Below are positions 1-41,215 of a stretch of 41,215 nucleotides of DNA, piece by piece; positions within the stretch are counted from its first letter, which is position 1, and each line of letters opens with the position of its first letter. The notes under the pieces were generated by a model, which was not told the DNA's origin, made no database searches, and saw only the letters and a list, made by a program, of their open reading frames with translations. The stretch is from Treponema sp. UBA3813 (GTDB lineage Bacteria; Spirochaetota; Spirochaetia; Treponematales; Treponemataceae). The stretch is from positions 1 through 41,215 of the forward strand of contig DFEB01000043.1 in assembly GCA_002368605.1 (NCBI GenBank), read 5' to 3'. The position numbers and the translations under genes are program-made.

Positions 1-214
1 GGCGTGGAAGAATCTTACCGCGCTCAGTTGTGAAGCGTTTGAGACCGTCTGCATCTTTGTAATCGATTTTTGCCTTGTTAGCGCAGAATCGGCAAACCTT
101 CTTGCGGAAGAAAGTTTTTCCCTTGCGAGCGCCTTTCTCTTCGCCATCGCGACCTTCTGTCGCAACATTCTGGTTATCTTTGAGTTCGACTTCGTTTGTA
201 ACTTCGTCTGACAT
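1..214 (-). CDS. rpsR: 30S ribosomal protein bS18 (3' end cut by window edge)
   Basis: Small-subunit ribosomal protein that pairs with bS6 on the 16S rRNA platform. The minus strand reads from ATG at 212-214 and runs off the left edge, so only about 71 codons are present. An acidic N-terminal extension is followed by the conserved bS18 core: [18 protein letters not shown], then [14 protein letters not shown]. The CRFC pair is the usual zinc-ribbon-like remnant. A purine-rich RBS (AGGAG) lies 7-8 nt upstream. It is the third gene of rpsF-ssb-rpsR, the common bacterial order, with a 43-nt gap after ssb. Identification is secure; only the C-terminus is missing. Confidence 0.96.
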
Positions 215-257
215 AGTGTTCTCCTATAAAATGGAATCCGACATAAAAAATCGGGAA

Positions 258-764
258 TTAAAATGGAATGTCTTCCGGGAATCCGCTGTCTGGAGCGCCG
301 CCAAAACTCTGATCGTCATAGCTTGGTGCTTCCTGACTGGGAGCAAAAGAGTTCTGCTGTGGCTGCTGGAATTTCGGTGTATAACCCCCAGCGGACTGTG
401 CGCCGCCATTTCCCGAATTTCCGCCCAAAAGCTGAACATTATTTGCAACGATTGAAACATTGCTTCTCTGCTGCCCTGTAGTCTTGTCCTGCCAACGGTC
501 TTGTTTGAGATAGCCTTCAACACAAATCTGCTTGCCTTTTTTGAGGTATGGAAGAAGATTTTCGGCTGTCTTTCCCCAGATTGTGACATTAAAGAAATTA
601 GCCTCATCGACCCACTGATCACCCTGCTTTCGGCTACGATTGACGGCAATGCTGATGTTTGCGCGAGCCTGTCCGTTCGGTGTGAACGCATATTCCCGCT
701 GGTCGCTGCCGTTTAAGTCACGAGTCAACCGACCTACGATTGTAACAGTATTGATGTCAGTCAT
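258..764 (-). CDS. ssb: Single-stranded DNA-binding protein
   Basis: Binds ssDNA during replication, recombination and repair. The 168-residue product has an N-terminal OB fold (about residues 1-110) starting MTDINTVTIVGRLTRD, with the typical ANFFNVTIWGKTAENL and KGKQICVEGYLKQDRW segments. A Gly/Gln/Pro-rich disordered linker (about 112-155) leads to the acidic tip FPEDIPF, which in known SSBs docks replication and repair partners. Its length is normal for bacterial SSB. It sits between rpsF and rpsR, so it is probably co-transcribed with the ribosomal genes from the promoter near 1180. Confidence 0.97.
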   Translation of the reverse strand: MTDINTVTIVGRLTRDLNGSDQREYAFTPNGQARANISIAVNRSRKQGDQWVDEANFFNVTIWGKTAENLLPYLKKGKQICVEGYLKQDRWQDKTTGQQRSNVSIVANNVQLLGGNSGNGGAQSAGGYTPKFQQPQQNSFAPSQEAPSYDDQSFGGAPDSGFPEDIPF

Positions 765-813
765 TTTTGCCCCCGAAAGAAAGATTTTTGTGGTTTATTA
801 AGCTAAAGTCAGC

Positions 814-1104
814 TTATGCCTCTTTGTCGTTGAGTTTGACAAAAAGCGATTTGAGCAAATTGTTGTTCAATCGGAACTGTGTGTTGATTTCGACGATTTT
901 TGCAGGATTTGCCTTTACTGTGAAAAGAACGAACTTACCGCGCTTGATTTTTTTGATTTCATACGCGAGATCACGTTCTCCGTAAGACTCTTCTTTTTCG
1001 ATTGTTGCACCGAACTGTGCGAGAACGGCCTTTACCTTTTCTGTGCCGTCTTTGAACTTTTCATCCTCGATAGGATAGATAGTCATGAGTTCATACTTTT
1101 TCAT
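814..1104 (-). CDS. rpsF: 30S ribosomal protein bS6
   Basis: Small ribosomal subunit protein, partner of bS18. The 96-residue product shows the bS6 pattern: MKKYELMTIYPIEDEKF at the start, a central ESYGERDLAYEIKKIKRGKF, then RLNNNLLKSLFVKL at the end. A strong RBS (AAGGAGA) is placed 10-12 nt before the ATG. It is the first gene of the rpsF-ssb-rpsR operon, about 57 nt downstream of the predicted transcription start. The leader could carry an S6:S18-binding autoregulatory element, as known in other bacteria, but I cannot demonstrate one from the sequence. Confidence 0.97.
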   Translation of the reverse strand: MKKYELMTIYPIEDEKFKDGTEKVKAVLAQFGATIEKEESYGERDLAYEIKKIKRGKFVLFTVKANPAKIVEINTQFRLNNNLLKSLFVKLNDKEA

Positions 1105-1167
1105 TTCTGTATGTTCTCCTTATGGACATTTGGAATCCGCATACGCAGACTCAAGGGGTTGAGCATG

Positions 1168-1197
1168 ATTATATCATTTTTAATGCCGCTTAGTCAA
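1168..1197 (-). promoter_or_regulatory. Sigma70-type promoter of rpsF-ssb-rpsR
   Basis: On the minus strand TTGACT (1192-1197) and TATAAT (1168-1173) are separated by exactly 18 nt, an excellent match to the housekeeping consensus. The predicted start near 1161 leaves a leader of roughly 57 nt before the rpsF RBS. The -35 box overlaps the hairpin that follows glgA. Confidence 0.85.
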
Positions 1198-1213
1198 TGC
1201 GATTAAGCGGTAT
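1183..1213 (-). terminator. Hairpin after glgA, possible weak terminator
   Basis: CCGCTTA (1186-1192) pairs with TAAGCGG (1204-1210) across an 11-nt loop, extendable to about 10 bp with one G-U. It begins 13 nt after the glgA stop. On the minus strand the 3' side is CATTAAAAATG rather than a clean U-run; the better T-run is on the plus strand, where no gene ends. It may be a weak glgA terminator or simply structure over the rpsF promoter. Confidence 0.35.
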
Positions 1214-1222
1214 TTTTAGTGT

Positions 1223-2707
1223 TTAGTTCTTTATTCCGCAACCTCTGGCGAGAGCCTCTTTGTAGACTTCAACATATTTTTCGCAGCTTGCCTTCCATGT
1301 GAAATCCTGGCTCATTGCCTTTTTCTGCATCTTTTTGATATGCTCTTTGCGGTTGTAGTAGGCCCAGACAGCCCAGCCTACCGTGTCGTAAATTGCGCCA
1401 GGCGTGAGGGAGTCGAACATGAAGCCTGTGCCCTCGCCCGTCTCCTGATTGTAGTTTTCCACCGTGTCGGCCAGACCGCCGGTTCTTCGTACGATTGGGA
1501 GAGTGCCGTAAAGCTCAGAATACATCTGGTTAAGACCGCATGGCTCGTAGGCTGACGGCATGAGGAAGAAGTCGCTTCCTGCCTCGACCAAGTGACTCAA
1601 GGCCTCGGAATAGCCGATTTTTGCCCGGAGATTTGGCAATTTTGACTGGAGATTATTGATTTCGTCCTCGCACCATTTTTCACCGGTTCCGATAATGGCG
1701 AACTGAACTTTCATGTCACGGCAAATGCTGTAGATTGAGCCGTAAGTTGGGGCAAAAACCTCGGCGATGCCTTTCTGACTTACCAAGCGTCCAACCATGC
1801 CGATGAGGGGAATGTCGGGATTCACTTCAAGGCCGAAAGCTTCCTGCAAGGCTTTTTTACAATCTGCCTTGCCCTTCATGTTTGAGGCCGAATAATTTGC
1901 CGGAAGCTCTTTGTCAGTCTTTGGATTCCAGGTTGAGACATCTACTCCGTTTACGATACCCCGCACCACATCGCTTCGGACTCGCAGAAGACCGTCCAAG
2001 CCGAATCCGCCTTCCATTGTCTGTATTTCGCGGGCGTAAGTGGGAGAAACAGTAGTCACCATGTCGGCGCAGGAAATTCCTGCCTGTAAGTGATTGATTG
2101 CTCCGTTTCGCTCAAAGCCGGCACCGTAGTAAAGCCCCCAGTCGATTCCAAGGTCAGGGAATTTGTCTTTGCCGTAAACACCCTGATAGCCCATGTTATG
2201 AATGGTGTAAACGCTGGCTGTGTGAGAAAAAGCCGGCTGATAACGGCACACATGCTTTAAAAGAACAGGCGCGAGACCAGCGCTCCAGTCGTGGGCGTGA
2301 ACAATGTCGGGGAACCACTGCAATTTGTTGCAGACCTGAAAGGCTCCGTGGCACAAGAGACTGAATCGGTAGGGATTATCGAAGAAGTCAGGCTCTAATT
2401 TTGTGCCGTAAACACCATCACGGCCAAAGCAATTCTCATGGTCAAGGAAGTAAACCTCGACTTTGGGAAAGCCCGGAAGAGGAGCCTTGTAAACCTCTGT
2501 CCACTCCTGCCCCATTCCAACGGGAACGCCAAGAGGGCCCTCAAGGGCAGTGAGTTTTTTTCGGTCGATTTTATAGTAGCGTGGCATGACGATTTTAACA
2601 TCGTGGCCCAAAAGAGAAAGATTTCCTGCCAGAGCGGATACAGCGTCAGCCAGACCGCCGGTTTTTGCAAAAGGAACTGCTTCAGCACTTACCATCAAGA
2701 TTTTCAT
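1223..2707 (-). CDS. glgA: Glycogen synthase (ADP-glucose type, GT5)
   Basis: Transfers glucose from ADP-glucose to the growing alpha-1,4-glucan. The 494-residue length is normal for GT5 GlgA. Residues 15-22 carry the KTGGLADA nucleotide-binding loop; VHAHDWSAGL near residue 138 and IHNMGYQG near 171 are typical N-domain segments. The C-domain starts with GMVGRLVSQKG near 303, and the block EPCGLNQMYSELYGTLP with the following RRTGGLADTV holds the conserved catalytic-site Glu. The ATG overlaps the stop of the upstream aminotransferase (ATGA), so the two are translationally coupled. No other glycogen gene is nearby. Confidence 0.96.
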   Translation of the reverse strand: MKILMVSAEAVPFAKTGGLADAVSALAGNLSLLGHDVKIVMPRYYKIDRKKLTALEGPLGVPVGMGQEWTEVYKAPLPGFPKVEVYFLDHENCFGRDGVYGTKLEPDFFDNPYRFSLLCHGAFQVCNKLQWFPDIVHAHDWSAGLAPVLLKHVCRYQPAFSHTASVYTIHNMGYQGVYGKDKFPDLGIDWGLYYGAGFERNGAINHLQAGISCADMVTTVSPTYAREIQTMEGGFGLDGLLRVRSDVVRGIVNGVDVSTWNPKTDKELPANYSASNMKGKADCKKALQEAFGLEVNPDIPLIGMVGRLVSQKGIAEVFAPTYGSIYSICRDMKVQFAIIGTGEKWCEDEINNLQSKLPNLRAKIGYSEALSHLVEAGSDFFLMPSAYEPCGLNQMYSELYGTLPIVRRTGGLADTVENYNQETGEGTGFMFDSLTPGAIYDTVGWAVWAYYNRKEHIKKMQKKAMSQDFTWKASCEKYVEVYKEALARGCGIKN

Positions 2708-3897
2708 TTTAATTCCTCCATTGCCTTAGAGAAGGCCTTTTCTGAATTGATTATTGTTTTTTCTGAAACGCAATATGCCAGGCGGAACCAGCCCTTACCG
2801 CCAAATCCGCTTCCCGGAGCCGCGAGAATCAAGTACTTTTTGAGATAGTCGCAGAAGTCGCCGTCATCGCCGGAAAATCGGGAAGGAACCTTGCAGAAAA
2901 GATAGAAAGCTCCCTGAGGACGGTAATATTCGATTCCGCATTTGTCCAGAATAGCCATGAGTTTGTCCCGGCGGATTTTGTAGCTTGAGTAGTCCACCTG
3001 GGCATCCCAAGATTTGGCTATGACTTTCTGGAAGAAGGCAGGGGCATTTACGCAGCCCAAAACACGCAGGGCAAAAGTGACTGCCTTGATGAATTCTTCT
3101 GGAGCGTCTGACTTCGGATTTACAGCGATGTAGCCGATTCGCTCGCCCGGCAGGCTCAAATCTTTTGCAAAAGATGAGACAATGACCGTGTTTTCATAGA
3201 ACTGAAAGGCCGGAGCGACCTTTGCGCCGTCGTAAACAATGGCGCGGTAAGGCTCGTCACAGACAAGGTAAGTGATTCTGCCTGTTTTTTTATTGTGCTC
3301 GCTTAAAATTGTGGCAAGTTCTTTGATATCGGACTCTGAATAAATCTTTCCGCTTGGGTTGTTGGGATTGTTGATTAAAACAGCCGCCGTTTTTGAAGAA
3401 AGCTTAGCCTTAATCGCCTGTAAATCAAGGGAAAAATCTGCCTTAGAGGGAATTTCGATGAGAGAACCGCCGTGATTTCTGGCATAGTGGCGGTATTCGG
3501 CGAAAAATGGCATGGGAACAAGCACTTCATTTCCCGGATTGAGGAGAGACTTGAATACACAGTTAAGAGCGCTGGCCGCCCCCACCGTCATAATGACATT
3601 CTCTCCTTTTACGGAAAGCCCCTGCTCTTTTGTGATTTTTTGAGCGATTGCCTCGCGGACGAAAGGATAGCCCGCATTTGGCATGTAACCGTGACAGCCG
3701 TGAGAGATGTCTTTTGCTTCTTCCTGAATGGCCGCAACGACTTTTTGCGGCGGGTCTAAGTCCGGGTTTCCTAAAGTGAAGTCGAAGACATTTTCTTCGC
3801 CATGTTCTTTTTTAAGGACGATTCCTTCCTCAAACATTTTTCGGATAACGGAAGCGCCTTTTGAATTTATCATTTCCTGAATATGTTTTGCAATCAT
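2704..3897 (-). CDS. Pyridoxal-phosphate aminotransferase, class I/II
   Basis: Fold-type I PLP aminotransferase of the AspC/AlaT kind. I start it at the ATG giving MIAKHIQEMIN; an in-frame GTG six codons upstream is possible but has no RBS. About 397 residues, the usual size. Visible signatures are FTLGNPDLDPP near the N-terminus, VGAASALNCVFKSLL, INNPNNPSGKIYS (cofactor-binding Asn/Pro region), VCDEPYRAIVYDG (Asp/Tyr contacting PLP) and SSFAKDLSLPGERIGY, whose Lys should form the Schiff base. Substrate cannot be assigned; Treponema homologues are usually labelled aspartate or aromatic aminotransferase. It overlaps glgA by 3-4 nt. Confidence 0.9.
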   Translation of the reverse strand: MIAKHIQEMINSKGASVIRKMFEEGIVLKKEHGEENVFDFTLGNPDLDPPQKVVAAIQEEAKDISHGCHGYMPNAGYPFVREAIAQKITKEQGLSVKGENVIMTVGAASALNCVFKSLLNPGNEVLVPMPFFAEYRHYARNHGGSLIEIPSKADFSLDLQAIKAKLSSKTAAVLINNPNNPSGKIYSESDIKELATILSEHNKKTGRITYLVCDEPYRAIVYDGAKVAPAFQFYENTVIVSSFAKDLSLPGERIGYIAVNPKSDAPEEFIKAVTFALRVLGCVNAPAFFQKVIAKSWDAQVDYSSYKIRRDKLMAILDKCGIEYYRPQGAFYLFCKVPSRFSGDDGDFCDYLKKYLILAAPGSGFGGKGWFRLAYCVSEKTIINSEKAFSKAMEELK

Positions 3898-3905
3898 GAT
3901 GAAAC

Positions 3906-3911
3906 AGTATA
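3906..3911 (-). promoter_or_regulatory. -10 box of aminotransferase, 8 nt before ATG
   Basis: TATACT on the minus strand ends 8 nt before the ATG at 3897. A start site 6-8 nt downstream would fall at or just before the start codon, leaving no room for an RBS, and none is visible. No good -35 is seen. It is one of five cases of this spacing in the window. Confidence 0.55.
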
Positions 3912-3919
3912 TCACAAGA

Positions 3920-3948
3920 TTGCGAACAGTGCGAGAATTTTATAAAAT
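3920..3948 (+). promoter_or_regulatory. Promoter of the 3965 secreted-protein gene
   Basis: TTGCGA (3920-3925), a 17-nt spacer and TAAAAT (3943-3948) sit 16 nt upstream of the ATG at 3965, so the leader would be only about 10 nt. It lies back to back with the aminotransferase promoter in a 67-nt divergent intergenic region. Confidence 0.55.
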
Positions 3949-3964
3949 AAAAGCCTGTTCCCAA

Positions 3965-4741
3965 ATGAAAAAAATATTTTTCCTTTTCCTATACCTTTAT
4001 TTCTCATATAATCTTTTTTCCCAGCAAAATGTTAAGATGTCAGAAATTGATTTCTCTGTCATATTTAATGAGCGACTTACAGATTCAGAAAAAAATCAAC
4101 TTAAAAACGGCGATTTTGTGTTTAACAGCATTAAGTCAATCAAAAATGTCAGAATAAACAAAATTAAAGAAACTGAGCAGGATATCGAGACTGTAAAAAA
4201 AGTAAATCCGAATCATCTTATCGAGGTCATAAAAATTCTTCCTTACGAAGGAAATGAAAACCTTGTAGAGCGAATTTCTGAAATCATGCAGGATATAGAC
4301 GCGTACAAGGAAATTCCCTACTATTCAGAAAAGCATGAGCGTTATTTCCAGCTTTTTGAAGAGGCTGAAATTATTTCGATTAGTAAAGAAAATGAAAAAC
4401 TCATAATTGACGAACGGCTTTTGATGAATCCCCTTAAATCCTATACAGCCCGTATTGAGGCCGAAAATCAGGGCGACTATTATTTTTACACGCTGAGGAA
4501 CACAGAAAAAGTCAAATACCTGTTCTTGAATGCAATTAAAAAAGAAAAGATGATAGCCGGAGTCTCTGTGTTCAGATATGGCGAAAACTGGGTGATTTAC
4601 GCCTTGGGCGGAGCTTATATTTTTCACGGTCCTTTTTTCAGCGATTTTGTTGAGGAAATGTTCTGCGGAAGAATAAAATCTTTCGTTCTTTTTATGTTTC
4701 AAAAACTTGAGGCAAGCCGGTCAGCGGATGAGGAAAAATAA
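3965..4741 (+). CDS. Secreted protein of unknown function
   Basis: I do not recognise the family beyond a spirochaete-type exported protein. I start it at the ATG giving MKKIFFLFLYLYFSYNLFSQ, a clear hydrophobic signal peptide with likely cleavage after LFSQ; the longer frame from 3896 adds an unlikely N-terminus. The mature region (about 235 residues) is mixed alpha/beta, with a short hydrophobic segment near the C-terminus (VIYALGGAYIFHGPFFSDF) that could be a buried strand rather than a membrane helix. No Cys after the signal, so not an obvious lipoprotein. The 3' end overlaps the convergent pseudouridine synthase gene by 50 nt. Confidence 0.75.
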   Translation: MKKIFFLFLYLYFSYNLFSQQNVKMSEIDFSVIFNERLTDSEKNQLKNGDFVFNSIKSIKNVRINKIKETEQDIETVKKVNPNHLIEVIKILPYEGNENLVERISEIMQDIDAYKEIPYYSEKHERYFQLFEEAEIISISKENEKLIIDERLLMNPLKSYTARIEAENQGDYYFYTLRNTEKVKYLFLNAIKKEKMIAGVSVFRYGENWVIYALGGAYIFHGPFFSDFVEEMFCGRIKSFVLFMFQKLEASRSADEEK

Positions 4742-5411
4742 TCTTGCAGGCACAGAATTTCATGTCGTGATTTTCGCTTGAGAGATTTCTTGCCTTGGGA
4801 TTGTAGATTTTGTCGCCATGTACGGGAAATCCGCACCAGGCCAGATGGCATCTTACCTGATGACGGAATCCTGCCGTAATATGGCAGAGGGCGGTTTTTT
4901 CTGACTCAAAAACAATTTCCGTTTTGTAAAGCCTGTTTCCCCCTTTTTTGAGTGCGGCCCGCCCCGCTTCTTGTGTAACTGGCCGAACTTCCTTTCCGCC
5001 TTTTCCGAAGGTGCGGAATGAGCTTTCGGCAGAGATTTTTGTTTCTGTGCCTGAAAAAGCGTCTGGCAGAGGGGGAAAGCCGCCGAGAATTCCTGCGCAG
5101 TCTGGAATCTTCTCGATTTCTGCACGGTAGAATTTTTCAAATTTGTCGTCTTTTTGGGCCTTAAGGAGAGCGTCGTAGCTTTCCTGACTTGTCGCAATCA
5201 AAAGGAGCCCGCTGGTTTCCGTGTCAATTCTATGTATAAGTCCGTGCTCAACACTTTTTTTCCCGCAGACATTTTTTATTTCTGGAAAAAGACGGATTGC
5301 CTGGGTGAGCAGACTTTCATCTCCCTCAAAAAGCGGGGCCGATGGAATTCCCGCAGGCTTAGAGATAACGAGAAAAGGAGAAGAAGCGCTGGGCTCGTGA
5401 ATGACATTCAT
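4692..5411 (-). CDS. RluA-family pseudouridine synthase (short type, no S4 domain)
   Basis: Isomerises specific uridines of rRNA or tRNA to pseudouridine. The signature GLIHRIDTETSGLLLIA holds the catalytic Asp; a LVISKPAGIPSAP opening and a TAGFRHQVRCHLAWCG segment (variant of the usual GRTHQIRVH) complete the family pattern. There is no N-terminal S4 RNA-binding domain, and the catalytic core is compact at about 239 residues. I chose the ATG at 5411 over an in-frame TTG at 5435 because a perfect TATAAT sits 6 nt before it, implying a leaderless message. The target uridine is unknown. Its 3' end overlaps the convergent secreted-protein gene by 50 nt. Confidence 0.88.
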   Translation of the reverse strand: MNVIHEPSASSPFLVISKPAGIPSAPLFEGDESLLTQAIRLFPEIKNVCGKKSVEHGLIHRIDTETSGLLLIATSQESYDALLKAQKDDKFEKFYRAEIEKIPDCAGILGGFPPLPDAFSGTETKISAESSFRTFGKGGKEVRPVTQEAGRAALKKGGNRLYKTEIVFESEKTALCHITAGFRHQVRCHLAWCGFPVHGDKIYNPKARNLSSENHDMKFCACKIIFPHPLTGLPQVFET

Positions 5412-5417
5412 TGTTTC

Positions 5418-5423
5418 ATTATA
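5418..5423 (-). promoter_or_regulatory. -10 box of pseudouridine synthase, 6 nt before ATG
   Basis: A perfect TATAAT on the minus strand lies 6 nt before ATG 5411. The only upstream hexamer at 17 nt is TATCAC, a poor -35. Position predicts a transcript starting at the AUG. Confidence 0.55.
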
Positions 5424-5481
5424 GTCAAAATTCAAAATCTGTGATACTCTGTGTCATCTTTATTTTTAATTTTTGAAAAAA

Positions 5482-6471
5482 ATGCCATTTTTCAGTGCGA
5501 AAGTTCCCGAAGATTTTAAAGATTCAACCCGTCTCGATAAATTCATTGCATCAATCCCCAAAGAAAAATTCGGTGGAACGAGCATGAACCGCTCCAGGCT
5601 AAAAAGCGCGGCAAGCGAGATTCTTATCAACGGTAAAAAGGCAAAGCTTGCGGCGAAGGTAAAGGCTGGCGACATCATCGATATCCAATGGGAAGAAAAC
5701 ATTCCCGAAGACATTGAGCCTGAAAATATCCCGCTGGAAATCCTTTACGAGGACGGAAATGTCTGCGTCGTTAACAAAAAGCAGGGTATGGTCACGCATC
5801 CTGCAGCCGGAAACTGGACAGGCACGCTGGTAAATGCCCTTTTGTATCATTGGGGAAGGCAGGCGATTCATCAAGGCTCCGTGGAGAAAGTGAATGCCGA
5901 AATCCTTGCAAAACGCCGTCCTGGAATCATTCACCGCCTGGACAAAGATACTTCCGGCCTGATTATCACTGCGAAGAACAGAATGGCGGAAGAATTCTTG
6001 CACGATGAATTCCTGCATCACAATCGGATTTTAAAAGAATACATAGCAATCTGTTGCGGCCGTCCAAAAGAACTTGAAGGCAGGATCGAAACGCAGATAA
6101 TCCGTGACCCGCGGAACCGAAAAAGATTCAAGGCTGTCACTGGCACAAACGAAGGAAAAAAAGCCGTCACGATTTACAAATGCTTCGCGACTTACGGTCC
6201 CTTCTCCCTTATGAGAATCCGCATCAAAACTGGCAGGACTCACCAAATCCGCGTGCACATGAAGTATATAGGTTGCCCTGTTATGGGAGACCCGATTTAC
6301 GGCAATTTTTTGAAGGGCTCACCGTTTCAAAGCGCGAGTCTTATGCTTCATGCTTATCTCTTAAAAATCAGGCTTCCTGACCAGAAAGAGCCTAAGGTTT
6401 TTAAAGCTCCCGTTCCCCTTCGTTTTAAAAAAGTGCTCAGGACGCTTCATGAAAAATACGGAAAAAAGTAA
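5482..6471 (+). CDS. RluD-type 23S rRNA pseudouridine synthase with S4 domain
   Basis: Member of the RluA/RluC/RluD family. Residues of roughly 15-75 form an S4-like RNA-binding region (TRLDKFIASI, then SRLKSAASEILINGKKAKL), followed by the synthase domain with GIIHRLDKDTSGLIITAKN, which holds the catalytic Asp, and RIKTGRTHQIRVHMKYIGCP. At about 329 residues, length and architecture match RluD, which in E. coli modifies helix 69 of 23S rRNA; target assignment here is by analogy. An in-frame TTG three codons upstream (5473) is an alternative start; no RBS decides. It is divergent from the other pseudouridine synthase, and its stop is 2 nt from the convergent membrane-protein gene. Confidence 0.9.
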   Translation: MPFFSAKVPEDFKDSTRLDKFIASIPKEKFGGTSMNRSRLKSAASEILINGKKAKLAAKVKAGDIIDIQWEENIPEDIEPENIPLEILYEDGNVCVVNKKQGMVTHPAAGNWTGTLVNALLYHWGRQAIHQGSVEKVNAEILAKRRPGIIHRLDKDTSGLIITAKNRMAEEFLHDEFLHHNRILKEYIAICCGRPKELEGRIETQIIRDPRNRKRFKAVTGTNEGKKAVTIYKCFATYGPFSLMRIRIKTGRTHQIRVHMKYIGCPVMGDPIYGNFLKGSPFQSASLMLHAYLLKIRLPDQKEPKVFKAPVPLRFKKVLRTLHEKYGKK

Positions 6472-6473
6472 TT

Positions 6474-7031
6474 TTAAAAGACCGCGCTCTCAACTTCATC
6501 AATGAAAAATTCTTCTCTTGGGTGTTTTTCCATTTCTTTTTCTCGTTTCAGACGGTCTGTCGCCTCTTCATCGCTTTCTTCTTCAATGCGGGGGGGAGTC
6601 TGTTTTATAATCTCACTTTCTGGCTTAATTGTGAAAGGACGCATTTCCAGTTCTTTTCGTAAACGCCGTTCTTTGTTTGTGCGGGAAATTAGGTTAATCA
6701 TGAGGTCTGTAAGCCCTAAAGCAAGGCAGGTAGCGGCAGAAATTTTAATGATTTTCCATTGATCGTCTTCGGTAAAACCATCGGTGCTTTTGTCCAATGG
6801 ATTCCTGAATTCACCGTATTCATAAAGTGAGTAGCCTACGGTCGTCCAAAGAGTTACGAAAGGAAGTGAGCCGAATGTGATGATTTCTGTTCGACGCAAG
6901 TCTTTTGCCCACTGAGGAAAGTTTATGTCATCGTAGGAAGTATTTGCCGATGAGTCGGCTGCCCTTAGATTTTGCGGTAAACATGAGAAAAATAGAAAAA
7001 AAGAAAATAAAAAGCAAAAAAATCGTTTCAT
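6474..7031 (-). CDS. Small exported/membrane protein, unknown function
   Basis: Unrecognised 185-residue protein. It begins with a strong signal sequence (MKRFFCFLFSFFLFFSC, then LPQNLRAADS); cleavage after LRA is plausible. Two hydrophobic segments follow, about residues 51-72 and 93-113 (SAATCLALGLTDLMINLIS), then a charged, Glu/Arg-rich cytoplasmic-looking tail with KREKEMEKHPREEF. The topology suggests two membrane helices with a charged C-terminal domain. It begins 1 nt after the rsmA stop, so it belongs to the comEC-rsmA transcription unit. The coding strand has a C7 run at 6590-6596 inside codons for Pro-Pro, in frame. Confidence 0.7.
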   Translation of the reverse strand: MKRFFCFLFSFFLFFSCLPQNLRAADSSANTSYDDINFPQWAKDLRRTEIITFGSLPFVTLWTTVGYSLYEYGEFRNPLDKSTDGFTEDDQWKIIKISAATCLALGLTDLMINLISRTNKERRLRKELEMRPFTIKPESEIIKQTPPRIEEESDEEATDRLKREKEMEKHPREEFFIDEVESAVF

Positions 7032-7032
7032 T

Positions 7033-7890
7033 TTATAAAACTTTATTCAAGGCATCAGAAAGCAAAAGCAAGGTTTCAACGCTCAGGTTTTCAGCCCTTT
7101 CGCTCGCCTTGATGCCAGCCGTTTTCAAGGCAATGTCGGTTTTTTCGGCACCGGCGAGAGCGAGCAGATTGTTTCGGACAGTTTTTCGCCGTGAAGAGAA
7201 AAGCTGCCGGATCATTTTCATGAAAAGTGTTGGATTCTCACAACGGGGAAAATCTTCTCTTTTTGTCATGAGAACTGCCCGACTTGCCACATTAGGCACA
7301 GGCCAGAAATTTCCGCCAGCCAAGTCTACGACATTCTTTATTTCATAGGCCCATTGGCATAAAACAGAAAATGAGGAATAGTTTTCGCTTCCTTCTTTTG
7401 CATTCATGCGCTGGGCAACTTCTTTTTGAATGGTGACGACGGCCTTGTCAAATCTGACTCCCTCGTTGATTGTATCTGCGATAATAGTGGCCGCGACATT
7501 GTAAGGTAAATTTCCGAAAAATCTTTGGGCGATTCCGTTACTATCACTGTATTTCTTCCATGTCTTTAGGACATCGCCTTCCACAAGCTCGAAAGTGTTT
7601 TTTTCTGAATATTCGGGAAAAAACTGACGGAGAAGTCGGGCAAATCCGTGGTCAATCTCAAAGGCGGTGACATTTGCTCCCCGTTCAAGGATTTCGCTTG
7701 TCATACAGCCCAAGCCGGGACCAACCTCCCAGACTTTTGTGCCCTTCTCAATATCGAGGCAGTCGATGATTTTTTTACGGGCATCAGCGTTTACAAGAAA
7801 ATTCTGACCGAATTTTTTTTGCATGGCCATGCCGTTATCGTCTAAAAATGCTTTTAATGCCAGGGGGCTGTTGTAGTCTGGGTGATTCAT
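7033..7890 (-). CDS. rsmA: 16S rRNA dimethyladenosine transferase
   Basis: Dimethylates the two adjacent adenosines in the 3' hairpin of 16S rRNA using S-adenosylmethionine. The 285-residue product shows KKFGQNFLVNADARKKI at the start, EVGPGLGCMTSEI (SAM motif I), FEIDHGFARLL (acidic loop) and GNLPYNVAATI, the NLPY catalytic motif of the KsgA/Dim1 family. The C-terminal helical domain (SSRRKTVRNNL) is normal. An AAGGA RBS precedes the ATG. It lies 8 nt after the comEC stop and 1 nt before the next gene, so an operon is very likely. Confidence 0.96.
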   Translation of the reverse strand: MNHPDYNSPLALKAFLDDNGMAMQKKFGQNFLVNADARKKIIDCLDIEKGTKVWEVGPGLGCMTSEILERGANVTAFEIDHGFARLLRQFFPEYSEKNTFELVEGDVLKTWKKYSDSNGIAQRFFGNLPYNVAATIIADTINEGVRFDKAVVTIQKEVAQRMNAKEGSENYSSFSVLCQWAYEIKNVVDLAGGNFWPVPNVASRAVLMTKREDFPRCENPTLFMKMIRQLFSSRRKTVRNNLLALAGAEKTDIALKTAGIKASERAENLSVETLLLLSDALNKVL

Positions 7891-7898
7891 ATTATTCC

Positions 7899-9152
7899 TT
7901 ATATATTGAAACTGAAAAAGAAAACAAATTTCTTAATCAAAAGATAGAGCGCATTCATAATAGCACTGATTGGCCCTGAAAGAAAAGGCAAAAGCAGGCA
8001 AATTATTACCCCAAAAAGACCTATATATAAAAAAAGAAAGACTAATGGCGATACAAAGACTGTGGCAATGATTCCCTGAGGCGCGATTTTTCCGAAAAAG
8101 CGCAGTGAGACAGGAGCCGTGGAAAGCTGGGCCGCGCTTGAATCGGAAAGAGACATTCGTAACTTGTGAGGAACAAAAACCGGGTATACTTTTTTAAACA
8201 TCTTGCTAAAGATTATAATTCCGGTAAGGGAAGAATAAGAAAGCATAAAGGCCGCATCCTGAATATGCTCCGGAAAAACAAGGAAATGAAGAATAAAACA
8301 GAGACATAAAAGGGAAATTGAATCCGGGCGGTTCATCCTGAACAGGGAATTTAAATACAAGATAAGGGCGGCGAGAAATGCCCTGAAGAGTGACGGAGAG
8401 ATTCCTGCGAACCATACGAAAAAGCAGACGGCTCCCAGTTGAATCGCATCCCCGAAATTCCTTCCCCTGGCCTTTTTACCGAAAAAATTTGCGATTGAAC
8501 CGAAAAGCCCTAAGTGCATGCCGGAAAGCGCAAGGATATGAGAAAGTCCTGAGTCACGGAATGCGTCAGAGACTGACTTTTCTGTATATTCCCTGCTTCC
8601 GGAAAGAAGGGCAAGCAGAAGTCCTCCGGCTTTACCCCAAGCGTACATGAGTCGCTTGAACTGAAGGCGGCAGAGGGCGCGGAAAAATTTAATTTTTCTC
8701 ATGATTCTGTTTCCGCTCCAACCAAGAGATTTTCCCCTTCTTACGACAAAAGAGTGAGAAAATCCTTCCGTTTTAACGGCAGCTACATCAAATGAAAAAA
8801 TCCCGCCGTTTTCAAGAAGAAATCCCCCGTTCGATGATTTCATTCCAAGGCTATATAATTTACCGGGATAAAAGGCTTCGGCAAGTTCGCTGGGAACGAA
8901 GACGGTCACCTCTCCCCTTGCCTCAAATATTCCTTTTTCCGTGAATACTTTTTTTACAGAAAGATTTGCCTTATATGACGATGAGAAAAGAGATGTTTTT
9001 ACGGGATTTGAAGAAAGAACTCCCTCAATGCTGATTATCTGACTTTCTTCAGCCAGACTGACAAAGGGATGACGCTCCCTGACTTGGGCAATTCCAGAAT
9101 AAAACAGGAATGCGATGACAAGAGAAGATAAAAATATGGGATTTTTTACCAC
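7899..9152 (-). CDS. comEC: ComEC/Rec2-family DNA-uptake channel, membrane part only
   Basis: In transformable bacteria ComEC carries single-stranded DNA across the inner membrane. This 417-residue protein has an N-terminal membrane anchor, an OB-like soluble region (about 35-125) and a multi-helix competence domain with the diagnostic FRDSGLSHILALSGMHLGL and FVWFAGISPSLFRA segments. It stops after the last membrane helices and lacks the C-terminal metallo-beta-lactamase-like nuclease domain of the long ComEC proteins. It starts with GTG and overlaps the upstream stop codon by 7 nt, indicating translational coupling. Whether it supports transformation is unknown; no other competence gene lies in the window. 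Confidence 0.88.
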   Translation of the reverse strand: MVKNPIFLSSLVIAFLFYSGIAQVRERHPFVSLAEESQIISIEGVLSSNPVKTSLFSSSYKANLSVKKVFTEKGIFEARGEVTVFVPSELAEAFYPGKLYSLGMKSSNGGFLLENGGIFSFDVAAVKTEGFSHSFVVRRGKSLGWSGNRIMRKIKFFRALCRLQFKRLMYAWGKAGGLLLALLSGSREYTEKSVSDAFRDSGLSHILALSGMHLGLFGSIANFFGKKARGRNFGDAIQLGAVCFFVWFAGISPSLFRAFLAALILYLNSLFRMNRPDSISLLCLCFILHFLVFPEHIQDAAFMLSYSSLTGIIIFSKMFKKVYPVFVPHKLRMSLSDSSAAQLSTAPVSLRFFGKIAPQGIIATVFVSPLVFLFLYIGLFGVIICLLLPFLSGPISAIMNALYLLIKKFVFFFSFNI

Positions 9153-10348
9153 TGTAATTTTGCGAGAGACGCTTTTGCCGCATCGATTACTTCAAGCGGA
9201 TATGAGATATAAGTGACATATAGAAGCGTATCGAAAGCCGTTTTGTCTCCCAGCTCCCCTAATGCAAAAATCAGAGCAAGAACAACGCTCTTGGCAGGCA
9301 TTTTAGAATCCCCTTGAGCGAATGATTCTACTTTGCCATTGCATTCTGAAAGCATGTCGCAAAGGCTTTGCGCGAGTTCATGCGACGGGATTTGAACGGA
9401 AGAACGAATCAGCTTTGTGAAATCACTTTCGCCCAAAATTCCTGCATCGTATGATTTTTTTGCAAGAAGAATACTTTTTACAATTACAGAAGATGCGTGT
9501 GACCATTTTTGATTTGTAAGCACTTCATGGGCTTCAATTTGAAAACCAAGGAATGCGCGTTCTGCCGTCTCACTTCCTGCCTTCAGTTTCTCTGCATTAT
9601 TAATAGCAATTAAAAGTGAGTTTTCGGCAATATCGCACAAAGAATTTTGTGAAACTTTAGAAGATTTATGCAAAAGCGTGAAATAATGGGCAGCGTCTTC
9701 AATGGTAGAAATGGAAAAAATCTTGATTACATCAGCAAAACTTTCTTGTGAAAGCCTTACAAGAGCCGCATCGGTTGTTTTTTGATATTCAGGCCAAATC
9801 TTAGATTGCCAGATGTTGTAGATTATTGAAAGCGACTCTTCATTTCCCAGTTTTCCAAGAGCTTCGATAGAAGATTCAAGGACTTCTGAAGAATTTTTTC
9901 CTTGTTTGAACGAAGATAACAAATATTCATTTAAGAAATCAACCGTAAGGGAAGAATTTTCCGTTGAATAGAGGGGAAGTTTTTCCATAACGGCTTTTTT
10001 TAATTCTTTATTTTTAAACAGACGAAACAGAGCCATCAATTTTTCGGAAATTTTCATCTGTTCATCAAGATTGATTTTAGTAATTTCGTCTTTTTTGTCG
10101 GAAAGAACTGTGACGGCAGCAAGCGCAAGTTTTGTAAAATCTTCATCTTCAGAAAGAACTGCCGCATGCTCAATTGAAAAATCAAGGGCTTTTTTTACCA
10201 CAGAAAAACGTTCTGATTCATTTAGATTTTGAAGGATTATTATTTTTTCAGAAAGGCTTCCTTTGATGAAGTTTTTTTCATTTTCGCTGGCTTGGCTAAT
10301 GAATAATGAGAAAAAGAAGGAAAGAAGAAAAAAAACAGCTCTTTTCAT
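9146..10348 (-). CDS. Secreted alpha-helical (HEAT-like) repeat protein
   Basis: I cannot assign a function. The 400-residue product starts with a signal peptide (MKRAVFFLLSFFFSLFISQA, cleavage likely after SQA). The rest is almost all alpha-helix, with recurring helix pairs such as SIEALGKLGNEESLSIIYN and ALIFALGELGDKTAFDTLL, the G-N/D-x-x-A/S spacing of HEAT or PBS-lyase-type repeats. Such periplasmic repeat proteins usually scaffold other proteins. It ends inside the start of comEC and begins 5 nt after the PilZ gene stop, so it may be the second gene of a PilZ-HEAT-comEC-rsmA unit. Confidence 0.75.
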   Translation of the reverse strand: MKRAVFFLLSFFFSLFISQASENEKNFIKGSLSEKIIILQNLNESERFSVVKKALDFSIEHAAVLSEDEDFTKLALAAVTVLSDKKDEITKINLDEQMKISEKLMALFRLFKNKELKKAVMEKLPLYSTENSSLTVDFLNEYLLSSFKQGKNSSEVLESSIEALGKLGNEESLSIIYNIWQSKIWPEYQKTTDAALVRLSQESFADVIKIFSISTIEDAAHYFTLLHKSSKVSQNSLCDIAENSLLIAINNAEKLKAGSETAERAFLGFQIEAHEVLTNQKWSHASSVIVKSILLAKKSYDAGILGESDFTKLIRSSVQIPSHELAQSLCDMLSECNGKVESFAQGDSKMPAKSVVLALIFALGELGDKTAFDTLLYVTYISYPLEVIDAAKASLAKLQW

Positions 10349-10353
10349 TGAGT

Positions 10354-11535
10354 TTATTCCTCTGGTATCGATGAATTTTCTTCTGGAATTTCTTCGTCAT
10401 AGCTTGGCGCCTGCCCTTCTTGACCAACTTGCTCTGTAGGATTAGCATCTGCTTGATTTTGCTGCAATGAGGAATAATCTGTGTCGTGAATTTTCTGTGA
10501 CTCCTGTTCTTCTTCTTCAACTTCTGCAAGAGCCGTGAGTTCTTCTTTTTTCTCATCTGACAAGTCACGGTAAATAAAGGCTAGAATTGAATTCTTCATT
10601 TCTTTTTCGATATGAAGGCACTCAAAATGCAAGCGAGACTGATTAGTATTTTGGTTATATTCAACTGCCCTGATAATTCCGAACATGATGATTAACTTTT
10701 CATCGATTTCAAACTGGAGTTTTATTTTTATGTTTTGTTTGCCACGACCGCCGATTCGAACCATCGCTCCGTCTTCAGAAATGTCTTCAAGGAGACATTT
10801 ATAGCCAGCCTCGACCTCAACGGCTTCAAAGTCAGGCTCATCAGCATCAATAAAATAAAGCTGTGCATAAATCTGACATGCTGCACGAACTGATTTGCGT
10901 TTTTGTGCTCGCTCCAGAGTGTTAGTATGCGCCAGATAAATTACGCTCTGCCCCTGAAAGACTCCCGCATTTGTTACGCGCGTATCAAAAACATAGCCAG
11001 CATCTCCTTTTCGCCAGAGATATACGCTTACATCATGGGTAACCCAATCATCACCATCAAGAGTCCTGATATTTTTTTGCAGAGGAAGACGGATAATCAA
11101 CTCATGTCCGACACTAAGAATTTCAGAAACGAAAATTCCCTTGCCTTTGAGGATAATGCGAAGTCGCTGCCCTTTTTCAAGGTATTTCGTTGACTCCAGC
11201 CCTTTTTTGTTTTCGTGATCGATGTCGATTTTTGTTCTGTAGTTGTATAATTTGTTGATGAATGTTTGTGTAGACTCAAGGCTCTCTGTTCCGTTTGCTT
11301 TTGAATCCATGACGATTTTTGAGATTGCCATGTTAAGCGTTGGAACTGAAACATAGAGCTGCATAGGCTCTTCGATTTCGGCTTCTTTTGCCAGCTTCCA
11401 AAGTAAAGTGATTTCGTTGAATTTAAAGCCTTTGTCCTGCCCCATCATAAAGAATTGAATTTGAACCTGAAACAAAACAAGCAGGCGAATAACGAGGAAA
11501 ATACAAATGGTTGTTATAAATAAAACCAAAAACAC
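10354..11535 (-). CDS. Membrane-anchored PilZ-domain c-di-GMP receptor
   Basis: Probable cyclic di-GMP effector. A GTG start gives an N-terminal membrane helix (about residues 1-22). A YcgR-N-like beta domain follows (about 90-205), then a PilZ domain with RKRKSVR-type first motif (the RxxxR in QKRKSVRAA) and EDISEDGAMVRIGGRG as the D/NxSxxG second motif. Both c-di-GMP-binding motifs are intact. The last 60 residues are Glu/Gln-rich and probably disordered. PilZ proteins of this layout modulate flagellar motility in other bacteria, including spirochaetes; that role is inferred. TATAGT lies 10 nt before the GTG, right after the rfbD stop, so it may have its own promoter. Confidence 0.88.
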   Translation of the reverse strand: MFLVLFITTICIFLVIRLLVLFQVQIQFFMMGQDKGFKFNEITLLWKLAKEAEIEEPMQLYVSVPTLNMAISKIVMDSKANGTESLESTQTFINKLYNYRTKIDIDHENKKGLESTKYLEKGQRLRIILKGKGIFVSEILSVGHELIIRLPLQKNIRTLDGDDWVTHDVSVYLWRKGDAGYVFDTRVTNAGVFQGQSVIYLAHTNTLERAQKRKSVRAACQIYAQLYFIDADEPDFEAVEVEAGYKCLLEDISEDGAMVRIGGRGKQNIKIKLQFEIDEKLIIMFGIIRAVEYNQNTNQSRLHFECLHIEKEMKNSILAFIYRDLSDEKKEELTALAEVEEEEQESQKIHDTDYSSLQQNQADANPTEQVGQEGQAPSYDEEIPEENSSIPEE

Positions 11536-11538
11536 ACT

Positions 11539-12465
11539 TTATTTTACTATATCAATGCGTTTCTTGTCAAAGTGTGGTGAATTTATGAATTTTCTGAGGC
11601 TTTCCTGCCATTGGGGAAGTTTTATGCCCAGAGTCTGCTGAATCTTTGACTTGTCAAGGACTGAATAAGCCGGTCTTTTCGCAGGCATGGGATACTCCGC
11701 CGTAGTGCAGGGATTGACCTGACACTTTTCGTTCGTGAGGATTCCCGCCTCAAACGCCTGTTTTTTGATTTCCTTGGTGAAGTCAAACCAAGTCGTCTCC
11801 CCCTCGTCAGTCACATGATAGATTCCGTTGGGGATTTTCTGGGAATGGTTTTCCGAGTCAGGATTTTCAAGGCGGTTTTCAATGATTCTTGCAATCACGG
11901 AAGAAAGAGTGAGGCAGTTTGTAGGCGTTCCCCTCTGGTCGGCGACGACCTTAACGCTTTCCCTGCTGTTCATGGCACGAATCATCGTATAGACGAAATT
12001 TTTTCCGTAAAAGCCGTATAGCCAGGCCGTGCGCAAAATGTAAAAATCATCTGTTTCTGAGGATACAGCCTTTTCTCCAGCGGCCTTTGTCTCGCCGTAA
12101 ACTCCGATTGGCTTTATTGGAGAATCTTCAGAAATGGGGGAAGAAGCCGAGCCGTCAAAAACATAGTCAGTTGAGATATGGACAAGGGGACAGCCGATTT
12201 TTTTTGAAAGTCTGGCGATATTTCGCGGTCCTTCTTCATTCAGGGCACGGGCCAGTTCAGCATCGGTCTCAGCCTTATCCACTGCAGTGTAAGCCGCGCA
12301 GTTTACGATAAATGAAATGTCCTTATCGGAGGCAAAGTTTTCAAGGGCGGCATAATCAAGGATTGACACACCGCTGTCAGTTCCTGTGTAAGAAAGATTT
12401 TTTTCTTCAAGAGTGCGGCACAATTGCGTGCCCAGCATGCCGTTACAGCCGATAATCCAAACCAT
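11539..12465 (-). CDS. rfbD: dTDP-4-dehydrorhamnose reductase
   Basis: Last enzyme of dTDP-L-rhamnose synthesis: reduces dTDP-4-keto-L-rhamnose with NAD(P)H. The 308-residue product has the Rossmann GCNGMLG at residues 6-12, NCAAYTAVDKAE, HISTDYVFDG and the catalytic YGETKAAGE (YxxxK), all diagnostic of RmlD. It follows the rfbB stop with no gap (TAA then ATG) and is the last gene of rfbA-rfbC-rfbB-rfbD. The PilZ gene starts 4 nt downstream. Confidence 0.96.
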   Translation of the reverse strand: MVWIIGCNGMLGTQLCRTLEEKNLSYTGTDSGVSILDYAALENFASDKDISFIVNCAAYTAVDKAETDAELARALNEEGPRNIARLSKKIGCPLVHISTDYVFDGSASSPISEDSPIKPIGVYGETKAAGEKAVSSETDDFYILRTAWLYGFYGKNFVYTMIRAMNSRESVKVVADQRGTPTNCLTLSSVIARIIENRLENPDSENHSQKIPNGIYHVTDEGETTWFDFTKEIKKQAFEAGILTNEKCQVNPCTTAEYPMPAKRPAYSVLDKSKIQQTLGIKLPQWQESLRKFINSPHFDKKRIDIVK

Positions 12466-13605
12466 TTACTTCCGCTCGCCGTAATTTGCATTAATCCAGT
12501 TTTTGTACTCGCCGCTTAAAATGTGGTCTACCCAGTCTTTGTGGGAAAGATACCAGTTTACCGTAAGCTCTAAGCCCTGCTCGAAGGTCATTTTTCGCTC
12601 CCAGCCAAGCTCTTTCTTGATTTTTGAGCAGTCGATTGCATAGCGGGCATCGTGGCCGGGTCGGTCTTTTACATGGACGATTGTCTTTTCAACATCTTCT
12701 GCGGATTTGTTTACTTTTGGAGCGGTAAGCTCTATGACTTTGTGCAAAAGCTTGATGTTCTGCCATTCGTTTTCGCCGCCGATGTTGTATTTTTCGCCTG
12801 TCTTACCAGAATTTACAATCTGCCATACAGCCCGGTTATGATCCTCGACATAAATCCAGTCGCGGATATTCTTTCCCTCGCCGTAGACCGGAAGGTTCTT
12901 TCCGTCGCGGATATTTGAAATCATAAGGGGAAGAAGTTTTTCCGGGAACTGATAAGGCCCGTAGTTGTTGGTGCAGTTTGAGAGAGTAATCGGAAGGCCG
13001 TAAGTGTGATAGTAGGCCATTACGATATGGTCAGAGCTTGCCTTTGAAGAAGAATATGGCGAGCGGGGGTCGTAATTCGTAGTTTCGGTGAAGTAGCCGG
13101 TCTCCCCAAGAGAGCCGTAAACTTCGTCCGTGGAAATATGATGAAAAAGAACATCATCCCGCTTATTGTCAAGGGAAACTCCCCAGTAATTTCGCGCAAC
13201 ATCAAGCAGGGTGAAAGTTCCCATTACATTGGTTTTGATGAAGGCTTCAGGCCCCAAAATCGAGCGGTCAACATGGCTCTCAGCGGCAAAGTGAATCACC
13301 GTGTCGATGTCATAAGCCTTAAAAATCCGCTCAATCTCCCCTCTGTCGCAGATGTCAACTTTCTCAAAGAAATATCTCCGCTCGCTCTCGCTCGCCCCGC
13401 TACCGAATTTAGCGTCCACACCGGAAAGATTCTCAAGGTTTCCGGCATAAGTAAGGCAATCCACATTGACGATTTTGCCCTTAAAGCCCGAATCCATGAA
13501 TTCTTTGCTACCAGTCGCGCTCTGCCCGAAGAGATAGTTGATAAAATTAGAGCCGATAAAACCTGCCCCGCCTGTTACCAGAATATTTGTAAGTTTTCTA
13601 GACAT
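12466..13605 (-). CDS. rfbB: dTDP-glucose 4,6-dehydratase
   Basis: Second enzyme of dTDP-L-rhamnose synthesis, converting dTDP-glucose to the 4-keto-6-deoxy sugar. Start chosen at ATG 13605 (MSRKLTNILVTGGAGFIG) because GGAGAAG sits 6-7 nt upstream; the earlier ATG at 13617 overlaps that RBS. About 379 residues. Rossmann motif TGGAGFIG, the HFAAESHVDRSI block, the catalytic triad region STDEVYG with Asp-Glu, and YSSSKASSDH for Tyr/Lys are all present, as is NCTNNYGPYQFPEKL. It lies 100 nt after rfbC, separated by an inverted repeat. Confidence 0.96.
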   Translation of the reverse strand: MSRKLTNILVTGGAGFIGSNFINYLFGQSATGSKEFMDSGFKGKIVNVDCLTYAGNLENLSGVDAKFGSGASESERRYFFEKVDICDRGEIERIFKAYDIDTVIHFAAESHVDRSILGPEAFIKTNVMGTFTLLDVARNYWGVSLDNKRDDVLFHHISTDEVYGSLGETGYFTETTNYDPRSPYSSSKASSDHIVMAYYHTYGLPITLSNCTNNYGPYQFPEKLLPLMISNIRDGKNLPVYGEGKNIRDWIYVEDHNRAVWQIVNSGKTGEKYNIGGENEWQNIKLLHKVIELTAPKVNKSAEDVEKTIVHVKDRPGHDARYAIDCSKIKKELGWERKMTFEQGLELTVNWYLSHKDWVDHILSGEYKNWINANYGERK

Positions 13606-13626
13606 ATTCTTCTCCATTTATTTAAA

Positions 13627-13708
13627 TTGAAAGTTGAAAACGGAAAGTGGAAAGTTAATTTTTATTTGTGCAAAAAAATGAACTCAGTTTTCAGTTTTCC
13701 ACTTTCAG
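13627..13708. repeat. Imperfect inverted repeat between rfbC and rfbB
   Basis: A left arm at 13627-13654, rich in GAAAGTTGAAAACGGAAAG, matches the reverse complement of a right arm at 13683-13708 at about 17 of the first 21 positions, with a 28-nt AT-rich loop. The right arm contains tandem TTTTCAG/TTTTCCAC units and includes the rfbC stop codon. It resembles the short dispersed palindromes of many genomes, but I see only one copy here. Confidence 0.55.
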
Positions 13709-14310
13709 TTTGTTCCAATCCATTTTCCCTTGATGTCAAAATAGTCGCCGTTGGGGTCGAATGCCGGATGTTTGCCGTCTTTTTCTGAAAGAAGAGGCTT
13801 AATCTCAGGAGCGACAGACTTCCAGTCGATTCCGATTGTCCCGTCATTCCACATTAAGCCACCCTCGCCTTTCGGGTCGTAGAAGTCAGTGCACTTGTAG
13901 GCGAAGACAGCTGAATCTGAAAGGACATAAAAGCCGTGGGCGAATCCTTCAGGAATATAAAACTGATTCTGTTTTTCGCCGTCCAGAATGACTCCGTAAT
14001 ACTTTCCGAAAGTGGCAGAGCCTTTTCGTAAGTCCACAGCCACATCATAGACACGGCCGCTCACAGCACGCACCAGCTTTCCCTGAGGATGACGGGTCTG
14101 GAAATGAAGGCCACGAAGCACGCCCCTTGAAGAAGAAGACTGATTATCCTGCACGAACTTCATCTTTAAGCCGGCCTCAAAAAAATCCTTCTCAGAATAA
14201 ACCTCAAAAAAATATCCCCGTGCATCTCCAAAAACTTTAGGCTGAATCTCGTAAAGCCCGTCAAAAACTTTTCCGTCCGCCGCCAGACATTTCTTAAACT
14301 CAAAAGACAT
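13705..14310 (-). CDS. rfbC: dTDP-4-dehydrorhamnose 3,5-epimerase
   Basis: Third step of dTDP-L-rhamnose synthesis, double epimerisation at C3 and C5. 201 residues, a cupin of the RmlC type: YFFEVYSEKDF, FVQDNQSSSSRGVLRGLHFQ (catalytic His in LRGLHFQ), SGRVYDVAVDLRKGS and FYIPEGFAHGFYVLSD are all hallmark segments. It begins directly at the rfbA stop (TAA then ATG). The last codons and stop lie in one arm of the inverted repeat, so the C-terminus GKWIGTN may have been reshaped by that repeat. Confidence 0.96.
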   Translation of the reverse strand: MSFEFKKCLAADGKVFDGLYEIQPKVFGDARGYFFEVYSEKDFFEAGLKMKFVQDNQSSSSRGVLRGLHFQTRHPQGKLVRAVSGRVYDVAVDLRKGSATFGKYYGVILDGEKQNQFYIPEGFAHGFYVLSDSAVFAYKCTDFYDPKGEGGLMWNDGTIGIDWKSVAPEIKPLLSEKDGKHPAFDPNGDYFDIKGKWIGTN

Positions 14311-15189
14311 TTAGTTTTTCTCCGCGATGTATTTTAAGTATGCGCCGTAGTCGGTTTTATAGCCGGCTGCAAGTTCCAGAAGAGACTCCTTTGAAAGCCA
14401 GCCGTTGGCAAAGGCGATTTCTTCGATACAAGAAACATACATGCCCTGCCGTTTTTGAATCGTGGCGATAAAATTGCTTGCCTCAAGAAGACCGTCATAA
14501 GTTCCTGTATCAAGCCAGGCCATACCGCGGCCCAAAAGCTCCACAGAAAGAGAAGCTCGCTCAAGGTAGGCGTTGTTCACGGCAGTGATTTCAATTTCCC
14601 CGCGGGCAGAGGGCTTTACCTCGCTTGCGATTTTGACGACTTCGTTATTGTAGAAATAAAGACCTGGAACGGCATAATTTGACTTTGGTTCCTTCGGCTT
14701 TTCTTCGATTCCCAGAACTTTGCCATTTTTGTCGAATTCAACCACGCCGTAAGCCGTGGGGTCTTTTACCATGTAACCGAAAATCACGGCTTCACTTGCC
14801 TTTGACTCCATTTTTGCACGGGCATTTTTGAGGGTTCTGGTAAAACTCTGACCGTAGAAAATATTGTCCCCCAAAACAAGGGCAACATCATCGCTTCCGA
14901 TAAAATCCTTGCCGACGATGAAAGCGTCTGCCAAGCCCCTGGGCTTTTCCTGAACTGCGTATTCAAAAGTCATGCCAAGCCAGGCACCGTCACCGAAAAG
15001 TTCCTTAAAAAGGGAAATGTCCCGTGGTGTTGAGATAATAAGGACTTCGCGGATTCCTGCCAGCATGAGACAAGAAAGAGGATAGTAAACCATGGGCTTG
15101 TCATAGAGCGGAAGAATTTGTTTTGAAACTGCTTTTGTAATCGGGTAAAGGCGGGTTCCGCTTCCGCCTGCTAGAATTATTCCTTTCAT
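14311..15189 (-). CDS. rfbA: Glucose-1-phosphate thymidylyltransferase
   Basis: First committed step of dTDP-L-rhamnose synthesis: glucose-1-phosphate plus dTTP to dTDP-glucose. 292 residues, with [18 protein letters not shown], the GxGTR nucleotide loop, then [29 protein letters not shown] and [19 protein letters not shown], as in RmlA. It is the first gene of a complete four-gene rml set, in the common A-C-B-D order. A TATACT box 7 nt before the ATG suggests a leaderless transcript. Confidence 0.97.
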
Positions 15190-15196
15190 AAGCCTT

Positions 15197-15202
15197 AGTA
15201 TA
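15197..15202 (-). promoter_or_regulatory. -10 box of rfbA operon, 7 nt before ATG
   Basis: TATACT on the minus strand sits 7 nt before ATG 15189, with no RBS between. Its expected -35 position is an unbroken T run (complement of the A9 tract), so the core promoter is incomplete by consensus. It overlaps the divergent promoter at 15206-15234. Confidence 0.5.
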
Positions 15203-15205
15203 ACA

Positions 15206-15234
15206 TTGTCGCAAATAAAAAAAAAGTGTATAAT
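15206..15234 (+). promoter_or_regulatory. Promoter of LolD-like ATPase with A9 tract in spacer
   Basis: TTGTCG (15206-15211), 17-nt spacer, TATAAT (15229-15234); the ATG is only 8 nt downstream, so the message is probably leaderless or nearly so. The spacer contains nine consecutive A (15217-15225), a slippage-prone tract placed where a length change would alter promoter spacing. Confidence 0.7.
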
Positions 15235-15242
15235 CAGAAGAT

Positions 15243-15971
15243 ATGGCAGTAATTGAGTTAAAAAATGTTAGCAAAATCTATCAGATGGATAAAGTACAAG
15301 TCAAAGCGGTGGACAAGGCATCTTTTAAAATCGAAGAAGGTGAATTCGCCGCTCTCTCAGGTCCTTCTGGTTCAGGAAAATCTACCCTTCTTAATATGAT
15401 TGGTCTCATCGACTTGCCTAATTCTGGTTCAATTATCCTTGAAGGCACGGATGTCTATAAAGGAATCGACCTTGAAAAATCGAAAAAAGTGCCATTTAAA
15501 ATCGACTCAAAACTCACGGAACTCCGCCGCGCCCATTTGGGCTTTATCTTCCAGACATTCAATCTTATTCCGGTTCTTAATGTTTGGGAGAATGTGGAAT
15601 TCCCTCTTTCTCTCGGAAAATCTCCTGCAAACGACACTCTTTCGCCTGCCGAAAAAAAGGATTGGGTGGCATTTTTGCTTGAGACAGTTGGCCTTTCTGA
15701 CTGGAAGGATCACAAACCTTCAGAACTTTCTGGCGGTCAGAGGCAGCGTGTCGCCATTGCCCGCGCCCTGGTCACAAAGGCTCCCATTATCCTCGCCGAC
15801 GAGCCAACAGCCAACCTTGACTCAAAGAACGGCGACCAGATCCTTGAGCTCATGAAAAAACTCAATCAGGATTTAAAGACAACTTTCGTCTTCTCTACCC
15901 ACGATGCGAAAATTGTTGCCCTCTCTGACCATGTTATCAAAATCAGGGACGGTAAGATTCAGGGTGAATAA
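15243..15971 (+). CDS. LolD/MacB-type ABC transporter ATPase
   Basis: ATP-hydrolysing subunit of a MacB/LolCDE-class complex. 242 residues: Walker [10 protein letters not shown] near 42, Q-loop [20 protein letters not shown] near 100, signature [16 protein letters not shown] near 160, Walker [14 protein letters not shown], and a switch His in FSTHD. Its closest partners should be the two FtsX-like permeases encoded on the opposite strand at 18.1-20.8 kb, since no other permease for it is present. It is convergent with the barrel-protein gene, ending 1 nt away. The separate strand and promoter are unusual for a complex whose subunits must match. Confidence 0.93.
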
Positions 15972-15972
15972 T

Positions 15973-17289
15973 TTAGTAATCCATTGAAATCGTAATATAT
16001 GTTCCCACTGTGAGCTTCGTTGAATAGCCTTTGACCAATTCGTCATAGCCGTATTCGTATTTTGCTCCGAAGCGCCAGTCACAGTGAGGGAGAACCCTTG
16101 AAAAGTTAATTCCAGGCTTTATAAATCCTGTTTTTTCCGTGATATTGTGATTCCACTGAATGCCAATACTGATATCTTTGTTAGGTCCGAGTTTTGCGAT
16201 TCCTATGTAGCTTGCGAAGCGATTTACGAAAAATTTTTCACTGTCTTCCGGCGCAGGATTATAAATGTTCTGAAATTCAAAATTGAATCCAAAATACGGA
16301 GTGCTTTCTGTCCACATCCTGTAAATTCCACCTGTTGAGATGATTTTGTCAAAAGCCGTCATATCGTCAAATTTGGATGTGAATACTTTTTTGATAGAAG
16401 CGTCTTCATCTTCTGAAAGTTTTCCCAATTCCTGACCATAAATATCAAAGCCGAAAAATGTCCTTTTAAGTTCAAGACCGATTATTGAATTTTTGTGTAG
16501 CTCAGGTTTTTGTATTGCAATGTCACTGTCTTTAAGAGGAAATCGTCTTCCGAAGAAGTTAATCGATGTGTTGAAAAAAATGAATTCTGCGCTTCCTGCA
16601 AATGACATGTCTTTTGTTCCTGGAGAATCATTTCCTGTTCCACCACGGTACATCGCAAGACCTGTAAAGGTATGATTGTATATAGGAATTTTTACTATAC
16701 CAGAAATATGGTCGCGGGAGTCATAAAGAATATTTGTACACAAGGCATCTTCATCTCCCTCATATTCTTTTGTGTCGGAAAAGAGACGGATGTTTCCCCA
16801 AACAGTCTTTTTTTTCCCTGCCGTTATATATATGCGGTCAATCATAAGATAGTCAAAATACATCTCGTAGATATATAAATAATTTGACTGACCGTCGAGC
16901 TCATCATCACTGTCGGCAGGAAGACTTGATTTTAGGGTTCCTTTGAGGGCAAGGTATTTATCAGGGCGGGTGGTAAAATAAATGTAATTCTTAAAATCAA
17001 AATATCCTGCTGCATCCCCTTCCTTGTCTTTTCGGACATAGGCAAGACCAAGCTCGGAATTCATTTTGCCAGAAACCTCAATTGGAAACCTGAGGTTTCC
17101 CAGTGTGACATCATAATTTGTAGTAGGATTTGATTCTTCTGTTATTACAGGCTCTTCAATGTCGGTTGCATCTTCAAAAAATTCAGAAAAATCTTGCTCC
17201 GTGCTTTCTTCCTGGGAAAAAATCGCTGTAGAAGAAAGCACGAGAGAAAGAAGTATTAATGTAAAGAGTTTTTTGAAGGGTGAAGTCAC
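15973..17289 (-). CDS. Putative outer-membrane beta-barrel protein
   Basis: Predicted exported protein of 438 residues. GTG start, signal peptide (about 1-25, cleavage near IFSQ), an acidic linker rich in Asp/Glu (about 27-55), then alternating hydrophobic strands: DRIYITAGKKKTVWGN, SAEFIFFNTSINFFG, YFGFNFEFQNIYN, SIGIQWNHNI and a C-terminal LTVGTYITISMDY. An aromatic last residue after alternating residues is the usual barrel-assembly signal. It begins 4 nt after the LolA-like gene stop and is the last gene of the permease-permease-LolA-like-barrel run, so it may be the receptor or client of that export system. Confidence 0.75.
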   Translation of the reverse strand: MTSPFKKLFTLILLSLVLSSTAIFSQEESTEQDFSEFFEDATDIEEPVITEESNPTTNYDVTLGNLRFPIEVSGKMNSELGLAYVRKDKEGDAAGYFDFKNYIYFTTRPDKYLALKGTLKSSLPADSDDELDGQSNYLYIYEMYFDYLMIDRIYITAGKKKTVWGNIRLFSDTKEYEGDEDALCTNILYDSRDHISGIVKIPIYNHTFTGLAMYRGGTGNDSPGTKDMSFAGSAEFIFFNTSINFFGRRFPLKDSDIAIQKPELHKNSIIGLELKRTFFGFDIYGQELGKLSEDEDASIKKVFTSKFDDMTAFDKIISTGGIYRMWTESTPYFGFNFEFQNIYNPAPEDSEKFFVNRFASYIGIAKLGPNKDISIGIQWNHNITEKTGFIKPGINFSRVLPHCDWRFGAKYEYGYDELVKGYSTKLTVGTYITISMDY

Positions 17290-17292
17290 TTT

Positions 17293-18105
17293 TTAATTGC
17301 CAGCCATGAGTTCTAGGTAGGGCTTAGTATATATGGCATCGTCTTGTTTTACAAGAGCAGCATTTGAAATTGAGATAAGCGTGGTTTCATATTCCATTTT
17401 GCCACTGATTTTTTTACCCTTGAGATTGTCCATAATCCTCATGTTTACAGGAATCCAATAGACTTTACCGCCAGCACCATTGATTTTCTGGTAAGAAGGA
17501 ATAATTGTTGTCCGTAATTTCTGACCTGAAAGAGAATAATCTTCCTTCATACGGGTAAGTCCGTCATTTTTTGTAACCCACAATTTAATGGTTGGATAGT
17601 CTACATTCTTTGAGTTAGCCTTGAGCGTAAAAAGAACACAGTCAAATTTTGTTAATTTGACCTCTTCAGCAGACTCTATATCGTAATTTTTTGCATAGAG
17701 CTGGGGAGCAAAATCTGAAGTGTTTGCGTTAGTACCCTGGAATTTATCTTTAGAGCTTGTGAATGTGAATCGTTTGTCAGCAGGATCGTAGAACCAGATG
17801 CTGTTGTCAGTCTGCAAATAGCCCTTGCCTTTATCCTTGAGAGGTGCCTTGATAAGAATAGTCCATTTGAGGGATTTGTCACGGCGGTAAATTGTAGCAT
17901 TCGTAACGCTTCTACCCTCGCCTGGCTTTTGCTGGATAACTTCGTAATCTGCCTTGAAATCGGTCTCATAGAATGCCGTCGTATCCTCTGTTTTTTGAAG
18001 AAGAGCCTTTGCATCAGATGATGAAATCGCATTTGCAGAAAGACAAAGTGAAGAGAGAATAAAAGCACTTGTAAAAATCTTTTTAAAATTCATTGTAAGT
18101 TTCAT
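17293..18105 (-). CDS. LolA-like outer-membrane lipoprotein-sorting protein
   Basis: Probable periplasmic carrier related to the LolA/LolB fold, which shuttles lipids or lipoproteins between membranes. The ATG at 18105 has a perfect AAGGAGG 7-8 nt upstream. 270 residues with a signal peptide (about 1-26, FILSSLCLSANA) and a half-open beta-barrel pattern typical of this family: TDFKADYEVIQ, SIWFYDPADKRFTFTSS, KLWVTKNDGLTRMKEDYS and VYWIPVNMRIMDN. It is longer than E. coli LolA, matching the group usually named outer membrane lipoprotein-sorting protein. It lies between ftsX-like permeases and the barrel gene. Confidence 0.85.
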   Translation of the reverse strand: MKLTMNFKKIFTSAFILSSLCLSANAISSSDAKALLQKTEDTTAFYETDFKADYEVIQQKPGEGRSVTNATIYRRDKSLKWTILIKAPLKDKGKGYLQTDNSIWFYDPADKRFTFTSSKDKFQGTNANTSDFAPQLYAKNYDIESAEEVKLTKFDCVLFTLKANSKNVDYPTIKLWVTKNDGLTRMKEDYSLSGQKLRTTIIPSYQKINGAGGKVYWIPVNMRIMDNLKGKKISGKMEYETTLISISNAALVKQDDAIYTKPYLELMAGN

Positions 18106-18135
18106 GGTTCGCCTCCTTATTGTGAAAGCCCCCGC

Positions 18136-19422
18136 CTATTCCGTTGTCGCAAGGGCTTGAACCGGCATGATTTTTATAGACTTGAGCGTCGCATACAACA
18201 CTGCAAGAATCGTAAAGGTTATGACTGCTACGATAACCATTACACTTTTAATAACATCCATGCGCGGACAAAGGTTACCTTTTTCGAGGAACATATCAAA
18301 AGAAGGGATAAAAGAAAAATCAAAAAGGGAAATAATTGAGCAGAAAACAGAGTTGAGCAGAATTCCGCCGATACAGCCGACGATGAGAAGAAGCAAAGCC
18401 TCAAAAAGCAGCGTACTGATGATAGAGCGTTTTTTCATCCCCACGGCCATGTAAATTCCTATTTCGGTGATGCGCTTCATGATAAGAACACGGTATGTGC
18501 TTCCGATTCCTGCGATAATGATAAGTGTGAGGATTGCGATAATAAAGGTGATAATCGCATCCATCGCCAATTCCATAATTTCGACATCATTTAGATTTGC
18601 GCTCAAAGGAATAAATCCCCATGTCTCAACCTTGAAATTATCCGTCGCGTCAATATAGTCGTCTTTGTCATCAACCCAAGAATACATGTTGAGGACTTTT
18701 GAGAGAGAATTGTAATAATCATGAAGCTCTTTTTCGGAAACAGTCCTGTTGGGAAAGTTCACGCAGATTCGGTTTGCATAATTTTGAGGTCGGCCGTATG
18801 TGTCACGGATAAATTCAAAATCCATATAGGAAGTATACATACCGAATACGCTTGAATCCTGAAAAATTCCCCTCACGATTACAGGAACTGTATTAATATA
18901 GTCATCAACAGTTTCAAGCTGGAATGTGATTTCATCCCCTACATGAACATTGAGCATTTTTGCTATGGGAGAAGAGATGAGAACGCCGTTTGATCCGGCC
19001 ATTTCCTCGATTCCGCCATCAACAAATGTAAAACTTGAAATCAAATCTTTTTCATTGTTAAAATCAACGCCTTTTATGACGTTTTGCAAAGCCTGCACTC
19101 CTTCAAAGTAAAAAGACGAGTAGCGGGCGTCAAAATCCATGCGGGGACTGACAATGGCATCTTTTGGAAGGACAGACTTTATTTCATCGATATGCGTTTT
19201 ATAATTATAAATGTCGAGTCCGTCAGAATTTACGGAACACATAAGGGCAATATCGCCGCCGTAGTAGATTTTTGCCTTTTGATTGAGCGATTTTATCATT
19301 CCTGAGCTTATTGCTATTGAGGTTAGGGAAATCGCGACGCCTGCCATGCAGACAAGAAAGAGGCTTATATATTGTGTTTTTCGATAAAGAAGCGAGCGAA
19401 GCGCAATTTTCGTCTGATACAT
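18136..19422 (-). CDS. FtsX/MacB-type ABC permease (second copy)
   Basis: Membrane subunit of a Lol/Mac-class exporter. 428 residues: one N-terminal helix (about 17-42), a large periplasmic domain (about 45-285, MacB_PCD type), then three C-terminal helices (about 288-312, 335-365 and 392-415) around the FtsX motif with GIGSTYRVLIMKRITEIGIY, followed by MAVGMKKRSIISTL. Its ATG overlaps the upstream permease stop (TAATG), so the two are coupled and likely form a LolC/LolE-like heterodimer with the 15.2-kb ATPase. Confidence 0.9.
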   Translation of the reverse strand: MYQTKIALRSLLYRKTQYISLFLVCMAGVAISLTSIAISSGMIKSLNQKAKIYYGGDIALMCSVNSDGLDIYNYKTHIDEIKSVLPKDAIVSPRMDFDARYSSFYFEGVQALQNVIKGVDFNNEKDLISSFTFVDGGIEEMAGSNGVLISSPIAKMLNVHVGDEITFQLETVDDYINTVPVIVRGIFQDSSVFGMYTSYMDFEFIRDTYGRPQNYANRICVNFPNRTVSEKELHDYYNSLSKVLNMYSWVDDKDDYIDATDNFKVETWGFIPLSANLNDVEIMELAMDAIITFIIAILTLIIIAGIGSTYRVLIMKRITEIGIYMAVGMKKRSIISTLLFEALLLLIVGCIGGILLNSVFCSIISLFDFSFIPSFDMFLEKGNLCPRMDVIKSVMVIVAVITFTILAVLYATLKSIKIMPVQALATTE

Positions 19423-20849
19423 TATTTTGCCCCCTGCATCGCCTCAACGGGATTAACCCTGATGGCATTGATAAGCGGGTAAATCCAGGCGATAAGACCA
19501 ATGAAAATTGAGAGCGAGAAAGCCCCCAGAAGATTTTGCAAGGAAACAGAAGTTTGCAGAACCGTTCCTCCGAAAAGCTGTACGATGAATGAGTTTGAGA
19601 AAGTGATGTGCATGGACGAAACGACATGCGAGCCGATTATGCCGAGGATACAGCCTGAAATTCCTGCTATGAAAGCCATGATTAAAGTCTCAGAGGCACA
19701 TTCTTTCGTGATGTAGCGTTTGTTCGCCCCGATAGCCCTCATCGTGCCTATTTCACGGATACGGTCGAGAACATTAATGACAAGCGTATTATTAACGACG
19801 ATAAAACCGGCTCCAAGAATTATGATGATACCGATATTGAGGATAAGACGAAGAACGTAGAGGTAAAAAGCAGTGTTTCCCGCAGAACTTCTCCAGTTGA
19901 CTGCTTCGCAAGGCCAGTCATTTTCTTTGAAAGTCTTGTTTAATGATTTGATTAATTTTTTGACTTTTTTAGGATTATCAGCCCTACAAATCAGGAAATT
20001 CCATGACGATGAATTTGTGTAACTGTTCTCCAAAGCGGCAATATCCTCGCTTGAGACGGTGATTTCATCAGTTGTGATACCCTCGCTTGTGTCTTCGGCA
20101 TCAGAAAAAAACGATTCCAGGTCAAAATCCGTGAGCATTTTTTCTATGTCATCGGAAAATTCGACTTTATCAGCAGATGACAAATCAGACATATCCATGA
20201 TTGCCCGGACAGTTTCTGGATTTGTAAGAACGATTTTGTCGAGAATCGCATTGTCAACAGAATATTCATAAATTGCGGTGAGAGGAACGGAACGGATACG
20301 AGAGGAGAATCCCTCGCTGATTTCAAACTGAAGGGTATCCCCTATTTTTACCTTTAGTTTTTCTGCATAAGGCTTTGAAAGCATGATTCCCTTTTCGCCA
20401 TCTGCCCATGCATTACCCTCTATAAGACGGATTGAAGACATGAGCTCTAAGTACTTGGAGGCAGGAACTCCGAACATGTAGCATTTTGTGTCTTCAGAAT
20501 CACTCTCTAAGACAGCCATGCCTGAAACTTGGGGAACGAGATTATTGATAGAGGGATGCTCTGAAAGAAAACTGTAAATCTCATCATAGGGAATAAGTTT
20601 TGGAAGCTCAGTAAGACTGCCAGTAACTGGAGTCTCATCGCCAAAAAGCGACAAAGGAGACTTGTATTCAGGACGGATAACGATGTCTCCTGTAAAACTT
20701 GAGACAAAAGTCTCCTGAACGCCCTGCTCCGTGCTGTCAAAAACGGCATTCGTAATTACAAGCAGCATAACTGCAAAGGCGATAAAAAGAATTATGACGA
20801 AAGAACTTTTTTTAGAGATAATGTTCTTGAATGCGAGATAGAGAAGCAT
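19422..20849 (-). CDS. FtsX/MacB-type ABC permease (first copy)
   Basis: 475-residue permease with the same plan: helix 1 about residues 14-35, periplasmic domain about 40-330 with an extra acidic insertion (SEDIAALE region), then three helices around IIILGAGFIVVNNTLVIN, RIREIGTMRAIGANKRYI (the conserved FtsX cytoplasmic loop) and IFIGLIAWIYPLINA. First gene of the permease-permease-LolA-like-barrel operon. A TATAAT box 8 nt before the ATG indicates its own leaderless promoter after the ABC exporter gene. Known LolCE move lipoproteins; substrate here is inferred. Confidence 0.9.
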   Translation of the reverse strand: MLLYLAFKNIISKKSSFVIILFIAFAVMLLVITNAVFDSTEQGVQETFVSSFTGDIVIRPEYKSPLSLFGDETPVTGSLTELPKLIPYDEIYSFLSEHPSINNLVPQVSGMAVLESDSEDTKCYMFGVPASKYLELMSSIRLIEGNAWADGEKGIMLSKPYAEKLKVKIGDTLQFEISEGFSSRIRSVPLTAIYEYSVDNAILDKIVLTNPETVRAIMDMSDLSSADKVEFSDDIEKMLTDFDLESFFSDAEDTSEGITTDEITVSSEDIAALENSYTNSSSWNFLICRADNPKKVKKLIKSLNKTFKENDWPCEAVNWRSSAGNTAFYLYVLRLILNIGIIIILGAGFIVVNNTLVINVLDRIREIGTMRAIGANKRYITKECASETLIMAFIAGISGCILGIIGSHVVSSMHITFSNSFIVQLFGGTVLQTSVSLQNLLGAFSLSIFIGLIAWIYPLINAIRVNPVEAMQGAK

Positions 20850-20857
20850 ATAGGTAG

Positions 20858-20863
20858 ATTATA
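20858..20863 (-). promoter_or_regulatory. -10 box of the permease operon, 8 nt before ATG
   Basis: TATAAT on the minus strand, 8 nt upstream of ATG 20849, inside the 35-nt gap after the ABC exporter stop. No RBS and no convincing -35 box are visible. Confidence 0.6.
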
Positions 20864-20884
20864 TAGGAAAAGAAGTATTTTCGG

Positions 20885-22624
20885 CTATACCCGCTCTGCT
20901 TTTCCCCCATCAAATTTAATCTTAAAATCACAGTTTTCAAGGGTGCTAAGACGATGAGCAATGGCAATAATCGTAATTTTTCCTTTTAGTTTTAAGATTG
21001 TATCTGTAATCTGTTTTTCGGTCTCATTGTCAAGGGCACTGGTCGCTTCATCGAGAATCAAGACATTTGGATTGTGGTACAAGGCCCTCGCAATACCGAT
21101 TCGCTGCTTCTGCCCACCAGAAAGTTTTGCACCTCGGTCACCGACATTAGTGTTTTCCTTTTCAGGCAAAGTCTGAACGAAATCGTAAAGCTCTGCCATT
21201 CTAAGCACTTCCAGAATACGAGAATCGTCAATTTCTTCTGGTGCAAGTCCGAAAGCGATATTATCTTTTATCGAACCATCAATAAGGTAAATGCTCTGAG
21301 GAACATATGCTATATTGTTCAGCCAGCTAGAAAGATTTTTGTGAATATCATGACCATCAACGGTTATAGTACCAGATTTTGGCGGAAGAAGCCCAAGGAG
21401 TATGTCCACGAATGTTGTTTTTCCTGCACCACTTGGACCTATTATACCAATAAAAGAGCCTTTTGGAATAGTGAATGATACATTTGAAAGAACATCTTCT
21501 TTTTTTGATGGATAAGCAAATGTTAGGTTTTGAATGGAAATCTCATTGTCAAAATTTAATGTTGACTCAGATTTTTTGATAAAATTTTGCTCTTCCAAAT
21601 CTTTGTTGTTCCTTACAATCATAAGATCATTGAACATTTCGGTGAAAAGAGGCATTCTGAATTTTATAGAATTGAACATTGCAATCATCTGATTGAGGCT
21701 CGGCATAAGGCGAACCGCGGCTAATGCAAGGACACCAAGAGTCGGAATTAATGAGGCTGGATTCGCATCTAAAATCATTTTTACTGCTATAAGAATTAGA
21801 ATTCCACCGATAGTAAACAATTCAATTATTGATTTCGGAAAGCGCTGCACAAAAAGAAAATCTTTGTTACTTTTTATGAACTCGGTATAGCTTTTGTCAA
21901 ATTCAGAAATGAAATAGTCTTCTCGTTGCATAACTTTAGTTTCTTTTACGGAATAGAAGCCCTGATTTATCCATTTCCCATTGTTAATTTGACATTTATT
22001 TTGAATTGTACCTGCAATTCCAATTTTTTTTCTGAAATAATTAAGCATGGCAAGAACCAAAGGACCGAGAATAAAAGCAACACCAATAGCTATGAGCCAG
22101 TCCATAAAGCATATAAAAGCCCAGATTACAATAATCGTTATGATATTTGTCATAATTTGGAGCGTACTTATAAGAATCTGGCTGAAGACGGTGTCTCCTC
22201 CGCTATGAATATTTCTTGATATGACAGAAATGTTGGTGTCAAGATGATATAGATAAGGCTTATTCATATAATAAGCATACAATCGCTTTGAATAATCACG
22301 CTGATTGTTGAGCGAGAAATTTATCTGGATTTTCCCCTGCCACAATATAAGAAAATTTTTGAAAACATAGAAAGCGAAAAGTGATATTGACGCAAAGAAA
22401 ATTAATTTGCGGTGTGAATTTATCCCGAAAACAGAAAGAATTTTGGCTATTTTCTCATGGTCTTCAAGCCAGTTTGGGTTACCGATTATATTTATAAGCG
22501 GATATAACAGACCGATTCCAAGAGCTTCAAACACAGCTATTATGAGCATGAGAACGATGAGAAAACTGCAAAGTGTCATTTGACGGCGGGTTAAAATTTT
22601 GAAGATTTTAAGAAAGTTTTTCAT
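20885..22624 (-). CDS. Type I ABC exporter (MsbA/PglK-like), fused permease-ATPase
   Basis: 579-residue half-transporter: six membrane helices in about residues 15-330 (first SFLIVLMLIIAVFEALGIGL), then an ATPase domain with Walker A IGPSGAGKTTFVDILLG, Q-loop AYVPQSIYLIDGS, signature KLSGGQKQRIGIARALY, Walker B VLILDEATSALD and the H-loop IAHRLSTL. This layout flips lipid-linked glycans (PglK), lipid A (MsbA) or exports proteins. Its place at the end of a glycan island, with the same orientation, suggests export of the lipid-linked product. It ends 35 nt before the permease operon. A C7 tract lies about 50 nt upstream of the start. Confidence 0.92.
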   Translation of the reverse strand: MKNFLKIFKILTRRQMTLCSFLIVLMLIIAVFEALGIGLLYPLINIIGNPNWLEDHEKIAKILSVFGINSHRKLIFFASISLFAFYVFKNFLILWQGKIQINFSLNNQRDYSKRLYAYYMNKPYLYHLDTNISVISRNIHSGGDTVFSQILISTLQIMTNIITIIVIWAFICFMDWLIAIGVAFILGPLVLAMLNYFRKKIGIAGTIQNKCQINNGKWINQGFYSVKETKVMQREDYFISEFDKSYTEFIKSNKDFLFVQRFPKSIIELFTIGGILILIAVKMILDANPASLIPTLGVLALAAVRLMPSLNQMIAMFNSIKFRMPLFTEMFNDLMIVRNNKDLEEQNFIKKSESTLNFDNEISIQNLTFAYPSKKEDVLSNVSFTIPKGSFIGIIGPSGAGKTTFVDILLGLLPPKSGTITVDGHDIHKNLSSWLNNIAYVPQSIYLIDGSIKDNIAFGLAPEEIDDSRILEVLRMAELYDFVQTLPEKENTNVGDRGAKLSGGQKQRIGIARALYHNPNVLILDEATSALDNETEKQITDTILKLKGKITIIAIAHRLSTLENCDFKIKFDGGKAERV

Positions 22625-22853
22625 AAGACGATATAGGTTATATTTAGTTTAAAGAAAAACTAGAGATTCTTCAATGGGGGGGAGATGGAGAGAGGGCGAA
22701 AATGGAAGAAAATACTTTTATAATACATAGTATTCTAGATGCAGAAACCATGTCAATGGTAACTACATTATCGATAGAGAAAAGGTCTTTTCATAGAAAA
22801 CTGTATGCATTGATTTTTACACATTAAACCTATAAAAATTTTGTGTGACCCTG
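22625..22853. other. Gene-free AT-rich spacer upstream of the ABC exporter
   Basis: No ORF of consequence. It holds the presumed exporter promoter (weak TATAAC on the minus strand 12 nt before ATG 22624), a G7 run on the plus strand at 22676-22682, and AT-rich sequence up to the transposase relic. The last 25 nt (TATAAAAATTTTGTGTGACC and neighbours) probably represent the non-coding end of the IS256-type relic. Confidence 0.6.
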
Positions 22854-22966
22854 TCATAAATTCTGTGTAAGTGGCAGGGGGTAATTAAAGCCGGGAACAC
22901 GCCCGTCAAATAATATTGCAAATTGATTAAGTGCCAGTCCCCAGTCTTCGATGGACATAGTCCAGC
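22854..22966 (-). pseudogene. IS256/mutator-type transposase, C-terminal relic
   Basis: Minus-strand translation from 22966 gives about 37 codons ending in a TGA at 22854: WTMSIEDWGLALNQFAIL, then LFDGRVPGF, then a Pro/Leu tail. The tryptophan followed by W-G-L-A-L-N-Q is the familiar C-terminal signature of mutator-family (IS256 group) transposases. Everything upstream is missing, replaced at 22967 by the end of an IS3-type element. Non-functional. Confidence 0.75.
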
Positions 22967-23254
22967 TGAAGTGCACCCCAATTATTGGACACTTTAACTA
23001 GGCTGATTTTAAGGACTGATTCCTGAATTGTAAAGGAGTCAGTCTTTTTAATTTAACCTTAATTCTCTTTTCGTTGTACCAAGACAAATACTCAATCAAT
23101 TCTTTTTTGAAATGCTCGACAGACTCAAACTCCTGTAAGTATAAAAGCTCTGACTTAACAATCCAAAAAAGTTTTCCATCACTGAATTATCAATACAGTT
23201 CCTTTTCTAGACATGCTCTGTCTGATTTCTTTTTTAAAGGAATTGTACAATAAT
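22967..23254 (-). mobile_element. IS3-family element relic, orfB 3' end, frameshifted
   Basis: The terminal repeat TGAAGTGCACCCCAATTATT starts at 22967, just where the IS256-type relic stops. The minus strand encodes the C-terminus of an IS3-type DDE transposase ending at TAG 22998: conceptual pieces QSMSRKGN, NSVMENFFGLL, EFESVEHFKKELIEYLSWYN and KRLTPLQFRNQ. Reading through needs two frame corrections (near 23155 and 23201), each consistent with loss of one A. The other end is deleted near 23245, at the stop of the epimerase-GT2 fusion. Dead element. Confidence 0.8.
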
Positions 23255-25204
23255 TTAATACTCCGCTCTGTATGTTTTTCTACTAGTCATTATTCTTGAA
23301 AGATTTTTTAAGATTTTGACAACAATAAAAACAAGAGAAAAAATTTTACGAATAATTTGTTTTTTATTATAATTTCTAGCTAAAATGAAAAAATCTTTTA
23401 TTTCCCTTTCATTATAATAGTTCGATAACCAATTTTTCATTTCTGAGAAATCAAAAGAGCAATGCTTTTTATCATATTTTGACCTAGAATACCAGCTTGC
23501 AATGAAATCTAATGTCTCAAGACGTACAAAATCAAATGTACTCCGAGATATCTTATCAGTATTTAATAGTAATTCATTCATTTTGATATATTCATTTCCA
23601 AAAACCATTGGCAGATTATAACCGCCCTTTTTTTTTACTGATAAACTTTTCAGTATTTTTGTATCATCCACAATGTATTTTTCTGCTGCTTGATTATGGA
23701 GGAGTGTTACATGAGGAAACCAATAGTTCAGAGTCACTCCAGACTTCATTATTGAATAAAATACACTTTTATAAATTCCAAAGCATGGAGCTGCAGTTTC
23801 TATATAGCTCACATTTTTTAAAAAAGAATCAAAATTATTATACTCTTTAGGTTCTTTATTTTTTTCCTGTAAGCTGAAAAAAACAACCGTATTGCTGCCC
23901 GCATATTTAGAAACTGTATTAATCATGTAATTTAATGTTTGTTTATCATTTAAATATGTATAATCATTGAGAAGTTTTAAATATGTTCCATTAGCCATTT
24001 TAAGAGCTTCTATTAAATTCAGATATGAATATTCTGTGCTTTTTTTATATTTTATATTCTTTTTATCTGCGTATTCGTTTTCCAACAGTTTCCTAGTTTC
24101 TTCATTATCTGAATTATCTGAAATACATACTTCGAAAAGAGATGTATCAGTCTGTTGCTCGAAGATTGAATTCAAAGTTTCTTTTAGAAAGTGTGTTCTT
24201 CCGCTTGATGGAATACAAAGCGATATTACAGGCTCATGATTATCAGAATGCAACTTAGACTCTTGTAAGTTTATTAGAGGTATAATAAAACCATTTGAAC
24301 GATAGTGTTGAATAATCTTTTCTATCCCTTGTTCAATTGTTGTTTTTGGGTGCCAGCCAAGGTTTTGCAGAAAACATGTATCAGCATAGGAACTCATGAT
24401 TTCATCTTCACGGTAAGGTAGTTTTCCAAATTCCAGTTTCGACGATGAATCAGAAATCTTTTTTATTGTTTCTACAAATTTTCTGATTGAACAAGTTTTT
24501 CCTGTTCCTACTTCAAAAGTCAGATAATGAAAAGAATATTTTTTGTAATTATTTAATACAGCAATATATGCATCACAAACATCATCAATATAAATGAAGT
24601 CTCGCAACTGTTGACCATAAGTCAGAGCTATTGAGTCTTCTTTTTTGAATGCGATTTTACGAATCATGGCCTCAACAAATTTTGTTGGACTGTCATTTTC
24701 ACCATAAATGTGTTCAAGTCTAAGATTTGCAACTTTTACTTTAGTTGCAATATATTCCAACCATAGATTCAATGTTTTTTTAGAAAGTGAATAATCTAGT
24801 AGTGTTTTATAAGTTTGATTTGGCTTATTGAAATATGAATCTGTATTTATAAAGAGTTTTAGTCCGTGTTTTACAGCTTCTTCTATAAGTGAAAGGGGAA
24901 ACATCAGATTGGTTTCTAAGACTTTAGTGATTGAGACCGAGGCTTCCCTTCCATAATATGTAGCGCAGTGAATAATAATATCAATGGTATGAGAAGCAAA
25001 AAAATCCTTATAATAATTTTCATTCACGATATCTAAATCAATATATTTAATTTTTTTTCTATCAATGATATCAGAAAGTCGTACAGTATCTGAAAAACTA
25101 CGCTTAAAAATTATTATATTATACTGCCCTAAATCTAGCAACTTATGGAGCAGTCGGCTTCCAAGAAATCCAGTAGCACCTGTGATTAAAATGGTTTCTT
25201 TCAT
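23255..25204 (-). CDS. Fusion: NAD-dependent sugar epimerase/reductase plus GT2 glycosyltransferase
   Basis: 649 residues. The N-terminal half (about 1-305) is an extended short-chain dehydrogenase: ITGATGFLGSRL at 6-17, LFINTDSYFN and YSLSKK as the YxxxK catalytic pair; it resembles CDP-abequose-synthase-type reductases. The C-terminal half (about 325-600) is a GT2 transferase: ISLCIPSSGRTHFLKETL, FEVCISDNSDNEETRKL and a DYTYLND acidic segment, then a basic hydrophobic tail. A single chain would make a sugar nucleotide and transfer it. Base composition is much more AT-rich than the rml operon. The stop abuts the IS3 relic, so the original C-terminus could have been altered. Confidence 0.8.
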   Translation of the reverse strand: MKETILITGATGFLGSRLLHKLLDLGQYNIIIFKRSFSDTVRLSDIIDRKKIKYIDLDIVNENYYKDFFASHTIDIIIHCATYYGREASVSITKVLETNLMFPLSLIEEAVKHGLKLFINTDSYFNKPNQTYKTLLDYSLSKKTLNLWLEYIATKVKVANLRLEHIYGENDSPTKFVEAMIRKIAFKKEDSIALTYGQQLRDFIYIDDVCDAYIAVLNNYKKYSFHYLTFEVGTGKTCSIRKFVETIKKISDSSSKLEFGKLPYREDEIMSSYADTCFLQNLGWHPKTTIEQGIEKIIQHYRSNGFIIPLINLQESKLHSDNHEPVISLCIPSSGRTHFLKETLNSIFEQQTDTSLFEVCISDNSDNEETRKLLENEYADKKNIKYKKSTEYSYLNLIEALKMANGTYLKLLNDYTYLNDKQTLNYMINTVSKYAGSNTVVFFSLQEKNKEPKEYNNFDSFLKNVSYIETAAPCFGIYKSVFYSIMKSGVTLNYWFPHVTLLHNQAAEKYIVDDTKILKSLSVKKKGGYNLPMVFGNEYIKMNELLLNTDKISRSTFDFVRLETLDFIASWYSRSKYDKKHCSFDFSEMKNWLSNYYNEREIKDFFILARNYNKKQIIRKIFSLVFIVVKILKNLSRIMTSRKTYRAEY

Positions 25205-25207
25205 TTA

Positions 25208-26170
25208 TTAAAAATCCTCTAGAAAAAGTCCGTTAAAAGCCTTTTTTCTTGATGCAAATAAAACACTAATTACATATCTAACGGCTATACCAATAATTTC
25301 CAATGTAGTGATATTTCTTGGGGAAATTCCATAATGCTCCAAATGGAGAGTATCTCTCATAATTTTCTTATACCACATAGTAGTTATTTTTAATCCTCTT
25401 ATAAATACTCTAAACCATGCAAAAATTTTTTTATTCAATGTTAATAATTCAAGATGTCCTAAATAAATCTTATATTCAGTAATTCTGTTTTTTGGCAAAA
25501 AGAATATTTGTGAAATATCATATGTTAAAGTCTTTTTTTGGGCAGCTTCTTCAGGAGTTTCTGTTATTATCAATGGATTTTTATAACACAACCCATTTCC
25601 CTCTTTACTTGAACATTCAGCAAATATGAGTTCTGTGAAGAATCCAAATGTAATATTGGAATTTAGAATTCTAGGGATAATAGAACAATTCTTTAAGAGT
25701 TGAGACTTCCAAAACATTCCACTAGGATGGCGTCCTATGTAGGCAAAGAATTTGAATCTTTCTTCTTGCGAAGTATAGATTTCATTTTCGTTTTGTGATT
25801 TTACATTTAAATTACAAAGTCCATAACTTATTGCTGGGGTTTCTGTTAAAGTTTTTAAAAAATCTTCAAGTTTATTTCCCAATACACAATCTTTATCCAA
25901 GCATATCATGCAATATTTTCCATTTGCATTTAAAAGAGCCCCATAACCATTTAGAATTCCACCAATATTTTTAGAATTTTCAATCAATCGTAATCGAGAA
26001 TCTTTTATATCTTCTTTTATATTTTGTGTACCATCATTGGAACAATTATCCTGAACTATAACTTCAAAGTCTTCTCGCTTACAAGCTAATAGCTGTAGCA
26101 ACATAGGACGAAGCTTTTCGTATCGATTATAGGTTGGAATACAAATTGACAAAAGTAAATTATACGACAT
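25208..26170 (-). CDS. GT2-family glycosyltransferase
   Basis: 320 residues. GT-A fold start LSICIPTYNRYEKLRPML, then VIVQDNCSNDGT (DxD-type donor site region), NIGGILNGYGALLNANGKY and a conserved acidic segment ICLDKDCVLGNKL. The last 100 residues are basic/hydrophobic and may sit on the membrane face. A GGAG RBS precedes the ATG by 8-9 nt. It precedes the fusion gene by 3 nt and probably acts on the same oligosaccharide. Donor and acceptor cannot be read from the sequence. Confidence 0.85.
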   Translation of the reverse strand: MSYNLLLSICIPTYNRYEKLRPMLLQLLACKREDFEVIVQDNCSNDGTQNIKEDIKDSRLRLIENSKNIGGILNGYGALLNANGKYCMICLDKDCVLGNKLEDFLKTLTETPAISYGLCNLNVKSQNENEIYTSQEERFKFFAYIGRHPSGMFWKSQLLKNCSIIPRILNSNITFGFFTELIFAECSSKEGNGLCYKNPLIITETPEEAAQKKTLTYDISQIFFLPKNRITEYKIYLGHLELLTLNKKIFAWFRVFIRGLKITTMWYKKIMRDTLHLEHYGISPRNITTLEIIGIAVRYVISVLFASRKKAFNGLFLEDF

Positions 26171-26281
26171 TGTTTTTTCTCCAGTAATCTTCTTTTGGGA
26201 GTCTCATTACGATAAAAGATTTCTCTATTTAGCTAATCAGAAATGTTATTTTCCAATTTATGCATCCTTACTTAATGATGT

Positions 26282-27171
26282 CTAACATAATTTCTTTATT
26301 TCGTCAGAAAAAAATATCTCCGGCCTCCATCCTGTATCAATTACTAACTCTCTTATATCAGAGACCATATACATAGGTTGGTGTGGGTAATATTCTTTTT
26401 TCCCGAAATCTATTTGCAACTCAAGATTTAACAAATCTCTTAGCATTATAATGTATTCCGACAATTTTTGTCCATTACCGCTACCGAGCGGGTAGAATTT
26501 TCCGTCAACTCCTTTCTCAGATACAGCAAGGAATGCCCGAGCCGCATCATCGCAGTTCAGATAATCCCAAATCTGCTCACATTTTGTGAGTTCCGGACTT
26601 CTGCCGTTTTTCAGCTCACGAATGCAATAAAAAATCAGTGTATTCTCACCGTCATTCTTTCCGTATACGCTCAGAATTCGCATCCAGTTGAAGCGAATTC
26701 CAAGTTGCTTGCAAAGAAGCGAAGAAAGTTTTCCTGCCGTATACTTTGCGATTCAGTACCCGCTTTCGGGATTCACTGGAAGATTCGTTGTGAGCGGAAC
26801 GGACTGAATGCCATACTCAGTTTGGCTTCCAGCCCCAACAAAGACAGTGCACCCACATCGTTTTGCAAGGCGAACAGCATCAAGGGTGTACTCAACATTT
26901 TTGAGTTGACAATCTACATCATCTCGTCCACCAACAGAAGTTTTGTACCATGCGAGGTGCAGGAATATGTCGTATTTTTTTTAAGTTCAAGATTCTTGTA
27001 TTCAGAAATATCCGCATCAATGATATGAACGCGAGAGTCCTGCGGAATATTTTTTATGCGAGAAGAATTTTTTCTGACGATACAGGTTATGTCGTAATCC
27101 TGTTTTAATGCCTCGTGCACGATTGCAGAACCAATCATGCCTGTGGCACCTGTAAGAATAAGTTTTTTCAT
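26282..27171 (-). pseudogene. NAD-dependent epimerase, inactivated paralogue of the 32.2-kb gene
   Basis: Conceptual translation is a near copy of the intact epimerase at 32216-33133. The N-terminal piece (MKKLILTGATGMIGSAIV to residue about 64) breaks at an A8 run on the coding strand (26975-26982); A9 would restore the frame and the three residues between L and Y seen in the paralogue. Further on, a TGA replaces the Gly of the GYGIAK motif (GGG TAC TGA, near 26757), and the rest (GIRFNWMRILSVYGKNDGE to FFSDEIKKLC) is open. Two independent lesions mean it is dead, not switchable. The TGA falls beside the catalytic YxxxK. Confidence 0.85.
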
Positions 27172-27202
27172 CAAAAATCAGACTACTTAATATCAAATTG
27201 TG

Positions 27203-27221
27203 TTCGATGACATTTCTATTT
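27203..27221 (+). repeat. AbiE-module flanking repeat, copy A
   Basis: TTCGATGACATTTCTATTT, identical over 19 nt to copy C at 28731-28749. It lies 4 nt beyond the stop codon of the first toxin gene, in the opposite sense to copies B and D. Confidence 0.65.
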
Positions 27222-27225
27222 ATTT

Positions 27226-28059
27226 TTACTCTAATTCGCTCAGCAGTCCGAGAAGATATTCCCACCACAACGGTGAAATAAAATTCTTCGTGAAGCTTTC
27301 TGGAAAAAGAAATCTCTTCATTTCGTTTAGGAAAGCTTCTTGTTCGGTTTTTATCTGCTCAATCCGATTTTGAAACTTCTCTTTGTAGTCAGAAAGTGAG
27401 ATTTTTCTGTCGGCGAGTTTTTGTTCAAGCAGATTTTCATTTTTCTCAATGTTTTTTCTCTTTAGCCAGAAAATATCCCATAAATCGCGATTCTTTACAC
27501 GGTTAGGTCTGTTCACAAAAGCAATCAATTTATCACAAAGGATTTCTTCCATACTCTCTGCATACAAAAGCAGGTCATCCGTTCCCAAATTAATACCATA
27601 ATAGTTGTTTGGAATACGAATTTTTCTGTCGTGGGAAGGAAGGTGGCAAATGTCAATGTTAATCTTTTGCGATGGAAAATCAGGTTTTTCGGGCTTCGTA
27701 ATCAGTTTGATTTTCCATGTATCGGTGTTTCCTTCTTCTTTTTTTGGCTCAGTTACTGTTACAGGAAGGTTATATTTTTTATTAAATTCAGCACAAAGGA
27801 CACCTCCCAACTTGGAAAGAGAATCTTTCGAAAAATCAAAATCGCTTGAAAAATCCAAATCTTCGCTCAATCTTTCTGAGCCATAGCACATTCTAAGGCA
27901 AGTTCCGCCTATGAAAGTGAGTTTGGAAAGAAAATTATTCTCGTTCATTATCCGCAAGATGTCGTGATGCAAAAGTTCTTTTTCAACAACGGTTTGTAAA
28001 ACTATAAGATTAGAATTTTGTTCAAGAACTTTTGAAACAAGTATGTCAAATTCATTCAT
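27226..28059 (-). CDS. AbiEii-type nucleotidyltransferase toxin (module 1)
   Basis: Toxin of an AbiE-class toxin-antitoxin pair. 277 residues with the diagnostic nucleotidyltransferase motif FIGGTCLRMCYGSERLSEDL (GG-x-x-x-R ... R-x-S-x-D-x-D, near residues 50-70), a conserved second acidic site around INIDICHL, and EEILCDKLIAF with its conserved Lys. Related toxins bind GTP (AbiEii) or add pyrimidines to tRNA acceptor stems (MenT). It overlaps the antitoxin gene by 8 nt. Residue-level motifs look intact. Confidence 0.88.
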   Translation of the reverse strand: MNEFDILVSKVLEQNSNLIVLQTVVEKELLHHDILRIMNENNFLSKLTFIGGTCLRMCYGSERLSEDLDFSSDFDFSKDSLSKLGGVLCAEFNKKYNLPVTVTEPKKEEGNTDTWKIKLITKPEKPDFPSQKINIDICHLPSHDRKIRIPNNYYGINLGTDDLLLYAESMEEILCDKLIAFVNRPNRVKNRDLWDIFWLKRKNIEKNENLLEQKLADRKISLSDYKEKFQNRIEQIKTEQEAFLNEMKRFLFPESFTKNFISPLWWEYLLGLLSELE

Positions 28060-28609
28060 ACGAAAGCTCCTTTTTTGCTTCGTTGCTAATCAATTCAATT
28101 GTAGTTCGCTTAGCATCTATCATATCCTTGTAGGCTTGAACAGGTTTAGCTTTGAGCATTTTAGATTTAGTGTCCAAAAAAAGATTTTTTGAGATCCTTT
28201 CAATTTTTTTTGCAGTATGTACAAATTCAATCGTACCGAATTTTCCACAGTCTATAATTCCGGAGCGCCCGCTGGTCATAACGGTAAGATAAGAAATCAT
28301 CTGTTGTGAAATATAGGAAGTTTCGCAAAGAACAGTTTCCAAACTGATGTAATTAAAACAATCAGAGCGTAATTTTGCCGCCACATGATAAAGAACATTA
28401 GGTTTTCCAAAATTTGCAAAATCAAATATATAGACTCCCTTGCAAACACGCTCCAAAATTTCTTTTGAACACGCCCTTGAAAGAATCATATTTAGATTTG
28501 AATCCGTAATATTCGGAAATATGTTTCTTAAATCGTACTTTGAATAAATAAAATGCTCCGGGGAGGAAAGATTACGCAAAGTCTTTTCAAATTGGATTAT
28601 TGGCTGCAT
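28052..28609 (-). CDS. AbiEi-type antitoxin / transcription regulator (module 1)
   Basis: 185-residue protein encoded first in module 1. A winged-helix-like N-terminus (about 20-80: SKYDLRNIFPNI, then ILERVCKGVYIFD) is followed by a domain with NYISLETVLCETSYISQQMI, which is the familiar antitoxin segment of this family, and FGTIEFVHTAKKIERI. AbiEi proteins are known to bind inverted repeats in their own promoter and repress it. The perfect inverted repeat at 28641-28660 over the -35 box fits that behaviour. Overlap with the toxin gene supports coupled translation. Confidence 0.82.
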   Translation of the reverse strand: MQPIIQFEKTLRNLSSPEHFIYSKYDLRNIFPNITDSNLNMILSRACSKEILERVCKGVYIFDFANFGKPNVLYHVAAKLRSDCFNYISLETVLCETSYISQQMISYLTVMTSGRSGIIDCGKFGTIEFVHTAKKIERISKNLFLDTKSKMLKAKPVQAYKDMIDAKRTTIELISNEAKKELSYE

Positions 28610-28618
28610 ACTTCACAA

Positions 28619-28660
28619 ATCATAACATATACTGTTATAATCTGTAAAGTATATTACAGA
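28619..28660 (-). promoter_or_regulatory. Module 1 promoter with palindromic operator
   Basis: On the minus strand TTTACA (28643-28648) and TATGAT (28619-28624) are 18 nt apart, 9 nt before ATG 28609. The -35 box lies in a perfect inverted repeat TCTGTAA-N6-TTACAGA (28641-28660). This geometry suits autorepression by the AbiEi antitoxin, which is inference. Confidence 0.65.
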
Positions 28661-28670
28661 TTTAAACATA

Positions 28671-28700
28671 AAAATAGAAATATCAAATAACATATATATC
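28671..28700 (-). repeat. AbiE-module flanking repeat, copy B
   Basis: Thirty nucleotides upstream of module 1 that match copy D at 24 of 30 positions, sharing the core GA(T/C)ATTTCTAT on the minus strand. Inverted relative to copies A and C. Confidence 0.55.
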
Positions 28701-28730
28701 AACTGCCCTAGAGCAGGTTGTTTCATTTAT

Positions 28731-28749
28731 TTCGATGACATTTCTATTT
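28731..28749 (+). repeat. AbiE-module flanking repeat, copy C
   Basis: TTCGATGACATTTCTATTT, identical to copy A, located 10 nt beyond the stop of the second toxin gene. Confidence 0.65.
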
Positions 28750-28759
28750 TTTCACTGAA

Positions 28760-29623
28760 TCATTTTAAACTTGCTTTTGTAACTGCACAGAAAAAATCCC
28801 GGCTCCACAAATCAAGTTTGCGTGGGTCCTTGATAAACGGAAGAACATCATTTTTTGCATTATCAAAATCAACTGAACCAAAACGCTCGCAAAGCAAATC
28901 AATCAATTTTGGTAAAGTTAGTTCTTCTTTCGAGTGCCATTTTTCGCTTTGTTCAAGTCGTTTTTGAAGATGGCTCAGATTTACTTTTGTTCCGTGGGAA
29001 AGATACCAAAGGTAATCGTAAAAATCACGACCTTTTACGCGGTTTTTCCAGGAACGGCAAAGGACTGCGTGAATCTTTCCTGCAAAAAGAGAACCTTCAT
29101 CATACAGCTGCACTGCATAAGGAATCGGAAGAAGAGCATACTTTGTTTCAAAAGAAGCTCCGTCCGGGGGATTTGTGTCAATCTCGAACCTGATTTTGAT
29201 TAACTCTTTATCTGAAACACCAAGAATTTTTTCGCTTGTCGGCATGATTTTTAACAGATGGACCATAGTTCCGTCTTTTATGAACGCTGACTGAACATTG
29301 CTTATGGCTGATTTTTCTTTTTTCTCAACGCTAAGCTCAAATCCGTTAGACAAAAGCTCATCAGAAAGATAAGAAAAATAATTATCAATCTGAAAATCAG
29401 AATCTTTTTCTGTAAGAGAAAAGTCCATATCCTCAGAAAAACGATCTAGTCCATAAAAAATTCTTAAGGCGGTTCCCCCATAAAAAGCAGATTTCTTAAA
29501 GAATCCTCCTCTGGAAAGTCCACATAAAGCTACTTCCTGTATCACTTCTTTCAGTGCGTTTTTATATTCCAAAGTATTTTTGCAACCATATTTTTCAAGC
29601 ATCTGCTGGACGGGTGTTGTCAT
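28760..29623 (-). CDS. AbiEii-type nucleotidyltransferase toxin (module 2)
   Basis: 287 residues, the second, divergent toxin. Motif SAFYGGTALRIFYGLDRFSE, followed by DMDFSL near residues 45-70, gives the GGT-x-L-R ... R-x-S-E-D-x-D nucleotidyltransferase core; KIRFEIDTNPP carries a further acidic residue, and SLFAGKIHAVLCR with KGRDFYDYLWYL is the conserved C-terminal helix pair. It overlaps the antitoxin gene by 4 nt (ATGA). Sequence and flanking residues differ from the module 1 toxin, so the two modules are not a recent duplication. Confidence 0.88.
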   Translation of the reverse strand: MTTPVQQMLEKYGCKNTLEYKNALKEVIQEVALCGLSRGGFFKKSAFYGGTALRIFYGLDRFSEDMDFSLTEKDSDFQIDNYFSYLSDELLSNGFELSVEKKEKSAISNVQSAFIKDGTMVHLLKIMPTSEKILGVSDKELIKIRFEIDTNPPDGASFETKYALLPIPYAVQLYDEGSLFAGKIHAVLCRSWKNRVKGRDFYDYLWYLSHGTKVNLSHLQKRLEQSEKWHSKEELTLPKLIDLLCERFGSVDFDNAKNDVLPFIKDPRKLDLWSRDFFCAVTKASLK

Positions 29624-30219
29624 GATTTTCCCCCCATTGTTTTTTGTGCAATTTTTTTCAGAATCTTCAGGTTTGTAGACTTATAAAAATCACACAAATC
29701 AAAGATAAGCGAAAAATCAGCGGAATAAAAATCTTCTTCTACAATCCTAAGATTTTCAAAAAGATATTCTTTTAATTTTTTTTCAGATTCTAAAGGACTT
29801 TGGCGATAAAGTATATCACAAAGGCTTTTCTCTTTTCCTGCAATCAAAAAGGAGCGTTCCCCTTCGTTTATTATATAAACTTCATAAGGAAAAGCCGTTT
29901 TTGGAATATCCCGATAGAGGAATGTTCCAAAACTTGAGTCAAACCTCTTTGATTTGTTCTTACCGAAGGTTGCAGCCGTTATGGATGTAACTTTTTCAGG
30001 AATCCAACCCCAATATGAAAGAGCTGTCTCAAAGGAAATATATGATGGCCCGTAAATCGCAGAAGAAAGTAAAAGAGGTGAAACAGATTTGTCTGTTTCA
30101 TAAAGGCCCTTTACGACTTTTATGATTCGTCCCTGTTTTTCCAAAGAAAGTAATTTGTTTTTAGGAGCTTTGTAGTGATTCTTAAGTTCTGAAACAAGAG
30201 CAAATGCTGTATTTAACAA
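29620..30219 (-). CDS. AbiEi-type antitoxin / transcription regulator (module 2)
   Basis: 199 residues. It starts at TTG 30219, supported by GGAGGA 8 nt upstream. N-terminal winged-helix-like segment (about 8-45: KLLSLEKQGRIIKVVKGLYE), then PSYISFETALSYWGWIPE, the antitoxin signature of AbiEi-like proteins, SITAATFGKNKSKRF and AGKEKSLCDILYRQSP. It is probably the DNA-binding autorepressor of module 2. Its length and motifs fit the family, but sequence identity to the module 1 antitoxin looks low. Confidence 0.83.
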   Translation of the reverse strand: MLNTAFALVSELKNHYKAPKNKLLSLEKQGRIIKVVKGLYETDKSVSPLLLSSAIYGPSYISFETALSYWGWIPEKVTSITAATFGKNKSKRFDSSFGTFLYRDIPKTAFPYEVYIINEGERSFLIAGKEKSLCDILYRQSPLESEKKLKEYLFENLRIVEEDFYSADFSLIFDLCDFYKSTNLKILKKIAQKTMGGKS

Positions 30220-30234
30220 TATGTATTTCCTCCA

Positions 30235-30272
30235 TTAAGTTTAATTTTACTTAACTTTCCGGAGAAAAACAA
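30235..30272 (-). promoter_or_regulatory. Module 2 promoter with operator-like palindrome
   Basis: TTGTTT (30267-30272), 17-nt spacer and TAAAAT (30244-30249) on the minus strand. The -10 box is enclosed by a perfect 6-bp-arm inverted repeat TTAAGT-N8-ACTTAA (30235-30254), 16 nt before the TTG start. Antitoxin binding here would block RNA polymerase; this is inference. Confidence 0.5.
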
Positions 30273-30286
30273 GGTAATTATCAGTT

Positions 30287-30316
30287 AAATATAGAAATGT
30301 CAAAGAACATGGAAAT
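30287..30316 (-). repeat. AbiE-module flanking repeat, copy D
   Basis: Thirty nucleotides upstream of module 2, 24 of 30 identical to copy B, with minus-strand core TTTGACATTTCTAT. Inverted relative to copy C at the other end of the same module. Confidence 0.55.
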
Positions 30317-30343
30317 CAAATTTACCTCGTGTAATTTTGATTT
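30313..30343 (-). terminator. AT-rich hairpin after HAD gene
   Basis: AAATCAAA (30313-30320) pairs with TTTGATTT (30336-30343), with a near-complete extension inward. It starts 1 nt after the HAD stop codon. A T6 run follows on the plus strand only, so termination of the minus-strand operon is doubtful. Confidence 0.3.
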
Positions 30344-30344
30344 T

Positions 30345-31001
30345 TTAGCAGAAATCTGCCAATAATTGCTTCAATTCATTAACGCTATGGACGATTTTTG
30401 TGCATCCACACGCTTTTAATTCTTTTTCCGAGCCAGTTCCCCAAAGAACGCCTATTGCAGGAATATCATTTTCCAATGCCGCTTTTGCATCCGTGTCCAT
30501 GTCGCCTACTCCGACAAATTTTTCATTTGGATAGTCTTTCATGCACAAAGCAAAAAGTTCTGTCTTTGTTTTTCGCTTGTCATCGCTTGATTTCATGTAG
30601 CTGTAAGGAGTCACCACGGAAGAAAAATATTTTTTCCAGCCGAGTTTTTTCAAAATGCGGTTTGTCGCCAAATCGGGTTTATTGGTAACGATGTGATGTA
30701 AAAATCTTGTGTCTGCCAAGATTTCTTCCATGCCATCAAATGGCGGTGTATGGTTAAATCCGCAGTTGTCGTAGTTATTACGAAAGGCTGAAAGAATTTG
30801 CTCTATATTTTCTGCGGATAATTGTAGTCCATACATATATCCTAAAGTTTTATCCAAAGGAGGCCCCGAACGGAAAGGTTCCAATGGTTTTATTTCAGAA
30901 AATCCAGTTTCTTTTATAGACTTAGCCAAAACTGCCTTAATTTCAGGGGCAGAATCAATTAATGTGCCGTCTAAATCCCAAATGATATGTAACTTTTGCA
31001 T
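30345..31001 (-). CDS. HAD-superfamily phosphatase (phosphoglycolate phosphatase-like)
   Basis: Probable small-molecule phosphatase. 218 residues with the HAD motif I IWDLDGTLIDS (nucleophile Asp in DLDGT near residue 9-13), motif II HHIVTNKPDLATN, and motif III/IV KFVGVGDMDTDAKAA with the metal-binding acidic pair. A C1-type helical cap (about 18-85) matches Gph-like enzymes. In a sugar cluster it may dephosphorylate a sugar phosphate intermediate. It follows the methyltransferase by 14 nt and precedes the two toxin-antitoxin modules in the direction of transcription. Confidence 0.88.
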   Translation of the reverse strand: MQKLHIIWDLDGTLIDSAPEIKAVLAKSIKETGFSEIKPLEPFRSGPPLDKTLGYMYGLQLSAENIEQILSAFRNNYDNCGFNHTPPFDGMEEILADTRFLHHIVTNKPDLATNRILKKLGWKKYFSSVVTPYSYMKSSDDKRKTKTELFALCMKDYPNEKFVGVGDMDTDAKAALENDIPAIGVLWGTGSEKELKACGCTKIVHSVNELKQLLADFC

Positions 31002-31015
31002 TTTATAATTATGTA

Positions 31016-32201
31016 CTATACATTAAAGAGCCGTACAATTTCAATGTCAGGCGAATTATTTTTGAGAATCCGCATTAAAGTATTTTGTGCAGTGCATGTT
31101 GTAATTATAATGGTATCGATTATGCCGTTTTTTATATCATCTTTATCAAAAGTGCTAACCTCTACCCCGGCAAACTTAAGCCCATGCTTTCGTTTGTCTG
31201 AGTCATAACATCTGACGATGTTTTTCTTTCCAAGCTTTGTACTTCCAAGAAGTCTTGCTGCAGTATTACCAATTCCCCATACTGCTACTTTTGCAGTTGA
31301 AGGGATTTCATCTATTCTTTTCGAAATATTCTTTAATTCCCTCTCAGACCATTTCATATACTCTTTGAACAAGACTTTACTTGAAAGAACGGGTTCATAT
31401 TTTTTTTGATTGTTTGATTTTTTCCATAAAGTTCTAAGGGATGGATATCCGCTAGGAGCAATATTTCCAATATCAAAAGGAATTTCTGCATTCAAAAGCT
31501 CATAGCCGCAAACAAGCATCAGATTCTGAAGGCTCTCAAAGGTGAACATATTGACATGCTCATCCGTGAACATTCCGTATGGCTCATCTTTCAATTTGTA
31601 ATCAAAAGAAGGAACTTCTATAAAAAAATATTTTTCATTAATTTTAGAACACTGTTTTACAAAATCACAAGGATTTACGATGTGCTCTAGCGTATGCGAA
31701 AGAAATATCATGTCGAATTTCTTTTGAACAGCACTATTCATGTACTCTTCAAAAGTACCAGCAAACATTTCGACACCATAATTTTTCATTGCATTATCGC
31801 AATTCCACTTGCTAGGTTCAACACCTAAAGCATATTTATCTTTATAGAGACTCAAATTTGCACCACTTGCTGCACCTATTTCAAGAATACTTTCGAATAC
31901 TTCATTATTAGCTTTTAATGAATTCTCAATAAAAGATTTTTGCTCAACACACCGATTCATATAAGTTTTTGAAACACTTACTTCCTTGCTATCAAATTCG
32001 TATTTACTAAAGTTTTTATATTGCTCATCTAGTTGTTCTTGAGTCAAAGGATTTTTCACAAATATGAATCCACAATTTTTGCACTGACAAATCTCTTGAG
32101 TATAATCTCCAAGTCCAATTAACTCTTTTAATAAAGAGTTATACCCCCCCCCCGACATTTGTATGGCAAATATTACATTTTTTTATGATATTTTTATCCA
32201 T
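31016..32201 (-). CDS. Zinc-knuckle SAM methyltransferase, frame broken by G10 tract (OFF)
   Basis: The start with a good RBS is ATG 32201 (AAGGAG 10 nt upstream), coding MDKNIIKKCNICHTNV. At 32144-32153 ten G follow codon 16 and the frame ends at once in TAA. With nine G the frame continues to TAA 31016 as a 394-residue protein: an N-terminal CNIC...CQCKNC zinc knuckle (Methyltransf_13-like), a SAM domain (LEIGAASGANLSLY near 105, MIFLSHTLEHI near 165) and a C-terminal Rossmann region KVAVWGIGNTAARLLG. This is the TylC3-type sugar C-methyltransferase layout. Without the frame change only a version lacking the first CxxC, from a poor start at 32158, can be made. Confidence 0.85.
32144..32153 (-). 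repeat. G10 homopolymer at the 5' end of the methyltransferase gene
   Basis: Ten consecutive C on the plus strand (G on the coding strand), after codon 16 of the RBS-supported frame. G9 or G12 would be in frame; G10 gives a stop two codons later. Long G tracts near the 5' end of glycan genes are a known basis of slipped-strand phase variation. Confidence 0.85.
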
Positions 32202-32215
32202 TTTACAGTATCTCC

Positions 32216-33133
32216 TTATTTCATTGTTTTTAATTCTTCTGAAGTGATGATTTTCATTATTCCATCTTTAAATAACATTTCTATTTTCCATCCTGTATCC
32301 GCAGTAAGTTCAGAAATATCCGCCACAAGGTACATCGGTTGGTGTGGATAATAGTCTTTCACTCCAAATTTTGCAGGAATTGATGGAGCTAAATACTTCT
32401 GTATATCTTCTACATATTCACAAAGTTTCCTTCCACAGCCACTTCCAAGAGGGTATATTTTTCCAGCAACTCCATGTTCTGCAACAGCCAGAAAAGCTCT
32501 AGCAGCATCATCACAATGAAGATAATCCCAGATCTGCTCACACTTTGTAAGTTCCGGACTTTTACCAGCTTTAAGTTCACGAATTACATAACTTATTAAA
32601 GTATTTTCACCGTCATTTTGTCCATAAACACTCAAGATTCGCATCCAATTAAATCGTATTCCAATTTGTTTACAAAGCATCCCTGCAAATTTTCCTGCTG
32701 TATATTTAGCAATACCATAACCACTTTCTGGGTTTACCTGCAAATTAGGGGTAAGTGGCACTGTCTGTACACCATATTCTGCCTGACTGCCAGCTCCAAT
32801 AAATACAGAACATCCGCATCGCTTTGCAAGCCTTACAGCATCCAATGTATACTCAACATTTTTAAGCTGGCAATCTACATCATCACGTCCACCCACAGAA
32901 GTTTTATTCCAGGCAAGATGCATAAAAACATCATAAGTATCATCAAGTTCTAAAGTATTGTAATCACTAATATTACAATCAATAATTTTTACCCTCTCAT
33001 CTTTTGGAATATTATTTATACGAGAGGAGTTCTTTCTAACAAGACATGTTATTTCATAATCTTGTTTTAAGGCTTTTCGGATGATAGCAGAGCCAATCAT
33101 TCCTGTAGCACCGGTTATAAGAATCTTTTTCAT
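32216..33133 (-). CDS. NAD-dependent sugar epimerase/dehydratase
   Basis: 305 residues from ATG 33133 (MKKILITGATGMIGSAII); an upstream in-frame TTG would read through a stem-loop and lacks an RBS. Extended SDR with the GATGMIG Rossmann loop, MHLAWNKTSVGGRDD, GAGSQAEYG, and YGIAKYTAGK as the catalytic YxxxK, then NWMRILSVYGQNDGEN. Similar to nucleoside-diphosphate-sugar reductases or epimerases. Directly precedes the methyltransferase, whose RBS overlaps its stop. A degenerate copy exists at 26.3-27.2 kb. Substrate unknown. Confidence 0.87.
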   Translation of the reverse strand: MKKILITGATGMIGSAIIRKALKQDYEITCLVRKNSSRINNIPKDERVKIIDCNISDYNTLELDDTYDVFMHLAWNKTSVGGRDDVDCQLKNVEYTLDAVRLAKRCGCSVFIGAGSQAEYGVQTVPLTPNLQVNPESGYGIAKYTAGKFAGMLCKQIGIRFNWMRILSVYGQNDGENTLISYVIRELKAGKSPELTKCEQIWDYLHCDDAARAFLAVAEHGVAGKIYPLGSGCGRKLCEYVEDIQKYLAPSIPAKFGVKDYYPHQPMYLVADISELTADTGWKIEMLFKDGIMKIITSEELKTMK

Positions 33134-33143
33134 TACTTTTTTC

Positions 33144-33203
33144 CTGATACTGTTCTCTACGGCTGAGACTGTTCTCAAGTCCAGGCGTAGAGAACAGTAT
33201 CAG
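33144..33203. repeat. Perfect 18-bp inverted repeat at the fkbM-epimerase junction
   Basis: CTGATACTGTTCTCTACG (33144-33161) and its exact reverse complement (33186-33203) surround a 24-nt loop that itself contains TGAGA-CTGT-TCTCA. One arm encodes the last residues of the FkbM protein (ADTVLYA). No U-run follows on either strand, so it does not look like a terminator. Confidence 0.85.
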
Positions 33204-34257
33204 CTAATGTATTCGAATGATGCCGAACGGCCATTCTGGCCTCTGGCATCATTCGTTTTAATAAAAGCGGTATAGAATAAAAATCTGTCGAATTATGATA
33301 AATACAAACCGCAACACAAGGTTGATATTTTTTTATTGTTTTTTCAGCGCCAAGCAACATTTTATACTCATAACTTTCAATGTCAGCTTTCAAATAATCA
33401 ATTCTTTCACTTATAACATCGTCCAAAGCAACGATTTTTATGCTTGTTCCTTCTGCAGAACTTCCTTGTATAATTTTCGAGCCAAGCCCATTATTTGCCG
33501 AATATTCTTGAACGACACCTTCCATGGAGATGTCACTTACACCATAAGGTAGAAGTGTAATCTTATTATCTGACAAATTCCATTCTTTTTTTAATCTCTC
33601 TGTTCTGAACTGCATTGCCTTATAATTGTTTTTATCTGGTTCAAAACACATTATTTTATCTACAACGCCATCTTTATTCCAAATATAACGCTCCATGCTG
33701 TCACCAACATAGGCGCCGCAATCTACAAAAACACTACCGATATTCTTGTTTGTGAATTCATTCCAGCAAAAATACTGATCTTTTGTCAGCAAATCACAGT
33801 CTGGATATTCGCCTTTTAATCTGCACCAAAGCATATTCGCATATACATCTTTTGATTTTTGGTCAAAAAGCATATCATAAACCTCAAGAACTTCTTTTGC
33901 ATGATTTTTTAATATTGCCTCTTCCATAAGGCAACTTTCAATATTAAGTTCGGAAAGTTTTTTCCTCATTTCCTTAATAAAGGCTGGCTGAGGTGTATTT
34001 ATAAGAACAAGTACATCCTCCTGTCCAGCCAAGCTTTCAGGGCCCACACAAGGCTTACCAAACATTTCTTTTCCCCAATTTACAGAGTTTGAATTAGTAT
34101 AACCTTTTATCTGATTATAAAAAAATTCACGGCTTAAGCCCTCTTGAAAAAGTTGTGTTGTATTGCCCCCCCCCATTATATACAATGTTTTGTTTTTCAA
34201 ATTAGAAATGTTCTGTTTTAAAAATTTTTCAATATCAGCCCTAGTAAATTGTTTCAT
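33175..34257 (-). CDS. FkbM-family SAM methyltransferase with N-terminal Rossmann domain, G9 tract (ON)
   Basis: 360 residues. The N-terminal part (about 20-125) is Rossmann-like, with YIMGGGNTTQLFQEG. The C-terminal half (about 165-345) is FkbM: VFVDCGAYVGDSMERY (SAM motif), CFEPDKNNYKAM, and the conserved ALDDVISERIDYLKADIESY, followed by YKMLLGA. FkbM enzymes O-methylate sugar or polyketide hydroxyls. Codons 28-30 (MGGG) are encoded by nine G (34166-34174), in frame, so the gene is ON here. ATG overlaps the upstream ThDP gene stop by 4 nt. Confidence 0.87.
   Translation of the reverse strand: MKQFTRADIEKFLKQNISNLKNKTLYIMGGGNTTQLFQEGLSREFFYNQIKGYTNSNSVNWGKEMFGKPCVGPESLAGQEDVLVLINTPQPAFIKEMRKKLSELNIESCLMEEAILKNHAKEVLEVYDMLFDQKSKDVYANMLWCRLKGEYPDCDLLTKDQYFCWNEFTNKNIGSVFVDCGAYVGDSMERYIWNKDGVVDKIMCFEPDKNNYKAMQFRTERLKKEWNLSDNKITLLPYGVSDISMEGVVQEYSANNGLGSKIIQGSSAEGTSIKIVALDDVISERIDYLKADIESYEYKMLLGAEKTIKKYQPCVAVCIYHNSTDFYSIPLLLKRMMPEARMAVRHHSNTLADTVLYAWT
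34166..34174 (-). repeat. G9 homopolymer in the FkbM gene
   Basis: Nine G on the coding strand around codons 28-30; the protein reads Met-Gly-Gly-Gly there. Gain or loss of one G would truncate the 360-residue product within about 30-40 codons. Confidence 0.8.
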
Positions 34258-36047
34258 ATTGCCTCATTTTCTCCAATCATATTTTTATTAAATTCATCAC
34301 GTTCCAAAAGTGGTGACATATCTTCTAGCGGGCGGCTTGCCATTTGTCCGTCTTCTTTCATGTAATTTGTCTGACGCGGAAGTATTTTTTGGCCAATAAA
34401 GACTTTGACGTTACAAACACAAGGTCCGTCGTAAGAAAGAACAGCCTCTATAGTTTTATTTAAATCATTTTCATCAGATAATTCAAAACATTTTATACCA
34501 AAACCTTCTACGACAGATTTCATTTCTGGCATTCCAAGTCCGCTATCTTTAGTGCATCCTGTAAGGCGTTTAAAATTGCCATTCTGGGAATTATAAATCA
34601 TTCCATAACCGTCATTACAAAGTATAAAGATTTTTACAGGAAGATTCAAATATTTCAAAGTTGCAAGCTCCTGTACATTCATCAGAAATCCGCCATCACC
34701 TGTTATGCAAACAGTCCTTCGCTTGTTTCCAGCAATGCAAGAGCCTATGCATGCAGAAAGATCAAATCCCATAGAAGCTAGTCCTTTTGTAAGAAATGCC
34801 CTCTGACCTTTTTTAATTCTAAACGAATACATAGAAATATCAGCGCCTGTACCAGAACTTGTAAACTGAAAAATATCATTAGAAGTCATTTTTCCGGTTA
34901 GGCTATCAACAAGCTTATATGTGTTAATTCCCTGCCCGTCCGGAGTCTGTTCAGAAACAAAAAGTGGATATTTTGCCTTTATATTATGGCAATAGTTCCA
35001 CCATTCAGTTCGCTCTTTGTCTTCGATTTTGTCTTTGTTAGAAAGCATCTTTTGTAAAAAAGATTTTGCATCTGCATGAATTTTGAGATAAGGATGAACG
35101 CTGCATTTATTCATTTCGTTTTTATCTATTTCTACCATAACATGTTTGGCTTTTCGTAAAAAGCTTTCAAAATCATAACCAGTAGAAAGCAGATTAAGAC
35201 GAGTTCCTATTGTCAGCACAAAATCAGCATTCTGCTGGATAAAATTTGCATGTCTGTGGCCAACTGCGCCAGGCCGGCCGAAAAACAATGGATTATCATC
35301 TTCAATTAAGTCTACGCCATTCCACGTTGTCATAACAGGAACATTAAGTTTTTTTATAAGCTCTTCCATTTCTGGAATTGCATTTGCAAGACGGATACCG
35401 TTTCCTAAAACAACCAAAGGTCTTTCTGCTTTATTAAAAAGATCCATTGTTTTTTTCACATCACTTTCTTTACATTCATACAAAGGCATTTTTTTAGTAA
35501 AACGAGGTAATCGTTCTGGCTCAACTTGAGAAGCCTGAATATCAAGAGGAATATCCAACCACACAGGTCCCGGCTTTCCTTCTTTTGCAATTGCAACCGC
35601 TTTATCAAGTTCATAAAGAATATCTTCAGGTTCTTTTATCTGAACAGCATATTTTGTTACAGATTTTACAAGCTCGACAACATTCACTTCCTGAATGCCA
35701 AACTGCCGGATTTTCTGGTTGCGAACTAAATCTGCTCTTTTTGCCTGTCCTGAAATAAAAATGACAGGCGTCGCGTCAAGCCATGCTCCCGCAAGACCTG
35801 TAATAGTATTTGTAGCACCGGGACCGCTTGTTACCACGCATACACCAAAATTACCGCTTATGCGGGCATACGCTTCTGCCGCAATCGCACAGGGCTGCTC
35901 ATGGAGCATACAAATCGGCGTAAGATTTTTATTATGCCCTAGAGAATCATCAAGGTGCATTGCTCCGCCGCCTGGCAGATAAAACACATGCTTTACGCCA
36001 AGTGAGGAAATGTAATCAAAAGCAAAATCTGAAACCTTTACCTTCAT
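34254..36047 (-). CDS. Thiamine-diphosphate enzyme, acetolactate-synthase-like
   Basis: About 597 residues from ATG 36047. Three-domain ThDP fold: catalytic Glu in LHEQPCAIAAEAYARISG, substrate-domain SGPGATNTITGLAGAW, GKPGPVWLDIPLDIQ, a central domain with PLVVLGNGIRLANA, and the ThDP/Mg motif ITGDGGFLMNVQELA continuing to CNDGYG (GDG-x(n)-N). Full-length, unlike phosphonopyruvate decarboxylases. In a sugar cluster a relative of YerE (which adds a two-carbon acetyl branch to a keto sugar) is a reasonable guess; amino-acid biosynthesis is less likely without the small subunit or ilvC nearby. Confidence 0.85.
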   Translation of the reverse strand: MKVKVSDFAFDYISSLGVKHVFYLPGGGAMHLDDSLGHNKNLTPICMLHEQPCAIAAEAYARISGNFGVCVVTSGPGATNTITGLAGAWLDATPVIFISGQAKRADLVRNQKIRQFGIQEVNVVELVKSVTKYAVQIKEPEDILYELDKAVAIAKEGKPGPVWLDIPLDIQASQVEPERLPRFTKKMPLYECKESDVKKTMDLFNKAERPLVVLGNGIRLANAIPEMEELIKKLNVPVMTTWNGVDLIEDDNPLFFGRPGAVGHRHANFIQQNADFVLTIGTRLNLLSTGYDFESFLRKAKHVMVEIDKNEMNKCSVHPYLKIHADAKSFLQKMLSNKDKIEDKERTEWWNYCHNIKAKYPLFVSEQTPDGQGINTYKLVDSLTGKMTSNDIFQFTSSGTGADISMYSFRIKKGQRAFLTKGLASMGFDLSACIGSCIAGNKRRTVCITGDGGFLMNVQELATLKYLNLPVKIFILCNDGYGMIYNSQNGNFKRLTGCTKDSGLGMPEMKSVVEGFGIKCFELSDENDLNKTIEAVLSYDGPCVCNVKVFIGQKILPRQTNYMKEDGQMASRPLEDMSPLLERDEFNKNMIGENEAI

Positions 36048-36061
36048 TTTATTCTCTACCT

Positions 36062-37081
36062 TCAAGACAATATTTCATTTAATGAGTCTTTATTGTAAAC
36101 AAACTCTTTTATATCATTAACTTCAAACATTTTATTAAGAGAAAACATTTCAAAAAAAATTTTATTAGGATAAATAACGATAAGTTTTTCTCCTAGTTTA
36201 TATAATAAATCGCAAAAACCACTTCTAATTGATATGACAGTCTCACATTGAATTGCTATTCCCAAAGCAGTTTCCAGATCTGCATTTAACCAAGAACAAC
36301 TCTTTGATAAATAGTTAATTTCAGAAACAGCATTATACACAACATTAAAACCCTTCTGTTTATAATATTCTGCTATGGTGTTCCAAAAAGTTTTATCTAT
36401 GGCAAGTGTTGTGGCAAGTGTTGCGGACTCTGGAGCCAACAGAACTGTTTTTTTCAACAGTTTTTTTTGCGGTAGAAGAGAATAGTTCAATTTGCGTGAA
36501 AACTTAGTAGAGGAATTTAAATAAAATGTAAATCTTGTACAAGCCAAAAAATCATTTATTTTTTTCGTAGCCCACTCTGCCTTCCTGTTTCTCATATAGT
36601 CCAAATGCGCAATAAAAAAACTTTTTTTAGAGGGTTTTAAACTAATAAGTCCTATATCTCCACAACATTTTTTCCAATTTCCAAAAAAAATATTAAACTC
36701 TGGCATATTAAAAATATCAAAAACACTATTTACTAGCAAATAATTTTCAGGTTGTTCATTCAATAATTTGGGAATAACTGAATGACTTTTTCTAAGAACT
36801 GTAAAGATTCTGACATTATTCTGTTTCTCTATCTCGTCTTTATACATGAAAAATAACATTGTATCCCCTAGCGAAGCTGGTAATAAAGCAATGCAAAAAT
36901 CATTTTCGATTCTATTATCTAAAACATCTGTCAAGGAAACATTTTCATTTGATAAAGTTTTTTCATTTAGGGGAATAAGTTTTTTTAACTCATTTATATA
37001 ATAATTCCTAGCAAACTTGGAGATAATAAAAAATCTTGACAACTTTATCTTCAATTTTAATATAAGTGTTCTCTTGTTCAT
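36062..37081 (-). CDS. Putative GT-B glycosyltransferase (heptosyltransferase-like)
   Basis: 339 residues, no sure family. A basic N-terminus leads to FCIALLPASLGDTMLFFMYK, which resembles the start of GT9 (heptosyltransferase-type) GT-B proteins, followed by a second half with KTVLLAPESATLATTLA, ETALGIAIQCETVISIRSG and FCDLLYKLGEKLIVIYP, the usual donor-site layout. AT-rich (about the lowest GC in the window) like its neighbours. It lies 14 nt before the ThDP gene start and 9 nt after the HAD gene. Function as a polysaccharide glycosyltransferase is inference. Confidence 0.65.
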   Translation of the reverse strand: MNKRTLILKLKIKLSRFFIISKFARNYYINELKKLIPLNEKTLSNENVSLTDVLDNRIENDFCIALLPASLGDTMLFFMYKDEIEKQNNVRIFTVLRKSHSVIPKLLNEQPENYLLVNSVFDIFNMPEFNIFFGNWKKCCGDIGLISLKPSKKSFFIAHLDYMRNRKAEWATKKINDFLACTRFTFYLNSSTKFSRKLNYSLLPQKKLLKKTVLLAPESATLATTLAIDKTFWNTIAEYYKQKGFNVVYNAVSEINYLSKSCSWLNADLETALGIAIQCETVISIRSGFCDLLYKLGEKLIVIYPNKIFFEMFSLNKMFEVNDIKEFVYNKDSLNEILS

Positions 37082-37090
37082 AAAATATTA

Positions 37091-37480
37091 TTAAACCTCT
37101 TTGTTAATTATAAAAGTGGGGACATTAAAAGAATCTCGTTTTGTACAAATTGCATAAGCCATTTTTAAACCGCTAGGTTTATTATCATTTATTATAACTC
37201 TTTCCCCGTATGGGGCTTCATAAATAATTGAATTATAGTGAATATTATGTTGTTTTAAAAAGGATTCCGTTTGTATTGCGTAATCTTTTTTTCTTGATGT
37301 AATAAAGATAATCATATCATTAGGAGAAATAGATTGGAGAAATTCAAGACTTCCTTTAAGAAAAGAATCATGCCCATCTAGTTTATAGCCATTGTGTTTT
37401 AAAATAGTGCCGTCTAAATCCAAAATCCATGTTTTTGGAAGAGTTGAGAATTCAATCGTTTTTTCTAACTTATCTAACAT
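37091..37480 (-). CDS. Small HAD-family phosphatase (capsule-type)
   Basis: 129 residues. Minimal capless HAD domain: WILDLDGTILKHNG (nucleophile Asp), MIIFITSRKKDYA (Ser/Thr motif II), RVIINDNKPSGLKMAYAI (motif IV-like). Comparable small HADs sit in capsule and lipopolysaccharide loci of other bacteria and dephosphorylate sugar phosphates. It overlaps the SIS gene by 11 nt, so the two are likely coupled and may act in sequence (isomerisation, then dephosphorylation). Confidence 0.82.
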   Translation of the reverse strand: MLDKLEKTIEFSTLPKTWILDLDGTILKHNGYKLDGHDSFLKGSLEFLQSISPNDMIIFITSRKKDYAIQTESFLKQHNIHYNSIIYEAPYGERVIINDNKPSGLKMAYAICTKRDSFNVPTFIINKEV

Positions 37481-38069
37481 TTTTCAGTTGCACTCCAATA
37501 TGTCCACCAGGATGATTTTTCTTAAAATCTGAAAGCGTTACTCCGCGTCTATTAGCAATTTCCATTGCCAAACCTTGCAAAACTATAAGGTTGACTGTTG
37601 TTGAGTTATTAGGAATAATATTCCATTTGTCACCTTCATTCTCAAGTTCCAAAGATATTACCCCCCCCCTATAATTATGTATAGCTTTTTCAAGTTTTGA
37701 ATTTTTAGTAAAAGTTAAAAGCCAAATTATACAATTCCGTTTTTCAAGCAAAGTTTCTAGATAAACAGACTCTTCGGTTTCACCAGATTTTGTAAGAATG
37801 ATGACAATATCATCTTCTTTTACCATGCCAATATCACCATGAACTGCACTATTTGTATTCATAAAAACAGCTGGCTGACCGACAGAATTCATCGTACCAA
37901 CAAATTTGTCACAGACTGGAACATTCTTTCCAAGTCCAGACACAATTATTTTATGCCCGCTTTCAATTGCATTCACACACGCTTCGGTAAGAGCGTTGAG
38001 TTTTTCGTAATCTAATGAATTCACGGATGCTGAAATTGTTTTTATTATAGAATCAAAATACTCTTTCAT
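37470..38069 (-). CDS. SIS-domain sugar-phosphate isomerase, KpsF/GutQ-like, G9 tract (ON)
   Basis: 199 residues, a lone SIS domain without CBS domains. IIVSGLGKNVPVCDKFVGT binds phosphosugar; HGDIGMVKEDDIVIILTKSGET is the SIS core; KKNHPGGHIGVQL resembles the arabinose-5-phosphate isomerase HPGGALG motif. Known KpsF/GutQ interconvert ribulose-5-phosphate and arabinose-5-phosphate, feeding Kdo or related sugars. The real substrate is inferred. A G9 tract (37661-37669) spans codons 134-136 (Arg-Gly-Gly), in frame. It overlaps the HAD gene by 11 nt and follows the nucleotidyltransferase-kinase by 20 nt. Confidence 0.85.
   Translation of the reverse strand: MKEYFDSIIKTISASVNSLDYEKLNALTEACVNAIESGHKIIVSGLGKNVPVCDKFVGTMNSVGQPAVFMNTNSAVHGDIGMVKEDDIVIILTKSGETEESVYLETLLEKRNCIIWLLTFTKNSKLEKAIHNYRGGVISLELENEGDKWNIIPNNSTTVNLIVLQGLAMEIANRRGVTLSDFKKNHPGGHIGVQLKNVR
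37661..37669 (-). repeat. G9 homopolymer in the SIS isomerase gene
   Basis: Nine G on the coding strand after TATA, encoding Arg-Gly-Gly-Val. A one-base change would truncate the isomerase in its last third. Confidence 0.8.
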
Positions 38070-38089
38070 ATTTTTCTTATTGTGAGCAA

Positions 38090-39589
38090 TTAGCCCAAAA
38101 CCTCCTCTAGATAATAAAGCCCGTTGTAGAACGCGCCGCAGATTGAGTCGTAGTCATGCCATGCGTAGGTGGTGAGCGAAAGCCAGATTATCGCGTGGAG
38201 AGCCTTTATCTGTTTTCTTGAAACCTCATTGCCAAGCAGTTCAAAGAAGGATTCCTCCATGTCTTCCCAGTGGTTCGAGTCGATTTTGAGTTCAACATCG
38301 CGCTCGCGGATGTCAAGACGGAACCGCTTTAAATTGAACTGGTCGTAGTTCCCCACGACAGAGTAGTAGACCTTCGCCCAGTCATAAGCCGTGTCACCGT
38401 ACAGCTCGGTTTTCCCGAAGTAGCCGCGCGGGTCAATCAAAACGGGGCTTCCGTCGGTGCGGAGCATCATGTTTGAAAATGTGCAGTCGCCGTGAATCAA
38501 GCGGAATTCAGATGGGTAAAATGAAGCAACGATTTTTTCAAGCTCCTCCCAGTGGTAGAACACATTGCGGCAAGTCCTGCCGTTCACCGTTACGGTCTTG
38601 TCGTTTGCGAACGGAACAAGATTCCGCACTTTTTCAAGGCGCGCCTTTGTTTTTCCGATGTATGCGTCATCATAGCTTTCTCGGTCGGCAGGGGCAGACT
38701 CCAGCGTCTGCACCGACTTTAGGCAGCCGATTATTTGGGAAAGAATCTGTTTTTTTTCGTCAGAACTGATGGTGGAGTATTCGTAAATGTTCTTGCCGTC
38801 GATTTTTTCCATAGTGAGCGGGTCGAGCGCGTAAATCTTCGGAATGTTTTTGAAATTCTTATCGGCGACCTTTGCGTACCACGCTTTTTCGCGGACGGCA
38901 AGCTTTTTTCCCTGCTCGTCTATTCCTTCTTTTATGATGCGGTCGCCTTGCATTGTCATGCGGTTGAACGGGCGGCATTTTTCCGTTGCAAGCTTTTCAT
39001 ATTCAGAGAGAAGCCCGAATTCGCGCGTCCGTGCAAGCGGAAGCTCCTTAAAGGCGATGTTCTTCCCCGAAAGGTAGCGGACGAATTCCCCTGAGCCGGG
39101 AACATCAAAAATCCGTTTTTTGTCGCTGAAAATGAAATGCCCCGCCACGCCGTGGTTTTCGCTCGGCTCTTCGGCAAAAGCACCGCCCTCGTACTTCCAG
39201 CGGCACTTGAAGCCGCGCGACACGCCGATGTAGTCGGCATTTTCTTTTGGAAGCGCGTAGTCCTCGGGAAGAATCAAATCGCACCAGGTAAGCATGAACG
39301 GCTCGTTTTCTGGAATGAGCGCAAGCGCGTCCGAAAGCCCCGCGCATGTACCGGGCTTTCCCGCACCGTCAACAATTTTGTAGTCTACATCGGCAAATGC
39401 GGCGAGATATTTTTTCAGCACATCGATTTTGTAGTCGCCGATGACGATGAATTTTTTCTCGGGGAACTGGCGGAACAGATGGAAAATCATTGGGAGATTC
39501 TGCACGGGCAAAAGAGCCTTCGGTTTGTTGCGCGTAAGATGCTCAAGGCGAGTCCCTTTTCCGCCCGCCTGCACGATGATAAATTTCAC
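38090..39589 (-). CDS. Nucleotidyltransferase fused to sugar kinase (APH-type)
   Basis: 499 residues. N-terminal nucleotidyltransferase (about 1-230): IIVQAGGKGTRLEHLTRNKP holds the GxGTR loop and LTWCDLILPED the metal-binding site. C-terminal aminoglycoside/choline-kinase-like phosphotransferase (about 240-499): RLIHGDCTFSNMML (catalytic HGD-x-x-x-x-N) and VLIDPRGYFGKTELYGDTAYDWAK (metal Asp in IDPR). The chain could phosphorylate a substrate and then activate it as a nucleotide-diphosphate. GTG start overlaps the aldolase stop (GTGA). Much more GC-rich than 23-38 kb. Confidence 0.85.
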   Translation of the reverse strand: MKFIIVQAGGKGTRLEHLTRNKPKALLPVQNLPMIFHLFRQFPEKKFIVIGDYKIDVLKKYLAAFADVDYKIVDGAGKPGTCAGLSDALALIPENEPFMLTWCDLILPEDYALPKENADYIGVSRGFKCRWKYEGGAFAEEPSENHGVAGHFIFSDKKRIFDVPGSGEFVRYLSGKNIAFKELPLARTREFGLLSEYEKLATEKCRPFNRMTMQGDRIIKEGIDEQGKKLAVREKAWYAKVADKNFKNIPKIYALDPLTMEKIDGKNIYEYSTISSDEKKQILSQIIGCLKSVQTLESAPADRESYDDAYIGKTKARLEKVRNLVPFANDKTVTVNGRTCRNVFYHWEELEKIVASFYPSEFRLIHGDCTFSNMMLRTDGSPVLIDPRGYFGKTELYGDTAYDWAKVYYSVVGNYDQFNLKRFRLDIRERDVELKIDSNHWEDMEESFFELLGNEVSRKQIKALHAIIWLSLTTYAWHDYDSICGAFYNGLYYLEEVLG

Positions 39590-41199
39590 TTTATTGCTCC
39601 TTCAAATATGCTCTCAGTTACAAACTGGATGCTCATCTTTCCTTTTGTAGACAGCAAAAAATCGGTGAACATATTCTCAATCTCTTTGTTCAGTTCGTCC
39701 CATTTTCCGTCAGGGTTCAAAGTCGGAAGAGAAACATCTGCATAGCTCTCATTGTATGCGGTCTTAAAACCGTCAAAGCCTGCGATTGCGACATTCTGGA
39801 CTTCAAGCTTGCTCAAAAGTCGGAGGACACAGATAACGGCATTGTCAAAGTGTTCCCAACCGCGCTTTATGACGCTGTTGAAGTTCACGATAATTTCATC
39901 ATTTTCGCCAGAAGTTTTGATATTTGAAAGAAGGATTTTCTTCAATCCTGCCAGTTTCTTTCCGTAGGCTTCCTTTGCATACTGGTAACGCACGGAATTG
40001 ATAAAGCTGACAAAATCGCACTCATAGTTCTTATGAACTGCATTCACCGCAATGACGACAGGTTTTTCGGATTCTATGAACCTCTGGACTTTCTCCTTCT
40101 CAGAAACAATCGTCTTTCCGGGAGCCAAGAGCAGTATCGTTCTACCTGCGAATTCCTCGCGCAAAGCCTTTAGTGCAAGAGAGTCGTCAATAATCCTGTC
40201 TTGATTCTCCATGTAGCGTTTTTCAAGCAAGTCATAGTCATAAGCCCTTCGTTCTGACTGGGAGAGCGATGCGATGATGTTACTCATATCCTTTGCGTTC
40301 GTGCGGTGGTTTTTCTGTAGGTATGCGATGTTGTTCACATGGCACTGGTACACGCCCGCAATGAAATACGGCGTTGAGTATCCCCACGAGTATTTTTCTT
40401 GAATGCCCGTCATGTACATGTCGATGGCATCAAGGATTTCGTTCATGTCATAGTTCTTGTGATGCTTTCGGTTCAGGTAGTTTGTCATAAGCTCTGTGGT
40501 CGTATTTCCCGCCCCACGTCCCATGCCACATAAAGAAGCATCGGCAATGGCATCGCGCCCCGCTTTTTCTGCAAGCTCCACAAATGTTGAAGACAGCGCA
40601 AAGGCAAGCTGCTGGTTGTTGTGCGCATGGAAACCGATTTTTATGTCTTTTGAAAGTTCCCTGTCAAGAATTGAGAAGATGCGCTCAAGGTCGTCCTCAT
40701 ACATCGCGCCGAAAGTGTCAACGATTGAGACTGCGACAGGTTTCACTTTGTTCATGGCTTTTGCTAGTACAAGCAAATCGTCATCGGAATAGGCAAGCGT
40801 GTTCGCAGCCTGAAAGAATACCTTGTATCCTTTTTTCTTAATCTGCTCCCCGATAGCAATGCCTTCCTCATGCTTGCCGTGCGGAAACACGACGCGGATT
40901 GCGTCAATAGATTTTCCGTTATACTGCGGAAGAACAGAATCGTCATAGCGGTTGTAGTCAATCATCGCAACATAAGTAGCGGAAGATTTCTTCTCTAAAA
41001 GATACGGTTCGATATCTGACGGCACATGGAAATAACTGCTTCCTTCTTCATGCGGGGTGTCTTTGAGCCAGCCACATTCGATGATTTCCGCATTGGCATC
41101 TTGCAAATGTTTAATTATACCTTTTAATGCTGGCTCGCCAAATTCCGAATTATTTACATATGCACCATCACGAAGGGTACAGTCTAAAAGTTGAATCAT
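39586..41199 (-). CDS. DRE-TIM metalloaldolase fused to an unrecognised C-terminal domain
   Basis: 537 residues. The N-terminal TIM barrel (about 1-300) is HMG-CoA-lyase/4-hydroxy-2-oxovalerate-aldolase-like: LLDCTLRDG (metal Asp at residue 6, active Arg-Asp) and GFHAHNNQQLAFA (His-x-His metal site), then GMGRGAGNTTTELM (flexible glycine loop). About 330-537 is an additional Rossmann-like domain (TILLLAPGKTI, VIAVNAVHKNY, VAIAGFDGF) that I cannot name; it faintly recalls MAF/DUF115-like proteins. Likely makes or cleaves a carbon-carbon bond of a sugar precursor. First gene of the visible island; promoter not in the window. Confidence 0.82.
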   Translation of the reverse strand: MIQLLDCTLRDGAYVNNSEFGEPALKGIIKHLQDANAEIIECGWLKDTPHEEGSSYFHVPSDIEPYLLEKKSSATYVAMIDYNRYDDSVLPQYNGKSIDAIRVVFPHGKHEEGIAIGEQIKKKGYKVFFQAANTLAYSDDDLLVLAKAMNKVKPVAVSIVDTFGAMYEDDLERIFSILDRELSKDIKIGFHAHNNQQLAFALSSTFVELAEKAGRDAIADASLCGMGRGAGNTTTELMTNYLNRKHHKNYDMNEILDAIDMYMTGIQEKYSWGYSTPYFIAGVYQCHVNNIAYLQKNHRTNAKDMSNIIASLSQSERRAYDYDLLEKRYMENQDRIIDDSLALKALREEFAGRTILLLAPGKTIVSEKEKVQRFIESEKPVVIAVNAVHKNYECDFVSFINSVRYQYAKEAYGKKLAGLKKILLSNIKTSGENDEIIVNFNSVIKRGWEHFDNAVICVLRLLSKLEVQNVAIAGFDGFKTAYNESYADVSLPTLNPDGKWDELNKEIENMFTDFLLSTKGKMSIQFVTESIFEGAIK

Positions 41200-41215
41200 T
41201 TAATAAAAACCACCG

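Follow-up and report, generated by a model that had tools for sequence, protein, structure and literature searches.

The question raised by this locus is whether a methyltransferase gene that is divided between two reading frames at a run of ten G is broken, misassembled, or held in one of several alternative states. The gene lies in a window (the whole stretch of DNA that was analysed, 41,215 nucleotides long) from a Treponema genome of 83 contigs and 2.6 Mb that is 88.5% complete; the genus includes Treponema bryantii. Our analysis indicates that the gene is very probably a translational poly-G contingency (phase-variation) locus that was assembled out of frame. The evidence comes from the anatomy of the locus, from its operon, from tract sites in other species, and from the lengths of G runs across the genus.

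A methyltransferase gene divided by a G tract

The gene consists of the following parts.

32212..32217, minus strand: ribosome-binding site AAGGAG for the ATG at 32201 (duplex energy with the 16S tail -8.2 kcal/mol)
32154..32201, minus strand: 5' piece, read from the sequence, with the ATG, 16 codons, and the first zinc knuckle half CNIC
32144..32153, minus strand: G10 tract, read from the sequence, the proposed slippage site
31016..32143, minus strand: 3' piece of 375 codons, with the second knuckle CKNCG, Methyltransf_23, and a C-terminal region that aligns with sugar C-methyltransferases
31016..32158, minus strand: alternative 380-codon open frame from an internal ATG at 32158, without the first knuckle and without a ribosome site

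Inspection of the sequence places the ten G on the coding (minus) strand, with the plus strand reading C10, directly after codon 16 and inside the reading frame near its 5' end. The ATG at 32201 is preceded on the minus strand by the stop codon of an epimerase gene and by AAGGAG. The 16 codons that start there encode MDKNIIKKCNICHTNV, after which the frame continues as Gly-Gly-Gly-Val and closes at a TAA (32141-32139) just past the tract. The 375-codon body is a single open frame, different from that of the 5' piece; its stop ends at 31016, and it carries no other damage. An earlier note on this DNA had described the arrangement in the same terms, and its particulars were borne out: an ATG at 32201 with ribosome-site support, 16 codons with half a zinc knuckle that the G10 shifts into a TAA, 395 codons to 31016 on the loss of one G (stop counted, thus 394 residues), and a second CxxC followed by a SAM domain, the latter matching Pfam Methyltransf_23 at 1.1e-11, above the cut-off. 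By their coordinates, the two knuckles lie 94 nt (about 31 codons) apart, with the tract in between. A CxxC motif is present in 503 of the 42,582 open 16-codon stretches in the six frames of the whole window (1.2%), so that a CNIC upstream of the tract, together with a start and a ribosome site, is unlikely to be accidental.

Identity of the enzyme and its zinc ribbon

Zinc-ribbon sugar C-methyltransferases of the TcaB9/TylC3 type have two CxxC zinc knuckles, a SAM domain, and a C-terminal domain, and they methylate a carbon of a nucleotide sugar. In the window, both knuckles are present but in different frames, the SAM domain is there, and the C-terminal match is weak (Pfam C-methyltransferase C-terminal domain at 0.0077, below the cut-off). 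The likeness to solved enzymes of this type is distant: a search with the lone window protein missed both 3ndi and 4rv9 and matched only 3cc8 (0.0039), whereas a profile built from an alignment of the window protein with seven others matched TcaB9 (3ndi) at 3.4e-11 over the knuckle and methyltransferase regions and D-mycarose 3-C-methyltransferase (4rv9) at 1.2e-13 over the methyltransferase and C-terminal regions (positions 83-374 of 398). The gene is predicted from these comparisons to encode a sugar C-methyltransferase-like enzyme. Structure prediction of the open 380-codon frame, made with four sequences only, was poor (mean pLDDT 44.8). Kinship between the two methyltransferases of the window was also considered and was set aside, as direct comparison found no real similarity.

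Relatives of the enzyme show how the two knuckles are normally arranged. A search of the phylum matched 169 of 392 genomes, and 30 loci from it entered the comparison. We examined 49 loci in all; 46 of them gave matched relatives, 44 of which have two CxxC motifs in one frame, and the other 2 align only to later parts of the protein (from residues 140 and 203). Over the knuckle end the count is therefore 44 of 44, with many of these relatives being close kin of each other. The knuckles are 33-34 residues apart in the six best relatives, close to the 94 nt of the window. Since both knuckles share a frame in every examined relative that covers them, the tract can be said to cut a zinc ribbon.

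This result bears on the idea that the tract switches the N-terminus of the enzyme rather than turning the gene ON and OFF. A 380-codon enzyme without the first knuckle, and with altered or weak activity, would then be made from the ATG at 32158, for instance by re-initiation. That ATG stands just before the tract and, in the assembled G10 state, in frame with the body; the frame from it is open, and the upstream frame closes some 17 nt downstream of it, a distance that may allow re-initiation. Its duplex energy, however, is +0.9 kcal/mol against -8.2 kcal/mol for the ATG at 32201, and the loss of a knuckle that is present in 44 of 44 relatives would probably unfold the zinc ribbon. We consider such N-terminal switching unlikely and favor ON/OFF switching of translation from the ATG at 32201.

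A different kind of simple-sequence repeat occurs in the same enzyme family. Three of the phylum relatives nearest to the methyltransferase, all from one genus that is probably Brachyspira, end in pure tetra- or pentanucleotide arrays (29 copies of AGAGC, 22 of TGTC, and 14 of TGCTC; L205:2569-2713, L201:1300-1386, L202:1235-1303, and L202:2573-2652). A search for literature on Brachyspira phase variation with tandem repeats found none.

The surrounding operon

The neighboring genes and their tracts are as follows.

39586..41199, minus strand: HMGL-like aldolase gene, part of a recurring sugar module
38090..39589, minus strand: nucleotidyltransferase/phosphotransferase gene
37470..38069, minus strand: SIS-domain sugar-phosphate isomerase-like gene
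37661..37669, minus strand: in-frame G9 tract in the SIS gene, near codon 134
34254..36065, minus strand: thiamine-pyrophosphate (TPP) enzyme, acetolactate synthase-like, part of the sugar module
33175..34257, minus strand: FkbM-family methyltransferase (Pfam PF05050, 2.4e-13; TIGR01444, 2.7e-15)
34166..34174, minus strand: in-frame G9 tract of the FkbM gene, translated as Gly-Gly-Gly
32216..33178, minus strand: NAD-dependent epimerase/dehydratase, directly upstream of the divided gene, with relatives in many genomes of the genus
30345..31001, minus strand: HAD phosphatase gene, directly downstream, part of the sugar module

The earlier note had placed in-frame G9 tracts in two neighbors of the divided gene, and these are confirmed in the FkbM and SIS genes. 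A G tract at the SIS site is absent from all three relatives that were aligned. The sugar module of HMGL-like aldolase, TPP enzyme, epimerase, and HAD phosphatase flanks the methyltransferase on both sides; the epimerase and at least one of the other three module genes are found in 12 of the 16 genus loci compared, all 16 having been chosen for a DNA match to the operon. The 80 loci kept for relatives of the epimerase include 15 with a Treponema or Spirochaete label, 8 of which rank among the first 11; some of the 15 are also labelled goat reticulum, cattle omasum, or rumen, and the remaining loci are mostly Clostridia/Lachnospiraceae and Bacteroidales assemblies. Some epimerase relatives elsewhere have a 9-base run of C or G at the 3' end, which is in frame at L110:10890-10898 and splits the frame at L125:1289-1297; the C-terminus of these proteins could be switchable. 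The window also holds a degenerate second copy of the epimerase gene at 26478-27171, with 73% DNA identity to the intact copy, and an open frame at 26282-26683 retains a 3' part of the Epimerase domain. Two neighboring AbiEii-type genes (27226-28059 and 28760-29623), each adjoined by a partner gene without a Pfam match, lie among the glycan genes in the region 27226-30219.

Tract sites and split genes in other species

We compared tract lengths between species, with one genome per species, at the FkbM sites only. The FkbM relative in genome G092, which is 61% identical, has an out-of-frame G8 where the window has its in-frame G9. The N-terminus of this relative matches that of the window in frame 2 (score 55, reached in 0 of 500 shuffles), its body lies in frame 1, and the other frames of the N-terminus score 29 (frame 0, 3 of 500 shuffles) and 23 (frame 1, 37 of 500). 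At a second FkbM-family site the tract is a G11 in frame in G188, a G10 in frame in G204, and a G8 that splits the gene in G073. Overall, there were 20 FkbM matches in other genomes of the genus, and in 8 of them the coding strand of the gene contains a run of 8 or more, against a chance expectation, calculated by hand, of about 0.07 in 22 kb of coding strand (based on 1,583 runs in 261.8 Mb, both strands). Six of these eight tracts are in frame and two, L231 and L241, are counted as split; the mechanical rule used for frame labels takes the longest open frames and gives some wrong labels, and L231, which it had labelled SAME, was counted as split after re-examination. With six of eight FkbM tracts and two of three operon tracts in frame, switching at these sites is to be read as a capacity only. 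One further FkbM relative (L138, about 840-1000, minus strand) owes its disruption to an approximately 60-base tandem duplication, not to a tract, and was set aside.

Genes of other families are split at G tracts as well. In genome G104, two glycan-type aminotransferases of the DegT family are each cut by a G10 into two frames; the two pieces match neighboring stretches of a single Pfam model, 2-64 and 64-359 in one gene and 8-258 and 273-359 in the other. An acyltransferase-3 gene of T. bryantii is split at a G11, located at G015:C9:16251-16261; its upstream piece matches Pfam, and its downstream piece of 154 residues has no match.

The divided methyltransferase itself is rare. A protein search matched its body in 12 of 200 genomes of the genus, full-length only in the window's own and partially in the other 11, so the gene is accessory and its own tract is not comparable across species. 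No close relatives of the body were found in a search of genome contigs, plasmid records gave seven distant matches (24-27% identity), and, among the matches listed from a DNA search of the 200 genomes, other operon genes were covered and none outside the window's genome lay over this gene. The description of a normal, otherwise undamaged gene in the earlier note thus stands for the open 375-codon body; as to normality, a search of the other 199 genomes of the genus found no full-length relative.

An ordinary pseudogene would fit this distribution: a recently acquired methyltransferase could have suffered one random frameshift in the tract, with no selected reversible switching. The gene is accessory, and the genomes searched gave no orthologue that would show purifying selection. 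Nevertheless, the 375 codons are free of other damage, the operon has two more long in-frame tracts, and in other species the corresponding tract sites occur both in frame and out of frame. These observations make an ordinary pseudogene quite unlikely and argue for a contingency locus.

Lengths of G runs in the window genome and the genus

The window genome has 27 G runs of at least 7, 13 of at least 8, and 9 of at least 9. In its short runs the continuation rate is about 0.21 per base, and extrapolation, made on DNA that was selected for its tracts, gives 117, 28, and 6.6 for the three classes; calculation by hand, starting from runs of 4 or more, gives about 69, 14, and 3. The absolute excess of runs of at least 9 is modest (9 versus 3 to 6.6 expected), and runs of at least 7 are scarcer than extrapolated (27 versus 117, or about 69 by hand). 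The strong signal against chance is the heavy tail in the shape of the run lengths and not the absolute number: 9 of the 27 runs of at least 7 reach 9, versus about 1.2 expected at 0.21 per base (P 1.4e-6). Three of the nine runs fall within 5,526 bp, as happened in 237 of 200,000 random placements, a probability that is post hoc because the window was picked for such tracts. The same tail is found in 98 genomes of the genus, which together contain 1,583 runs of 8 or longer; 1,005 of these have a length of 9 or more, a ratio of 0.635 versus about 0.21 expected from the short runs of the window's genome. Runs of at least 9 per genome have a median of 5 and range from 0 to 66, with at least 10 in 34 genomes and none in 6.

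Homopolymers are a common site of length errors, and the metagenome-type assembly may have miscounted the G10, with the true tract in frame in nearly all cells. The 83 contigs and incomplete genome are in line with such an error. It is opposed by the genes that are split at G tracts in other species, including T. bryantii XBD1002, the record of which is not labelled as a metagenome assembly, and by the place of the tract, whatever its exact length, in the genus-wide heavy tail. A miscall is a rather unlikely explanation and, if true, would affect only the OFF state, not the interpretation of the tract as a contingency site. The term "switched OFF" in the earlier note accordingly applies to the assembled sequence; real switching and the length carried by most cells are presumed.

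Tracts are not confined to glycan genes, as their placement in two genomes indicates. In G104, which has about 28 runs, 12 of the 24 examined have flanking open frames that add up to fewer than 110 codons and may lie between genes, and in T. bryantii only one of five runs lies between long open frames. By the mechanical rule, five of the nine runs of at least 9 in the window genome are in frame and four are split, one of the latter (L032) being ambiguous; two of the split runs are in genes that look lipoprotein-like by eye and have downstream pieces without a Pfam match. Other genomes have further tract arrangements. A G15 run is followed 36 bases on by a C17 run at G081:C2:37205-37272, forming a long G/C inverted pair. 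Genome G072 has tracts of C15, C15, and C10 before closely similar open frames (L173, L174, and L179), and two of these three loci share an upstream peptide, which makes them a repeated family with different tract lengths in one genome.

Discussion

The divided methyltransferase gene has a slippage-prone tract in the 5' part of its frame, is intact otherwise, and belongs to a genome with long tracts beyond chance. The proposal that it is a contingency locus is thus supported by its anatomy, by two further tracts in the operon, by homologous sites elsewhere, and by the heavy-tailed distribution of run lengths in the genus. In the mechanism that we propose, slipped-strand mispairing in the G tract would alter its length by single bases. 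At some lengths, ribosomes that start at the ATG at 32201 would read the whole zinc-ribbon SAM methyltransferase, and at others, including the assembled G10, they would stop after 20 codons. The enzyme would decorate a sugar made by the operon through the HMGL aldolase, TPP enzyme, epimerase, HAD phosphatase, and nucleotidyltransferase; the operon suggests that the substrate is a glycan and that it is located at the surface. A population would then be a mix of methylated and unmethylated glycan forms, on top of which the FkbM methyltransferase (G9), and possibly the SIS isomerase (G9), would vary independently. Slippage would occur in cells of this species, and its adaptive role would presumably lie in pressure from the host, grazers, or phages.

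Poly-G switching itself is already known from Campylobacter, Helicobacter, and Treponema pallidum. A study of poly-G variation in T. pallidum reportedly dealt with its effect on the promoter activity of tpr genes. The window resembles that system in its G homopolymers and shares its genus in the broad NCBI sense, but its tract lies inside a glycan-type enzyme gene. In the portions of the PhasomeIt study of Campylobacter available to us (PMC6321876), lengths of 9 and 10 dominate among poly-G/C tracts (53% and 26%), 82% of poly-G tracts in a C. jejuni/C. coli set lie inside reading frames, several SAM-dependent methyltransferases have G runs within 7-13, and three glycines becoming nine Gs are named as one possible origin of a tract. 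As far as those portions go, the likeness extends to poly-G in SAM methyltransferases and to a possible origin from a glycine triplet, which fits the FkbM motif of the window. The window, unlike the Campylobacter cases, comes from another phylum and a presumed commensal, and its length variation is proposed from one assembly. Helicobacter canadensis, in the sections of the report at hand (PMC2823697), has within-gene G9-G13 tracts in methyltransferases that are clustered with other tract-bearing genes; one such methyltransferase was annotated as frame-shifted in the assembly, and read data gave a range of lengths. The clustering of poly-G methyltransferases is similar, but tract lengths came from reads there and come from assembled sequence here. 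Homopolymer counts have been compared in bovine and human treponemes, and the available parts of that comparison (PMC8049484) list, with a minimum length of 7, 9 G tracts and 6 C tracts for T. ruminis, a rumen commensal with the fewest homopolymeric tracts among the treponemes compared. By contrast, the genus studied here spans 0-66 runs of at least 9 per genome, and glycan switch genes are not described in those parts.

What is new here is a poly-G switch candidate in a presumed commensal gut spirochaete, in a genus whose tract sets appear larger than the consulted parts of PMC8049484 suggest. In the literature covered, outside which most subscription journals lie, we found no report of phase-variable glycans in gut treponemes. 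According to the accessible text of a 2025 review (PMC11868660), multi-locus phase variation is apparently restricted to pathogens, which may reflect selection during colonization or a bias in databases. Our results suggest that tract sets are large in some gut Treponema species and lie at least in part inside glycan-type genes. On balance, we lean toward the broader view that a multi-locus poly-G phasome, directed partly at glycan modification, exists in gut and rumen Treponema. In this view, the three tracts of the operon (in two methyltransferases and a sugar isomerase) would slip independently to give up to eight glycan states, FkbM genes would be a recurrent target, and the Gly-Gly-Gly motif of the window's FkbM protein may have seeded its tract. 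If this is true, gut treponemes would offer an anaerobic setting in which to study how a community member hedges its bets with surface sugars, under pressure that may come from phages and protozoan grazing rather than from disease.
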